From: a virus
Length of the DNA stretch: 49,373 bases
IMG/VR virus record: IMGVR_UViG_3300032213_002060
Location: 1-49,373 of that record
Strand: one strand, 5' to 3'
In this document: positions 1 to 49,373 of the stretch, piece by piece
Layout: every line of letters begins with the position of its first letter
How positions within the stretch are numbered: position 1 is the first letter of the stretch
The notes under the pieces: model-generated
Database searches by the model: none
What the model was told of the DNA's origin: nothing
The model's input: only the letters and a program-made list of their open reading frames with translations
Position numbers and translations under genes: made by a program

Positions 1-23
1 CCACATTTCTTACACGTTTTCAT
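1..23 (-). CDS. Partial CDS, N-terminus of a Cys-containing protein
   Basis: Only the first seven codons lie in the window, reading MKTCKKC followed by a partial glycine codon. The CxxC pair suggests a zinc-binding knuckle, but nothing more can be said. The start is supported by AGGAG five bases upstream and by a copy of the ATATTTATA box 13 bases upstream. The gene continues to the left of the window. Confidence 0.6.
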
Positions 24-36
24 ACAACTCCTATAT

Positions 37-45
37 TATAAATAT
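37..45 (-). promoter_or_regulatory. Putative promoter box ATATTTATA
   Basis: On the coding strand the box reads CTATATTTATAATA and lies 13 bases before the partial gene at the left edge, with AGGAG in between. It is one of 16 copies of the recurrent intergenic motif. The promoter role is inferred from position only. Confidence 0.5.
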
Positions 46-108
46 AGAGTCGAACCTAATTAATAATGCCACCACTCCGCGATATTCTAATCCGTAAAAC
101 GGAACATT

Positions 109-261
109 TTAAATACCTGAATATGATAAAAAATTGCGATACTCATCATTTTCAATTTCACACAAACGATCCGAACATTCATCATATGTGCCTATTTTCA
201 AAATGCGGCCGGTATAATCTACCAATTGCCAAGCTATGTCGCCAAATTTAATAATCTCCAT
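109..261 (-). CDS. Small hypothetical protein (50 aa)
   Basis: A 50-residue reading frame starts MEIIKFGDIAWQLVDYTG and ends FLSYSGI. It is not recognised as any family. It is acidic, with alternating hydrophobic residues consistent with a small beta-rich fold. The start is chosen because a copy of the ATATTTATA box lies 16 bases upstream, as for other genes here, although the ribosome binding site is weak (AAAG). The first residues MEII(K) also occur in the 69-residue protein at 5847-6056, which may be chance. It would form a short operon with nothing obvious after it until the box before the edge gene. Confidence 0.55.
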   Translation of the reverse strand: MEIIKFGDIAWQLVDYTGRILKIGTYDECSDRLCEIENDEYRNFLSYSGI

Positions 262-277
262 TTCTTTATTTTTATAC

Positions 278-286
278 TATAAATAT
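278..286 (-). promoter_or_regulatory. Putative promoter box ATATTTATA
   Basis: The coding strand reads CTTATATTTATAGTATAAAAA, 16 bases upstream of the 50-residue gene and downstream of the type B sorting-domain gene. The same extended core, TTATATTTATAGTATAAAAA, occurs before the MoxR gene at 11697-11705. Confidence 0.5.
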
Positions 287-313
287 AAGAAATAAATCAA
301 TCGAATCCAACCG

Positions 314-874
314 TTATCTTAAAATTGTTATGTGTCCTCGATCTGAGTATCTAGCATCATTGTATTTGTCGCCAAACCAAACTACCCAATTGTAAATGCC
401 ATCTTGAACTACTGAGCCGTTATAAGTGCCATCCCAACGTTCCGTAACATCCCAAGATTCCCATACCGTTTCTCCCCAACGATTGTATACTAACAAATGA
501 AAATCATATGGATCAAAGCCTGAGGTAAACACCGGCCCCCACGTTTGATTGTATTCATCTCCATCTGGAGTAAATGAGTTTGGAATGTAATAAATTAATT
601 GTTCACATTCTTTAACCGTTACGGTATATGTTACTGGTTCACTTGGACAATCTAATGACCAATGTGTAGCTGTGATCACATATACGCCAGTATCACTCCA
701 CGTTAATCCAATTGGATTGCCATAATGATATTCTCCATCAACTTCCCATTCAGTCTCGCCTGGTAAATTTGCTTCTGCAGAATAAAAATATGTTTGCGAT
801 TGTCCGTTACATAACGTTACAAGCTGTTGTGCCGCAACGTTAAATGACATCAATATAAATAATAACGTTTTCAT
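314..874 (-). CDS. Secreted protein with T9SS type B (gliding-motility-associated) C-terminal domain
   Basis: A 186-residue protein with a short Sec signal peptide (MKTLLFILMSFNVAAQ, cleavage before Q) and an Ig/PKD-like middle. Its C-terminal 95 residues match the Bacteroidota CHU_C / gliding-motility-associated domain: IPNSFTPDGDEYN, then VYNRWGETVWES, WDGTYNGSVVQDGIYNW and a final ITILR. In bacteria this domain directs proteins across the outer membrane through the type IX secretion system. The start codon overlaps the stop of the preceding gene (TAATG), so the two are probably translationally coupled. It is last in a run of three small exported proteins. Presence in a phage suggests export by the infected host or a domain captured for a virion protein. 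The family assignment is firm; the role is not known. Confidence 0.85.
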   Translation of the reverse strand: MKTLLFILMSFNVAAQQLVTLCNGQSQTYFYSAEANLPGETEWEVDGEYHYGNPIGLTWSDTGVYVITATHWSLDCPSEPVTYTVTVKECEQLIYYIPNSFTPDGDEYNQTWGPVFTSGFDPYDFHLLVYNRWGETVWESWDVTERWDGTYNGSVVQDGIYNWVVWFGDKYNDARYSDRGHITILR

Positions 875-1437
875 TAGTTGTGTGATATCGGTGATAAGGT
901 TGGAGTTGGATTAACTGTTACTGAAGTGGTAGCGGTGAATGTACATCCTCCCTGTGTTACTGTATATGTTAAAGGCCATGTTCCCGCTCCTGCCGTTACG
1001 GGACAAAATGTATTGCCTACAACACCCGTTCCGGTTAATACGCCTCCTGCAGGAGAGGTTGTTACTGCTACACACGCATCTGTGCTACAAAATGGACCTA
1101 ATGCTGTGATGCTAGGAACAATCTGCAAAATGAATACGTTGAGGTTCGATGCTGGCGAATTACAACCCGAACCATTTGATGCTACTACACTTACGGCATT
1201 TGGTATTAGGCCAGGAGCTGCTGCAGACCAATTGACTCCAATCTGGTTTGTTCCTTGTCCCGATGTAATTACTCCTGGAGCGGCTACGGTCCATGTATAA
1301 GTATTACCTGGAGTGTTGGTTACTGAATAAATAGATCCAGGAGTTTGATAGCAAACTGTATCCGGATTAGTAGTTGTTAACTGTGTATACGCGCTTGTAC
1401 AAGCAAATAAACTCAATGATAATAATAGTTTCTTCAT
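874..1437 (-). CDS. Secreted PKD/Ig-like protein with C-terminal ISHN
   Basis: A 187-residue protein with a clear Sec signal peptide (MKKLLLSLSLFACTSAYTQ). The mature part is rich in Thr, Ser, Gly, Val and Pro and has the spacing of PKD or Ig-like repeats seen in Bacteroidota surface proteins (for example NTYTWTVAAP, PLTYTVTQGGCTFTATT). Six or more cysteines could form disulfides. It ends SPISHN, and the preceding gene ends AISHN. Its stop overlaps the start of the type B sorting-domain gene. It lacks a recognisable T9SS domain of its own and may act with its downstream neighbour as a surface complex. The base composition looks more GC-rich than the surrounding genes. Confidence 0.7.
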   Translation of the reverse strand: MKKLLLSLSLFACTSAYTQLTTTNPDTVCYQTPGSIYSVTNTPGNTYTWTVAAPGVITSGQGTNQIGVNWSAAAPGLIPNAVSVVASNGSGCNSPASNLNVFILQIVPSITALGPFCSTDACVAVTTSPAGGVLTGTGVVGNTFCPVTAGAGTWPLTYTVTQGGCTFTATTSVTVNPTPTLSPISHN

Positions 1438-1441
1438 AACA

Positions 1442-2023
1442 TTAATTGTGTGATATAGCTCCTATACCAGGTAGCTGTGGGTTAATAGTTCCGTTAAATA
1501 CTTGAAATGGTGTAGCTCCGTCGCAGCTTGTACTGCCCCAACTTCCCCAAAGTCCATCCGAGCCAGGAGTTACTGCAACGAGTAAATTTTGTGGTGTGCA
1601 TCCTTGTGCCACCGTAAGTGTTACACAAAAAGTCCATACACACGCGCCAGAGTCACCAAAGTCATCTGCTGTTTGTCCATCCAAGTCTAAGTCAAAGAAG
1701 TAACCAGGTCCTACAAGTCCTACCGGAGTATTTGCAGCTAACGTCCATAGCCACTGACCGCCTGACGCATTACCTCCACAGTTAGCAGGTGGTATTGCTG
1801 GCTGCACACTTGCCCAACCAGGTCCTAATGTTAAATCAAATCCTTCTATCCAATTCGATCCAGCTTGGGAATATCCATTCATTGTAAAACACATTGTTAC
1901 GACCTGGCCAGGAAGATATTGATTACCTACCGGAGGTGGTGTTAATGTGAATGATTGTGTGCCATTGCATTGCGAATATGCATTGCTACATAATAATATG
2001 AATAATATCAATAACTGTTTCAT
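1442..2023 (-). CDS. Secreted hypothetical protein with C-terminal ISHN
   Basis: A 193-residue protein with a Sec signal peptide (MKQLLILFILLCSNAYSQ). The mature domain has a beta-sandwich look, with CFTMNGY, GPGYFFDLDLDGQTADDFG and several paired cysteines, and ends GAISHN. No family is recognised with certainty; it resembles extracellular modules found in secreted Bacteroidota proteins. It is first in the three-gene exported set. The motif copy at 2027-2035 ends only three bases before the ATG, so the message may be leaderless. The gap to the next gene is four bases. Confidence 0.65.
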   Translation of the reverse strand: MKQLLILFILLCSNAYSQCNGTQSFTLTPPPVGNQYLPGQVVTMCFTMNGYSQAGSNWIEGFDLTLGPGWASVQPAIPPANCGGNASGGQWLWTLAANTPVGLVGPGYFFDLDLDGQTADDFGDSGACVWTFCVTLTVAQGCTPQNLLVAVTPGSDGLWGSWGSTSCDGATPFQVFNGTINPQLPGIGAISHN

Positions 2024-2026
2024 ATT

Positions 2027-2035
2027 AATAAATAT
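2027..2035 (-). promoter_or_regulatory. Putative promoter box ATATTTATT
   Basis: The coding strand reads TTAATATTTATTAATATG, where the final ATG is the start of the exported protein. The distance from box to start is three bases, identical to the copy at 16292-16300, so both would give leaderless or almost leaderless transcripts if this is a -10 type element. Confidence 0.45.
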
Positions 2036-2038
2036 TAA

Positions 2039-2458
2039 TTACTTAGATTCTACTAGTTTAGCAACTCGATTACGAGCCTTTTCCCCTAACGGAATAGGAT
2101 GTCCTTCTTCATCAATGTGCACAAATTTGATATGAGTCTTGAGTACAACGACCTGATTGCCAGTATATACATTGTGTGCTCGTGCCTCTATATATAAGTT
2201 GATAGAAGAATTGCCTATTGCTTGTGGACGTCCATATATTTTTAAGAGTTGTCCTTCCCGAGCCGGTCTTTCGAAGTTGCATTTGTCAATTGATACAGTA
2301 ACCATTCTAGGCGTATCACACAATTGCATTGCATAACCTGCTGCTGAAATATCCAGCCAACTTAAAAGTGCTCCACCAAAGAGATTACCATGGAAACCTA
2401 GGTCAGATTTTTTAATTAAATAGGATGATATCAACTCCATCATTTTCTCCATAACCAT
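2039..2458 (-). CDS. Hotdog-fold acyl-CoA thioesterase (YciA-like)
   Basis: A protein of up to 139 residues with the acyl-CoA hydrolase signature: HGNLFGGALLSWLDISAAGYA (helix and catalytic Asp region), then VTVSIDKCNFERPAREGQLL and VVVLKTHIKFVHID. The family hydrolyses acyl-CoA thioesters in the cytoplasm. The most upstream ATG is at 2458, but an ATG at 2443 overlaps the stop of the homing endonuclease gene (AAAATGATGG) and has GGAG in front, so that is the likelier start. A thioesterase is unusual cargo for a phage; it may redirect host CoA esters or membrane lipid turnover. Family confident, role inferred. Confidence 0.85.
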   Translation of the reverse strand: MVMEKMMELISSYLIKKSDLGFHGNLFGGALLSWLDISAAGYAMQLCDTPRMVTVSIDKCNFERPAREGQLLKIYGRPQAIGNSSINLYIEARAHNVYTGNQVVVLKTHIKFVHIDEEGHPIPLGEKARNRVAKLVESK

Positions 2459-3156
2459 TTATATGATTTTTCTTGTTTAATTCTAGTAATTGATTCTGCG
2501 CCTATGCCATATATCGCCGTAATCTGTTTATATGGGACATTATCGTTAATCATTTTTTTAATTTGTAATACAACTTCATCTGAATACTTTGCATTAAGTT
2601 TACCTAATTTATCTTTTGTAGTATCTGATTTAGGTTTACCAGTTAATGCATTTGATATTTTTTTATAACGACCAGTTAATTCTGATTTATCGATCGTTCT
2701 ATAATAGTTTAATAAACTTTGTCGACGATTTTCAATTTCGGTTAGCGATTGTTTTCTTCCTTTTAGTTTAGCTCCAGTTTTCTGTCCTATTTCTTTTGGT
2801 CGCTTTCTACCCGTAAGTGTGTTTCTTATTTTATTTCTGGTTTGTTCAGATGATTTAGATTGTATAGCATTTTCTGACCAACCTCCATATCCGCCTTTAG
2901 TTAAATTATAAAACATTATATCATTAATAGCATCATACTTTTCTATTAAATATTCTTCATACATTCTGGCTTCATGCTCAGTATCAAATTCTTTAAGTAT
3001 TGTTTTTTGAAAATTTTCTTTTCCGTATTTTTTAATTGCACTAGATATTATTTTTCCGGATCCTAAATAAGATTTAGATATGTCCGGATGTTTCGAACAA
3101 TATCCAATGTATTTTTGGTTTGTTAGTAAATTACGTGTTTCGTATACATACGGCAT
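2440..3156 (-). CDS. GIY-YIG homing endonuclease with NUMOD3-type repeats
   Basis: A 238-residue protein. The N-terminal GIY-YIG nuclease core shows YVYETRNLLTNQKYIGYC, followed by the conserved Glu region (EARMYEEYLIEKYDA) and FYNLTKGGYGG. The middle has NUMOD3-like DNA-binding segments (TRNKIRNTLTGRKRP, GAKLKGRKQS, ISNALTGKPKS) and the end has a helix-turn-helix (VPYKQITAIYGIGAESITRIKQ). This is a free-standing mobile endonuclease of the phage seg type. It carries its own ATATTTATA box and AAAGGA ribosome site. It sits directly beside a decayed gene on one side and overlaps the thioesterase on the other, consistent with recent insertion. Confidence 0.9.
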   Translation of the reverse strand: MPYVYETRNLLTNQKYIGYCSKHPDISKSYLGSGKIISSAIKKYGKENFQKTILKEFDTEHEARMYEEYLIEKYDAINDIMFYNLTKGGYGGWSENAIQSKSSEQTRNKIRNTLTGRKRPKEIGQKTGAKLKGRKQSLTEIENRRQSLLNYYRTIDKSELTGRYKKISNALTGKPKSDTTKDKLGKLNAKYSDEVVLQIKKMINDNVPYKQITAIYGIGAESITRIKQEKSYKWLWRK

Positions 3157-3170
3157 AACATATCCTTTTA

Positions 3171-3179
3171 TATAAATAT
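3171..3179 (-). promoter_or_regulatory. Putative promoter box ATATTTATA
   Basis: The coding strand reads CTGATATTTATATAAAAGGA, 14 bases before the GIY-YIG start, with AAAGGA as ribosome site. The same 20 bases recur before the small holin-like gene at 17963-17971. Confidence 0.55.
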
Positions 3180-3201
3180 CAGCCTACCTCCGAAAGTTCC
3201 A

Positions 3202-3437
3202 TTAGTATTCTTTTATCATTGGGTATTCTATTACTTCAACGTGTTTTTTACACATCATATAGTGTTTATCTAAAACTTCGTTTAATAATTCTTCTTTGTT
3301 TGTTGATGTATATGATTGCCAATCCTACCTTAGGCCATATCCAACAAATAACCTAATCTTCTCCAACCGAAGAAACTTTTTCTTTCCATATAGTAGGTAT
3401 CATTTCTTTTTACGTAACGAATCTTAATTGTTTTCAT
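3202..3437 (-). pseudogene. Decayed small gene (frameshift plus stop)
   Basis: An ATG at 3435-3437 opens a frame reading MKTIKIRYVKRNDTYYMERK and then SFFGWRRLGYLLDMA, stopping at 3330-3332. In another frame the sequence continues GYGLR, an amber codon, DWQSYTSTNKEELLNEVLDK, then HYMMCKKHVEVIEYPMIKEY and a stop at 3202-3204. The two halves look like one original small protein of about 78 residues broken by one indel and one nonsense change. The stop of the first frame precedes the stop that opens the second, so a single programmed frameshift could not join them. It lies just upstream of a homing endonuclease. A sequencing error is an alternative explanation. Confidence 0.55.
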
Positions 3438-3446
3438 GTTTATTAA

Positions 3447-3587
3447 TTACTTCGTTCTAATAAAAATCTGATAGTTAAACCATCCAATAATAAATTCATA
3501 GCTACCATTCAACCATTTAGTGTGAGTAATTTTCACATAAGGCAGAAGGTATATTTGTCCTAAAACTCGATCTATTCCTATTTTCAT
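3447..3587 (-). CDS. Small hypothetical protein (46 aa)
   Basis: A 46-residue frame beginning MKIGIDRVLGQIYLLPYVKI and ending FNYQIFIRTK. It starts five bases after the thymidylate synthase stop and has no overlap with other frames. It is rich in aromatic and hydrophobic residues and basic overall. No family is recognised. The tight spacing behind thyA supports a real gene in the same operon. Confidence 0.5.
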   Translation of the reverse strand: MKIGIDRVLGQIYLLPYVKITHTKWLNGSYEFIIGWFNYQIFIRTK

Positions 3588-3591
3588 AATT

Positions 3592-4857
3592 TTAATTTGA
3601 TAAAGGTGCTTTAATTGATGGATGTGCTTGATAGTTACTTAATTGCAAGTCTTCTTCCAACAAACACTTACAGAAGTTGTCGTTAGTAAACCCTGCGAAT
3701 ACTGCTGCAGCATCAATAGGACCTACACCACACTCGCCGGATTCGGTTGGCCACCATTCTGTGTTGATGTTTAGGGTTGGTAAAGGGAATGGTTGTCTTG
3801 TTCGGGTTGGGATTTTGTAAGGTGTGTTATCTATATTAGTAGCAACCATCATATCAGCTAAAGGTCCGTAGTTTTCTTTCCAAATTGGTAATGCTAATTG
3901 ATGCCTTTCTTCTAAACTCAATTCTCTACCAATCTGTTCCTTTGCTTGTTCAATGTGATTCAAATACAAATGAGTATCGCCCAAGTTACCAATCAATTCA
4001 TCAGGAACCATATTCACTGACTTAGCAATGATTTCTAATAACAAGCCGTAAGATGCGATGTTGAATGGCAGACCGAGAAAAGTATCGCAGCTGCGCTGTT
4101 GCCACATTAAAGAGATTGCTCTTGTTGGGATATGTTTATAGAACGTATCTAATGTGTATTTAACTTCTTCACCATATTTCACATCAGGGTTTGTTGCAAT
4201 GATAAAACTTTTCTTTTCATCATCTGAAAGCAAATTATATCTCTCATCTTCACTCAACTCTCTCGTATAAACTTGAAATCCATAATGACAAGGTGGAAGT
4301 ACCATTGAATCTAATTCTCCAACATTCCAAGCCGAAACCATTAGACGTCGCGAGTCTGGGTTTGTTTTAAGGTCGCGGATTAGGTTTGCGATTTGGTCTG
4401 TAACTTTGACCGCAACTTGGCAATTTTCCTCTGTTACATTATATGGGATAAATTGTTTCCATTCTCGCCACTGCTTACCATAGAGTTGCCCCATATCAAA
4501 CATAGAATCGTGAAATGAATGATTGCCATCTTTTACTTTCTGTTTAACCTCTTCTAATGTATATGGTTCAGAACAAGTAGCTTTGTAATTTTTCTCCCAA
4601 TCACCGTCCCAGATTTTACAATTGTTTTCCCATAAAAACCTAATATCTGACTTACCACGTAGGAACCACAATAACTCTGTTGCTATCGTACGGAATGGCA
4701 TCTTCTTTGTTGTAAGTAAAGGAAAGCCCGTTGACATGCGGTGTCGGATCTGTCGGCCGAATACTGAAAGTGTGCCTCCATTTCTAGTTTCCTTTGTTAC
4801 TCCATTGTCTAGGATGTCCTGCAGTAGATTGGTGTATTGTTTATCTAGTGTGTTCAT
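3592..4857 (-). CDS. thyA: Thymidylate synthase (ThyA type), enlarged
   Basis: Converts dUMP to dTMP with methylene-tetrahydrofolate. At 421 residues it is much longer than the usual 264 or so. Recognisable elements are ETRNGGTLSVFG with the phosphate-binding Arg25, ELLWFLRG, MGQLYGKQWREW, the catalytic Cys190 in LPPCHYGFQVY, RSCDTFLGLPFNIASY and the C-terminal end (HPSIKAPLSN). Extra sequence lies at about residues 88-118 and 198-245, between conserved blocks, and looks like surface loops rather than an intein. The start overlaps the stop of the upstream 40-residue gene (ATGA). With the dUTPase at 46 kb it points to active dTTP supply for an AT-rich genome. Confidence 0.95.
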   Translation of the reverse strand: MNTLDKQYTNLLQDILDNGVTKETRNGGTLSVFGRQIRHRMSTGFPLLTTKKMPFRTIATELLWFLRGKSDIRFLWENNCKIWDGDWEKNYKATCSEPYTLEEVKQKVKDGNHSFHDSMFDMGQLYGKQWREWKQFIPYNVTEENCQVAVKVTDQIANLIRDLKTNPDSRRLMVSAWNVGELDSMVLPPCHYGFQVYTRELSEDERYNLLSDDEKKSFIIATNPDVKYGEEVKYTLDTFYKHIPTRAISLMWQQRSCDTFLGLPFNIASYGLLLEIIAKSVNMVPDELIGNLGDTHLYLNHIEQAKEQIGRELSLEERHQLALPIWKENYGPLADMMVATNIDNTPYKIPTRTRQPFPLPTLNINTEWWPTESGECGVGPIDAAAVFAGFTNDNFCKCLLEEDLQLSNYQAHPSIKAPLSN

Positions 4858-4976
4858 TTTTGTTTTGCAATTGTAATTTTGACTTTACCTGATCTAATTA
4901 GATCAATCACTTTCTCACACTCTCTCCAGTTTTTACAACCGCTTAAGTCGATGTTGATTATTTTTTTCTTACTCAT
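4854..4976 (-). CDS. Small hypothetical protein (40 aa)
   Basis: A 40-residue basic protein starting MSKKKIINIDLSGCKNWREC and ending KVKITIAKQK. Its stop overlaps the thymidylate synthase start by ATGA, and its start overlaps the end of the 46-residue gene before it, so it belongs to the same translationally coupled operon. Two cysteines are present but there is no metal-binding pattern. Function unknown. Confidence 0.55.
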   Translation of the reverse strand: MSKKKIINIDLSGCKNWRECEKVIDLIRSGKVKITIAKQK

Positions 4977-5109
4977 TAATGATCTGTTTAAGTTTCTTAA
5001 TCTCAGCAATCACATCATCACCTAGTTCAATCTTGGACATCATGGATAGGTCTACTATTTGAATCCAGAATAACTTAATAAGTTTGTCTTTTGCTTGGTC
5101 TTTAGTCAT
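4969..5109 (-). CDS. Small hypothetical protein (46 aa)
   Basis: A 46-residue, mostly helical protein starting MTKDQAKDKLIKLFWIQIVD and ending KKLKQIINE. The frame overlaps the upstream gene's stop by eight bases and the downstream start by eight bases, the pattern of a compact phage operon. Charged and leucine-rich spacing suggests a short amphipathic helix. Function unknown. Confidence 0.55.
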   Translation of the reverse strand: MTKDQAKDKLIKLFWIQIVDLSMMSKIELGDDVIAEIKKLKQIINE

Positions 5110-5398
5110 AATGTTCTAATTGATCTTCATTGAAGATATGCAACAATCCGTATTCATCCATCTCTCCTACGATACGGATATCTCCTTTTAAGTTTTCAAA
5201 TACTCCGATGATAGTGCACGGAAATGCATATCCTTTTGGTTTGTGAGCTTTATCACCTACCTTGAATTTTGGTTGTTTATTCATGTTTGTTAGTTCCGTA
5301 TAATATGGGTTTAATTCACCAGTATATGGATCATATTCTGGGATTTCGTATTTTGGTTTTTTTGTCATTAATTGTTGTTTTAACATAGATCGTGTCAT
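5102..5398 (-). CDS. Hypothetical protein with small barrel-like domain
   Basis: The open frame gives 98 residues. The C-terminal part, from FKVGDKAHKPKGY through FPCTIIGVFENLKGDIRIVG to IFNEDQLEHYD, resembles the small SH3-like phage proteins that start KVGDxV. The longest start overlaps the lipoprotein gene by 68 bases. An internal Met at 5284 (MNKQPKFKVGDK) would remove the overlap and is an equally likely start; Met11 at 5368 is another. Function unknown. Confidence 0.55.
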   Translation of the reverse strand: MTRSMLKQQLMTKKPKYEIPEYDPYTGELNPYYTELTNMNKQPKFKVGDKAHKPKGYAFPCTIIGVFENLKGDIRIVGEMDEYGLLHIFNEDQLEHYD

Positions 5399-5591
5399 GT
5401 ATACTCAATACTATAGTATCCGAATCGAGTTCTACACAATTCCATCGGCCGGCAACATCCTGTATGTGCCAATGCGTTGCTTCATATACAACTGTGTCTT
5501 CCCAATGAATTTGGTATGCTTCAACTTGTGTTACGGGAGCGGTAGCACAACTAGTTAATACTAACAAGCCGATCGGGAGCATTAGTTTCAT
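5331..5591 (-). CDS. Small predicted lipoprotein
   Basis: An 86-residue protein with a signal peptide ending in a lipobox (LLVLTSC, lipidated Cys15). After removal, about 70 residues would sit in the periplasm or on the outer membrane. The mature part contains WEDTVVYEATHWHIQ and VELDSDTIVLSIHDTIYV, with no known domain. Phage lipoproteins of this size often act in superinfection exclusion or as lysis spanins. It lies far from the lysis genes, which weakens the second idea. It overlaps the upstream 80-residue gene by four bases and the following gene by up to 68. Confidence 0.65.
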   Translation of the reverse strand: MKLMLPIGLLVLTSCATAPVTQVEAYQIHWEDTVVYEATHWHIQDVAGRWNCVELDSDTIVLSIHDTIYVKTTINDKKTKIRNPRI

Positions 5592-5830
5592 TTCACAATA
5601 TGCTTTTGTAACATGTTAATGAGAGCTTGCACTTCTGCAAACTTCCAGAATCGTATTGCTGGTTCTGATTCAAAAAATTCTACAAACCATTCACCATCTT
5701 CACCAACTTCATCATCAGCATTTGTGATTAATGAAAATCCACGAACCACATCGTATGTGTAATAATACCAGCCGCCTTCATCTTCGAGCTGCTTTTCAAA
5801 TCCTAGTAATTGTACTTCTTTTTCTGTCAT
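5588..5830 (-). CDS. Hypothetical acidic protein (80 aa)
   Basis: An 80-residue acidic protein beginning MTEKEVQLLGFEKQLEDEGG, with WYYYTYDV, a run of Asp and Glu, then EWFVEFFESEPAIRFW and a C-terminal helix. The pattern resembles small hypothetical proteins common in Bacteroidota phages and prophages, but no function is known. Its stop overlaps the lipoprotein start by four bases (ATGA), suggesting coupled translation. Confidence 0.6.
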   Translation of the reverse strand: MTEKEVQLLGFEKQLEDEGGWYYYTYDVVRGFSLITNADDEVGEDGEWFVEFFESEPAIRFWKFAEVQALINMLQKHIVK

Positions 5831-5846
5831 AACTTATTATATGAAA

Positions 5847-6055
5847 TTATTCTATTATTTCAAAATCTACATCTGGAATTAATTCACAGAACATGAAATG
5901 AGTATCTGTCTGTATTATTGTATCAGCACCAATCCATTGCTTATACATGTTAACATGTTCCCCATTAGGCTGCGTATCAAATCGTTCAGCAAAACGGTGC
6001 ATTGGGACTTGCCTCAATACACCATATGCCTTATCTTCGTGTTTAATAATTTCCA

Positions 6056-6056
<1 letters not shown>
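5847..6056 (-). CDS. Hypothetical protein (69 aa)
   Basis: A 69-residue protein starting MEIIKHEDKAYGVLRQVPMH. Its ATG overlaps the last base of the groEL stop codon, so it is in the groEL transcript and probably translated by re-initiation. The composition is mixed and aromatic-rich near the end (IQTDTHFMFCELIPDVDFEI). It is not a GroES: it lacks the mobile loop and is too short. Function unknown. Confidence 0.6.
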
Positions 6057-7675
<1,619 letters not shown>

Positions 7676-7706
7676 TTATTATTCCTTTATAACTTGTTTA
7701 TTTTAA

Positions 7707-7715
7707 TATAAATAT
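7707..7715 (-). promoter_or_regulatory. Putative promoter box ATATTTATA before groEL
   Basis: The coding strand reads AACAATATTTATATTAAAA, 34 bases upstream of the GroEL ATG. This longer leader leaves room for a transcription start about 7 bases after the box and a normal AAAGGA ribosome site. A TTTGG lies about 18 bases upstream of the box, a possible -33 element of the Bacteroidota type. Confidence 0.55.
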
Positions 7716-7741
7716 TGTTTATTGATAATCCAAATGATTAC

Positions 7742-8302
7742 TTATTTTTTTTTGTTTTTAGGTTTTCCTAACGTAGCTTTAGATATTTTTAATTTTGTTT
7801 CGGTACTACGTTTTTGACCTGTATTCTTCTGTACACGATTTTGTATAACATCTGCAGTCTGTTTACGTCCTTTTAGTTTTTCAGAAACTCCGGGGCGTTT
7901 ACATTTCAGTTTTTCTCGTGTAGCATCACTATGATGATATACGCCTTTTAATCCTTTGTTCCATGGAATTCGGCCTTTGTGCGATTCTGATAATTTTTGT
8001 CTCGTTTCGCGTGCCGGATTATACAATCCTTCTCCGCCAGCTGTTAAATTAACTAATGTCCCAGTACCTAAATCACGTCGGCCGTAATGTATAATTAATT
8101 CTTGTTCACGTTTACACGCATCTTCCCATAATAAACCATCTTCAATTATATCAACTCTATATTCGGTACTATTTACTATATTTTTCCAATGCTTGTTCCG
8201 AGACTGCAAACTATTCGCTCGTTTATATAAATCATCAGATCCAATTCCAATGTAAAATACTTCATTGGTATCAAGTCTAATATGTTTATATAAGTAAGCC
8301 AT
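7742..8302 (-). CDS. GIY-YIG homing endonuclease with NUMOD3-type repeats
   Basis: A 186-residue protein with an N-terminal GIY-YIG fold (YLYKHIRLDTNEVFYIGIG, then EQELIIHYGRRDLGTG and LVNLTAGGEG). It is followed by repeated DNA-binding segments of NUMOD3 type (TRQKLSESHKGRIPWNKGLKG, REKLKCKRPG, SEKLKGRKQT, KISKATLGKPKNKKK). It is a free-standing homing endonuclease inserted between the VWA gene and groEL. It differs in sequence from the copy at 2440-3156, so the two are separate acquisitions or old relatives. Its own promoter-like box is six bases upstream. Confidence 0.9.
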   Translation of the reverse strand: MAYLYKHIRLDTNEVFYIGIGSDDLYKRANSLQSRNKHWKNIVNSTEYRVDIIEDGLLWEDACKREQELIIHYGRRDLGTGTLVNLTAGGEGLYNPARETRQKLSESHKGRIPWNKGLKGVYHHSDATREKLKCKRPGVSEKLKGRKQTADVIQNRVQKNTGQKRSTETKLKISKATLGKPKNKKK

Positions 8303-8308
8303 TATAAT

Positions 8309-8317
8309 AATAAATAT
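8309..8317 (-). promoter_or_regulatory. Putative promoter box ATATTTATT
   Basis: The coding strand reads TGTATATTTATTATTATAATG, with the homing endonuclease ATG at the end, six bases after the box. It is a variant copy (AATAAATAT on the plus strand) and lies in an 18-base gap. Confidence 0.4.
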
Positions 8318-8320
8318 ACA

Positions 8321-10396
8321 TCATTTTGAAATTTCCAAGAATTTTGAGTTCATTGATTTAGCGATATCTGTCATATCGACTGGATTGATAAATGATGCGT
8401 CCGATCCGTACATTGTTCTAAAATTGTTTTGTGTACTTTCCGATAAATATGATTCGTATATAAAATAACTAATTATCGTAATACCCAAATCTCGAAATCC
8501 ATTAACAACTTTTTTAGTAAACCGAACACCATCATAACGATTAGCGACACCGGTTACACTTGTTGGCTCACCATCTGAATAATTAATAAAGATACACTCA
8601 TCTCCTTTAGCATCCTTTTTGATATCTTGTTCGATACTTTTAAATGCTATTCCCTCAGGTGTACATCCAAATGTATCTAGATACTTAAAGTATGTTTTAA
8701 TTTTATTCATTTTATCGTGTGCCGAATCATATGCATATATCGTAACAGCTTTTTCGGTATTACTTCCTACATTTTCAGTGCCACGAACTGATATCTGTAC
8801 TCGTATACCTGTCGTCATTGATGCTGCTTGTGCAATTGCTACTGCTGACGTAATTGCATTGCGAAACTTTTTTCCTGACATAGATCCGGATGCATCAATT
8901 GAAATATGAATAAAATAGTTTTTATAACGATCCGTTACGATGCGTTGAAATACATTAACATTTTGATATCCTAATTGCGATATCAATCTACGATCTATTT
9001 TCCCTGCAGTAAGCCGGGTTGTTTTTAAACTGCGATCCGAATTTCTTAGTTGCAACTTAGCACCTAAACGTTTTCCTAATAAGATGCCTCGGTTAACTGC
9101 ATTATCTGTGTTTACGATTTCTCTAGCTGAATACGTTGGATTAACGGGATCAAGTACTTTTTGCCCCGATGCGTATTCATAAGAATATGACGCAAACAAT
9201 GATGGTATACTTTGAATAATACTCGGAGTTATTTTTTTGATAACAACCGTAGTTACAGGGCATCCAACGCCTCCGTCATCGGTGTATACCATTCTAGTTT
9301 CTGTACCCGATTCTTTAATTGCTTCAACAATCTTAGCATCTGACTTTGACAAACGACCTGTCTTTTTAACGTTATCTCTTAAGAAATCTCGTTGTGCTTC
9401 AATAGCCTTTTCTAGTTTATCTTGTTCTTTTTTAGAAAGTGATGTCTGATCTGATGATTCTTGTGCATCTGATGGATCAAAATCCATATCATTGTCATCA
9501 GAATACATATCACTATCATCAGTATCATTATCTAAATCTGCAAAAGATCCGTTACCTTGTCCCGGCGTTGATCCTGATTCACTTGTGTCATTAGATGAAT
9601 CTGATACATTAGCTTCTACTTCCGCTTCATTAACTGCTGTCTTTATTACTTTATAAACTTCACACGCCACATCCAATGCATCTAAAGTTGTCTTAAGACG
9701 ATTGATGTTTCTTAAATCAATAAGATTCCATATGGTTCGAAGCTGTGTTAATGAATCTAATTTTCTATTTGAATTAGTAAAGTTAATGATATGAAACAAA
9801 TAACAATCAAAATCTTCATTGGTTTTTTCTCCAACTAACAATGCCTTATCGATAACTTTGTCATTGAAATACTTGTTATACATTGCTTCATAATACATAC
9901 GGTATCCCGGAGCATTAGTATAAATTTTATAATCGATTCTACGATCCTCAATCCAATTTAATAAATCTTTGATTATCCTAAAGTCTGATTCTTTCATATC
10001 CATATCCGGATCTAAACCTCGCATACGAACGTGATTACCAAATTTTGAATTGCTTAATCGAGTTGCACCTTCGAACAAAGAAAAATCTGTGAATGCAATA
10101 TGCGACCCTTCATGCAATGCTAATCCTACAGCAGAATCAAAATTCTTATCTTCTAATTTAGTACCGATGACAACTTTCTTGCCGTCTGTGTAACTAGAAT
10201 CATTGCTTTGAAATACTACGGGAATTTGTTGACCTGTAACAATATTAACGAAGTTACCAATTGCTCTTTGTGCAGCTGCTAACTTTGTATAATCATGTTT
10301 GCTACCGTTACGGAACGATGTATCAAAATCTTCTCGTAACCAAAAGCTAGATGCTTGACGATTTTCATAACCCTTAAAGCCAAAGTCTTTTTTCAT
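8321..10396 (-). CDS. VWA-domain protein with HExxH-like motif (MoxR partner, CobT-like)
   Basis: A 691-residue protein. The N-terminal half has ALHEGSHIAFTD at residues 93-104, a zinc-peptidase-like HEGSH. The middle is an acidic low-complexity linker (Asp, Ser, Asn rich, residues about 265-320). The C-terminal part is a von Willebrand A domain with the MIDAS motif DASGSMSG near residue 500, and later NYSDGEPTS. It lies downstream of a MoxR-type AAA+ ATPase, a pairing typical of metal-insertion or protein-remodelling complexes and also seen in marine T4-like phages, where the genes are often labelled cobS and cobT. It has its own promoter-like box after a terminator. Whether the HEGSH motif is catalytic is unknown. 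Confidence 0.8.
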   Translation of the reverse strand: MKKDFGFKGYENRQASSFWLREDFDTSFRNGSKHDYTKLAAAQRAIGNFVNIVTGQQIPVVFQSNDSSYTDGKKVVIGTKLEDKNFDSAVGLALHEGSHIAFTDFSLFEGATRLSNSKFGNHVRMRGLDPDMDMKESDFRIIKDLLNWIEDRRIDYKIYTNAPGYRMYYEAMYNKYFNDKVIDKALLVGEKTNEDFDCYLFHIINFTNSNRKLDSLTQLRTIWNLIDLRNINRLKTTLDALDVACEVYKVIKTAVNEAEVEANVSDSSNDTSESGSTPGQGNGSFADLDNDTDDSDMYSDDNDMDFDPSDAQESSDQTSLSKKEQDKLEKAIEAQRDFLRDNVKKTGRLSKSDAKIVEAIKESGTETRMVYTDDGGVGCPVTTVVIKKITPSIIQSIPSLFASYSYEYASGQKVLDPVNPTYSAREIVNTDNAVNRGILLGKRLGAKLQLRNSDRSLKTTRLTAGKIDRRLISQLGYQNVNVFQRIVTDRYKNYFIHISIDASGSMSGKKFRNAITSAVAIAQAASMTTGIRVQISVRGTENVGSNTEKAVTIYAYDSAHDKMNKIKTYFKYLDTFGCTPEGIAFKSIEQDIKKDAKGDECIFINYSDGEPTSVTGVANRYDGVRFTKKVVNGFRDLGITIISYFIYESYLSESTQNNFRTMYGSDASFINPVDMTDIAKSMNSKFLEISK

Positions 10397-10414
10397 ATCT
10401 CAATTATTTTATAT

Positions 10415-10423
10415 TATAAATAT
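10415..10423 (-). promoter_or_regulatory. Putative promoter box ATATTTATA before VWA gene
   Basis: The coding strand reads CTTATATTTATAATATAAAA, 18 bases before the VWA gene start. It lies just downstream of the intrinsic terminator that closes the MoxR gene, which supports a new transcript starting here. Confidence 0.6.
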
Positions 10424-10451
10424 AAGAAATTTTTCAGTATGATCCAACCAA

Positions 10452-10522
10452 AAAGTTAAAAAAATGGAGCTGGTTCACACTAACCGTTATGCCTAATCAG
10501 GTTAAACGGCTCACTCCATTTT
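10452..10522 (-). terminator. Intrinsic terminator with an unusually long structured loop
   Basis: On the coding strand AAAATGGAG (10522-10514) pairs with CTCCATTTT (10469-10461), followed by a T-run (TTTTTTTAACTTTTT). The 44-base loop can itself form smaller stems: CCGTT with AACGG, TAACC with GGTTA, and CCT with AGG around AATC. Some of these exclude one another. It begins 18 bases after the MoxR stop. It is probably a terminator; the internal pairing could also indicate a small structured RNA. Confidence 0.7.
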
Positions 10523-10540
10523 CGAGCTATGAAAAAGATT

Positions 10541-11680
10541 TTAAAATGGAATTGATTCTGATGAAGTATCATTTCCTGTATTGAAAATATCTTGTTCGGC
10601 GGTTGCCATATGTTTCTGAATAATTTGTTTTACAAATGTTCTTTCTGAATCCGCTCCTCCCGATGCATCGAAGAAAGGCAATATTGCTACTTCAGATGCA
10701 TCGGAAAGCGTAAATCCATCTGCTAACAATTCACATACGCGCACCGTCATACGAGTGGATATCATGGTAGTTAGCTTACCGGTTTCAGATCTCCATTCTT
10801 TACGGGTAGAATCTGCAATGTCTGCTACTGCATGAATCAAATCTGCAGATACTTTGTTGCTATAACGCTTTGCTAACAATGCTTCTTCTCGTTCTAAAGT
10901 CAAAATGTCTACTTCGATAATTTCAAAACGATCCATCAAGGCACGGTCTAATACTCTCGTTGATGTATATTCGGTACCTATGTTTGCAGTTGCAATAAAT
11001 GATACTCCTGATGCTACTTGGATTGTAGGCGAATCAATATCTTCATCTAATCTTAAATAGCGTTGACCTTCATCTAATACTGTCATTAAGATATTCCATG
11101 CCTCGGGATGCGCACGAGATAATTCATCTAAAAGAATAACTGCATTCTCCGTTTGAATTGCTTTCACAAATGAAGATTCATCAAAGGTAGTCTCTCCGGA
11201 TTTGAAATGCGTGTTACCAATAAGAGTGGCTCTAGGATCTTGAGTTGCACCTAGGTTAAAATAAAAGAAAGGACGATCCGTTGCTTGAGGAAGTGCCTTT
11301 GCTGCTTGAGTCTTACCGCAACCTGCAGGACCAACCATCATGATGTTCTTGCCCCGAACTGCTGACCGTACAAGATACTTCCATTTGATGTCGGACATCT
11401 CTAAATCATTTGGTTTGATGTTAGCGGCATTTGTGATAAGAGCCATTGCAGCATCCATCTCCGCAGGTTGAACTTGAGTTTCAATTATTGTTCGTTCGGC
11501 GGGAATTTCTGATAAGTCTATTTGACGAGCTCGGCCCGTGTCTTCATCAAATGCTAATGCTTTGCCATTCTTAACCGCAGCTTTAATCATTACATCTCGG
11601 AACAATGCACTAATGTCTAATCCTGTTCCTACTTCAAATACCGTGTTATCGGTAATTGTACCAAAAATTTTCTTTTTCAT
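10541..11680 (-). CDS. MoxR-family AAA+ ATPase (CobS-like)
   Basis: A 379-residue ATPase. The Walker A motif GPAGCGKT is at residues 117-124, Walker B VILLDE at 181-186, and sensor and arginine-finger regions follow (IATANIGTEYTSTRVLDRALMDRFE). This organisation is that of MoxR/CobS proteins, which form hexamers and remodel client proteins together with a VWA partner. The partner gene is next in the transcript direction. It is preceded by an ATATTTATA box and followed by a terminator, so it may be monocistronic. The N-terminal 100 residues are not recognised. Confidence 0.88.
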   Translation of the reverse strand: MKKKIFGTITDNTVFEVGTGLDISALFRDVMIKAAVKNGKALAFDEDTGRARQIDLSEIPAERTIIETQVQPAEMDAAMALITNAANIKPNDLEMSDIKWKYLVRSAVRGKNIMMVGPAGCGKTQAAKALPQATDRPFFYFNLGATQDPRATLIGNTHFKSGETTFDESSFVKAIQTENAVILLDELSRAHPEAWNILMTVLDEGQRYLRLDEDIDSPTIQVASGVSFIATANIGTEYTSTRVLDRALMDRFEIIEVDILTLEREEALLAKRYSNKVSADLIHAVADIADSTRKEWRSETGKLTTMISTRMTVRVCELLADGFTLSDASEVAILPFFDASGGADSERTFVKQIIQKHMATAEQDIFNTGNDTSSESIPF

Positions 11681-11696
11681 AACTCATTTTTTATAC

Positions 11697-11705
11697 TATA
11701 AATAT
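11697..11705 (-). promoter_or_regulatory. Putative promoter box ATATTTATA before MoxR gene
   Basis: The coding strand reads CATTATATTTATAGTATAAAA, 16 bases before the ATG, with TTTG about 20 bases upstream (TTTGTACAAA, itself palindromic). The gap holds nothing else. Confidence 0.55.
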
Positions 11706-11730
11706 AATGAATTATTTGTACAAATCCAAA

Positions 11731-12831
11731 TTATTTGATAACTTTTTTCATGGTACCATCATCATAAATTTCAATATAAATGCCAGTACTGGAAAAATTT
11801 TCTGGATATACTTCTTGGCCTCGAAGGTTTATTATTTTTACAATTTTACGTGTTTTATCACTATTGTCAATTGCTATTGGACCATATTCCGTAATAATTC
11901 CATCATTATCATGTTGAAATAATTTATAGTAATTAATACATGGATCATATGTTTTGTCTGTTTCGGTGTAATCTATTAATATCGTGCTGTTGCCTGCTGC
12001 CGGAGTAATTGTGATAATGTCAGCATCGGTAAAGTTACCTGATTGGCTTCTATGTAATGTGTAATGAGACGAATTATGTTCTGAGGCAGTTTGCCATTTT
12101 AATACGTTAACACCATCTACATTTACACCATCAAAATAAGTTAGCTCAACCGGGAGTGGAGCTGGTGTTACATCTAGCAACTCTATATTGTCAATCCACC
12201 ACTCTTCGCCTGCTGAGTTGACTCTACAAAATATATCAATAGCAACTTGTGTGAAGCCTGTTTGTAGATTTAACATAACCATCGATGGAGCTGTAGTCGT
12301 AATACCTGCAGGTACTTGATATATATCTCCGGCTGGTGCTGCTGAGTTTGTGAAAGTGCCATTCGCGGTATGAAATATAGTTCCTGTGCTAGCATATGTC
12401 CATTGTGCATTGCTATTTCCTGTTATACGTAGCTGCGATATAAAAGTGGTACCACCATTTGTTGATACCTGTATTTCAATTAAGTCTGCCACATCCACTC
12501 CCCGAGTCGTTGCGGTAGTAGCTGAAAACGTACGAGATGATAATCGGAATTTCAATTGATATTGTTTTGCCGGATCTAATCCAGTTACATTAGGTAAAGA
12601 ATACCAGTCTTGCTCATTAGCAGATGTTCCAGTACCAGTACCGTATAACACGGCACTAAGTGTGGGCGTAACAGATGCATTAGTAAACCATCCAGCAGTA
12701 AGTGCAGGAGTCCACCATCCGGCTGTTGCATACCCGGCAGAGAAGGTTTCCATATAGTCATATTGAATAACTGTCTGAGGTTTGCTGCATAATGATATCA
12801 TTACTGCTAACAATAGTAATATTCTATTCAT
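11731..12831 (-). CDS. Secreted protein with T9SS type A C-terminal sorting domain
   Basis: The frame is open from 12909, but the credible start is the ATG at 12831, giving 366 residues with a Sec signal peptide (MNRILLLLAVMISLCSKPQ). The first two thirds form a beta-rich jelly-roll-like region (DYMETFSAGYATAGWW, later EEWWIDNIELLDVTPAPLPV) as in secreted Bacteroidota enzymes and adhesins. The last 75 residues match the type A Por-secretion domain: KIINLRGQEV, then GIYIEIYDDGTMKKVIK. The sequence LPVELTYFDG followed by VLKWQTASEHNSSHYTLHRS is the common linker before that domain. The product is predicted to cross the outer membrane through the host T9SS and be anchored or released. No catalytic domain is recognised. 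Confidence 0.85.
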   Translation of the reverse strand: MNRILLLLAVMISLCSKPQTVIQYDYMETFSAGYATAGWWTPALTAGWFTNASVTPTLSAVLYGTGTGTSANEQDWYSLPNVTGLDPAKQYQLKFRLSSRTFSATTATTRGVDVADLIEIQVSTNGGTTFISQLRITGNSNAQWTYASTGTIFHTANGTFTNSAAPAGDIYQVPAGITTTAPSMVMLNLQTGFTQVAIDIFCRVNSAGEEWWIDNIELLDVTPAPLPVELTYFDGVNVDGVNVLKWQTASEHNSSHYTLHRSQSGNFTDADIITITPAAGNSTILIDYTETDKTYDPCINYYKLFQHDNDGIITEYGPIAIDNSDKTRKIVKIINLRGQEVYPENFSSTGIYIEIYDDGTMKKVIK

Positions 12832-12976
12832 AGTTTGTTTTTTGGTGTTTTTGTTTACGAGTATATACTTTTTTAGATTGTTGGGCTCTTTGCACGAACC
12901 GGCCATCAAAATAACCTTGTTCGAGTTGAGACTTTCTGCTAGCTCCTAAATTAATCTTTAGAATTTGAGTCTTCAT
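12824..12976 (-). CDS. Small basic hypothetical protein (50 aa)
   Basis: A strongly basic reading frame, MKTQILKINLGASRKSQLEQ onward, ending RKQKHQKTNYE. The open frame extends to an ATG at 13009, but the Met at 12976 reduces overlap with the upstream gene and gives a more natural N-terminus. Its stop overlaps the start of the type A secreted protein by eight bases. Highly charged and probably nucleic-acid associated or disordered; function unknown. Confidence 0.45.
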   Translation of the reverse strand: MKTQILKINLGASRKSQLEQGYFDGRFVQRAQQSKKVYTRKQKHQKTNYE

Positions 12977-13133
12977 AACGTGACATGGTTTGTTGGAATG
13001 CAACTTCATATGCTCCAGCTAAATTATGTGGATGATGTCGTTGTATCTGTTTAACTGTGTCAAACACTTCTTCATGTATGCCATATGCATACGCTTCCAT
13101 CATGATTTCTTCGATTCGATCCGCCATTTCCAT
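12951..13133 (-). CDS. Small acidic hypothetical protein (60 aa)
   Basis: A 60-residue protein starting MEMADRIEEIMMEAYAYGIH, helical by composition, with histidines in the middle (IQRHHPHNLAGAYEVAF). AGGAAT lies just upstream of the ATG. Similar short helical proteins are common in T4-like phages of marine bacteria, but no function is known. It is followed by the basic 50-residue frame with a 26-base overlap. Confidence 0.55.
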   Translation of the reverse strand: MEMADRIEEIMMEAYAYGIHEEVFDTVKQIQRHHPHNLAGAYEVAFQQTMSRYEDSNSKD

Positions 13134-13169
13134 ATTCCTATTATAATAATTAAAAGTTAAAATTCCAAA

Positions 13170-13610
13170 TTACCAGTTTCTACAAGACCAATATCTTGCT
13201 TTCCATCTAGGACCTGGAGTTTCACAACGGTGTCTAGCTCTAAATGAACGTCTACGTGCGGGATTGCTTTTGCGTATTCTCATATTAGGATCTCCGAAGT
13301 TAACCTTTACAACGTTGCCTTTATCATTTTTAACGTAGACTTTAAACTTCTTTACATCACCGCGCATTGGTTTACCTAATTTAACCTTGCGTCCTCTGTA
13401 TTCTGATTCATTAAGTCCTGGCTGGATTACATCGATATAGTCTTCTTCTGTTACAGAACGTTTGATGTATTCAATTAAACATTCTGAACAATATCCTTCT
13501 GCTTCATTAATTGGAACGCAATTAGGAACTTTACGTCCACCTTTCTTTTTCATTCCAATCATTTCATATCCAGACCAACATGGATCGGATTCATCAATAT
13601 ACATTTTCAT
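13170..13610 (-). CDS. Conserved T4-like phage protein with Cys-rich ends
   Basis: A 146-residue protein. The N-terminus has DPCWSGYEMIGMKKKGGRKV, then CVPI and YCSECLIEYI. The C-terminus is strongly basic with FRARHRCETPGPRWKARYWS, then C and a terminal W. I recall this layout from hypothetical proteins of marine T4-like phages; its function is not established. The central segment VKLGKPMRGDVKKFKVYVKN with VVKVNFGDPNMRI is compatible with a small beta domain. The cysteines at both ends could bind zinc. It overlaps the stop of the metallopeptidase-like gene by one base and is likely co-expressed with the virion-associated genes upstream. Confidence 0.7.
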   Translation of the reverse strand: MKMYIDESDPCWSGYEMIGMKKKGGRKVPNCVPINEAEGYCSECLIEYIKRSVTEEDYIDVIQPGLNESEYRGRKVKLGKPMRGDVKKFKVYVKNDKGNVVKVNFGDPNMRIRKSNPARRRSFRARHRCETPGPRWKARYWSCRNW

Positions 13611-14359
13611 TACAACTCCTGTCGTATTCCTAATTTAGGGAGATATGTTCTCCAAGTATTTATTATTTGAGTTTTATCATCTGCAGTGATTGTGTTGTTA
13701 GAAACCCATATGTTTAAGTATTCATCAACAACTTTTGCAAATGGCTGTTTACTTTTTTTGGCTTTAAAATATAAACCCTGAATCATTGCCGGGGTTTCTT
13801 TAGGTAACGTAAAATATCTAGATGGAGGAAGTTGTCCGCTATTTATTTTTTTACGCATTGCTTGGTCGGAAGGAATATATTTACTATCAATTGTATTCCA
13901 TCCTGACTGTGTTGTATGTTCAATTTCATGTCGAAGAACATCACGAAGCTGCATTGCTACTTCGTTTAATATTTTAGGATAATCTGCCGGATCAATTTCG
14001 AATCTGATTTCAATTAACGGCATATCTTCAGCTTGACGTTTAGTTTCATTGTAAGCATCTCCTCCGAATCGAAAATCATCAAATCCTTCAATCCATTGAA
14101 CTTTAAGTTGCAAATAAAAATCTAATGGTATCTGAGTGTTTTCTATTTCCTCAAAATAAATGTGTCGGAATTCGTTGTCATTATCAATATTGGGTACTTG
14201 GTCAGCTCGTTTAAAATATATTTTCTGTCCTGAAAATTCTCCGTTTGGATTCGATACTGACGAATAACTGTCTTTAATAATTGTTAATAGCTTTCTAGAT
14301 AGTTCGGTAACTATACTATCATATCGACCTTCAATTATCAATGTTTTTAAGGATATCAT
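13610..14359 (-). CDS. Putative virion metallopeptidase-like protein with capsid-targeting-like N-terminus
   Basis: A 249-residue protein beginning MISLKTLIIEGRYDS. The first ten residues, ending I-I-E, resemble the short N-terminal peptide that T4 removes from internal head proteins (prohead protease cuts after L/I-x-E). An HExxH motif lies in LRDVLRHEIEHTTQSGWN, with acidic residues further on, as in small metallopeptidases. It could be packaged in the head and injected. The promoter-like box ends four bases before the ATG. The catalytic assignment rests on the motif alone. Confidence 0.6.
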   Translation of the reverse strand: MISLKTLIIEGRYDSIVTELSRKLLTIIKDSYSSVSNPNGEFSGQKIYFKRADQVPNIDNDNEFRHIYFEEIENTQIPLDFYLQLKVQWIEGFDDFRFGGDAYNETKRQAEDMPLIEIRFEIDPADYPKILNEVAMQLRDVLRHEIEHTTQSGWNTIDSKYIPSDQAMRKKINSGQLPPSRYFTLPKETPAMIQGLYFKAKKSKQPFAKVVDEYLNIWVSNNTITADDKTQIINTWRTYLPKLGIRQEL

Positions 14360-14363
14360 CTAT

Positions 14364-14372
14364 TATAAATAT
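14364..14372 (-). promoter_or_regulatory. Putative promoter box ATATTTATA
   Basis: The coding strand reads ATTAATATTTATAATAGATG, where the last ATG is the start of the HExxH protein, only four bases after the box. The box also overlaps the stop codon of the HNH gene. Confidence 0.45.
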
Positions 14373-14923
14373 TAATCTAATAGATTATAGTTCCAAAAAA
14401 TTTCCTTTTCTTTATTAAATGGATTTCCTGTTTGCTGATAATAGCAATTCAAACAAAGCATCTGCAAATTTTCTATTCGATGATTAGTAACGTCCCCATC
14501 TAGATGATCTAATAACAAAGGTACTGTGTCATCAGTTATTCTTCGTTCATCATATCCGCAAGAATTACATTTTTCTTCAAGTATAGCTAGTGCAAGTAGT
14601 CGATTACGTAGTTTCCATTCTGGATAATTAGGATATTGTCCTTCTAATATTTTTTCGATGCTATACATCCCCGATGTAGCTCGGGGAGTATCTTTTGAAA
14701 TACCAACGCCGGCTTGGTTAGTATGCAAATCATATAATGTCTTTCCTGATTCAGAATCAACATACATCTTAGCATACTTTTTATATGTGGTAAATGATAC
14801 TTTTAAAAATCTTGCCGCCTCAGCATTAGATTTGGTATTAGACATTGCATATCGTATATCAGACTCGGGTAGATCATATGAAGACCTACCACGACCATAA
14901 ACATACTTATACTGTTGGCTCAT
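14372..14923 (-). CDS. HNH endonuclease-like protein
   Basis: A 183-residue protein. The C-terminal half has an HNH nuclease fold with zinc-binding cysteines: EEKCNSCGYDERR, then LLLDHLDGDVTNHRIENLQM and LCLNCYYQQTGN. The N-terminal half has a helix-turn-helix-like region (TKSNAEAARFLKVSFTTYKKYAK) for DNA recognition. It may be a mobile HNH endonuclease or a phage nuclease with a fixed job. It sits between presumed virion genes with a one-base overlap upstream, and shows no separate promoter box at its start. Confidence 0.8.
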   Translation of the reverse strand: MSQQYKYVYGRGRSSYDLPESDIRYAMSNTKSNAEAARFLKVSFTTYKKYAKMYVDSESGKTLYDLHTNQAGVGISKDTPRATSGMYSIEKILEGQYPNYPEWKLRNRLLALAILEEKCNSCGYDERRITDDTVPLLLDHLDGDVTNHRIENLQMLCLNCYYQQTGNPFNKEKEIFWNYNLLD

Positions 14924-15309
14924 TAATATACACCTTTTTTTCTTAAATCTAAAATTGCATGTTTTGGAAATACTTTGTCCTCAAACATTTGTTTCATTTC
15001 ATCTTTAAATTTAGACGTAAAGTCTACGAATGTTGCTGGATACAATCCGCTACGTTGTTTTACTTCATCATACCATGTAGAGTAAATTGGATATGCATCA
15101 TCAAACCGATCTGCATCTGTACGTGTATTCCAATATTCAAGTTGGTCTTTAAGTGGCCACAAATTAATAGGAATCGATGGATCTTTTCTACGTGCCGGTA
15201 GTCTAGGTTGATTTTTTTCTCGATTTGAATTTTTAGTAATAAACTTATCCATCAAGTTTATTGATCTGTCTTTTGGAGATTCTCCAGAGTGTGCTGATTT
15301 TCTGCCCAT
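14923..15309 (-). CDS. Hypothetical protein (128 aa)
   Basis: A 128-residue protein with a basic, probably disordered N-terminus (MGRKSAHSGESPKDRS, then RLPARRKDP) and an aromatic-rich centre (LWPLKDQLEYWNTRTDADRF, YSTWYDEVKQRSGLY). No family is recognised. It overlaps the HNH gene by one base and follows the 57-residue gene by three bases, so it lies in the same transcript as clpS. Confidence 0.55.
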   Translation of the reverse strand: MGRKSAHSGESPKDRSINLMDKFITKNSNREKNQPRLPARRKDPSIPINLWPLKDQLEYWNTRTDADRFDDAYPIYSTWYDEVKQRSGLYPATFVDFTSKFKDEMKQMFEDKVFPKHAILDLRKKGVY

Positions 15310-15312
15310 AAC

Positions 15313-15486
15313 TTATTTTGTTTGTTCTGTTAAAATAACTATTTGTTTCCAAGCATCTTCTGCTTTGTATATATATTTTTTAAATTCCAAAATATTTTGT
15401 TCTTCTCGAGCTTCAATAGCTTTTTTCATGTTTCTATGAAACTTTGCATGTAACAATGCAATTTTAAATTTACGTAACCAATTCAT
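15313..15486 (-). CDS. Small helical hypothetical protein (57 aa)
   Basis: A 57-residue protein starting MNWLRKFKIALLHAKFHRNM and ending WKQIVILTEQTK. It is almost wholly helical and amphipathic, with alternating Lys and Glu. Its ATG overlaps the clpS stop as ATGA, a strong sign of translational coupling. It is not recognised; a partner or modulator role beside ClpS is only a guess from position. Confidence 0.6.
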   Translation of the reverse strand: MNWLRKFKIALLHAKFHRNMKKAIEAREEQNILEFKKYIYKAEDAWKQIVILTEQTK

Positions 15487-15749
15487 AATTTTTTATACTT
15501 AGATATACTAACAGTTAATTGATATGATTGCAATTCTTCAAATACCGATTCGCATTCTTCATATGAATCTACAAATATAGAACATTGAAGTTTAGTATGA
15601 ACCAAATGCGCGCATTGAGCTGATTGAATATAACTATGTCCGCAAGTCTGCATTAAACAATCAATCACATAGTCAAATGTATTAACATCATCATTGTGCA
15701 ATATAACTTGCCATTTACCCCGTTTATTCGTTGACTGTTTTTTGGACAT
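15483..15749 (-). CDS. clpS: ClpS-like protease adaptor
   Basis: An 88-residue protein with the ClpS core: WQVILHNDDVNTFDYVIDCL (the NDD motif that contacts the N-terminal residue of substrates), then YIQSAQCAHLVHTKLQCSIF (ClpA-binding helix region) and FEELQSYQLTVSI. Bacterial ClpS delivers N-end-rule substrates to ClpAP. It is slightly shorter than typical family members, with a short basic N-terminal tail. It is followed by a coupled 57-residue gene and preceded by a UVR-motif-like small protein overlapping it by 26 bases. In a phage it could steer host proteolysis. Confidence 0.88.
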   Translation of the reverse strand: MSKKQSTNKRGKWQVILHNDDVNTFDYVIDCLMQTCGHSYIQSAQCAHLVHTKLQCSIFVDSYEECESVFEELQSYQLTVSISKYKKL

Positions 15750-15921
15750 CTCTAATTATTGCACATTGTTCGTAAAACTCATTATCTTCTGCATATTTCA
15801 AACACTGATCTAAAAATTTTAATTTACGTTCAGTGTCCCAATGCTCAGGCCATTCCCAATCATTGTTTTTCATATGATTGATTGATGCTATCAATAACTT
15901 ATTAATAAAATTCTCATTCAT
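15724..15921 (-). CDS. Small protein with UVR-like motif
   Basis: A 65-residue protein. Residues 33-60 (KLKFLDQCLKYAEDNEFYEQ followed by CAIIRDVQK) resemble the UVR motif found in UvrB, UvrC and ClpC-associated McsA, with the E-x2-A/C-x2-RD pattern at its end. The N-terminal half has NHMKNNDWEWPEHWD. It overlaps clpS by 26 bases, so the two are probably co-translated. The UVR motif mediates protein contacts, including with Clp ATPases, so partnership with ClpS is plausible but inferred. A promoter-like box lies 16 bases upstream. Confidence 0.55.
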   Translation of the reverse strand: MNENFINKLLIASINHMKNNDWEWPEHWDTERKLKFLDQCLKYAEDNEFYEQCAIIRDVQKTVNE

Positions 15922-15937
15922 ACTCTTATAATAAGAA

Positions 15938-15946
15938 AATAAATAT
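15938..15946 (-). promoter_or_regulatory. Putative promoter box ATATTTATT before clpS operon
   Basis: The coding strand reads AGTTATATTTATTTTCTTAT, 16 bases before the UVR-like gene. It would drive the clpS operon (15921 down to 14372). Confidence 0.45.
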
Positions 15947-15958
15947 AACTATCCAAAG

Positions 15959-16288
15959 CTATTTAGATTCTTCACGAATAATTAATTCGCCTAATACTTC
16001 CAAACGTCCTACTTCACGTTGAAATTCAATTTGTGTCATCGATGTGGATATTTTTTTATATGTTTCATCAAATTCTTTTTTAGCTTTATCTAAATCAAAT
16101 TTACCTGCTGCTGCTTTTTTATAGTATGGTAGTTTAACTTTAAAATGATGCCATGTAAGAAGAGCTAAGCCTCCTTTCTTTTTTGCATTATCTACAATTT
16201 TTTCAGCACCTGCTTCGCGAGTATCGGCAAATGATTCAAAAGTATCTTTTTTATCTTTTGATTCGAATAGTAAATCTCTTAGTTTCAT
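15959..16288 (-). CDS. Conserved phage protein with capsid-targeting-like N-terminus
   Basis: A 109-residue protein starting MKLRDLLFESKDKKDTFE. The first nine residues end L-F-E, a T4-type prohead protease site and similar in form to capsid-targeting peptides. The rest is lysine-rich and helical: GGLALLTWHHFKVKLPYYKK, then FDLDKAKKEFDETYKKI and FQREVGRLEVLGELIIREE. I recall similar proteins in marine T4-like phages; their function is not known. Probably an internal or head-associated protein. The promoter-like box ends three bases before the ATG. Confidence 0.65.
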   Translation of the reverse strand: MKLRDLLFESKDKKDTFESFADTREAGAEKIVDNAKKKGGLALLTWHHFKVKLPYYKKAAAGKFDLDKAKKEFDETYKKISTSMTQIEFQREVGRLEVLGELIIREESK

Positions 16289-16291
16289 ATT

Positions 16292-16300
16292 AATAAATAT
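16292..16300 (-). promoter_or_regulatory. Putative promoter box ATATTTATT
   Basis: The coding strand reads GTAATATTTATTAATATGAAA with the ATG three bases after the box, the same arrangement as at 2027-2035. It overlaps the stop codon of the upstream gene. Confidence 0.45.
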
Positions 16301-16938
16301 TACTTATTAGATTTATCTTTAGTAAATTCAGTCACATATGAGTAATCTGTTTCGTAGCCACCTTTACCTTCAACCGTATATACTGTCATGTCGATTCGGT
16401 ATCCTGGATTTTTATCAATACGATTAAATGTCCATGCATTATCCATCCATATGATTCGATTATTAGGATAAATAAAATAATTTCCATTATCCATTTTAAA
16501 TACATGCCCACATTTATGTTCTGGCGTTTCAGAGAAGTTAGTATCTAATACATTTCGATTTTCATGTGACCAATCTAATGTAAACATATATACTCCTTGC
16601 CGTTTAACTCCAGTTATAGAAATTAAATCAGCACGTAATCCAGATAATCGTTCTCGAATCTGTACATCAATATAAGAAGAAAAACAATCCCAATATACAT
16701 GTTCTGTTAATGGTAATCGTTCTGCATCCTTTTTCCATGCAAATGCATGTATAGGTCGCCTGGTCCAATTAACCCCATTTTCTAGAAATGCTTCAAATAA
16801 CGGGACACGTTTTTGAATGGATGCAACAGAATGAATATCAGCTAAAGTAAAGTCACCTAGTCCATTCTCATGATTAAATAAAAACTCATTTCGTATGTAA
16901 CAAGTTATTGTTGGTATGTTTGCGTTTAAGTAAGCCAA
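16300..16938 (-). CDS. Conserved hypothetical phage protein (212 aa)
   Basis: A 212-residue protein beginning MAYLNANIPTITCYIRNEFL. Other distinctive parts are RRPIHAFAWKKDAERLPLTE, VYWDCFSSYIDVQIRERLSG and a beta-rich C-terminus (NRIIWMDNAWTFNRIDKNPG). Proteins with this start seem familiar from T4-like phages of aquatic bacteria, without assigned function. It overlaps the SET-domain gene by 13 bases and is likely expressed with it. Confidence 0.6.
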   Translation of the reverse strand: MAYLNANIPTITCYIRNEFLFNHENGLGDFTLADIHSVASIQKRVPLFEAFLENGVNWTRRPIHAFAWKKDAERLPLTEHVYWDCFSSYIDVQIRERLSGLRADLISITGVKRQGVYMFTLDWSHENRNVLDTNFSETPEHKCGHVFKMDNGNYFIYPNNRIIWMDNAWTFNRIDKNPGYRIDMTVYTVEGKGGYETDYSYVTEFTKDKSNK

Positions 16939-17327
16939 TCGATCTCCTCTTTAGTATATATACATGTTAATTCTTCACCTGGTTGTATAGTTCGTAAAGT
17001 TATATATCTATCTAACTCCAAGTCATGATATACATTTGGTGCTTCAGAATGATTTATATAATACGACATATTAATATTATTATATGTTCTAGAAAGCCAA
17101 ATTCCAAGTTTATCTGAATTACATGTTGACGCTAAATGTGTACGTATTGACATATCATTGATTAATTCATATGGAATATGTATGTTATCGGAATTTACAT
17201 CTTGAAATAATACATACCTAGATTCGATTTCTGTTATTGCGAAAACACCAACTCCGTCACATATGAGCGACGGAGCTAACTTTGTTTTACCATAGTGATT
17301 GATACTATGTACTATTTGTTCAAACAC
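16926..17327 (-). CDS. SET-domain protein (putative lysine methyltransferase)
   Basis: A 133-residue protein that is essentially a bare SET domain: GVGVFAITEIESRYVLF at the start, the cofactor-binding INHSEAPNVYHD at residues 91-102, and the catalytic GEELTCIY at 117-124. SET proteins transfer methyl groups from S-adenosylmethionine to lysines. The protein is shorter than most and lacks post-SET cysteines, as in bacterial and viral versions. The target is unknown; it could be a phage structural protein or a host protein. It is four bases from the upstream gene's stop and overlaps the downstream gene. Confidence 0.8.
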   Translation of the reverse strand: MFEQIVHSINHYGKTKLAPSLICDGVGVFAITEIESRYVLFQDVNSDNIHIPYELINDMSIRTHLASTCNSDKLGIWLSRTYNNINMSYYINHSEAPNVYHDLELDRYITLRTIQPGEELTCIYTKEEIDWLT

Positions 17328-17330
17328 AAT

Positions 17331-17780
17331 TTAGTTTTTATGCTTTGAAATTTCAACCGCTGCAAGTTGTTTAAGTGCAGCCTTCTTTGATTTAGGTTTT
17401 TTTGATAATCTACGACCAGTCTCTGTAGTCGCAAAATAACCAGATTCTGTTTTTTCAATTCGTTCTGGCATCAATTTCTTTAAGTGATTTTTAAAATCAA
17501 CCGGAATGAATTGTGGTTGTTGTGTGTTATATGAATCTGTAGATTGTGATGCGCCCATTAAAAATCCTCCAACTTCTTCTACATCGTCTTTAGATGTTGC
17601 AATATGATCTACTGCCCACCCATGACCATTAGAAAGCATTTGGTCTACTTGCGTAGGATCCATTTGTAGCATAGCATCAACCATTTTTTTAATAGTTTTT
17701 AAATTCTGAAAAAACATATAGTTTTCGGAATTACTATGATCTATCTCCGAATTACAACCACATTCATTCAACCGTTTCAT
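17331..17780 (-). CDS. Conserved hypothetical protein (149 aa)
   Basis: A 149-residue protein starting MKRLNECGCNSEIDHSNSEN. A conserved-looking centre reads MLSNGHGWAVDHIATSKDDV followed by EEVGGFLMG, and the C-terminus is basic (SKKPKSKKAALKQLAAVEI). The first six residues end L-N-E, which fits a T4-type prohead protease site close to the N-terminus. Function unknown; likely virion-associated from its setting. It begins one base from the stop of the small holin-like gene. Confidence 0.55.
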   Translation of the reverse strand: MKRLNECGCNSEIDHSNSENYMFFQNLKTIKKMVDAMLQMDPTQVDQMLSNGHGWAVDHIATSKDDVEEVGGFLMGASQSTDSYNTQQPQFIPVDFKNHLKKLMPERIEKTESGYFATTETGRRLSKKPKSKKAALKQLAAVEISKHKN

Positions 17781-17781
17781 G

Positions 17782-17949
17782 TTATGCCTTTTCTACGATA
17801 GACCAAATTGCACCAGTAAGTGTAATAGCTCCACCAACAATTTCTGTTACAATAGTTTCATCAACCAATCCACGCATAACAAAGATACCTCCGACAAATG
17901 TCAATGCATGACGAATGATACCCAATACTTGTTCTTTTGTAAGTTTCAT
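17782..17949 (-). CDS. Small membrane protein, holin-like (Pam3-gp28 type)
   Basis: A 55-residue protein starting MKLTKEQVLGIIRHALTFVG and ending LTGAIWSIVEKA. It has two hydrophobic stretches (about residues 10-27 and 33-52) separated by a short polar turn, and its sequence pattern resembles the putative holin family named after Pam3 gp28. ATATTTATA and AAAGGA precede the start. It is not in the lysis cassette at 22-24 kb, so a second lysis-related protein or a virion membrane component are both possible. Confidence 0.7.
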   Translation of the reverse strand: MKLTKEQVLGIIRHALTFVGGIFVMRGLVDETIVTEIVGGAITLTGAIWSIVEKA

Positions 17950-17962
17950 AATGTTCCTTTTA

Positions 17963-17971
17963 TATAAATAT
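17963..17971 (-). promoter_or_regulatory. Putative promoter box ATATTTATA
   Basis: The coding strand reads CTGATATTTATATAAAAGGA, identical over 20 bases to the site before the GIY-YIG gene at 3171-3179. It lies 13 bases from the start of the 55-residue membrane protein. Confidence 0.55.
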
Positions 17972-17981
17972 CAGTGATATA

Positions 17982-18500
17982 TTAATTAATGTTTCTCCAT
18001 GCGGTACCATCATATATGTATAAAATATTACCCGATGGATCATAATACATTGACCCGGTAACTGGTGTACTAGGTTGTGTTACTGGTATTGCAAATTGTC
18101 CAGCTGATGTAATCGTGCTTAAATTAACGTTTGATGTTGGGCCTGCTGTCATGTTTAAACTACCAGATGCAGTTAATGATCCCGTTAATGTTAATGCATT
18201 AGTAGATGGATTAAATTTTAAATTAGTATCAGTTAATGGTGTTTGATTGCCGGTTGTGTTATTTGCAAATAATACATAGTGTGTACTGTTATCAGCTCCA
18301 GCAGCGGTATTAACAGCAGCTGCTGTAGAAGAATTACCGTTAACTGTTCCTGTTAGTATTCCGGCGAATGATCCAGTAAATGATCCTGTTGCTGCAATTG
18401 AGTCGGCACTACCTCCACTCAATGCGTCGATTGCTCGTGTAACATGTTCTGCTTGTATAGTACCACCATTAGTAATACCCGTTTTATTTATTATCGCCAT
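17982..18500 (-). CDS. Fibre-like or decoration structural protein
   Basis: A 172-residue protein of low-complexity Ser, Thr, Gly, Asn and Ala sequence with a beta-repeat character: GSFTGSFAGILTGTVNGNSS, LTLTGSLTASGSLNMTAG, and a C-terminal PVTGSMYYDPSGNILYIYDG ending TAWRNIN. This last module is typical of tail-fibre or surface-fibre tips. It may be a short fibre, a fibre adaptor or a capsid decoration. No enzymatic motif is present. It is followed by the holin-like gene and lies one base from the 63-residue gene upstream. Confidence 0.65.
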   Translation of the reverse strand: MAIINKTGITNGGTIQAEHVTRAIDALSGGSADSIAATGSFTGSFAGILTGTVNGNSSTAAAVNTAAGADNSTHYVLFANNTTGNQTPLTDTNLKFNPSTNALTLTGSLTASGSLNMTAGPTSNVNLSTITSAGQFAIPVTQPSTPVTGSMYYDPSGNILYIYDGTAWRNIN

Positions 18501-18692
18501 CTATATTCCTTTTTTATAAGGCCACCAATTTTTTGTTTGTTCATTTAACCATTCTTGTCGATCATCACAACCGCAATCCTCATCTAGAAGTTGTGCTATC
18601 TTTTTAGCAAGTTGATCTAATCCAGTTGCCGACGTAATTTTCTTTATATCATCACCCAATCCACGACTACCATTTTGCATCATATCCTCCAT
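18501..18692 (-). CDS. Small hypothetical protein (63 aa)
   Basis: A 63-residue protein starting MEDMMQNGSRGLGDDIKKIT, with SATGLDQLAKKIAQLLDEDC and then GCDDRQEWLNEQ. The Asp-Cys-Gly-Cys-Asp pattern recurs in small phage proteins near tail or head genes as I remember them, but no function is known. It overlaps the end of the nucleotidyltransferase gene by 26 bases and its stop is adjacent to the fibre-like gene. Confidence 0.6.
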   Translation of the reverse strand: MEDMMQNGSRGLGDDIKKITSATGLDQLAKKIAQLLDEDCGCDDRQEWLNEQTKNWWPYKKGI

Positions 18693-20028
18693 TTCTAATT
18701 GAATTTTGTAATTGCATGATCATTGTTTGATACTGTGCTGTGTGTGGTATTTCAAATACATTTCGTCCTTCATATTGATATTCTTGATCTGGGTGCATCA
18801 TTTGCATATGACCTGTTTCATCAATACCTAAAACTTTATGTGGAACTCCTATCATTGTTATTTGTCCGTTAGATGTCGGAATCATTGTGCATTTACCTGG
18901 ATGATCCCATTGACCCCTAGTAGATGTAACTGCATTAGTTTTATGTACCACATTAGACCAATCATCGGATGTCATGGGTTTCTTTTTTGTTACATGCAAG
19001 ATTAATGATTCAGTAACTTCTTTTTCGTGTTCTGGTTTTTTAAATGCAGATGGTAATATATATTTGTCAGCTTTCATTGCTTTAAGTAATAACGCGATTA
19101 AACTTCCACCAGGAGTAACAGCAATTGTAGTCAATCCTAACATCTTTAAAATATCTTTAAGTTGTTCTTTAACCCATTTCCATTCTTCGGGAGATAATTT
19201 TTGTCCGTTAACATGTTGAATCAACATCCGAAGAGCTTTTTTAGATTCATCAGATTCAGTTTTTACAGCTTGAACTAGTTTATTTACTTGATCCTTTGCT
19301 TTATCTTTGATATTGCTTAGTTTCTGTTCGTGTAATGTATTTTCTATTGACAGACGCCCTCTAGATATTTTTTGTTCTAGGCGGTTTAAACGTTCTAAAT
19401 AGCCTTTATTACGCAGGTATTTGTAAGCCATGTTTTCTAATGAATACTCCCCTTCCGCTTCGAGTCCAGTGCTCCGTAAATGTTTTAATCGGTCTTTTAT
19501 ATTTTTTATTTTTTGTTCAGCGTGTGGATCTGATTCTGATAGTGCATCAATTTCATATTCAAATGATTCTGATTTTTGTCGTATCATTGAATCGTCAATT
19601 GATATTGTAGTTGAATTTGGTTTTCGAACCCATTTATCATCCATTAATGAATATATTCCAACCGTAGAATGTAAATTTTCATTTGAATCCTGTGCATACA
19701 ACTCAATATTCATTCCTTTAAACTTGAGCGGATAATTTACGTTCCATATACTCTTTTTGGCGTGCATGTAGTTTTTAACAAGATGTAAATTATCTCCAAC
19801 TTCTAAATAGTTAATAACAACATGTAAATCAATATCACTATATCTAGTCCAATTATAATTTGCATTACTACCAATAAGTATTACATCTTGTACATCAACA
19901 TCAACATCAAGGAATTTGTAAAACTCCATGGCAATTTTCATTAGACCAGACCGAAGTTTGGGATGAATTCTAGTTCCATCCCAAAGTTTCGGATTCAATT
20001 TGCTATGTGTTTTATATTCAACTAACAT
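18667..20028 (-). CDS. Nucleotidyltransferase-domain protein
   Basis: A 453-residue protein. The N-terminal domain has the nucleotidyltransferase signature: DVILIGSNANYNWTRYSDID with GS at 53-54 and metal-binding Asp65 and Asp67, then LHVVI. Residues 170-260 are charged and probably coiled-coil, a hydrophobic segment is near 295-315 (MLGLTTIAVTPGGSLIALLL), and a C-terminal domain of about 100 residues has RNVFEIPHTAQYQTMIMQLQ. The first residues MLVE fit a T4-type protease site. Homologues in T4-like phages are often virion-associated. The nucleotide acceptor is unknown. It ends within the 63-residue gene. Confidence 0.75.
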   Translation of the reverse strand: MLVEYKTHSKLNPKLWDGTRIHPKLRSGLMKIAMEFYKFLDVDVDVQDVILIGSNANYNWTRYSDIDLHVVINYLEVGDNLHLVKNYMHAKKSIWNVNYPLKFKGMNIELYAQDSNENLHSTVGIYSLMDDKWVRKPNSTTISIDDSMIRQKSESFEYEIDALSESDPHAEQKIKNIKDRLKHLRSTGLEAEGEYSLENMAYKYLRNKGYLERLNRLEQKISRGRLSIENTLHEQKLSNIKDKAKDQVNKLVQAVKTESDESKKALRMLIQHVNGQKLSPEEWKWVKEQLKDILKMLGLTTIAVTPGGSLIALLLKAMKADKYILPSAFKKPEHEKEVTESLILHVTKKKPMTSDDWSNVVHKTNAVTSTRGQWDHPGKCTMIPTSNGQITMIGVPHKVLGIDETGHMQMMHPDQEYQYEGRNVFEIPHTAQYQTMIMQLQNSIRNGGYDAKW

Positions 20029-20032
20029 AATG

Positions 20033-21979
20033 TTATTTATACTGACCGCCTTGTGAAGCTACTGGATCATATGGAAGTTGACTTTTATCTGTAAAATAAT
20101 CTTTAGCTGCTTTTACCTTTGGATTGTCATTGAATTGTTTAATTAAAGTTTTTGTTTCTACCCCCGCATCATATACACCTGGTAGATATTCTGCTACAGC
20201 TGTGGTAACTATAGGCCAAATTACTCCATTTGCTTCATCTTTATCTTTAAGACCAAATGATTCTCCCATATCTTGCATTTCATTCCAAATAATATCTATA
20301 TTTTTACCAAATGAAAAATCCATTTCTTTAGCTAAATTAGATCCATCGGGAATCATATCTCGACTTAGTACCGTTTTAAGATTATTTAATCGATCGGTTT
20401 TATATCCACTCCAGACTAACGAATCATTTTTCTTAGCATAATTTACAATTGCATCTGCAGCTGCATCATATGTACCTTCTATTGCCGGATTATTTTTTGA
20501 ATGGCGTAAAAACTTTTCAATATCCCCTGCAGACTCTAATGCTACTCGATTATTTTTAACTAATCCAGCACTCATCATGGATTTTATATATGATGCCTGG
20601 TCTGCTTTAGGAAGATTTTTAAGTCTAGTATTGAATAAATTACTTAATTCTTTTTCTATCAATCCTCGATTAGGTGTTGCTCTAACCAACATTGTTAATT
20701 TAGTAGGATCAGCTGACATTTCCCGTGCAAATCGTTTTTCTAAGCCTGCAGCAATGTTTTTTACTTTTTGTTCTGGAAACCATGGTAATTTTTTTAACTT
20801 AGGAACTAAATTAAATGTTAATGAATTCCCAAAATTCTTAAGTATCGGACTACTTATCTTATCTACTATTTCGGGAGCAGTACCATATATAGCTTTTGAT
20901 CCGCCTCGTTTTGATGCACCCGCTAAATCATCAATTGATCGACCACTGTTTCGCATCCATGTTTCAAGTGTATCTAGTTCCTTTATAACTGCATTAGCAT
21001 CAATACCTGGTATTAATCGTATGCCATTATGTGATGATGCAGCTGCATCTGCAATTGACTCAAGTCCAGTACCAACTTTTTTAAGATTAGCTCCTGATAT
21101 TGCACCCGAACGAGCTAATTCTGCCCAGATTTCGTTAGTTTTTGCTGTTTTAAACGACGCAGTGATCATTTCAACTAGTTTTTGTAACCTGGCTCCTTTA
21201 TATAGTGTTTTAATACCCATTTTAATTCCAGATCCTACTATCGGTATTATAGCTAAACAAGATAAAAATCCTTCGAATGTTTTTCCTCGCAAAAAATATA
21301 TAAGTGCATTGAAAATATCTACAATATCTCCTAATACCGGAATAAAGCCTACCCAATCTAATACGGTCTGTATTGTATCTAATGTATCTCCACTGATACC
21401 TAATAGACTAGTATCTTCTTCTTCTGCCGGTTTTGCTGCTTCTTTAGATTTTTCTATATTTTCAGTTGAAATTTCAAATTTTGGTTGGCCGCCAACTACT
21501 TTCAATGTACCTAATTTGAAACCCGTTTTTGATTTATCTCCACCAGCATCATTCCATATTATCAACTCTTTTCCGCCTGGAGCAATTGTATATCCCATTT
21601 TTCTTGTAGCATTAGTACTCCACATGGATCCATCACTATAAAACCAAAGACGATCATTCGATGCATCTAATTCATAGCCATGCGGATTAATTCCTAAGCT
21701 AAACGGTTTTGCTCCTAAATATTTTAATGCAGTTTCAGCTTTAATATCAGTCCATGGTTTTTTAGTTTTAAAATTTGGATCTACTTTACTTAAAGATGAT
21801 GTTTTAAACTCAACTAAACGTGTTTTAGATGCTGCGTTTAATTCTTTCCTAGCTTCATTTAAATTTGCACGTAATTCAGATAAACTTGCCTCTAACTTCA
21901 AACGTTTAAGTGTAGGCGTCTTAACTAACGGATCTAATTCCCGTTTTAGTATTTTATTTAACATGTTGTCCTGTTTCAT
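20033..21979 (-). CDS. Large virion-associated protein with polymorphic-toxin-like hydrophobic domain
   Basis: A 648-residue protein. The N-terminus is a Leu-Lys-Glu-rich coiled coil (to about residue 60), followed by a beta domain (GYELDASNDRLWFYSDGSMW) and an acidic linker near 180-190. Residues 201-263 hold a hydrophobic, glycine-rich stretch (WVGFIPVLGDIVDIFNALIY, then FEGFLSCLAIIPIVGSGIKM) that strongly resembles the pre-toxin segment of bacterial polymorphic toxins, where G-x-x-P-x-x-G-D and a second P-x-x-G repeat occur. The remaining 380 residues are helical and unrecognised. It is likely packaged or in the tail and may help DNA or protein cross a membrane. A promoter-like box is 18 bases upstream. 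Confidence 0.65.
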   Translation of the reverse strand: MKQDNMLNKILKRELDPLVKTPTLKRLKLEASLSELRANLNEARKELNAASKTRLVEFKTSSLSKVDPNFKTKKPWTDIKAETALKYLGAKPFSLGINPHGYELDASNDRLWFYSDGSMWSTNATRKMGYTIAPGGKELIIWNDAGGDKSKTGFKLGTLKVVGGQPKFEISTENIEKSKEAAKPAEEEDTSLLGISGDTLDTIQTVLDWVGFIPVLGDIVDIFNALIYFLRGKTFEGFLSCLAIIPIVGSGIKMGIKTLYKGARLQKLVEMITASFKTAKTNEIWAELARSGAISGANLKKVGTGLESIADAAASSHNGIRLIPGIDANAVIKELDTLETWMRNSGRSIDDLAGASKRGGSKAIYGTAPEIVDKISSPILKNFGNSLTFNLVPKLKKLPWFPEQKVKNIAAGLEKRFAREMSADPTKLTMLVRATPNRGLIEKELSNLFNTRLKNLPKADQASYIKSMMSAGLVKNNRVALESAGDIEKFLRHSKNNPAIEGTYDAAADAIVNYAKKNDSLVWSGYKTDRLNNLKTVLSRDMIPDGSNLAKEMDFSFGKNIDIIWNEMQDMGESFGLKDKDEANGVIWPIVTTAVAEYLPGVYDAGVETKTLIKQFNDNPKVKAAKDYFTDKSQLPYDPVASQGGQYK

Positions 21980-21997
21980 ATCAAATTCTTTTTTTTA

Positions 21998-22006
21998 AAT
22001 AAATAT
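21998..22006 (-). promoter_or_regulatory. Putative promoter box ATATTTATT before the 648-residue gene
   Basis: The coding strand reads TTGATATTTATTTAAAAAAA, 18 bases before the ATG, and overlaps the end of the lysis-cassette membrane protein gene. It probably starts the virion transcript that runs to about 18 kb. Confidence 0.5.
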
Positions 22007-22356
22007 CAAGATTTCCAAAAGAGTTGCACTAATATTAATGTAAATGCTAATACTAAAGATATTGTAGTTTTCATATTAATACTTTCTTCTCGAAATAGAT
22101 ATGTCATGCATGTAAAAATAAAGATACCGGCACAAAATGAAATAAATCGGCCGGGCCAAAATAATCCTCCAAAACCTTGAACAACATAACTAGTTGCTTC
22201 CATGAATAACCAGGTAATAGGAACACCTAACAACATTAATGCCCATCGCCATTCTTTAGCCCAAATCCAAATTAATGGACCATTGACTTGTATCCAAACT
22301 AGTATTTGACCAATTAAGAATAATGTAAAAGATAATAGAATGTATTTGTAATTCAT
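22006..22356 (-). CDS. Membrane protein in lysis cassette (116 aa)
   Basis: A 116-residue protein with four hydrophobic segments (ILLSFTLFLIGQILVWIQV, WALMLLGVPITWLFM, FISFCAGIFIFTCMTYLF, ISLVLAFTLILVQLFW). No catalytic motif is visible. It follows the holin and endolysin genes and ends the transcript, so it may be an antiholin, another holin or an unrelated inner-membrane protein. The family is not recognised with confidence. Confidence 0.6.
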   Translation of the reverse strand: MNYKYILLSFTLFLIGQILVWIQVNGPLIWIWAKEWRWALMLLGVPITWLFMEATSYVVQGFGGLFWPGRFISFCAGIFIFTCMTYLFREESINMKTTISLVLAFTLILVQLFWKS

Positions 22357-22392
22357 ATCATGATAATATGAATAAATTTTGCATAATCAAAA

Positions 22393-22860
22393 TTAAGATT
22401 TAGTATTTTTTCTAGGCTTTCTTGTAACTGGATGACGCAAACCTTTATGTTGATCGAACTGATCTAAAATATGATTAATCAATTGTGTTTTAATAAATCC
22501 AGCCATTGATGCATTTTTAAGTGCACTCATTATCTGAAATATCAAGAATGGAATTAAAATAGTTTCACTTAACCAACCCATACCTTTAAATGCATGTTCA
22601 ACGGAAAGCAACATGGTTAATAATATTACCCAAACCACTGCAGTCTGCAGAACCTTTAGTGCTTTACGTGTTTGAAATCCTTCTCGTTTAATGCCAGCAA
22701 TAATTCCAAAAAATCCATCAACGAAGATAACAGCAATTAGTGCCAAATATTGTTCATAATGGGATAAGGTCATGTTATAAAAATATGAGCAAATAAATGT
22801 TATCATTGATGACACCGATATTGTAATTACTGTAGCAAGTGTTTTCATATTGTACTGCAC
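22393..22860 (-). CDS. Phage holin-family membrane protein
   Basis: A 155-residue protein with three or four hydrophobic segments and the sequence ALIAVIFVDGFFGIIAGIKR followed by EGFQTRKALKVL, characteristic of the toxin-secretion/phage lysis holin family: a transmembrane segment with an Asp, then a basic loop ending in K-A-L. The tail is basic and soluble. Holins form holes in the inner membrane at the time of lysis. The preferred start may be the Met at residue 5 (MKTLATVITI). It lies between the amidase and the four-segment membrane protein. Confidence 0.8.
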   Translation of the reverse strand: MQYNMKTLATVITISVSSMITFICSYFYNMTLSHYEQYLALIAVIFVDGFFGIIAGIKREGFQTRKALKVLQTAVVWVILLTMLLSVEHAFKGMGWLSETILIPFLIFQIMSALKNASMAGFIKTQLINHILDQFDQHKGLRHPVTRKPRKNTKS

Positions 22861-22876
22861 GTTAATTCTATTAATA

Positions 22877-23554
22877 TTATATTAATGATTTCAACATTTC
22901 AATCATTCGTGGACATGGATAAATATCCGTTTTATCTTTTCTATAACTGTTATGTGAATACAACCCATTTTCACCTTTCAGTGCCTTTGTATTCACAGTA
23001 AACATTTGATCGTAATCATATGTTAAATCAATTTTGTAAATTCCCTTCCAATATACTAACAAATCCTTTACCGATTGAATTTGAGTATCAGAATAACGAT
23101 GATAAAATAAATGACCTTTATATGGCTTATCTAATTTAGTTACTTGGTCTGCTGGCATCTCTCGATTAACATAGTTATAATATTTACCATCTTTAAACGA
23201 GATCGGCCCCCAATTGCAAATTTCTATTCCGATAGCAATTTTATCTAATCGCTGATATGATACTTTATATGCTTTGAATACTTCTGGCTTAATACCTAAA
23301 TGGTATGCCCAATACTTCGAAGAGAATGCTTGACATATTTCCCCATCCGGAGTTCCTTTTGCGCCAGGTCCTGAAATAGTTACGCAAGTTGCTATACGAC
23401 CTCTATCATCAGTGTCCCACATTGAAATAGTACCAACTCCTGATGCATTTCCTGCAGTATGATGCAATACTATTTGACTTTTTGGAGTCTCTTCCTTAAC
23501 ATATTGGGTTTCTCTTAATGGAACTTGTTTTATTTTTTTTAGATCTAAACTCAT
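22877..23554 (-). CDS. N-acetylmuramoyl-L-alanine amidase (endolysin)
   Basis: A 225-residue amidase_2/PGRP-type enzyme. It shows the zinc-ligand strand QIVLHHTAGNASG, the central IAIGIEICNWGPISF and the C-terminal zinc-site region YSHNSYRKDKTDIYPCPRMI. It cleaves the amide bond between N-acetylmuramic acid and L-alanine of peptidoglycan. There is no signal peptide, consistent with release through a holin. AAGGAAT precedes the start. It is flanked by two membrane protein genes, so it is the endolysin of the cassette. Confidence 0.9.
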   Translation of the reverse strand: MSLDLKKIKQVPLRETQYVKEETPKSQIVLHHTAGNASGVGTISMWDTDDRGRIATCVTISGPGAKGTPDGEICQAFSSKYWAYHLGIKPEVFKAYKVSYQRLDKIAIGIEICNWGPISFKDGKYYNYVNREMPADQVTKLDKPYKGHLFYHRYSDTQIQSVKDLLVYWKGIYKIDLTYDYDQMFTVNTKALKGENGLYSHNSYRKDKTDIYPCPRMIEMLKSLI

Positions 23555-23563
23555 TTTTATTCC

Positions 23564-23821
23564 TTAAATTGTTGGGTCGTCGTTACCTTTATCTTTTACA
23601 AATTTTTCTGCAGATGTTCCTACAATTGTAGCAATTACAATATACTGAATAGCATCAACCAATTCTCGAGAAGGAGCGATAGATTTTGAATATAATGCAT
23701 TGATAAACATTATAACTAATAATGATACAAACCCAACAGTTCCAATAACACGTTTTGACGATACATCTCCGGTTTTGCAATCCGTAAACATACTGTTAAT
23801 AAAGCTCTTTTTTCTTGACAT
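23564..23821 (-). CDS. Small two-segment membrane protein, probable holin
   Basis: An 85-residue protein with hydrophobic segments VIGTVGFVSLLVIMFINALY and AIQYIVIATIVGTSAEKFV and a basic N-terminus (MSRKKSFINSMFTD). The arrangement, including SSKRVIG before the first segment and EKF after the second, is like small membrane proteins beside endolysins in flavobacterial phages. It is the first gene of the lysis transcript, preceded by a box at 23872-23880. It could be the main holin or an antiholin. Confidence 0.7.
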   Translation of the reverse strand: MSRKKSFINSMFTDCKTGDVSSKRVIGTVGFVSLLVIMFINALYSKSIAPSRELVDAIQYIVIATIVGTSAEKFVKDKGNDDPTI

Positions 23822-23871
23822 ATATACCTCACTAAGTTTGTATATAACTAGTTATGAATAAGTAACTTTAT

Positions 23872-23880
23872 TATAAATAT
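23872..23880 (-). promoter_or_regulatory. Putative promoter box ATATTTATA before lysis genes
   Basis: The coding strand reads AACATATTTATAATAAAGTT, 50 bases before the first lysis gene. The 21-base stretch that ends one base further on is identical to the site at 41744-41752, which precedes the sugar cluster. The 66-base gap between the glycan operon and lysis genes holds nothing else. Confidence 0.6.
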
Positions 23881-23887
23881 GTTTTAG

Positions 23888-25027
23888 TTATAAATAAACA
23901 AGATCTTTTTCGTATGTTTCTAGAGTCTGAATTGTGATTTTCAAATTACCTAAACGAAAGGATCCAACTTCACCCGATTCTTGTATGATGTTAGGGAGCA
24001 TGAATATGTATGATGCATCTTGATTTGTCATTCGTTTTGCATCAACCTCTACTATGATATCATCATAATCATATGGATTATTGTATCCAATTGTCATAAT
24101 TCGTTTTGATAAATCAAATCGTGTTTTTGATTGTTCCTTATCCATGTAATGCGTAGTTAAAACTTGCATTTCATCATCTATATAGATTCTATTACAATAT
24201 GGCTCTAATAAATCTAATACAGCAATGTTGCAATTTGTAACTAGTATTCCAATATTATATTTAGGAGTATTTGTTTTAGTACCCCATTTTCTAATATAGT
24301 TTCGATTCGATTCTAATTCAATTTGCTGAGTTCGGTTTTGATACTCTTCTGAAAATCTTGATGTCTTGCTAACAAAGTGATAACAAATTGCATCTAATGC
24401 CGTAAAACATTTCATTCCTAATAGTTGCCAACGACGAATTAAATCGTCATCTTCACAAAACATTGGATTGAATAAATTATCCATTCCTCCGATTTCTAAG
24501 AGTTTAATACGAGGCATACACATAAAAAATGTAATACCCAATTCAGTTTTATCTTTATACTTGATTTGTTGCGTTTCAACAAATTCATATAAAGCCCCTT
24601 TATCAAACGTCTCTAATGAGGTACCTAAATCATATATCAATTTACCAGGACGTTCATGACCTGCGAATATAGGCGGTTCTATTGTGGTATATGACACTAC
24701 ATTTTCATGACTTACATGTTTTTCTAAATTTTCAATGAATCCTGGAGCAAGTACTATATCATTATGCAAGTATGCTACATAATCTTTAGTAGCTAATTCG
24801 GCTGCCTTATTAAATGTGTCAGAAAACGTTTTTTGTTCCTCAGAATAAAAATACTTTAGATTGTTGTCTGTCAATGATTCTAACCATTCATGCGTACCAT
24901 CAGTTGATCCGTAACTTACAAAACATAATTCCGTATCTGGATAAAGTTCTCGAGTTGTTTCATAAAAATGTTTGTTGTAGTCTAAATTATTCTTTAATCC
25001 TACTAATAATGATATGTTATTTTTCAT
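23888..25027 (-). CDS. Family 2-like glycosyltransferase
   Basis: A 379-residue GT-A glycosyltransferase. The N-terminus has NNISLLVGLKNN and VSYGSTDGTHEWL. A D-x-D-like element lies in KDYVAYLHNDIVLAPGFIEN, and FMCMPRIKLLEIGGMDNLFN followed by EDDDLIRRWQLLG is the acceptor region. The C-terminal 120 residues (NIGILVTNCNIAVLDLLEPY onward) form an extra domain of unknown role. It is the last gene of the glycan operon and overlaps its upstream neighbour by four bases. It transfers a sugar from an activated donor; specificity cannot be told. Confidence 0.82.
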   Translation of the reverse strand: MKNNISLLVGLKNNLDYNKHFYETTRELYPDTELCFVSYGSTDGTHEWLESLTDNNLKYFYSEEQKTFSDTFNKAAELATKDYVAYLHNDIVLAPGFIENLEKHVSHENVVSYTTIEPPIFAGHERPGKLIYDLGTSLETFDKGALYEFVETQQIKYKDKTELGITFFMCMPRIKLLEIGGMDNLFNPMFCEDDDLIRRWQLLGMKCFTALDAICYHFVSKTSRFSEEYQNRTQQIELESNRNYIRKWGTKTNTPKYNIGILVTNCNIAVLDLLEPYCNRIYIDDEMQVLTTHYMDKEQSKTRFDLSKRIMTIGYNNPYDYDDIIVEVDAKRMTNQDASYIFMLPNIIQESGEVGSFRLGNLKITIQTLETYEKDLVYL

Positions 25028-25923
25028 AATTCTTGTATTCTTTTTTGTATGTAAAAATCAATATTTTGATTAAAATTAGTTCGTTGTTCTGATACATCAG
25101 TCTTAACGATATTATTTCTATAATAACTAGAAAATTCTTTTCCAACTAACGGTCCGGTTCCATATTCAAAAATAATTTGATTATCTAGTCGATACTGTTG
25201 AAAATCATATCCATGTTGTTTGGCAATTGTACTAACTACAAGTCCATAATAATCCCATCCTCCATACCCAACCCAATCTTCTTGAACTGGTGCTAATTTT
25301 TCGTAATATGATTTACTATATAAATCGAACCATCCTGCCCATTTTTCTTGATTAATTGGTGTTAATTTAACCGGATCTGATGTTGTTTTAATAAAATAAT
25401 CTACATCAAATATATCGGTGGTGTGTTCCCAACCATAATGCGGCCCAATTGCAAATTTGGGATGCGTTAATATTTCCCAACTTTCATCCCACATTCTACA
25501 TATTTGCGGAGTAATTACGAAATATTCATTTTTTATTGTAGTCGCCGACTGTATGATATATTCTAATAAATGTTCATGAAAATACATATCTGGACAAATT
25601 GTTATATAATAATCTACCGTTTCATGCATAGCAGATTTTTGTAAATCCAAATGTCCGTATAAAATATCTCCTTCAATAATTTTTGGATTATGAATATAAT
25701 CATTCAATAAAATAGAAATATTTTCATACTTTTGTATAAAAAAATCTTTTGGAAGTTTTGTTTGTTCCCAATCAATTAGTTTGTCAGATAAATTTAAAAC
25801 GGAATCAATAATTATTGTATGTTCATTTGATAAAAAATACTTAGATTTTTTTAATTGTATAAATGAAAGTAATGCATAGTCAATTTCCCATGGCATTATA
25901 TGATACATTATTTTTATATTCAT
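25024..25923 (-). CDS. Putative glycosyltransferase-like protein (299 aa)
   Basis: A 299-residue protein with a starting strand MNIKIMYHIMPWEIDYALLS and VDYYITICPDMYFHEHLLEY, which places a C-P-D motif where GT-A enzymes have D-x-D. WVGYGGWDYYGLVVSTIAKQ is in a likely acceptor position. It overlaps genes on both sides by four bases, as in the rest of the operon. The family is not certain; a glycan-related role is inferred mainly from its neighbours. Confidence 0.55.
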   Translation of the reverse strand: MNIKIMYHIMPWEIDYALLSFIQLKKSKYFLSNEHTIIIDSVLNLSDKLIDWEQTKLPKDFFIQKYENISILLNDYIHNPKIIEGDILYGHLDLQKSAMHETVDYYITICPDMYFHEHLLEYIIQSATTIKNEYFVITPQICRMWDESWEILTHPKFAIGPHYGWEHTTDIFDVDYFIKTTSDPVKLTPINQEKWAGWFDLYSKSYYEKLAPVQEDWVGYGGWDYYGLVVSTIAKQHGYDFQQYRLDNQIIFEYGTGPLVGKEFSSYYRNNIVKTDVSEQRTNFNQNIDFYIQKRIQEL

Positions 25924-26690
25924 AGCATTTCTTTTAACTTATTATACGTTTCTTCTATTCCGCGTTTTAATCCAATAAAATTTACATCTAAAGGATGATA
26001 TTGACCTACATAGCCTGATATATCATTTCCTACGGATATCGGAACTTCATATGTATCTAAAGTATTAATAATTTTAGCAATATTATAAAGATATAATTTC
26101 ATTCCAGAATATATACAATCTAAAGTTTTTGGTAAATTATTATTATTAATATAATATTCTATTAAAGTAACCAAATCTTTCATATAAATAAAATCCATTA
26201 ATTTATTTTCGTATATTTGGATCGTTTCTTTGTTAATATAACGTTTAATATTTGATTTAATAAATCTGGTATCTAATTCATTTTCATCGAACACTCCAAA
26301 TATTCTTAAATTATAAAAATTTGGTTTATCGTTAATCGATTGACTAATAATAAATTTGCTTAAACCGTACGGAGTCGAATGAGATAGTTCAGCACCAGAT
26401 CCTAAATTTATAAATTTATTATAATTAGTTTGGTGATTTAAAAGATTATAGTATAATTTTATATTTTGATCTATAATTGAACTGTCTTCTAGTTTGTTTC
26501 TGTGACCGCCAACGATTGCAGTATGAATTACTACATCAAAATATTTTCCAGAAAACCAATTATTTGTAGCTATAGAATCGGTTAAATCGAAATCATCTCT
26601 TCCAATGCAAGTAACTTCATATTTAGAATGTAAATATGAATACAAACTTCGTCCTACGTAACCATTTTTACCTGTAATTAATATTTTCAT
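25920..26690 (-). CDS. NAD-dependent epimerase/dehydratase-family protein
   Basis: A 256-residue extended short-chain dehydrogenase. The Rossmann start is ILITGKNGYVGRSLYSYL, followed by VVIHTAIVGG, the catalytic YGLSKFIIS (Y-x3-K) and DFIYMKDLVTLIEYY. It acts on a nucleotide sugar as epimerase, reductase or dehydratase. It is shorter than RmlB or GalE and very AT-rich. The Y-x-x-x-K motif is intact. It is in the operon between the aldolase and the 299-residue gene with four-base overlaps, and may finish the sugar made by the enzymes upstream. Confidence 0.8.
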   Translation of the reverse strand: MKILITGKNGYVGRSLYSYLHSKYEVTCIGRDDFDLTDSIATNNWFSGKYFDVVIHTAIVGGHRNKLEDSSIIDQNIKLYYNLLNHQTNYNKFINLGSGAELSHSTPYGLSKFIISQSINDKPNFYNLRIFGVFDENELDTRFIKSNIKRYINKETIQIYENKLMDFIYMKDLVTLIEYYINNNNLPKTLDCIYSGMKLYLYNIAKIINTLDTYEVPISVGNDISGYVGQYHPLDVNFIGLKRGIEETYNKLKEML

Positions 26691-27685
26691 TTATTCTTCA
26701 GCTTTTGTGCTACTTCTAAAATAAGATCTTCTTGCCCCGCAACTAATTTTCTATTTCCTAACTCAAAAATAAGAGATGAATATTCAATTCCATATAATTT
26801 AGATGCTTTAATTATCGGCTTTTCAAATCCGGAAAATAATTTTGTTAATCCAGTTAAAACATTAATGGGGGTGGATATAGGGTGTGTTGGAACTAAATAA
26901 TCCATTACGCGATCCGCTTCTTTAATCGTTTCTTCAAAACTAATTCCGGTAGAAAAATTACTACGTTCAAACACAGGTAATAATAATTCTAAAGGTGCAT
27001 TACCAGCACCAGCCCCAAATCCTCGAATACATGCATCAATCAATTCAGCGCCATTTTCAGCAGCTACTAATGAATTAGCTACAGCACACCCTAAATTATT
27101 ATGTGCATGGAACCCAACTTTAATGTTTAATTGCGATTTTAACAAACTAATACGTTCTTTTACGTCTGCAGGTAAATAAGTACCCGTTGAATCCATAATG
27201 ATAACAGCTTCTGCGCCGTATTCTTCCATAATCTTAGCTTGTTCTGCTAACTCGGCCGGTGTAATTAAAGCAGACATCATTAATACCCCATATACCGTTT
27301 TTCCGGTCTTTGCTAAATATTCTATGTGGGATTTTGATAAAGTTGCTTCAGTACAATGTGTTGCGACACGAAATACATCGACTCCATAATCGATAGCTAA
27401 CATTGCGTCATCAATAGTAGATAAGCCTGGAATCGTATGAACTCCTAATTTTGATGATTTAAGATTTTTTCTAGCAATAGTTAACATTTCTTTGTCAGTA
27501 TTAGGAGATTTTCCTATCAATAACGATGATGCTGCTAAACCATTACCATGCCCTACTTCTACAACAGGTATTCCAGCTTTATTTGCAAATTGACAATATC
27601 TTTCGATGCTGTCTAAACTAATAGTATGCTTAACGCTATGATTTCCGTCTCTGAGACTAGAATCTGTAATGATTATATTTTTCAT
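26687..27685 (-). CDS. 4-hydroxy-2-oxovalerate aldolase-like (HMGL family)
   Basis: A 332-residue TIM-barrel protein of the DmpG/MhpE group. It has the metal and catalytic motif ITDSSLRDGNHSV (Arg12, Asp13), VEVGHGNGL and the metal-binding GFHAHNNLG (His193, His195). In the classical pathway it splits 4-hydroxy-2-oxovalerate into pyruvate and acetaldehyde, channelled to the acylating dehydrogenase encoded immediately upstream (two-base gap). In a sugar cluster the pair may instead build a side chain. It ends overlapping the epimerase-like gene by four bases. Confidence 0.88.
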   Translation of the reverse strand: MKNIIITDSSLRDGNHSVKHTISLDSIERYCQFANKAGIPVVEVGHGNGLAASSLLIGKSPNTDKEMLTIARKNLKSSKLGVHTIPGLSTIDDAMLAIDYGVDVFRVATHCTEATLSKSHIEYLAKTGKTVYGVLMMSALITPAELAEQAKIMEEYGAEAVIIMDSTGTYLPADVKERISLLKSQLNIKVGFHAHNNLGCAVANSLVAAENGAELIDACIRGFGAGAGNAPLELLLPVFERSNFSTGISFEETIKEADRVMDYLVPTHPISTPINVLTGLTKLFSGFEKPIIKASKLYGIEYSSLIFELGNRKLVAGQEDLILEVAQKLKNK

Positions 27686-27687
27686 AG

Positions 27688-28545
27688 TTAATGTTTTAAT
27701 TTTTCTGTAATCTTAATTGCTGCACAGTTAATAATATCTAAATTACCGGCATATTCTGGCAAATAATCTCCAGTTCCTTTTACCCTAATACTTAATACAA
27801 CTACTCCGTTTTCATTCAGTGTAGGTGACAATACTAGTTCGTAATATGGTATATAAGTTTTTAATTCTTCTATTTTTTCTGCAATCTTTTCTGTTAAATT
27901 ATTGAAATCAATTTCTTTAGTTTTAATAAAAATAGTAGTTTGCATATCAACGCATGGCTCTGCAGGATTCAAATTGAGAATAACTTTAGTATTTTTACAT
28001 CCGGTAAACTTAGTTATTGCATTTTTTGTAGTTTTAATGTAATTATCAACATTGATTCTCGTAGCCATTCCGGCACTTTTAGATGCAATTTGAGATACAA
28101 TTTCTACATATTCTAATCCTTTACAATGTTTTGATATTAAATGTAACATTGGCATCGATGCTTGTCCGCCACACGTAATCATGTTAACATTATCATCTGT
28201 TAATATAATATCTCCATTAACATCGGGCACGCACATATCCCCAACTTTTGCTGGCGTTAAATCAATTACTTTAATTCCTTGTTCTTTAAAGATTTTAGCA
28301 TGTTCTTTAGCATCTGTAGCATTAGTACAATCATATACCACTTCGCAACAATTAGGATTATTTTTGAAATAATCAATTCCTTGATCTGATATTTTAATTC
28401 CTTTTGATTTAGCAATACTCATCGTGTCAGAATCCAATCTTCTTCCTACGAATGCTACTACATCAATAAAGTCAGTTTTAATTGACTTTAACATGAGATC
28501 GGTACCGATATTACCTGTACCTAAAATTGCTACTTTTATTTTCAT
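27688..28545 (-). CDS. Acetaldehyde dehydrogenase (acylating), DmpF/MhpF-like
   Basis: A 285-residue protein with an N-terminal Rossmann motif (VAILGTGNIGTDLM) and the family's catalytic cysteine in MITCGGQASMPML (Cys125). EIVSQIASKSAGMATRINVD follows in the dimer domain. The family oxidises acetaldehyde to acetyl-CoA with NAD and forms a complex with the aldolase that follows. Length is near the usual 300. It overlaps the TPP enzyme gene by four bases. The catalytic Cys is present, so it is probably active. Confidence 0.88.
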   Translation of the reverse strand: MKIKVAILGTGNIGTDLMLKSIKTDFIDVVAFVGRRLDSDTMSIAKSKGIKISDQGIDYFKNNPNCCEVVYDCTNATDAKEHAKIFKEQGIKVIDLTPAKVGDMCVPDVNGDIILTDDNVNMITCGGQASMPMLHLISKHCKGLEYVEIVSQIASKSAGMATRINVDNYIKTTKNAITKFTGCKNTKVILNLNPAEPCVDMQTTIFIKTKEIDFNNLTEKIAEKIEELKTYIPYYELVLSPTLNENGVVVLSIRVKGTGDYLPEYAGNLDIINCAAIKITEKLKH

Positions 28546-30293
28546 CTCGTTATACTATTACTTCGTTCATTAATTCCGGAAATCATCGCCGCTTTAATAT
28601 CTTCTAAAAGCAACAATGGCGACATTTCTTCTAGTAATCCAGCTTGAATTGTATTGTCATTATTTTTGATACCTTTTACTTTAGGTATAAATTCTTGATT
28701 CGGATCCATAAATACTTCTAAAATACTTTGATTGGTAGCTGCTAAAAAATCATCAACGGTATCTAATGTATAATAATCATATCCAAATGCATCTGCTACT
28801 TTTTTATATTCTGGAAGTTCTACGCCTGTTGATTTATCAACGCAAGTTTTCGTTCCACCAAATAACATATTTTGCGTATGCTTGATCATTAAGTAGCCAT
28901 CATTGTTGAATATAACAACTTTTACTGGTAGATTGTGAGTCTTTATTGTTTGAAGTTCTTGTAAATTCATCATCATACCTCCATCACAATTCAAACATAA
29001 TACTGGCTTATTACCAAATCCAGCGCCAACCGCCGCGGCAAGACCATATCCCATTTCGCCTAAACCTAATGATGTAAACATCTTTTGATTTGGTTTGATA
29101 TTAAATCCATAAAAGCCACTTAACAAAGCAGTTCCCATGTCCGTAACAATTGTATAGTTATCAGGTACTTTGTTTGAGAACCAATCTATAAATGTATATG
29201 AATTAGTAGGATCAACTAAATGTTCAGTCATTACTCTAGGATATTTGTTTCGAATGTTATCGCAATATAATTTCCAATCCGTAGTGTCTACTTTAATTAA
29301 ATCAACTGAAATTAAATCATATAAGATGTTTCCGATATCTTCATTAATTGGTAATCCATCAAATTTATTTGTTTCGGTTGGGTCTATATCAATATGAACT
29401 ATTTTTGCATTAGGTGCAAAATCTTTTCTAGAATATCCTGTTTGTAATAGAGATAATCTACTTCCCATTACAATTAATAAATCGCAATTTTGTACTATAA
29501 AATTGGATGAACGTTGTCCTTGAACACCTGAACGGCCGTAGTTATTCGAATGAGTTTCTTCAAGTAAATCTACTGCTGACCAAGTTAATATTGTGGGTAA
29601 ATTATGTTGCTCAATAAATTGTTTAAATAATTTTTCTGATTGAGATAATTTAACTCCATGTCCTCCAATTATAACTGGTCTTTTACTTTGGTTAAGTAAA
29701 TCTATTAAGTCTAATGTTTTTGGACTTAACATTGGAGTGTTTAATTTTTTAAATGGGGTGATAGGTTGTTCGTCAACCATTTGTCCTTGAATATCAAATG
29801 GTATTTCTAAAAATACAGGGCCTGGTCTATTGATTTGTGTTGTTTCAAATGCTTTTTCAAATGTTTCGTATACATTTTCTTTAGTGATTCGAACAGACAT
29901 TTTTGTATGTTTTGAAAATGTATCTACTGAATCATATCCTTGGATACCGTACATTCTCATATCTGAATATTCATTAATATAATATGATTGTTCTTGTCCT
30001 GATATAATAATTCCAGGAATCGAATCTGCCCAATTGGATAAAATACCAGTAAATGAATTCGAAGATCCTCCGCCGGCTGTAACTAATGCAACTGCTAATT
30101 TGCCGGTGGATCTATAATATGCCCCCATTGCCATAACTGCAGCTTGTTCGTGATGTACGGCAATTAATTTAATATTAGATTTGTTATTTATGGAATTGTA
30201 TATATGAGAATTAGCAGATCCAATAATACCAAATACAACTTCGATATTATTCTTTTCTAAAAATTCTGATATAACATCACTAACTTTTACCAT
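28542..30293 (-). CDS. Thiamine-diphosphate enzyme, acetolactate synthase-like (YerE-like?)
   Basis: A 583-residue ThDP enzyme of the acetolactate synthase superfamily. It has the catalytic Glu49 in VHHEQAAVMAMGAYYRSTG, a central domain with VIIGGHGVKLSQ, and a C-terminal ThDP/Mg site (CLNCDGGMMMNLQELQTIK, then VVIFNNDGYLMI). Members decarboxylate pyruvate and transfer the two-carbon unit. In some O-antigen clusters the relative YerE adds it to a 4-keto sugar to make yersiniose. That is a possible role here because an RfbH-type dehydrase is in the same operon. Acetolactate production is the alternative. Confidence 0.85.
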   Translation of the reverse strand: MVKVSDVISEFLEKNNIEVVFGIIGSANSHIYNSINNKSNIKLIAVHHEQAAVMAMGAYYRSTGKLAVALVTAGGGSSNSFTGILSNWADSIPGIIISGQEQSYYINEYSDMRMYGIQGYDSVDTFSKHTKMSVRITKENVYETFEKAFETTQINRPGPVFLEIPFDIQGQMVDEQPITPFKKLNTPMLSPKTLDLIDLLNQSKRPVIIGGHGVKLSQSEKLFKQFIEQHNLPTILTWSAVDLLEETHSNNYGRSGVQGQRSSNFIVQNCDLLIVMGSRLSLLQTGYSRKDFAPNAKIVHIDIDPTETNKFDGLPINEDIGNILYDLISVDLIKVDTTDWKLYCDNIRNKYPRVMTEHLVDPTNSYTFIDWFSNKVPDNYTIVTDMGTALLSGFYGFNIKPNQKMFTSLGLGEMGYGLAAAVGAGFGNKPVLCLNCDGGMMMNLQELQTIKTHNLPVKVVIFNNDGYLMIKHTQNMLFGGTKTCVDKSTGVELPEYKKVADAFGYDYYTLDTVDDFLAATNQSILEVFMDPNQEFIPKVKGIKNNDNTIQAGLLEEMSPLLLLEDIKAAMISGINERSNSITR

Positions 30294-31237
30294 ATAAACT
30301 TATTTCTATAATATTTGACAATTTCTTTTAATTCAACATCAAATTGTTTTTTTGGTTCCCATCCTAATGATCTTAGTTTAAAATCATTTAATGAATATCT
30401 AACGTCCATCCCGGGTCTATTATATGATAAATCTATATATTGTTCAATATCGTTTATATCAATATTATTTAATATAAGAAGTTTTTCAACGGTTTCCAAA
30501 TTACTTTGTTCAAAACCACCGCATATATTAAAAATTTCATTTTCGACGCCAGATTCTATGATTGTAATTATAGAATTTGCAGTATCTTGTGCATGTAGCC
30601 AATTTCTAACGGGAGTACCACCATTATGTAATGGTATTTTTTTGCCTAATGTTAATAATTTGCATGCTTTAGGAATTAGTTTTTCTACATACTGGCCAAT
30701 GCCGTAATTATTTGTAGGACGAACAATTATGTATGGAACATTGTGTGTACGTTGCCATGCTAATATTAACATATCTGCAGCCGCTTTAGTTGCTGAATAT
30801 GGATTTGAAGGTTTCAGTAAGTGTTCTTCTGTATGTTCTCCAGTTTCAATATCGCCATATACTTCATCTGTACTAAAATGTAATAATACTGGTTTTTTGG
30901 AATGTTCTCCCCGATGATTCTTAATAAGTTCCAATAAATTATGAACGCCATCGATATTTGATTTGATGAATTCGGAACTGCTAACAATTGAATTTCCAAC
31001 GTGCGTTTCCGCAGCAGTATTAATTACATAATCGCAATCATATAAAAATTTTAAATCATTGATATCACAATGTACAAAAGAAAAATTTGGATACGTTTTA
31101 AATTCATTTAATAAATCTTTATTTGCAGCGTATGTAATTTTATCAACGCCTTTAACATACCAACCTTTTTCTAAACATGTACGTGTCACATAGGATCCTA
31201 TAAATCCTAAACATCCGGTCACATAAACTACTTTCAT
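30287..31237 (-). CDS. dTDP-glucose 4,6-dehydratase-like enzyme (RmlB family)
   Basis: A 316-residue extended short-chain dehydrogenase. It has the Rossmann motif VTGCLGFIGSY, ETHVGNSI, the active-site STDEVYGDI and YSATKAAAD with the catalytic Y-x3-K, and RPTNNYGIGQYVEKLIPKAC and NGGTPVRNWLHAQD, all typical of RmlB. It converts a nucleotide-glucose to its 4-keto-6-deoxy form. It overlaps both neighbours by four to seven bases. The name rmlB is not given because the nucleotide specificity is not shown. Confidence 0.85.
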   Translation of the reverse strand: MKVVYVTGCLGFIGSYVTRTCLEKGWYVKGVDKITYAANKDLLNEFKTYPNFSFVHCDINDLKFLYDCDYVINTAAETHVGNSIVSSSEFIKSNIDGVHNLLELIKNHRGEHSKKPVLLHFSTDEVYGDIETGEHTEEHLLKPSNPYSATKAAADMLILAWQRTHNVPYIIVRPTNNYGIGQYVEKLIPKACKLLTLGKKIPLHNGGTPVRNWLHAQDTANSIITIIESGVENEIFNICGGFEQSNLETVEKLLILNNIDINDIEQYIDLSYNRPGMDVRYSLNDFKLRSLGWEPKKQFDVELKEIVKYYRNKFIW

Positions 31238-32067
31238 ATAAATCTTTCTTTACATCGTTCTACAAACTTATTAACTTGTTTAATCATATCTTCTTCAGCT
31301 ATTTCAATTTCTTTATACAACAATGGCAACGTTTCTATTGCTCTGTCAATATCGGTTTCGCCGAAAGCTACCCCATATGGATTAAACCTAGATCCCATTA
31401 ACCATTCTTCTTTTGTTTTTGTTCCGTCTGGGATTACTATACTTATACAACCGCACATTGCTGCTTGTATAGATAAAAAAGTATAATTATCGTAACAATA
31501 AAATTTTTCAGTTGCATTAAATATACTTGATATATTTGATAAATTTCCAGCATCATGAAATTTAATTTCAATCGAGTCAGCTGGGTGTACTAATGATTTT
31601 GGATTTCCTTTTCGTATAGAATAGCAACTTCCGTTTCTAGATACATTTTTATTTTGAAATATATTCGAATGAAATTCTGTTATCATTAATTGATTTTCGC
31701 GCGATCCTAATTCGTCAGTATAATAATAATCCATGTACCAATATATTAAATCCGTATCTGAATATGTATTATAATCTGTTTGATTTGCCGGGCCTAATAT
31801 CCATCTTACTACATTTTTTGAATTCAATGGATTATAATGAATTCCTTCCGGATATATTACAATTGCATCAGAAATGTTATCAAATATTTCTTGAGTTATT
31901 AACGGCGTATTGTAATCGGAACATACATTAAATGTATCTCGTACATGGATTGGCATTAAATAACAAGGATAACCAATTTGGTTTAGTAAATGACATAATT
32001 TATGCATTACTTTGATTCCGCCAACCCCCGGATCATAATCATATGTGTAAATTACAAAAGGTTTCAT
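31234..32067 (-). CDS. Glycosyltransferase-like protein (277 aa)
   Basis: A 277-residue protein with GVGGIKVMHKLCHLLNQIGY near the N-terminus, typical of the GT-B donor-side start, and a C-terminal region YDNYTFLSIQAAMCGCISIV followed by IPDG that matches the E-x7-E/GT4-like donor-binding position. It is shorter than classical GT-B enzymes. It is probably a glycosyltransferase of the WavQ-like type found in lipopolysaccharide clusters. It is embedded in the operon with four-base overlaps. Confidence 0.65.
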   Translation of the reverse strand: MKPFVIYTYDYDPGVGGIKVMHKLCHLLNQIGYPCYLMPIHVRDTFNVCSDYNTPLITQEIFDNISDAIVIYPEGIHYNPLNSKNVVRWILGPANQTDYNTYSDTDLIYWYMDYYYTDELGSRENQLMITEFHSNIFQNKNVSRNGSCYSIRKGNPKSLVHPADSIEIKFHDAGNLSNISSIFNATEKFYCYDNYTFLSIQAAMCGCISIVIPDGTKTKEEWLMGSRFNPYGVAFGETDIDRAIETLPLLYKEIEIAEEDMIKQVNKFVERCKERFI

Positions 32068-32810
32068 ACTAAATTGTGCGTATTTTCATTTAAAAACCAA
32101 TAAACATTATCAGAATATCGTTCTTCTCCAATACAATGCATAAAATCTATTTGATTTGGTAATTCAATAATTCTTTTTTTGTCTAATGCATGTCCTATAG
32201 CAGCTGGGGCTGATAAATTTGCGATTAACATGTTACATGAATTAATAGAAGTAAACCATTCATCTAAAGTTGTTACCTTGTAAAATTCAACTAAATGTTT
32301 ATACGGAAATTCATTATAATCATTAATGGTAGACGAAATAAATAATACGTTGTCTTTACCATAATGATCAATTAATTGTTCATATGGAAAATCTAGATTA
32401 CGCATTACATTAGCTTTACGTTGTATTAATATTTTGTTTTGTAAAATGGTATCGAGTTTATTATACGTTAACCATTTATAGTCGCCATTTATCGTAAATT
32501 TAAACATGTTTTGATAAATATTTGACCAACACGTTTGATATAATAGTTCTGAGTCGATATATCGTCCTAAATCAATATATTCTGCCGGAACTTCATGTTT
32601 AACGTAATTATCATATATTCCGAAACTTTTAATATATGGCTGTTGCATAATTATATCATACAACTCTTGATATGTATTTTCAATTCCAAATTCCCATCCT
32701 ATGTCGTACATGTATAAATCAGCCGACTCATTATGAAGTTCGCATAAATTTTTTACAGCAAATAATGAATGAACAAAATCACCTAATTTGCCTCCCATTA
32801 AAAACTTCAT
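32064..32810 (-). CDS. Family 9-like (heptosyltransferase-like) glycosyltransferase
   Basis: A 248-residue protein beginning MKFLMGGKLGDFVHSLFAVK, the G-x-LGDxvhsl start of GT9/heptosyltransferase-like proteins. A C-terminal half has VTTLDEWFTSINSCNMLIAN followed by LSAPAAIGHAL, the position of the donor-binding site. It is shorter than cellular heptosyltransferases. It probably adds a sugar to the glycan built by the operon. Confidence 0.65.
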   Translation of the reverse strand: MKFLMGGKLGDFVHSLFAVKNLCELHNESADLYMYDIGWEFGIENTYQELYDIIMQQPYIKSFGIYDNYVKHEVPAEYIDLGRYIDSELLYQTCWSNIYQNMFKFTINGDYKWLTYNKLDTILQNKILIQRKANVMRNLDFPYEQLIDHYGKDNVLFISSTINDYNEFPYKHLVEFYKVTTLDEWFTSINSCNMLIANLSAPAAIGHALDKKRIIELPNQIDFMHCIGEERYSDNVYWFLNENTHNLV

Positions 32811-33157
32811 AATTTTATCTCAGTATATTCAGTTTCGAAAAATTTTTCTTGTATTGCTATTTTTTTTAAATAACGGTCGTAATTTGCGTTAGCAGTTATA
32901 GTAGATAATTCAGATTCATGGGCTCTATCGACTAATTCAAACACTAATGCATTGGTATTTCGTAACATTTCATATTCACTGCTAGTTTTTATTTGATTAA
33001 ATTTATCGATTCCTATTTGATTTTTTATTTCATCACTTAATAACTGATATGAAGTTTTTAATTTTTCATTGGCTGCACCGGTACTTTTTTCTAATTTTAC
33101 TTCATAAATTGATAGTAAATCAAATACATACGATTCATCTAAACTAATCTTTAACAT
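32807..33157 (-). CDS. Hypothetical protein in glycan operon (116 aa)
   Basis: A 116-residue, mostly helical protein starting MLKISLDESYVFDLLSIYEV, with long charged helices (EKLKTSYQLLSDEIKNQIGI). No enzymatic motif is visible. It lies between the methyltransferase and the GT9-like gene and overlaps the latter by four bases. It may be a structural or regulatory partner of the glycosylation enzymes; small proteins of this type in sugar clusters are uncharacterised. Confidence 0.6.
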   Translation of the reverse strand: MLKISLDESYVFDLLSIYEVKLEKSTGAANEKLKTSYQLLSDEIKNQIGIDKFNQIKTSSEYEMLRNTNALVFELVDRAHESELSTITANANYDRYLKKIAIQEKFFETEYTEIKL

Positions 33158-33163
33158 ATAACG

Positions 33164-33784
33164 TTATTTATTTTTAATATTTTCTATAATATGAAGTCCA
33201 GTGCATTTTTCAAAGTAATTATTCGATATAAATTCATTTGAAAAATATTTTGGATTAATCCACCAATCTTCGAAGTAATTAGTATCATCCCATAATCCTA
33301 AACTACCATTTGGTGCTTTAACATCGTCGCATAATCGAATATATCCGTTTGATGATAAAATATCATATGATTTTGTTTTAGACTCATTGCCCCCAGCATA
33401 AAAATCATGTTCAAATGTCATTATTTTAAATTCATACGAATCAAAAGGAAAATTTTCTAATCCAACGATTGATGTTGGATCGATATCTAATGATATGTAA
33501 TCAATTACGTTTGGCACTTCATAAAAATTAAAAATATCTCGTAATTCCGTTTGAGGTATAAGAACAGTTAATACATCCGAATTTATACTTACATTACGAC
33601 GATTTGTTGCTGATGCTGGGTCTCCATCGATACATACGCCTTTCCAACCAGCTTCTTCTAGAAGCAATGTATTACTATTGATTCCGGTGTGATCAAATCC
33701 GGCGCCGATATCTACAAAAAACCCGTCATTCCCGATAAGTTTTAGTGCAAATTGATCTTGATATACTTGTGAATATGTTTTCAT
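33164..33784 (-). CDS. FkbM-like SAM-dependent methyltransferase
   Basis: A 206-residue protein with the FkbM-family layout: SQVYQDQFALKLIGNDGFFV followed by DIGAG (SAM-binding), then GWKGVCIDGDPAS, YISLDIDPTSIVGLENFPFD and FKIMTFEHD. It transfers a methyl group, probably to a hydroxyl of a sugar in the glycan. It overlaps the upstream glycosyltransferase gene by four bases. Confidence 0.82.
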   Translation of the reverse strand: MKTYSQVYQDQFALKLIGNDGFFVDIGAGFDHTGINSNTLLLEEAGWKGVCIDGDPASATNRRNVSINSDVLTVLIPQTELRDIFNFYEVPNVIDYISLDIDPTSIVGLENFPFDSYEFKIMTFEHDFYAGGNESKTKSYDILSSNGYIRLCDDVKAPNGSLGLWDDTNYFEDWWINPKYFSNEFISNNYFEKCTGLHIIENIKNK

Positions 33785-34701
33785 GCTGTTACAAATTCTA
33801 TTAAACGTTTAAACGTATCAATTAAATTTTCCTGAGACCATTCTTCTCGCAATTTTTCTACATAGTTAGTTGATTTATTAAATTCTAATATTTCTGGTAA
33901 TGTATGTAATGCCATATCTATATTAGGATCGTAAACCGGATTAAACATACCTACATTGGTAATTGCTAATGGAGTATTAGTAGATATTACATAATCAGGA
34001 ACTCCGGAAATATCTCGTCCGTACCGATATGCAAATGCCATTAAATCATTGTTATAACAAAAATCTAAAATTTCTTCATTTGAAAGAAACTCGGTAGTAA
34101 TATTTAATTTAATTCCAGGCTTTAACGATACCGATCTCATTCTTTCAATATCTGCATTTTGACCAACACCATCATTATCGCCATAATATGCTCTAGTAAT
34201 GTGAATATTAATTTGTGCAGTTTCAAATTGCTCGTTTACTAATTTTACTAAGTCATCAAACCCTTTACGTTCTCCAGCAAAACCAAATGAACCAATATGT
34301 ACAACATCATGTTTCGGTTTAGGTTTACTAAGATCGTATTTATATAATGGCCTCGTAAAACCATTTTTTAATGGATCTTGATCAATATAATAATCAAACG
34401 TAGCAGTATGAAAATCCGGCGTATGCATTATTGTTACTGTTTTTAAATCCGGAAAATTATTTTTTATATGTTGAAGAAGTCCATGATTTAACCAACCATA
34501 TGGTCCGGTTGGTCCTCCTTCAATCCAATTAAAAAACAATACGTTAACTTGAGATAAATTTAATTGATTAAAATCTTGCAACGTTTCTATTTCAAAATAC
34601 TCAATATCTAAATCACAATGTTGCAGGGTATCCCAGATACGTAACCCGTATTGATACACCCCGCAATTTTTTTGTTTACTATTTATGTAGTATATTTTCA
34701 T
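33781..34701 (-). CDS. Glycosyltransferase (GT4-like)
   Basis: A 306-residue GT-B protein. The N-terminal domain starts MKIYYINSKQKNCGVYQYGL and contains VTIMHTPDFHTATFDYYI. The hinge and C-terminal domain contain DVVHIGSFGFAGERKGFDDL, where family 4 enzymes have a conserved strand before the donor site. The end has TNTPLAITNVGMFNPVYDPN. The donor and acceptor are unknown. It overlaps the C-methyltransferase stop by one base. Confidence 0.7.
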   Translation of the reverse strand: MKIYYINSKQKNCGVYQYGLRIWDTLQHCDLDIEYFEIETLQDFNQLNLSQVNVLFFNWIEGGPTGPYGWLNHGLLQHIKNNFPDLKTVTIMHTPDFHTATFDYYIDQDPLKNGFTRPLYKYDLSKPKPKHDVVHIGSFGFAGERKGFDDLVKLVNEQFETAQINIHITRAYYGDNDGVGQNADIERMRSVSLKPGIKLNITTEFLSNEEILDFCYNNDLMAFAYRYGRDISGVPDYVISTNTPLAITNVGMFNPVYDPNIDMALHTLPEILEFNKSTNYVEKLREEWSQENLIDTFKRLIEFVTA

Positions 34702-35933
34702 TATTTTCCAATTATCTCAAACTTAGGACATGGAACGATAAATTTACCACCATTTGACAAATATTCATCTTCTCTTTGTACAAATTCAGATATAAAATGC
34801 CACGGAAGTACTAACATATAATCTGGCTTCATTGCTCTAACTTCTTCTTCCGATAAAATAGGAATATTAGTTCCAATTGTTTTTAATCCAAATTTATATG
34901 GGGAACGTTCTGCAATTGCATCTATCATTGTATGATCCAATCCAAACCATTGTAATAATGTATTTCCTTTTGTCGATGCGCCATATCCGCAAATTACTTT
35001 ACCTTTAGCTTTTTCTTGTTTAATAAAGTTTACGGTTTGTTCTTTAAGTTCTTCAATATCCGACTGAAACTTTTTCCATATATTTAAATCATTCATATTA
35101 TAGAATGTAGTTTCATATTCTAGTAACGAATCTACTCTAAATTTACATACATCTCTTAATGGACTAGTACCAAATGATGTAACGTCAGCCGTTTCTTTTT
35201 GTACATAAACTCGGAAACTACCTCCATTAACATCATTTAAACTGCAGTCGACTATTTTTAGTCCATGACTCTCAAATAATTTTTTAAATGAACCAATTGA
35301 ATGATAATATGCGTGTTCGTGACAAATATTATCAAATGCCAATTGTTTAATCATTAATGGAGTATATGACAATTGTAATACCCATATTCCATTATCATCT
35401 AATATTTTACAAACATCATTAATAAAAGGATGTGGATCTAATAGATCGTAAAACATAGCAATCGTCGTTATAACTTTGACTTTTTTATCGCCATACCCCG
35501 TACGTTGATATGCGTCGTAACTAAAATAATCTTGTACAATTGTAGCTACTTTAGATGATTCGTTAACAAAAGTATCATCTGCAGGATCGATACCTATTTT
35601 ACTATAAGTATCAGGTACTTGCTTTAATAAAGTTCCATCATTACATGCAATATCTAACCATATGTCACCTGATTGATGTTTTACTCGAGATGTTATTTCA
35701 TCTACAATGTTTCCTAATTCTTTAGTCATAGTAGCATTAATTCCTGAACGATACCAATACTTACCCCACATCGTTTCATTTGGTGGCATTCCCGTTAATC
35801 TAGCAGCGCCAATTTCAGCGTTTAATACTAAATCTAAACTATATTTTTCTCGGCCGGTATAGTCGGATTCTGATTTAATAAAATCCGAAACATAATGTTC
35901 GCCTAAATTTACAACTTTGATGTTATTTTCCAT
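34701..35933 (-). CDS. Sugar C-methyltransferase (NovU/TylCIII-like), missing zinc cysteines
   Basis: A 410-residue class I methyltransferase with the three-part layout of NDP-sugar C-methyltransferases: an N-terminal 70 residues (VVNLGEHYVSDFIK, MWGKYWYRSGINATM), a SAM domain with WLDIACNDGTLL and CHEHAYYHSIGSFKKLFESH, and a C-terminal domain with VICGYGASTKGNTLLQWFG and PDYMLVLPWHF. The usual N-terminal zinc-binding cysteines are absent. The likely substrate is a 4-keto deoxy sugar, methylated at C3, as made by the dehydratase genes upstream. Five bases separate its start from the stop of gmd. Confidence 0.85.
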   Translation of the reverse strand: MENNIKVVNLGEHYVSDFIKSESDYTGREKYSLDLVLNAEIGAARLTGMPPNETMWGKYWYRSGINATMTKELGNIVDEITSRVKHQSGDIWLDIACNDGTLLKQVPDTYSKIGIDPADDTFVNESSKVATIVQDYFSYDAYQRTGYGDKKVKVITTIAMFYDLLDPHPFINDVCKILDDNGIWVLQLSYTPLMIKQLAFDNICHEHAYYHSIGSFKKLFESHGLKIVDCSLNDVNGGSFRVYVQKETADVTSFGTSPLRDVCKFRVDSLLEYETTFYNMNDLNIWKKFQSDIEELKEQTVNFIKQEKAKGKVICGYGASTKGNTLLQWFGLDHTMIDAIAERSPYKFGLKTIGTNIPILSEEEVRAMKPDYMLVLPWHFISEFVQREDEYLSNGGKFIVPCPKFEIIGK

Positions 35934-35937
35934 ATAT

Positions 35938-36915
35938 TTACTTTGTATTATTTTTTAATAAATTAATATCATTAGTTACCATTATATTAACCATTTGTTC
36001 CAAACTGGTTTTAGGTTCCCATCCTAATTTTTCTTTTGCTTTTGATGCATCGCCTAATAAACACATCGGATCTACTGGACGTAATAATTTACTGTCAAAT
36101 TTAACAAATTTACTCCAATTATCAATTCCAATACACGCAAATGAATAATCTAAAAATTCTTTAATTGAATATGTTTTACCAGTTGCTAAAACAAAATCTT
36201 CCGGAGTATCTTGTTGAAGCATCATCCACATTCCTTCTACGTAATCAGGCGCATATCCCCAATCTCTTTTAGATTCGATATTTCCTAATGTTATATGATC
36301 TGCTAATCCTAAATGTATACGAGCAACTCCATCGGTAATTTTTCGTGTTACAAATTCTACACCCCTACGTTCTGATTCATGATTGAATAAAATTCCATTT
36401 ACTGCAAATATACCATAACTTTCTCGATAGTTTTTAGTAATCCAATACGCATATAATTTTGCTACACCGTATGGCGAACATGGATGGAAATCTGTTAATT
36501 CATTAGCAGTACCACCTTTTTTACCAAACATTTCAGATGACGATGCTTGATAAAATTTAGTGTTTTTATTTCCATATTCGCGAATAGCTTCTAAAACGCG
36601 TAATGCACCTAAACCGGTTATATCTGAAGTTTGTTCCGGCGTTCCCCAACTTTCTCCAGCAAAGGATTGTGCTCCTAAATTATAAACTTCATGCGGTTCG
36701 CTATCTTTAACTGCGCGAACTAATGAATTTTGATCCGATAAATCTCCTTTCAACATATGAATTTGATCGGATACTTTGAATAAATTCGGAGTATATGGTG
36801 TACTTTTTCTTCGTTCTAATCCAAATACTTCATAATCTTTTGATAATAAAAATTCGGCTAAATGAGATCCATCCATCCCGCCGATACCTGTAATTAATGC
36901 TCGTTTCTTTTTCAT
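35938..36915 (-). CDS. gmd: GDP-mannose 4,6-dehydratase
   Basis: A 325-residue enzyme that converts GDP-mannose to GDP-4-keto-6-deoxymannose. Seen are the Rossmann start ALITGIGGMDGSHLAEFL, YNLGAQSFAGESWG, the active site QASSSEMFGK, YGVAKLYAYWITKNYRESYG, the diagnostic NGILFNHESERRGVEFVTRK and RDWGYAPDYVEGMW. Its start overlaps the stop of the RfbH-like gene by one base, so the two steps are likely consecutive. It probably supplies a precursor for a 3,6-dideoxy or C-methylated sugar. Confidence 0.93.
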   Translation of the reverse strand: MKKKRALITGIGGMDGSHLAEFLLSKDYEVFGLERRKSTPYTPNLFKVSDQIHMLKGDLSDQNSLVRAVKDSEPHEVYNLGAQSFAGESWGTPEQTSDITGLGALRVLEAIREYGNKNTKFYQASSSEMFGKKGGTANELTDFHPCSPYGVAKLYAYWITKNYRESYGIFAVNGILFNHESERRGVEFVTRKITDGVARIHLGLADHITLGNIESKRDWGYAPDYVEGMWMMLQQDTPEDFVLATGKTYSIKEFLDYSFACIGIDNWSKFVKFDSKLLRPVDPMCLLGDASKAKEKLGWEPKTSLEQMVNIMVTNDINLLKNNTK

Positions 36916-38300
36916 TATTTATTCTTAAAATTAAAATTAAAAAATTTATCTACAATTGTTTTAATATATGCAATTTGTTCTTCTGTAATAACTGGACTAC
37001 AACCTAAAAAGAATGTATCGGTTGTAACTTTTCTGGCTATTGGAAAATCATTGATTACTTGTTCAGGATCCATTAATCCTTGATATGCTGGCTGTAACAT
37101 AATATTACCAGCAAAATATGGCCGTGTTTGTATTTTGTGTGATTCTAAAAATTGACAAAATTCGGCTCTCGTAAATCCAGCACCATCTTTTACCGTTAAT
37201 GCTACAGCAAACCAATCTGGATCTGCGTGTTCTGTTGCTTTTGGTAAATAAAAGAATTGTTCATATGATTTAAAAATATCAACAATTAATGCGTGATTTT
37301 TTCTTCGAATTTGACCTATTTCTTCTAATTTTTGCATTTGCACAAATGCCATAGCAGCTTGCATTTCTATTGGTTTTAAATTATAACCAATTTCTTCGTA
37401 AACATATTTATGGTCGAATACGTCATTTGGCAGAGCTGGTAACCAATTATTAAATCGTTGATTACACATTCCGCATTCTAACTGATTTTGTTTTCCTACA
37501 CAATAACAGCCTCGACCCCAATCTCTAAAACTTCTTAAAATTCGCTCCGTTTCTAAATCATTACATGCAACAAAACCGCCTTCACCCATAGTAATATGAT
37601 GTGCTGGATAAAATGAACAACTGGCCATTTTGCCATATGTTCCTAATGGCTGATCTTTGTATTTTGAACCTAATGCATCGCAACAATCTTCTAATAAAAT
37701 TAAATTGTATTTTTCAACCAATTCCATTAAACGATCCATATTAGGAGGATTTCCTAAAACATGTGCAAATGTTATAACTTTAATATCTGGGTCTTCTTTT
37801 AATTTTTGTTCTACTTGATCTAAGTCTAAATTCAAAGATTCTAATTCGATATCTACAAATACTGGAGTAAATCCTAACTGCAAAATAGGATTAATTGTTG
37901 TAGGAAATCCAGCAATTGGAGTTAATACTTTAGTTCCTTTCGGTAAATTCATTCCTCGTTTTGAGGTTAATGCTGCTAACATTAATAAATTTGCACTAGA
38001 TCCACTGTTCGTTAAAATTCCTAATTTTTTACCTAATCGTTTAGGAAATCTGGATTCGAAACGTATACCTTCTTGTCCTAAAACTAACCATCCTCCTAGT
38101 AACGTTTTAACTGCTGCTACATATTCTTTTTCATCAAAATAATTTCCAGCATATTGAACTAAATCTTTACCGGCTTCCCACGTTTTAGATGAATCTTTAT
38201 GTTTGATGAACTTTTCTACTAGATTTAAAATATCTTCTACTTTTAAATCTTTAGAATCTATGAATTCTCGTTCTAAATCGGTATACGTTTTATTACTCAT
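36915..38300 (-). CDS. RfbH-type nucleotide-sugar 3-dehydrase (DegT fold, His in place of Lys)
   Basis: A 461-residue member of the DegT/DnrJ family of RfbH type. The PLP-binding lysine of aminotransferases is replaced by His in SFYPAHHITMGEGG (residues 234-235), the hallmark of 3-dehydrases E1 and ColD. Four cysteines at 265, 267, 276 and 279 (CYCVGKQNQLECGMC) occupy the place of the iron-sulfur ligands of RfbH/E1. It would remove the C3 hydroxyl from a 4-keto-6-deoxyhexose. It precedes gmd with a one-base overlap and overlaps the upstream glycosyltransferase by four bases. The nucleotide (CDP or GDP) is uncertain. Confidence 0.85.
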   Translation of the reverse strand: MSNKTYTDLEREFIDSKDLKVEDILNLVEKFIKHKDSSKTWEAGKDLVQYAGNYFDEKEYVAAVKTLLGGWLVLGQEGIRFESRFPKRLGKKLGILTNSGSSANLLMLAALTSKRGMNLPKGTKVLTPIAGFPTTINPILQLGFTPVFVDIELESLNLDLDQVEQKLKEDPDIKVITFAHVLGNPPNMDRLMELVEKYNLILLEDCCDALGSKYKDQPLGTYGKMASCSFYPAHHITMGEGGFVACNDLETERILRSFRDWGRGCYCVGKQNQLECGMCNQRFNNWLPALPNDVFDHKYVYEEIGYNLKPIEMQAAMAFVQMQKLEEIGQIRRKNHALIVDIFKSYEQFFYLPKATEHADPDWFAVALTVKDGAGFTRAEFCQFLESHKIQTRPYFAGNIMLQPAYQGLMDPEQVINDFPIARKVTTDTFFLGCSPVITEEQIAYIKTIVDKFFNFNFKNK

Positions 38301-38944
38301 AATGTATCGTAAAAATTATTTTGTTTTTCTTGTCTATCAATCGTTTTCGGATGATATAGTGAGTAATCTTCTTCCATGGGAAGATGTGTATACTGTTTAT
38401 ATCCATCTAGTACCTCATGCACTTTATTTTTCCAGATTATACTAGGAGTATTTTTAAAAATGCGCCATTGGTAGTCAGGCCAGTTAACCCAACCTTCGCT
38501 ATTCACATTCCATCTCCATTTTTGAATATGTGTATCAGTTAGCCCTGCGACAGTATTAACTCTTGGTACAAGATACACTTCTATCTCAGGATTTTGTTCT
38601 AAGATGAATGGTAACGATTCAATAATTGGAGTGCATGGAATTTCATCGGCGTCGATTTGAAAAATATAATCACCTGTACATTGTTCTTTCAAATGATTCT
38701 TAAATGATGCAAAATCGCCTCTTAATGGATTAAATATAACTCGGCAATTTCCTTGTTCATTGTGTTTCATGATATACTGCCAAACCAGTCTTTTATCTTG
38801 GGGCATATCGTTAAGATCATCTAATGATAAATCCATTTGAACTACGATTTCGTCTTGCGATCGTTTATGTTCTAATAAAAAGATTAATAATCGTTGAATT
38901 TCAATAAATTCATTACAAACGGTTACAGCATAACTTATTTTCAT
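38297..38944 (-). CDS. Family 2-like glycosyltransferase
   Basis: A 215-residue GT-A enzyme of the LPS-core type: SYAVTVCNEFIEIQRLLIFL, then YIFQIDADEIPCTPIIESLP containing D-x-D, and QWRIFKNTPSIIWKNKVHEV. The last pattern is shared with WaaE/KdtX-like beta-glucosyltransferases. It overlaps the RfbH-type gene by four bases. Confidence 0.82.
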   Translation of the reverse strand: MKISYAVTVCNEFIEIQRLLIFLLEHKRSQDEIVVQMDLSLDDLNDMPQDKRLVWQYIMKHNEQGNCRVIFNPLRGDFASFKNHLKEQCTGDYIFQIDADEIPCTPIIESLPFILEQNPEIEVYLVPRVNTVAGLTDTHIQKWRWNVNSEGWVNWPDYQWRIFKNTPSIIWKNKVHEVLDGYKQYTHLPMEEDYSLYHPKTIDRQEKQNNFYDTL

Positions 38945-38967
38945 AATATATTATATGTTATTTTAAA

Positions 38968-40233
38968 TTATTTTCCAACCTTTTGTAATTTAGGCAATTG
39001 TACTTGTTTTAACTGCGGTAACTTAAGTTCTACAGATTTTGGTATACTAGATACCCCGGCGCTTACAATTTGTAAAACGTTTTTATAGATATCAACAACG
39101 GCGCTTTTAGTAAAAGTACTATTAACAAAATATCGTTGACGTTTTGATATATCGCACCATTTTTTATAATTCTTTTCTACTTCTTTTAACATTTTACCAG
39201 CATAACCATAATCTGGCGTAAACCATTTTGCGTCGCCTATTAACCATTCATTTTGCGCAGAAGGATGTATTGGGGTTAATACACCAGGTACAGCACAAAT
39301 AAAATCTTTCTTTAAAAAATCTGCCTGACCCGAGTAATGCGGAGCAATAATTGGTTTTCCCGTAGTTGAAAATTCTAACAAAGGACGTCCGAATCCTTCT
39401 GCTTTGGTAAATGATACCATTGCTTTTATTTTAGGATGATTATACAATGCATTCATTTCTTCATCGGATAATTCTCCATGTAATATGTATACGCTAGGTA
39501 ATTTTGCGTTACCAAACATTTCACGAATTTGATTGATTTTATTTTCAATTTCCATTCGATCCATAATACTATATGTAGCACCGCTAGTTTTCATAACCAG
39601 TGCAGGTGCAGATTTTGTATTTTTATAAGTTTCAAAGAATCGATGAACTAATCCACTTAAATTTTTACGATCTTCTCCCAATTGCCCCGTTAACCAATGC
39701 CCAACCGTTAAAAATGCAAATGATTCGTTAATTTCATTAAGTTGCGTAATTTCTGTAGTTACGTTCTTTGTTGAATATATATCTTCATTAAAATATTCAG
39801 GAATTACTTGCAAGTTAGTAGTTATAGTTAAATTATGTTTCTTTGCAGTGTTTTCGAATACTTGTTTAGTAAACGTACTAGGAACTATAGTAACTTGCAT
39901 TCGATTAATACATTCAATCCATTCTGGTTGGCAAATGTCTCCTTCAGTTCCCGCCGTTACTCCTACATTAAATTTTCCTACTGCTTGAAATTCATTTGGA
40001 ACTGAAATTTGAACCCATATATCTGGTTGTTCGGTTAATGGCAATGGTATAATTCTTAATTGCCAATCCGTAGATATTGGATATGTCATTGGTGTATGTC
40101 CCCATGGAAGTGAAATTAATTTAACATCCCAATCAGAATCACCATGTTCTATAAAATTTGATATAATTTCACGTGCGTGGTGTCCGTAACCACTTTGTGT
40201 CGCTACTGGCGACGCTATAACTACTTTTCTCAT
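38968..40233 (-). CDS. Family 4/1-like glycosyltransferase with C-terminal LPxL repeats
   Basis: A 421-residue GT-B protein. The N-terminus has VVIASPVATQSGYGHHAREI. The donor domain contains FLTVGHWLTGQLGEDRKNLS, YILHGELSDEEMNALYNHPK and SFTKAEGFGRPLLEFSTTGK (E-x7-E). The last 25 residues are a repeat-like tail (ELKLPQLKQVQLPKLQKVGK), unlike a catalytic fold. The same peptide unit LPKLQK begins the neighbouring upstream gene's protein. It overlaps that gene by one base. Confidence 0.82.
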   Translation of the reverse strand: MRKVVIASPVATQSGYGHHAREIISNFIEHGDSDWDVKLISLPWGHTPMTYPISTDWQLRIIPLPLTEQPDIWVQISVPNEFQAVGKFNVGVTAGTEGDICQPEWIECINRMQVTIVPSTFTKQVFENTAKKHNLTITTNLQVIPEYFNEDIYSTKNVTTEITQLNEINESFAFLTVGHWLTGQLGEDRKNLSGLVHRFFETYKNTKSAPALVMKTSGATYSIMDRMEIENKINQIREMFGNAKLPSVYILHGELSDEEMNALYNHPKIKAMVSFTKAEGFGRPLLEFSTTGKPIIAPHYSGQADFLKKDFICAVPGVLTPIHPSAQNEWLIGDAKWFTPDYGYAGKMLKEVEKNYKKWCDISKRQRYFVNSTFTKSAVVDIYKNVLQIVSAGVSSIPKSVELKLPQLKQVQLPKLQKVGK

Positions 40234-41723
40234 TATGCTACTATTCCTGTTTGTTCATATTTAGGAGTTTCTACTTTATTTAAAGTATACATTGGTCTTC
40301 GTTGTTTATGTGCATTAAAAAGATAATTAAACATCTCAATCATCTTATTACCCATTGATTCTGCAGTTAAGCCGTTATCAAAACAAAAACTACGGCCCAT
40401 CATACCATATACCATTCGCTGTGCTTCATCCATTTCATACCAATACATAATAGCATCAGCAACATCTTCAAAATTAGCTCGATCATCAAAAATATATGGA
40501 GTCATTGGTGATCCTTGCAATGATCTATTACTAGGAAATACCGGCTTAGCCCATTGTCCATGATTTTTATATTTTCCGGTATGATTGGTAGAAAATTCTC
40601 CGTCAAATCGAATCCATTCTCCAGTTTCATCAGTAAACCCACATTGATCTTGCAATCCACCCGTTACATTATTAATAATAGGAGTTCCTGAAAGCATTGC
40701 TTCGGTCGAACTCAACCCCCAACCTTCATTAGATCCAATATTCACTACAACATCAGCTACATTATACATTAAATTTAAATCTGCAGCAGTCATCTTTTGT
40801 TCTGAAAAAATAACTTTACAATTCGGAGCTAATATATTTGCGACTGCCCGTAGATCCGTACCATTCTCATCAACTGCTTGTGTATGCATTAATAATCCAA
40901 CACGTGACTGTTGTTCTGCAGGTAGTTTGTCTACAAAGTGTTTAAATGCTAATACTAAATCTCCTGGTTGCTTTCTTCGAATATTTCTATTATTCCACAT
41001 AACAACAAAATCAATTCCATTTTTTGTTTTGATTTGTTCATGCATCTTTTTATATTCTGCACTATCTTTAGAAACTGGAATAAAAGTATTATGATTTAAT
41101 CCATGAGGCACAAACCCCGTAACTATTTCATTCCATTTAATATCTGCAGGTACTGAATCCCCATCATCGTAATCTACAACACCAAAACCATTCTGTTTTA
41201 GCACTTCTCTGTGAATATTATCAGATTGCTTACTAATTCCCATAATCATATCACATGAGCCGTAAAAAGGCGCGTTCCACATTGGATATGGAAGATCATC
41301 CCAAATAGAATAATATGTAATAGGAATATTAAATGTTGTTTTGATTTCGTGTTCTAGTGCATATAACCAAGTCCAATATCTAGGATCTGTAAAATGCAGA
41401 ATTGCATCAGGTTGTTCTTGATTTAAAATTGCAAATAGTATATTTCTATCACCATAACCATTCCACGGAATTAATTTTACGGATGCATCCTCAATTCCTG
41501 TTTCTCGACTAATTTCCTGAGATAAATCAAAAGCCTTTCCAGCATCTGGATGATTGATTGCTGCACCTAATTGTACCCAATCAAATTCTTTAACGGTATT
41601 AAAAATAATTTCTTTACTAATTGTGCCAATTCCTGATGGTAAACGAAAATCATCAGACAACAAAAGAATTTTTTTCTTTGTAGGCTTATTCGGGTCGATT
41701 TTTTGTAACTTCGGTAACTCCAT
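40233..41723 (-). CDS. Family 4/1-like glycosyltransferase, first gene of glycan operon
   Basis: A 496-residue GT-B protein with an N-terminal tag MELPKLQKIDPNKPTKKKIL before the first Rossmann strand. VMWNNRNIRRKQPGDLVLAF and VADVVVNIGSNEGWGLSSTE followed by AMLSGTPII contain the donor-binding E-x7-E of family 4. It is preceded by an ATATTTATA box and AAGGA. All 16 genes that follow in the cluster are on the same strand without further boxes, so transcription of the whole operon probably starts here. The donor sugar is unknown. Confidence 0.85.
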   Translation of the reverse strand: MELPKLQKIDPNKPTKKKILLLSDDFRLPSGIGTISKEIIFNTVKEFDWVQLGAAINHPDAGKAFDLSQEISRETGIEDASVKLIPWNGYGDRNILFAILNQEQPDAILHFTDPRYWTWLYALEHEIKTTFNIPITYYSIWDDLPYPMWNAPFYGSCDMIMGISKQSDNIHREVLKQNGFGVVDYDDGDSVPADIKWNEIVTGFVPHGLNHNTFIPVSKDSAEYKKMHEQIKTKNGIDFVVMWNNRNIRRKQPGDLVLAFKHFVDKLPAEQQSRVGLLMHTQAVDENGTDLRAVANILAPNCKVIFSEQKMTAADLNLMYNVADVVVNIGSNEGWGLSSTEAMLSGTPIINNVTGGLQDQCGFTDETGEWIRFDGEFSTNHTGKYKNHGQWAKPVFPSNRSLQGSPMTPYIFDDRANFEDVADAIMYWYEMDEAQRMVYGMMGRSFCFDNGLTAESMGNKMIEMFNYLFNAHKQRRPMYTLNKVETPKYEQTGIVA

Positions 41724-41743
41724 TTTATTCCTTATAACTTTAT

Positions 41744-41752
41744 TATAAATAT
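41744..41752 (-). promoter_or_regulatory. Putative promoter box ATATTTATA before glycan operon
   Basis: The coding strand reads AACATATTTATAATAAAGTT, 20 bases before the ATG of the first glycosyltransferase, followed by AAGGA. No further copy was seen until 23872, so this element may control about 17.8 kb. Confidence 0.6.
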
Positions 41753-41754
41753 GT

Positions 41755-42159
41755 TTATCCCAGTATTACTACCGGTTTGTTTAATTTTTTAGAATCATTG
41801 TATGCAGTTTTCAATACAGGATCTAATGCTTCTTCATTAGTCATAATCATCATGTAATCGCAATGTTGAGCAATTAATTTCATGCGATGATGTAACTGAC
41901 TAAAATGATACTGCTTTCCGTAATATGATTCTGGCATAGCAGAATATAAATTGTATCCTGAAAACGAAGGATTATATTCTTTATACTTAATTCCAAATTC
42001 CAATGCATATTTTCTAACCATACTATTAGCGCCTTCGTTTCCTCCAGCACCTATTATTAATAATTCATCAGAGAACTTACGTTTTAACTCTTGCAGAGTT
42101 TGTTGAACTTTTCTTTTATTTTGCCAACCCGTATTTCCTATAACTGCTATTTTTGTCAT
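41755..42159 (-). CDS. SLOG-family nucleotide-binding protein (YspA/DUF2493-like)
   Basis: A 134-residue Rossmann-like protein with KIAVIGNTGWQNKRKVQQTL, LLIIGAGGNEGANSMVRKYA (glycine-rich nucleotide loop) and CDYMMIMTNEEALDP. This arrangement matches the SLOG/YspA-type group, members of which bind nucleotide-derived ligands. Proteins of this kind occur in several T4-like phages. Its target is unknown. It overlaps the upstream 71-residue gene by four bases. Confidence 0.72.
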   Translation of the reverse strand: MTKIAVIGNTGWQNKRKVQQTLQELKRKFSDELLIIGAGGNEGANSMVRKYALEFGIKYKEYNPSFSGYNLYSAMPESYYGKQYHFSQLHHRMKLIAQHCDYMMIMTNEEALDPVLKTAYNDSKKLNKPVVILG

Positions 42160-42371
42160 TTTATTTTTTCATATAAAAATTTAACGCTTTTAGGTAAATG
42201 ACCATATACTAAACGAAGCATTGATTCTAATAACATCCGATTAGATTTACAATTAGGATCCGTTATATCAGTTAGTAATGTGTATTCACATTTCTCCCAA
42301 CCTACAAATGGCGCTCGTTTTTGAAGCTCGAAACCATATACATATGTATGTTTATGTTTAAACTGAATCAT
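42156..42371 (-). CDS. Small hypothetical protein (71 aa)
   Basis: A 71-residue protein beginning MIQFKHKHTYVYGFELQKRA, basic at both ends, with WEKCEYTLLTDITDPNCKSN in the middle. No family is recognised. The short upstream stretch TATAATATAGTATG resembles the sequence before the Cas4-like gene (TATATTATAGTATG), so the two may share a weak promoter form. It overlaps the SLOG gene by four bases. Confidence 0.55.
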   Translation of the reverse strand: MIQFKHKHTYVYGFELQKRAPFVGWEKCEYTLLTDITDPNCKSNRMLLESMLRLVYGHLPKSVKFLYEKIK

Positions 42372-42377
42372 ACTATA

Positions 42378-43346
42378 TTATAATGATTTATCAATACGAA
42401 TCCTATTTTCTTTAGGACAATTTGCATAATCAGTTTTAAATGGACAATACTTGCAATTTTTATCGCCTTTACCTGAAATTGCTTCATACTGTCGATCTGC
42501 TAATTTATTGCCATCAGCATCAAAACAATGCTCTATAAAATTATCAATATGTTTTTGTACTTTTCGTTGTGTTACCGTACCCGATGCTGGTCTTAATAAT
42601 TGTACACGCTTTTGCGGAAACATTGAATCTTCTATAAGCTTTCTTTTAACTATAAAAAATTCAACTACAATGTTTTCCTTCGGAACTCCAAATTGCTTTG
42701 AAAAATAATTTTTATAAGCAATCAATTGTGCCATCTTTAAAGAATCTGATTTTTGATATTTATTCCAACCTGCGCGACTCGTTTTTATATCGTATATGTA
42801 AATGGTATTGGTTGGAATATGTCGTATAACTAAATCAATAAACCCGTACCAATAAACTGAAGAATTTGTCTCAGATGCTGGTTCACATAATTCCATTTCG
42901 ATACCAACTAACTCATAATCCTTTGTAGAAAAATATTGTTTGCGTCGTTTCTTAAACCATTCTAGAATAGCAACACCATCTTCTAGATATTCTGCCATCT
43001 GTAACGGATTTGAAAAATGTTCTCCATTAGATTCGCCAACACATCTTGTATATTCTTCACGTAGCTTGTTTGTTAATATACTACGAAAATCTAATGCATC
43101 GGCCCGCTTAACTGTATCCGTGTACATTACGGTAAGATAATGTTGCAATGTTTCGTGAAATGCCGTGCCAAAACATGTTTCTATACTAGATTGAAATGGC
43201 GCTAATCCGTCGATATATGCTAACTTCCAAGATAATGGACAACGTTCAAACATAGACCATTGTGAATATGATATCCTGCGTGGTACTGAATCAGCTTCTC
43301 GCAATGATAACTTATATACTGGATTAATATAGTTTCCTTGTTTCAT
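42378..43346 (-). CDS. Cas4/RecB-like PD-(D/E)XK nuclease with iron-sulfur cluster
   Basis: A 322-residue nuclease. Key residues are His64 (FGTAFHETLQHY), Asp171 (YGFIDLVIRH), the D-x-K pair Asp186 and Lys188 (YIYDIKTSRAGW) and the following QLIAYKNYF. Cys36 with Cys298, Cys301 and Cys310 (CKYCPFKTDYANC) would bind a 4Fe-4S cluster, as in Cas4 and AddB. It processes DNA ends, perhaps in recombination-dependent replication or degradation of host DNA. It begins a new transcript after the terminator at 43.4 kb. Confidence 0.88.
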   Translation of the reverse strand: MKQGNYINPVYKLSLREADSVPRRISYSQWSMFERCPLSWKLAYIDGLAPFQSSIETCFGTAFHETLQHYLTVMYTDTVKRADALDFRSILTNKLREEYTRCVGESNGEHFSNPLQMAEYLEDGVAILEWFKKRRKQYFSTKDYELVGIEMELCEPASETNSSVYWYGFIDLVIRHIPTNTIYIYDIKTSRAGWNKYQKSDSLKMAQLIAYKNYFSKQFGVPKENIVVEFFIVKRKLIEDSMFPQKRVQLLRPASGTVTQRKVQKHIDNFIEHCFDADGNKLADRQYEAISGKGDKNCKYCPFKTDYANCPKENRIRIDKSL

Positions 43347-43387
43347 ACTATAATATATGAAAAATTATGTTAGAAAACAACCGAACA

Positions 43388-43418
43388 GTAAAAAAGTGCT
43401 AACATTACTGCTAGCACT
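43388..43418 (-). terminator. Intrinsic terminator after the replication genes
   Basis: On the coding strand AGTGCTA (43418-43412) pairs with TAGCACT (43401-43395), with a ten-base loop, followed by TTTTTTAC. It begins five bases after the stop of the DUF3310-like gene. It is a canonical rho-independent terminator closing the clamp/clamp-loader transcript. Confidence 0.88.
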
Positions 43419-43422
43419 CATA

Positions 43423-43638
43423 CTATTTTGTAATATCAGAATAAAATGTAGATTGTTCTTTAAGATAAATATCAATCAAATCTTTGGTTTTTTTTAAATC
43501 TTCCGAAAAAGATCCTTTATGTCGGCATCTTACAATGCGTTTAATGATATCAAATTCATAGCTATTAAGTTTCCAATCTTCTGCAAATTTATACAAACTA
43601 TCTTTGCCTTTATAATGAGACTGTGTATTTACACTCAT
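43423..43638 (-). CDS. DUF3310-like small protein
   Basis: A 71-residue protein whose core SHYKGKDSLYKFAEDWKLNS followed by YEFDIIKRIVRCRHKGSFSE and DLKKTKDLIDIYLKEQ matches the DUF3310 layout: an H-Y-x-G start, an R-x-x-R centre and a D-L-x-K-x-x-x-L-I-x-x-Y helix. Related phage proteins include the T7 gp1.7 nucleotide kinase. The biochemical role in T4-like phages is unclear. It is the last gene before the terminator and overlaps gp62 by four bases. Confidence 0.7.
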   Translation of the reverse strand: MSVNTQSHYKGKDSLYKFAEDWKLNSYEFDIIKRIVRCRHKGSFSEDLKKTKDLIDIYLKEQSTFYSDITK

Positions 43639-44084
43639 TTACGTACTCCTTTAATTAAAGTTTTTATTTCTTTATCAGAATATCCATATAATGCTAGCAG
43701 ATGGGCACATTGATCTTGATTCATCAATTCGACGTATTCAGTTGCTTCTAATCGACTCACTTGATAATGTTCTGCAACTTGAGAAATTAGTTTGTCTGAA
43801 AACTTATCTTCTTTTTTACCTTTAACGTACTTTGCAAATACTTTATTATTTGGAAGTAGTTCATAGTATAATTGATAGGTTTCTTGTGGTCGTAACACTC
43901 CGATTGTATATGTTTGTAACTCATTAATAAATTCAACTAAATCCTGACGCATAGATAACCAACGGTTAACAATGAATGGAGAAAATGATTTTTGATCAGT
44001 TTCATTCCATTTATTCCAAGATTTCTTTTTGCTTGTTACGCCTTCGATAAAATCAAAGATTGATGCACCCTTTTTTTCTGCCAT
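43635..44084 (-). CDS. 62: Clamp-loader small subunit (T4 gp62-like)
   Basis: A 149-residue protein that fits T4 gp62: SIFDFIEGVTSKKKSWNKWN, then SFSPFIVNRWLSMRQDLVEF, LQTYTIGVL and LLPNNKVFAKYVKGKKEDKF. It forms, with gp44, the complex that loads the sliding clamp at primer ends. The order clamp, ATPase, small subunit is the same as in T4. The assignment rests on the N-terminal and NRWLSM motifs and on position. Confidence 0.82.
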   Translation of the reverse strand: MAEKKGASIFDFIEGVTSKKKSWNKWNETDQKSFSPFIVNRWLSMRQDLVEFINELQTYTIGVLRPQETYQLYYELLPNNKVFAKYVKGKKEDKFSDKLISQVAEHYQVSRLEATEYVELMNQDQCAHLLALYGYSDKEIKTLIKGVRK

Positions 44085-44086
44085 TT

Positions 44087-44299
44087 TTATAATTTATATT
44101 TAGTTCGCCATTGTGATTCAAAATTTGGTCCTATGCCCATTTCTAATATAACTGCATTATCTGGAATACCTGGTATTTTACGGTCCAATACATCGTCGAT
44201 GCTTTTATTGCGCAATGTTTTCATTTTGGTTTTAGCATTGCTTCGATTCGATGTTTTAAACACAATTGTTATATTATCTTTATGATATGGACTAGACAT
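44087..44299 (-). CDS. Conserved small phage protein (70 aa)
   Basis: A 70-residue protein starting MSSPYHKDNITIVFKTSNRS, basic in the middle and ending IPDNAVILEMGIGPNFESQW. It lies between the zinc-ribbon gene and gp62, where T4-like phages of aquatic bacteria often carry a small gene, but no function is known. It overlaps the zinc-ribbon gene by one base. Confidence 0.6.
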   Translation of the reverse strand: MSSPYHKDNITIVFKTSNRSNAKTKMKTLRNKSIDDVLDRKIPGIPDNAVILEMGIGPNFESQWRTKYKL

Positions 44300-44529
44300 T
44301 ATTTTTTTACTTTAATTGGTTGAAATTCTTCTGGAATAGAACCGCAATCATCACATCGAAAAACTGGTATTGGAACCATTGTATCTTTATCACCACCCGT
44401 TAGAAATTTCGATACTTTATTAATTGCCATTACTTGTCGAAAATATAATCCTTCACATTCTTTGCATTGTATTGGCTGCATATCGTTTGGGCCAATATTA
44501 ACATTTAATTTACTCATAATCAAATTCAC
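44299..44529 (-). CDS. Zinc-ribbon small protein
   Basis: A protein of up to 76 residues with two CxxC knuckles (IQCKECEGLYFRQV and FRCDDCGSIPEEF), consistent with one zinc ribbon. The start at 44517 (MSKLNVNIGPND) is preferred over 44529, as it follows the homing endonuclease with little overlap (the latter ends at 44510). Zinc-ribbon proteins of this size in T4-like phages sit next to replication genes and may contact DNA or RNA polymerase. Function unknown. Confidence 0.7.
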   Translation of the reverse strand: MNLIMSKLNVNIGPNDMQPIQCKECEGLYFRQVMAINKVSKFLTGGDKDTMVPIPVFRCDDCGSIPEEFQPIKVKK

Positions 44530-45196
44530 TTATTCGTATAAACTTACATTTTAAATATTCTTCAATTTCTTTTTGTCGTTTTATATCGTTTTGACGCAAT
44601 TTTCCATGTTTAAAATGATGTCTTTCGTCATATTCAATAACTACATTTTGTTCTTTATCATATCCATCAACATAATATCCTAGATGTTCAATAAAATATT
44701 CGCCTCCATTTTCTGCATGTTGGAAATTATAACCATTTTTATATCCATATTCATCGATTCGGTTACATGCAATCTTATTATAACCGGGATAACATGGTTT
44801 TTTTGTATTTAATGATTTTAATCTACGTAATCTTTGTTTTCGTTTAGTTTCATCTGAATGTGTATAACCATAATGTGGATTATTTATACCAGTTACATCA
44901 ATTTTTGAAAAATATCGGCCTTTATTTGTTACTTTTTGTTTAATAGTTGGAATTTGTGAAATATTTTCATACTGGCCGTTACTAATAGTTAATGCTACTA
45001 ATTTCATTTTACATGCAGGTTTGCAAGTTTTTCCATTATCCGATGTAAAAAATAACGTATCACATATAACGCAATTTTTTTGTACCAATTTTCTACATTT
45101 ACTACATTTAAATGTTGTATGGTTGATTTTATCAAATCTAGCTTTATACTTAAATTCAACTTCCATGTTACAATTAATACATTTAACTATATACAT
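44510..45196 (-). CDS. Zinc-finger homing endonuclease, EDxHD/Vsr-like type
   Basis: A 228-residue protein with N-terminal Cys knuckles (YIVKCINCNMEVEF, TTFKCSKCRKLVQKNCVICD), a NUMOD3-like stretch (INNPHYGYTHSDETKRKQRL) and a C-terminal nuclease domain EHLGYYVDGYDKEQNVVIEY followed by DERHHFKHGKLRQNDIKRQ and CKFIRISEFD. The E-x-D-x-x-H pattern is that of the I-Bth0305I/Vsr-like group. It sits between the clamp loader gene and the zinc-ribbon gene as a free-standing mobile endonuclease. It has its own box and AAAGGA. Confidence 0.82.
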   Translation of the reverse strand: MYIVKCINCNMEVEFKYKARFDKINHTTFKCSKCRKLVQKNCVICDTLFFTSDNGKTCKPACKMKLVALTISNGQYENISQIPTIKQKVTNKGRYFSKIDVTGINNPHYGYTHSDETKRKQRLRRLKSLNTKKPCYPGYNKIACNRIDEYGYKNGYNFQHAENGGEYFIEHLGYYVDGYDKEQNVVIEYDERHHFKHGKLRQNDIKRQKEIEEYLKCKFIRISEFDYE

Positions 45197-45210
45197 ATAT
45201 GTCCTTTTAA

Positions 45211-45219
45211 TATAAATAT
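45211..45219 (-). promoter_or_regulatory. Putative promoter box ATATTTATA before homing endonuclease
   Basis: The coding strand reads AATTATATTTATATTAAAAGG, 14 bases before the homing endonuclease ATG, with AAAGGA overlapping its end. All three free-standing NUMOD3-type endonucleases here have such a box. Confidence 0.55.
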
Positions 45220-45249
45220 AATTGTAATAGATAAAGATATTCAGATTAA

Positions 45250-46176
45250 TTATAATTCTGCTAAAATTTTTGTAAACATTGCCATTATATTAATCTCCTG
45301 ATCAACTACATGTGCTCCTTGATACTGTGCTTCTGCAATAATTAATATGCATGGTGCTACATGTCCGTGAGCAAACTCATCTAAATTATCATATAAAAAT
45401 GTATACAATGCCGTAAAATCTCTTACTTTACTATCTGCAATAATTTGACGAATCTGATTAAACGCTGACTTTTTATCTTTAAGATTTCGAAGTACATCTA
45501 ATATTTCAGTCATATAATTTGCTTGAATTGCACTTGCTTTATCTAGTTGCAAATTGCCGTTAACAACAGATGCTTGAGCTGCATTAATAGCACGTCGGAT
45601 ATCCGGATATGATGAATTAATAATTGCTGCTACATCCTTAATATCATAGCTAACATTCTTTTCTTCTAATACTGATACTAATCGTTTTGCTACATCGGTT
45701 TTATTTGGAGGAGTGATAGCAAATGTCTGACAACGAGATTGTATAGGATCAATAATCTTTTCAACATAGTTACATGTTAAGATGAACCTTGTCGTTTTGC
45801 TATAAGTCTCCATTAAATTGCGAAGAGCAGCTTGAGCATTTGGTGTCAAATAATCTGCTTCATCTAAAATAATAATTTTCCATCGACGGAATCCTACTGT
45901 TGATGCATAACGCTTAATTTTATCTCGAACCGCATCAACAGAGTTTTCATCAGATGCATTTATATACATGAGGTCGGCATCCACTGATCCAGCAATGATT
46001 TTTGCCAATGTAGTCTTACCGGTACCTGCCGTCCCATAAAATAACAAGTGAGGAACATCCCCATTGTTAATAAAAATACGAACTTTCTCAATGATGTGTT
46101 CATTACCGATATATCCTTCTAATGTATCCGGACGAAATGATTCGACCCAAAGTGTGTTTTCTGTTGTATTAAACAT
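45250..46176 (-). CDS. 44: Clamp-loader ATPase (T4 gp44-like, RFC small-subunit type)
   Basis: A 308-residue AAA+ protein: Walker A GTAGTGKT at 48-55, Walker B IIILDEAD at 101-108, and the SRC motif (IDPIQSRCQTF) at 147-149 with the arginine finger. It hydrolyses ATP to open the sliding clamp and load it. Length and motifs match gp44 and archaeal or eukaryotic RFC small subunits. It follows dUTPase with a seven-base gap and precedes a homing endonuclease insertion. Confidence 0.95.
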   Translation of the reverse strand: MFNTTENTLWVESFRPDTLEGYIGNEHIIEKVRIFINNGDVPHLLFYGTAGTGKTTLAKIIAGSVDADLMYINASDENSVDAVRDKIKRYASTVGFRRWKIIILDEADYLTPNAQAALRNLMETYSKTTRFILTCNYVEKIIDPIQSRCQTFAITPPNKTDVAKRLVSVLEEKNVSYDIKDVAAIINSSYPDIRRAINAAQASVVNGNLQLDKASAIQANYMTEILDVLRNLKDKKSAFNQIRQIIADSKVRDFTALYTFLYDNLDEFAHGHVAPCILIIAEAQYQGAHVVDQEINIMAMFTKILAEL

Positions 46177-46183
46177 AAATTAT

Positions 46184-46612
46184 TTATTTTCCTCCTGTTG
46201 ATCCAAATCCTTTATCTCCTCGTTTCGTACCAGTTAATGATTCTGTCGGTAACCATTCGATATGTTCTACTTTGCATAAAACCAATTGAGCGATACGATC
46301 TCCTTTTGAAAATTGTACAGTTCTAGGACCATGATTAATTAAAATTACTCCAATTTCTCCACGATAGTCAGCATCAATTGTTCCCGGCGTATTTAAAACC
46401 GTAACGCCATGTTTTATTGCTAATCCACTTCTAGGTCTTACTTGTATCTCATAACCATGTGGAATTTCTACAAACAATCCGGTTGGTACTAATGCTCGGC
46501 CGGTCGGATCAATTGAAAAATCTTCTGAGCAACGAACATCTAATCCGGCACTTCCCGGAGTTTCGTATTCGGGAAGTGCATTAGTTGATTTATTTACTAC
46601 GTTAACTATCAT
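46184..46612 (-). CDS. dut: dUTP diphosphatase
   Basis: A trimeric-type dUTPase with all five motifs: [48 protein letters not shown] and [11 protein letters not shown]. It hydrolyses dUTP to dUMP, keeping uracil out of DNA and feeding thymidylate synthase at 3.6-4.9 kb. The frame is open to 46639, but the Met at 46612 gives the usual N-terminus ([14 protein letters not shown]) and lies just past the clamp gene's stop, so it is preferred. Confidence 0.94.
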
Positions 46613-46614
46613 AA

Positions 46615-47325
46615 TTAATTCTGTAACATTACTAACCAATATGTTGAATCAAAATCCGATCCAGAAAATTCAATACGAGCTAATCCATCTGGAGATACAT
46701 GAAGCGTACCAGAGTCTCCTCGATTTGCTACCAATACTTCTTTCAATTTATCAGCCGAAAAACATACTGGATCCATATCTTCTCCCGGAGTTGTTCCTAC
46801 TTCAAATGCAATATTGTCTGCATTTACGGTACTATAATTAATAATAAATCGAATTGTACCTCCTTTTACCTGTACTGCAAAATTCTTCGCATCTGGTAAT
46901 GCATTTTTTGCTTTGATAAATCTAGTTACAAATTCTTCATTAACTGGAATTTGAATTTGATAATTTGGTTCAGAATTAATTGATGGTACTGCTGGGATTA
47001 CTGTCGTGTCAGCTAACATAAATGTTGCTTCAGTATTACCTTCGCTAATCTTCATTGCATAATTCTTACCTGCAACATCTTTTACATCTATATTAATATT
47101 TTCACCTAATGCTGACAACATTTTTATTAGAGCTCCGGTATGATTGATTCCTAATTCACCTTTCATGAAAGGAGTCGTTTTCCATTGAATCTTACCTACA
47201 ACTGTTTGATCCATATCTATCAATTCACAATTAATGCCCTCAGCATTTTCTTTCAATTTAACAGCTTCACAATTACCTGCTAAATAGTAACGATTAATTA
47301 ATGATTGTAATTTACTTTTTTCCAT
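46615..47325 (-). CDS. 45: Sliding clamp (T4 gp45-like)
   Basis: A 236-residue protein with the two-domain arrangement of a gp45/PCNA-type clamp: [20 protein letters not shown] in domain 1, [20 protein letters not shown] between the domains and [20 protein letters not shown] in domain 2, with the C-terminal [12 protein letters not shown]. It encircles DNA and tethers the polymerase; T4 gp45 also activates late transcription. It is directly followed by dUTPase and clamp-loader genes in T4 order. It lies 11 bases after the transglycosylase-like gene. Confidence 0.85.
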
Positions 47326-47336
47326 TTTTATCCTGA

Positions 47337-48599
47337 TTAAAATTTAAAGAATTTATTGAAGTTTTCAGCATCCGTAGTAGATATACTATCACCGCCGAAT
47401 TTTTTATATGTTTTAATGTATTTTTCGTAGATATGCGGAGCTGCATCTGGATCTGCAAACATTTCATGTAATGATAATATCACATCATACAAATCCTTAG
47501 GTACTACCGTTTCTAACAATTCAACGTGACTATCAACTAGTTGATTTATCTCTTCTGCAGCATTTACATATAAATGCGTGTTATGCACAACCATTCTAGG
47601 CATAGCTTCTTGAGAATATCTATCTAATCCTGTATCCGTTTTTCCTCCTAAGTATTCATATGTAAAGTCGGCACACGCAGGACATCCTAATTGACATGGT
47701 ACTGTTTGCGTTAAATCGATGCCAGTTACATCACCAGTTTTACCTTGTCTGATATGTGATTTGCGACGATACTCTGCATTTTTAGGAAAATATAATTCAG
47801 AGAATGTCTGTGTCTTAAAATTCGTTGAATGAAGATATGTTCCAAATACTGGATATTGTCCTGGGGACGATGAATCCGTTGTTACTGTAATTCTACTTCC
47901 ATAATGTTTATTCATCAATTTTTGCATTGTTGCTAAAATGAAGAAATCGGAAATTTTACTAATTCCTAACAAGTGAAGATATTCATTACGAGTTTTTTCA
48001 AATTCTCCTTCTTTAAGCATTAATGATAATGCAAACATGAAGTCAACTAATTTTTGTGGACCACCAATTGCCCATCCTTGAAAATCAAAATGCTTAAATT
48101 TATGATACCACCAAGTATATTCATCAGCATTAGATCCTTGCAACATATTCAAAAACTTAGTTTTACCACTTTGATGTTTTTCAAACCAAGCAAAATTATC
48201 ATAACTGATATCTGCACATGTTGCAAATTGGTTTCTATATTTAGTTTTAGGTGGAATATCTAAATTTGCAGCAACATCACTATTTGCCTCTAACCAATGA
48301 AAAATCTTTTCACGAAGTTCATTGCTATATGGCAATGCTCCGGTTGCAATCTGATATCCTCCGGAATCTCCAAATACTAATACATCTTTTTCTAATCCTA
48401 ATTGATCTCGAAAATCCATTTTTTTGTAATGGTGTCCTGCCGTTATCAAAAAGTATGGGTGTCTCCATTCTTTTGGATATCGAGAGTCGAAGAACTTTAC
48501 CGGATCTCCATTTGAAAACTTCATATCTTTCTTAAAAGCAGATACCATCGAACCTGCTGATAATGATGGAAAGTATATGAATCTTTTAGCTTCGCTCAT
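47337..48599 (-). CDS. tRNA-guanine-transglycosylase-like protein, probable DNA 7-deazaguanine transglycosylase (DpdA-like)
   Basis: A 420-residue protein of the TGT fold. It shows VFGDSGGYQIATG (Asp78, the general-base region), SDVAANLDIPPKTKY, FLNMLQGS, GWAIGGPQK, HLLGIS and TTDSSSPGQ with Asp242 in the nucleophile position, in the same order as bacterial TGT. Three cysteines at 302, 306 and 309 (CQLGCPAC) may bind zinc. Phage DpdA enzymes of this fold exchange guanine in DNA for a 7-deazaguanine base; the clamp genes directly downstream fit a DNA substrate. tRNA cannot be excluded. The start overlaps the upstream glycosyltransferase by 14 bases. No preQ0 synthesis genes are in the window. 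Confidence 0.78.
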   Translation of the reverse strand: MSEAKRFIYFPSLSAGSMVSAFKKDMKFSNGDPVKFFDSRYPKEWRHPYFLITAGHHYKKMDFRDQLGLEKDVLVFGDSGGYQIATGALPYSNELREKIFHWLEANSDVAANLDIPPKTKYRNQFATCADISYDNFAWFEKHQSGKTKFLNMLQGSNADEYTWWYHKFKHFDFQGWAIGGPQKLVDFMFALSLMLKEGEFEKTRNEYLHLLGISKISDFFILATMQKLMNKHYGSRITVTTDSSSPGQYPVFGTYLHSTNFKTQTFSELYFPKNAEYRRKSHIRQGKTGDVTGIDLTQTVPCQLGCPACADFTYEYLGGKTDTGLDRYSQEAMPRMVVHNTHLYVNAAEEINQLVDSHVELLETVVPKDLYDVILSLHEMFADPDAAPHIYEKYIKTYKKFGGDSISTTDAENFNKFFKF

Positions 48600-49373
48600 T
48601 GTATTCCTTTAGTTTATTAATTAAATTTGTTGATGAAAAAAAGTTCTCATGCAATTCCGTAACCAAGTTTTTAATATTAGTCGTTATATCAGCATTTTCA
48701 TATTCCAATATTGCTCGAACTGCATCATCTATACTATTCGCACGTTTAAACATTGGTGAATACATTTCAGTATATGATAATCTATCTGGAACAATTGGAC
48801 ATGCCCCAGCACAAGCTGATTCATACATTGATATGCCTAATGTTTCTTGATCTGCAAATGATACTGCAAATTTAGCTCGTTGAAGCAATTTATGATATTC
48901 TGGTTTAGTTAAATTCATTTCCATAGCTACACAGAATTGATAGTGTGCTAATTCAAGACGTGCAGCTAATTCTTGAAATAAATCTAATCGTTTCTCTGGA
49001 GCAATTCGATGTGGAAATACTATAATATTTTCTTTTTCGTTCCAAGATTTTGAATTAATCATATCTTTTGTATATTCCATAGGCCAACCTGTTCTACTCC
49101 AACGCAAATCAAATAAAATATCATATGTTTCATTAATCATATTGCGATGTGCTGTCGTAGCTACCCAATTATGACTATAACATTCTATCATAGAATTCTC
49201 AGCATGACGAATCCATGGTTTATCTCCTATGAGACGACCTAAAAAGTCAAACGGGTCATATGAACCCGCGTGCCAAAGTCCATGCATTACAACGGGAATA
49301 TTTAGAAGTTCGCTCATATATTTTACATTGATAACGCCTGGATGCCATGCATCTGTAAAAATAATATGGTCTC
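48586..49373 (-). CDS. Partial glycosyltransferase (GT4-like), possibly DNA-base modifying
   Basis: The reading frame is open through the right edge of the window: before the internal Met at 49317 it reads DHIIFTDAWHPGVINVKY. The true start therefore lies outside and only the C-terminal 262 residues are seen. The visible part shows NIIVFPHRIAPEKRLDLFQE and SFADQETLGISMYESACAGA (E-x7-E), the donor domain of GT4 enzymes. Its stop overlaps the start of the transglycosylase-like gene by 14 bases, so the two are translated together. A role in glycosylating a modified DNA base is an attractive inference; a role in a surface glycan is the alternative. Confidence 0.78.
   Translation of the reverse strand, partial: DHIIFTDAWHPGVINVKYMSELLNIPVVMHGLWHAGSYDPFDFLGRLIGDKPWIRHAENSMIECYSHNWVATTAHRNMINETYDILFDLRWSRTGWPMEYTKDMINSKSWNEKENIIVFPHRIAPEKRLDLFQELAARLELAHYQFCVAMEMNLTKPEYHKLLQRAKFAVSFADQETLGISMYESACAGACPIVPDRLSYTEMYSPMFKRANSIDDAVRAILEYENADITTNIKNLVTELHENFFSSTNLINKLKEYNERS

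Follow-up and report, generated by a model that had tools for sequence, protein, structure and literature searches.

Cargo of the type IX secretion system (T9SS) that carry a type B C-terminal domain (CTD) are surface adhesins, known or predicted as such (PMC12618676, PMC9143113). They need a PorP/SprF shuttle, and the CTD sets their destination; a linked porP/sprF gene is common and not required, orphan cargo being known (PMC12618676). Secretion of SprB requires five conserved motifs within its last 100 residues. The SprB-type adhesins of Flavobacterium johnsoniae, which work with PorP/SprF (PMC12618676, PMC9143113), share with the phage family described here a signal-peptide-type N-terminus and a full TIGR04131/CHU_C C-terminus, and fused members of the family also have SprB repeats and PKD-like domains. 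Unlike the SprB systems, the family is encoded by phages, and none of those tested has an sprF gene; the version analyzed here consists of three coupled polypeptides, two of which end in I-x-H-N.

Phage genes with T9SS sorting domains have been reported in Cryophage (PMC7468147) and in crAss-like cluster 2 (PMC6949934), where use of, or a relation to, the host system was suggested; the statement of a preliminary description of this locus that no described phage uses the T9SS thus has to be withdrawn. The Cryophage cargo are type A, carried on enzymes and a PA14 protein, and superinfection exclusion was also proposed for them (PMC7468147), whereas the phages examined here have type B adhesin modules, in several lineages and partly inside the tail operon. 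Three BFVD entries from uncultured Caudovirales phage (A0A6J5NJX2, A0A6J5NML0, A0A6J5LD72) resemble the cassette, as a 187-aa ‘gliding motility-associated C-terminal domain’ protein, a 185-aa PKD-like protein and SprB-repeat proteins, under database or automated names only. The phage-family profile also matches residues 5800–5886 of the Aureispira protein GhpA (PDB 9flp and others; E 1.6e-36), which differs in being a 5898-aa bacterial surface hook. In the open-access literature we found no experiment with a phage protein secreted by the T9SS, no relevant paper on an I-x-H-N tag, and no description of a type B adhesin family in tail operons or of a split coupled set. Phage T9SS cargo are therefore already known as such; the tail-operon type B family, the split set and the tag are the parts not found described.

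A cassette of three predicted secreted proteins

The window, an IMG/VR virus record of 49,373 bases, encodes on its minus strand ORF1 (1442..2023, 193 aa), ORF2 (874..1437, 187 aa) and ORF3 (314..874, 186 aa), in that order. ORF1 has a putative signal peptide, a beta-rich domain and the C-terminal tag GAISHN (1445..1462, minus strand); ORF2 combines a putative signal peptide, a PKD_6 domain (PF19408, 45.2 bits) and the tag SPISHN (877..894, minus strand); and ORF3, the last of the three, has a putative signal peptide, one PKD/Ig-like domain and a CHU_C type B sorting domain. ORF1 and ORF2 are separated by 4 nt, and the stop of ORF2 overlaps the start of ORF3 in TAATG (872–876). The three genes are translation-coupled.

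The preliminary description had singled out ORF3 as carrying a complete type B CTD behind a Sec signal peptide; this single-gene observation is confirmed, the two preceding ORFs of the same cassette having been overlooked. The profile search it proposed gave a significant match to TIGR04131 (39.7 bits, E 4.1e-10, cut-off 35), in which residues 97–186 cover positions 3–85 of 85, and the same residues (317..586, minus strand) match PF13585 CHU_C (49.9 bits, E 3.5e-13, cut-off 27). The domain is complete, lies above both curated cut-offs and runs to the extreme C-terminus; its blocks IPNxFTPDG, NRWG, WDGTY and GxY are kept across 44 phage sequences. The N-terminus of ORF3, MKTLLFILMSFNVAAQQ, looks like a Sec signal peptide, and ORF1 and ORF2 each have a signal-peptide-like N-terminus of their own, as judged by eye and by a heuristic. 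Since every ORF has its own signal-peptide-like start, a frameshift or readthrough polyprotein was ruled out. An AF2 model of ORF3 (mean pLDDT 85.4) is all-beta; a fold search with it adds little, because it returned only generic tandem Ig-like matches (TM ≤0.49).

The T4-type replication genes claimed for this genome are present as a clamp loader (phrog_168, 2.5e-85) and a sliding clamp (phrog_223, 1.7e-7). They are the only T4-type genes found: profile searches of the window gave no Gp23 and no sheath gene, the sheath HMM PF04984 being too insensitive for several of these phages. As ORF3 lies close to the contig end, an assembly chimera of host and phage DNA, named in the preliminary description as a possible refutation, was considered. 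An independent sibling contig, IMGVR_UViG_3300034093_003652 (G001), has the identical gene order, with the three secreted genes at 83–98% identity; phage genes follow downstream in loci L193 and L195, and dozens of phage contigs carry the ORF3 family. Because the sibling repeats the gene order, a chimera is excluded in practice, and its probability is negligible.

A candidate for further secreted cargo is encoded at 11731..12909 (minus strand, 392 aa). Its short type-A-like C-terminus was recognized by eye only and lies below the family thresholds, the profile search giving no match to TIGR04183/Por_Secre_tail. A relative of it, F47, directly follows the fused CTD gene in locus L198.

Fused relatives, tail operons and origin

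In the 634-kb phage LR745206 a single 732-aa protein unites the counterparts of ORF2 (45% identity) and ORF3 (50%). A match to the ORF1 domain (37% over 174 aa) lies within a 1670-aa SprB-like protein of LR756502 (642 kb), which has 13 SprB repeats and a CHU_C domain. LR745206 contains four CHU_C domains and LR756502 three, with further type A domains in both. Both belong to the huge phages of PMC7162821; the main text of that paper predicts Bacteroidetes as the hosts in which genomes above 634 kb replicate, and type IX secretion goes unmentioned there. At the same place in these two phages, beside very large genes, small type A CTD proteins are encoded (LR745206 298054–298653, LR756502 325583–326143), kept by descent.

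The preliminary description had also suggested looking for the domain in other phages, and related copies were indeed found. With E allowed up to 1, a CHU_C consensus search matched only 3 of 50,697 phage records; in IMG/VR, an alignment of the CTD retrieved 400 loci and one of the last 186 residues 97. In many related phages, on contigs of up to 436 kb, the relatives are fused into one SprB/PKD/CHU_C protein. Nearly all of the 74 distinct proteins follow one plan of 650–820 aa, with a signal peptide, an N-terminal QYCPxLGPDQxLPCG... and a terminal CHU_C domain; in L198, the member tested, SprB repeats and PKD_6 lie in between. The 436-kb contig G019 has one fused and one split copy. In the same contig the Gp23 frame (267424–268926) is interrupted by one TAG and one TAA, as it is by two TAA codons in G009 (12249–13727), through an intron, recoding or error.

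The position of the gene bears on its role. Forty-one of the 74 distinct copies sit between the tail-tube gene, which is immediately upstream, and the baseplate-hub gene, on the same strand, and the tube gene is just upstream in 14 of 59 split cassettes. Sheath and tube genes adjoin the adhesin gene in the carrier contigs, where capsid and tail hallmarks are found; Gp23 exceeded its cut-off in 19 of 36 records of the fused set plus controls and in 11 of 26 of the split set. Other copies share the neighborhood of the window, with GroEL, thymidylate synthase and VWA-type genes. The preliminary description had offered either display on the host surface or a virion role. According to the latter, the protein would be part of the contractile tail or decorate it, and would bind the host surface through its Ig-like and CHU_C domains; the linkage to tail genes and the frequency of Ig-like domains in virion proteins speak for it. 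However, the signal-peptide-like N-termini on all parts would take the proteins out of the cytoplasm, where tails assemble, the isolate Flavobacterium phage immuto has the sheath–tube–hub–tape measure operon without the adhesin gene, and the window lineage, LR745206 and others carry the gene far from tail genes. Since immuto has the same tail genes, the adhesin gene is an accessory of the tail operon, and a virion role seems distinctly improbable. The best reading of a putative Sec signal together with a complete type B CTD, retained in a clade specific to phages, is display at the host surface.

That clade emerged from a FastTree phylogeny of 79 phage and 80 bacterial sequences: 74 phage sequences, including those of the window and LR745206, group together (SH-like support 96) and are nested within bacterial homologues, most of them from Flavobacteriales. 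Further CTDs from the huge phages fall outside the clade. With the bacterial rows limited to the best 80 of the matches listed, more bacteria may join it under wider sampling. In Flavobacteriales the N-terminal domain of the fused proteins is common (287 of 399 genomes, best matches at 55–60% identity), an indication that the family has a Flavobacteriales-like origin and host range. The split CTDs form a single clade (59 rows, support 91), and the adhesin was therefore probably divided into separate chains once.

Split cassettes and the I-x-H-N tag

Searching with ORF2 retrieved 99 loci. The 80 that were kept represent 59 distinct sets; the loci were picked by ORF2, and counts for this protein are conditional on the ORF2 family. 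The split set is missing from all of the 50,697 phage records. Throughout the kept loci ORF2 stands alone, as a protein of about 187 aa with the ending PI.H[ND]. The product of its upstream neighbor usually has the ending I.HN, and downstream, where the contig continues, there almost always follows a gene for a CHU_C protein, likewise of about 187 aa. The overlap of ORF2 with ORF3 is 1 nt in 37 of 54 cassettes.

The end of ORF2 is strongly conserved. P at −5, I at −4 and H at −2 are present in all 59 distinct sets and N at −1 in 58, while position −3 is variable; the sets keep this tag at pairwise ORF2 identities as low as 44%. The upstream gene product has I at −4 and H at −2 in 55 of 59 sets each, and N at −1 in 56. 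Synonymous codons at the tag vary, so the constraint acts on the protein, and a DNA-level signal was ruled out. Among 2126 distinct viral ORFs of these loci, 120 end in [IVL]xHN against 0.44 expected from residue frequencies, an expectation that ignores relatedness among ORFs; 117 of the 120 have signal-peptide-like starts. It is shared by secreted phage proteins that are unrelated in other respects, among them beta-propeller-like, reelin/PKD-like and glycine-rich ones (folds assigned by eye).

Outside the split sets, the fused-form phages LR745206, LR756502 and G002 lack the tag, save one weak, chance-like LLHD end, and so do 739 ORFs in bacterial loci. In 399 Flavobacteriales genomes the pattern of tag plus start was at control level (5 vs 5). 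Homologues of ORF2 listed for 200 Crocinitomicaceae genomes are embedded in longer open frames, mostly of 400–4000 aa and a few of about 220–350 aa, and none of the matches listed reaches ORF2 residues 186–187. Among the sequences sampled, the tag is confined to phages. This distribution bears on the idea that I-x-H-N is a distinct signal for sorting or processing that the host machinery recognizes, as a short C-terminal motif on several unrelated secreted proteins might be; a host signal should, however, occur on host proteins, and its absence from the bacterial-locus ORFs and the control-level count in Flavobacteriales leave this explanation rather unlikely. An intein-like reading of the terminal HN was discarded, since there is nothing beyond the stop and the fold of the domains is Ig-like.

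Comparison with the fused form suggests another role. The ORF2 tail TVNPTPTLSPISHN aligns without gaps and in register to the fused linker TVYPQPEVLAITPN, and mature ORF3 begins right behind the position of the aligned linker strand. In an AF2 model of L198 (pTM 0.38, LR745206 rows left out of the input) the linker VLAIT forms a strand at residues 635–639. The alignment with this strand suggests that the tag provides in trans what the fused protein contains in cis. This would resemble donor-strand assembly in fimbriae of type 1, also proposed for Mfa1 of P. gingivalis (PMC4789730), where a strand of one subunit completes the Ig-like fold of the next; unlike in those systems, the proposed donor is a C-terminal tag, and no chaperone, usher or gingipain step is seen. 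We tentatively propose, as a possibility short of probable, that I-x-H-N-COOH is a modular docking tag by which CTD-less phage proteins assemble on a CHU_C partner and cross the host T9SS as one adhesin, a split, trans-acting and phage-specific kind of cargo. If so, the tag would be the first sign of multi-chain T9SS cargo and a simple handle to find and test such systems.

Proposed export and use at the infected-cell surface

No PorP/SprF gene (PF11751) was found in five phage records, three of which are fragments, and a phage-encoded SprF shuttle was accordingly set aside; five Crocinitomicaceae genomes searched as a control have 15–17 copies each. A host shuttle is thus the likely partner. 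From the domains, the cassette, the conserved tag and its restriction to phages among those sampled, and the missing phage shuttle, all read from sequence, we infer export, docking, display and function: the three coupled genes (2023–314, minus strand) of this Bacteroidota virus would encode a phage-made type B T9SS surface adhesin, a reading to which we incline with modest confidence.

The products of ORF1, ORF2 and ORF3 would enter the periplasm through the host Sec system. The CHU_C signal of ORF3 would then direct passage through the host T9SS translocon, with retention at the outer membrane by a PorP/SprF-like host shuttle, as for SprB. ORF1 and ORF2, which have no CTD, may dock head to tail on the next subunit by their I-x-H-N tags, the ORF2 tail providing the linker strand that fused homologues have ahead of the ORF3 Ig domain, and the docked parts could reach the surface as a single adhesin. 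There the adhesin would alter the infected cell, by masking receptors (superinfection exclusion) or by changing adhesion.

Its use is probably one of these two. Lambda Lom and N15/phi80 Cor are outer-membrane or superinfection proteins whose genes lie among tail genes; they are neither homologous to the cassette nor T9SS cargo. As for Lom and Cor-type proteins, superinfection exclusion fits the linkage to tail genes. A change of adhesion or motility is its main rival, ahead of virion decoration. The surface protein would then serve host-like tasks, such as attachment, gliding, or colony or prey contact of the infected cell, in keeping with the SprB repeats of the fused relatives, with the grappling-hook protein GhpA as best solved relative, and with the other T9SS cargo of huge phages, including an S8 protease with a type A CTD in G002. 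Yet the gain for a dying cell is less obvious and the tail-gene linkage suggests a tie to adsorption, so that we regard host-like tasks as unlikely, if worth keeping in view. If superinfection exclusion or changed adhesion is borne out, Bacteroidota phages would widely remodel the infected-cell surface via the host gliding and adhesin export route; the T9SS would become part of phage biology, adhesin genes in tail operons would be explained, and a possible basis of superinfection exclusion would be at hand in a phylum with few such systems known.

Several neighboring features were also recorded. In G002 (locus L031, 65628–72545) five secreted proteins are encoded in a run behind the Gp23 gene, one being a subtilase that combines SprB repeats with a T9SS domain of type A. 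In the window, T4 late promoters upstream of the cassette were rejected, TATAAATA occurring at chance (17 seen vs 14.4 expected). An element of the TATTTATA type recurs just upstream of window genes, e.g., at intergenic starts within 8321–10396 and 10541–11680; 14 of its 17 matches lie on the plus strand, the coding strand there, and its total count is at chance. A full-length GroEL gene (6056–7672), near thymidylate synthase, is kept in sibling contigs, while two homing-endonuclease-like ORFs (2440–3156 and 7742–8302, by eye) have no match in the sibling G001. At 26687–30293, within a run of glycan and glycosyltransferase genes, the window encodes 4-hydroxy-2-oxovalerate aldolase (TIGR03217, 333 bits), acetaldehyde dehydrogenase (TIGR03215, 326 bits) and an acetolactate-synthase-like enzyme, which are unusual in a phage.

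Follow-up and report, generated by a model that had tools for sequence, protein, structure and literature searches.

A DpdA2-Like Transglycosylase and a QTMAN-Related Glycosyltransferase in a Conserved Phage Gene Module: a Candidate Route to Glycosylated 7-Deazaguanine in DNA

The viral record IMGVR_UViG_3300032213_002060 (49,373 bases, the whole of which is called the window here) carries at one end a gene for a TGT-fold protein that overlaps a gene for a glycosyltransferase (GT). This arrangement raises the question of whether the phage replaces guanine in its DNA with a 7-deazaguanine and goes on to glycosylate the inserted base. The initial annotation of the locus had proposed base exchange followed by sugar addition, and we found this proposal to be well supported by genomics and chemically unproven. 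We consider it likely (probability of approximately 0.72) that a DpdA2-type exchange of guanine for 7-deazaguanine, followed by glycosylation, takes place in phage DNA, the chemistry itself being inferred.

The overlapping gene pair and the TGT-fold protein

45250..46176, minus strand: clamp loader, gp44-like AAA+ ATPase (phrog_168, 2.5e-85; context)
46184..46639, minus strand: dUTPase (PF00692, 2.3e-34; context)
46615..47325, minus strand: DNA polymerase sliding clamp (phrog_223, 1.7e-7; context, outside the modification chemistry)
47337..48599, minus strand: DpdA2-like TGT-fold putative DNA guanine transglycosylase, 420 aa (profile, model, and motifs)
48586..48599, minus strand: 14-bp overlap, ATGAGCGAAGCTAA, with the dpdA start codon and the GT stop codon
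48586..49371, minus strand: QTMAN-related GT-B glycosyltransferase, C-terminal 261 aa (PF00534, QTMAN profile, and conserved motifs)

The TGT-fold gene (dpdA) had been described as overlapping a GT4-like gene by 14 bases, with the clamp and dUTPase genes coming directly after the pair, and this description held. The 14 bp common to the two ORFs (ATGAGCGAAGCTAA) hold the start codon of the one and the stop codon of the other, a ribosome-site-like AAAGGA lies 5 bases 5' of the dpdA ATG, and the clamp, dUTPase, and clamp loader genes, identified by PHROG or Pfam matches, come after dpdA. The GT ORF is open at the window end, where only the C-terminal 261 of about 345 aa are present; the full-length protein has 342 to 346 aa in relatives, its N-terminal part lying beyond the window end. 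An overlapping or abutting GT-dpdA pair was kept in 70/70 close relatives, with an ORF overlap of 1 to 20 bp. Besides, comparison with one close relative gave 94 silent and 10 amino-acid-changing codons in dpdA, and 56 silent and 43 amino-acid-changing codons in the GT gene. Because the pair is kept in all 70 relatives and the codon changes are mostly silent, we regard it as real and not as a product of chance. The presence of these genes and the homologies of their products are shown by computation.

Two other parts of the window were noted. A 228-aa ORF with a Cys-rich N terminus (44510-45196) has no counterpart at that place in one relative, L004, and is possibly a homing endonuclease insertion. 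Three more glycosyltransferase genes, two of GT4 type and one of GT2 type, lie at 38297-41723.

Assignment of the 420-aa protein to the TGTs needed profiles: it had no match in Pfam and one weak match in PHROGs, to a family of unknown function, and neither these nor a single-sequence PDB search sufficed. An alignment profile of 11 relatives matched solved TGTs in the PDB over the catalytic and zinc regions (best E value, 5.7e-5). An AlphaFold (AF2) model of the protein (pLDDT, 77; pTM, 0.81) superposed on human TGT with a Z score of 22.0 and an rmsd of 3.7 A over 301 residues; its best structural matches were tRNA TGTs, one of them RNA bound.

All main TGT sequence blocks had been said to be kept, and this held by motif position: GDSGGYQ (77-83), LDIPP (113-117), QG (154-155), GG (179-180), HLLG (209-212), TDSSSPG (241-247), CX3CX2C (302-309), and HN (339-340). 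Indeed, D78, D114, Q154, G155, D242, and H339 were identical in 38/38 diverse TGT relatives, so that conservation is shown for the catalytic Asp residues (nucleophile and general base), the base-binding Asp, and the QG motif; D242 is presumed to be the nucleophile. C302, C306, and C309, together with H339, are presumed to form the zinc site, in a region where model confidence is low. These three Cys residues were kept in all seven window-clade rows shown and were not kept in the two bacterial TGT relatives shown.

The comparison with DpdA suggested by the initial annotation was positive in that Foldseek with the model listed the solved DNA preQ0 insertase DpdA (7ui4) among its matches (E value, 1.5e-6). 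Its choice of the phage 9g enzyme required correction: the likeness is to DpdA2, and the TGT family profile listed no match to the DpdA of phage 9g. The same profile matched ACP17 gp123 at 4.9e-55 and KVP40.0122 at 1.6e-20, the latter of which we take, from its position beside folE, to be the orthologue of DpdA2 of Vibrio phage nt-1. That phage, the source of the DpdA2 name, has DNA containing dPreQ0, dG+, and dADG (PMC6884629). Given the TGT fold and residues, the KVP40.0122 match, and the deazaguanines of nt-1 DNA, we infer that the protein is related to DpdA2 and likely works as DpdA2 does, base exchange in DNA being inferred.

The glycosyltransferase and its relation to QTMAN

The GT has a Pfam Glycos_transf_1 GT4-type domain (PF00534, 1.3e-7, over the cut-off), and its EX7E motif is conserved (E269 in 23/23 relatives and E261 in 22/23), which together identify it as a retaining GT4-type GT-B enzyme. 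A PHRxxPEK motif was also kept in 23 relatives.

We collected 21 QTMAN-family (PF12038) proteins from prokaryote genomes for comparison. The GT profile matched all 21 of them (31.8 to 48.0 bits; E values, 1e-12 to 1e-7), whereas the two other GT4 proteins of the same phage scored only 0.2 and -1 bits; the L004 relatives of the window's two other GT4-type proteins are unlike the dpdA-linked GT. A reverse search with a QTMAN profile gave 150 ORFs; those listed, 30 in number, were all GT ORFs or partial ones at the GT position. A QTMAN profile matched the window GT ORF at 3.8e-11, and hhalign of the GT against QTMAN gave 98.4% with an E value of 4.4e-15. The relation to QTMAN, which mannosylates queuosine in tRNA-Asp (PMC12518689), is thus shown by computation. 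It is the C-terminal (donor) half that shows the likeness most clearly. The PF12038 N-terminal domain gave no match in the full-length L004 GT at E values up to 1, and we therefore describe the GT as related to QTMAN and not as a member of its family. The best solved structure for the GT profile reached only 21.5 bits, and no T4 glucosyltransferase structures were among its matches.

The search for the GT returned at least 600 stretches. The family is almost purely viral, with at least 593 viral stretches against 7 loci in an 84,980-genome collection. In L080 and like relatives, the place of the GT is taken by a family member that has diverged strongly and is about 24% identical.

Relatives of the GT were also observed in other settings. 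In Xanthomonas phage PhiXhv-12 (L214:5744-8978), a relative has a GlmS-type aminotransferase and a deacetylase as neighbors, and none of the nine surrounding proteins tested matched a TGT, FolE, or QueE; aminosugar modification of another target is possible there. Two bacterial loci, in Devosia (L177:8081-11044) and Pseudooctadecabacter (L178:9401-12557), combine the GT with a TGT relative and a Vut_1/YhhQ-like transporter, which resembles queuosine precursor transporters and matched just under the curated cut-off. In L178, a C5 DNA methyltransferase lies approximately 4 kb upstream. These loci may be islands modifying host DNA or may be prophage remnants.

The conserved module and the deazaguanine synthesis genes

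The linkage of the two genes is shown well beyond the window. The GT gene directly adjoined dpdA in 70/70 window-like loci with upstream sequence. A sample drawn by GT, comprising 49 loci in which the GT gene had no less than 5.5 kb of sequence to either side, contained DpdA in 48, p118 (a small protein described below) in 47, QueE in 46, FolE in 41, QueD in 23, and QueC in none; the lone exception for DpdA is Phosso, in which dpdA lies elsewhere in the genome. When distant loci were drawn by DpdA instead, those with enough flank had the GT in 17/17, p118 in 16/17, and FolE in 16/17. Being drawn from related contigs, these counts do not stand for independent events.

Gene order varies among the lineages carrying the module, the two bacterial loci included. 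It is p118-GT-dpdA in the window clade, dpdA-GT-p118 with QueE downstream in Paride, TGT-GT-p118-QueE in ACP17, FolE, GT, TGT, p118, QueE in Xanthomonas phage X1, and p118-GT-FolE-QueE in Phosso, with dpdA about 170 kb away. PA5oct, in the same phage group as Paride, carries the module as well. In several lineages, genes for DNA polymerase, clamp, and primase surround the module. Because linkage is kept despite rearranged gene order, we infer a shared function. Some DpdA relatives have no GT nearby (L255-L257, L260, L261, and Vibrio phage 2.275.O), and the GT is for this reason best seen as an add-on.

An alternative is that the DNA contains simple 7-deazaguanine, and that the GT acts on a surface glycan or virion protein and is a neighbor of dpdA by chance or for regulation. 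In its favor, the phage encodes other GT genes (38297-41723), and GT clusters in phages are generally taken to serve surface glycans (PMC7824862). However, the linkage persists where gene order and genome backbone differ, the GT is like QTMAN and unlike the phage's own GT4 proteins, and it is almost purely viral. We thus regard this alternative as unlikely and retain a joint role of the two enzymes.

To the pair named in the initial annotation we add p118 as a third conserved protein of the module. It has about 118 aa, and its gene, which is outside the window, adjoins or lies near the GT gene in most loci. An AF2 model (pLDDT, 92) had its top Foldseek matches with Escherichia coli QueD (E value, 4.8e-7), and profile comparison with QueD gave 26% and an E value of 1.4e-4. 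The QueD fold of p118, as predicted by the model, is decided by structure and not by sequence comparison. H17, H36, and H38 were invariant in a 22-sequence alignment and fit the QueD zinc site; the same alignment had no Cys, the catalytic residue of QueD, just before the HxH motif. p118 is likely a QueD paralogue with another role, and what that role is remains open.

Other small proteins recur near the GT. Homologues of p141 (L004:7824-8249) form a small family of unknown function with 119 matches in the loci retrieved, most often encoded directly upstream of p118 and GT. In a second clade, the surroundings of the GT often include a phosphoribosyltransferase (L131:8140-8640, with homologues in 36 loci), which could possibly recycle guanine freed by base exchange. 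In the same clade, approximately 1.5 kb separates the GT gene from that of a conserved protein (L170:12075-12551, with homologues in 36 loci) that has about 158 aa and had no Pfam match.

A search of the genome for folE, queD, queE, and queC had been suggested as a check. None of the four is in the window, which ends first. The search was positive in relatives for folE, queD, and queE, which lie about 7 to 9 kb upstream of the pair. The order in L004 and L024, which differ in a few further small genes, is folE, queD, a small gene, queE, a groES-like gene, DNA polymerase, and p141, followed by a nucleotidyltransferase gene, p118, GT, dpdA, clamp, dUTPase, and clamp loader. Among 12 relative contigs, folE and queD were each found in 9, with QueE in the same cluster, and match positions suggest that the other 3 end before the folE site.

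For queC, the search was negative. No QueC (PF06508) was over the cut-off in 12 GT-bearing records, including the 287-kb Paride, the 156-kb ACP17, the 469-kb Phosso, and a 159-kb relative, and none was found in the window's relatives searched; G016 gave a weak QueC-like match below the cut-off. QueF was absent from the same 12 records, and QueA was absent from 10 GT-bearing records. Vibrio phage 2.275.O has both QueC and QueF, with no GT seen beside dpdA. From the absence of QueC in the records searched, we infer that the base inserted is 7-carboxy-7-deazaguanine itself or, with the help of host QueC, preQ0.

Three observations touch on these synthesis genes. A PAPS-reductase-type PP-loop candidate for a QueC substitute was rejected, being present in X1, weak in Paride, and absent in the other phage records. 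The phage QueD of L004 (L004:1470-1946) and its relatives keep C27, H31, and the DH motif and have, by eye, RQWR and HGY where canonical zinc histidines are expected. In Stenotrophomonas phage YB07 (L223:7878-13401), an inositol-1-phosphate synthase gene lies between those for FolE and for QueC, a DpdA2-like TGT, and QueE, a hint of possibly another deazaguanine decoration in Menderavirus.

The main rival to our reading is a tRNA version of the same chemistry, in which 7-deazaguanine is inserted by the TGT into tRNA of the phage or host and glycosylated there by the GT, so that translation is altered during infection. That DNA is the substrate is an inference: the closest cellular relatives of the GT act on tRNA (QTMAN being a tRNA enzyme; PMC12518689), as do the enzymes that the TGT matches best in structure, the RNA-bound one among them. 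Against this rival, the TGT profile connects the protein with KVP40.0122, which is presumed to be a DpdA2, and an enzyme of this type is present in a phage with 7-deazaguanines in its DNA; QueF and QueA are absent from the 12 and 10 GT-bearing records, respectively; and in several lineages the surrounding genes serve DNA replication. The tRNA version is thus unlikely in our judgment, and we keep to DNA as the presumed substrate.

Proposed chemistry and comparison with known systems

In the route that we propose, FolE, QueD, and QueE, encoded upstream in the relatives, would make 7-carboxy-7-deazaguanine, which host QueC would perhaps take on to preQ0. The DpdA2-like enzyme would swap guanine in phage DNA for the deazaguanine by way of a covalent intermediate on D242, and the QTMAN-related GT would use a nucleotide-sugar to glycosylate the 7-substituent. 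A base of this bulk would then probably shield the DNA from host nucleases. The DNA substrate, the base exchange activity, the order of the steps, the acceptor atom, the sugar, and the protection are all inferred, there being no biochemical or mass-spectrometric data; the earlier claim of protection against restriction accordingly keeps the standing of an inference.

A third alternative places the sugar first: it would be added to the free 7-deazaguanine base or nucleotide, and the TGT would insert the finished glycosylated base. TGT-type enzymes exchange free bases, that of eukaryotes accepts the bulky queuine (general background; PMC12518689), and the tight gene overlap would fit channeling between TGT and GT. 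However, QTMAN and the T4 glucosyltransferases work on bases already incorporated into the polymer, and we hold this order to be very unlikely compared with exchange followed by glycosylation.

We refine the original proposal in that the acceptor may be carboxy-deazaguanine. This base, unlike queuosine, has no hydroxyl, and because of this the acceptor chemistry is uncertain, a point that counts against the main reading. A bolder reading is that the DpdA2-like enzyme and the GT place a sugar on 7-carboxy-7-deazaguanine, or on an amide or ester derived from it, with p118 performing a further step. The balance tips slightly against this reading; if true, it would add a DNA base class not known before.

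7-Deazaguanine in phage DNA is already known, and its glycosylation would be the new part. The initial annotation had held a transglycosylase-linked system to be new; we found none published, and glycosylated 7-deazaguanine in DNA was not found in the literature searched, although the search was limited and the GT may have been mentioned before. The jumbo phage PA5oct has been predicted to have a deazaguanine synthesis and incorporation system (PMC7824862), and the passages found in that paper do not link the glycosyltransferase to the system. Paride, PA5oct, ACP17, X1, and Phosso are cultured phages with the module, in which the proposal is directly testable. It gives a candidate function to a mostly unannotated glycosyltransferase family and, if true, could help to explain the nuclease resistance of such phages.

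Among known systems, the DpdA2 system of Vibrio phages nt-1 and KVP40 likewise has a TGT-fold enzyme with FolE, QueD, and QueE among replication genes. It differs in that KVP40 has QueC (KVP40.0124), which the module described here lacks in the whole records searched, whereas our module adds the GT and p118. The DpdA/Gat-QueC (dG+) system of phage 9g also exchanges bases in DNA with a TGT fold; the present module has no Gat-QueC, carries an extra GT, and had no 9g DpdA match listed.

With vertebrate QTMAN, the GT4-type tRNA-queuosine alpha-mannosyltransferase, the module has in common the logic of a transglycosylase followed by a glycosyltransferase on 7-deazaguanine. Unlike QTMAN, it is viral and presumed to act on DNA, the N-terminal acceptor half of its GT is without PF12038, and, since QueA is absent, it has no queuosine cyclopentenediol. 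If our reading is true, phages apply the logic of glycosylated queuosine, base exchange and then sugar, to DNA instead of tRNA. Finally, the T4 alpha- and beta-glucosyltransferases glycosylate a modified base, 5-hydroxymethylcytosine, as a presumed shield, as would be the case here, whereas the acceptor in our module would be a deazaguanine put into the polymer by base exchange. The product would thus be a purine counterpart to the glucosylated cytosine of T4 and, with the GT present in at least 600 stretches, probably a common one in aquatic phages.
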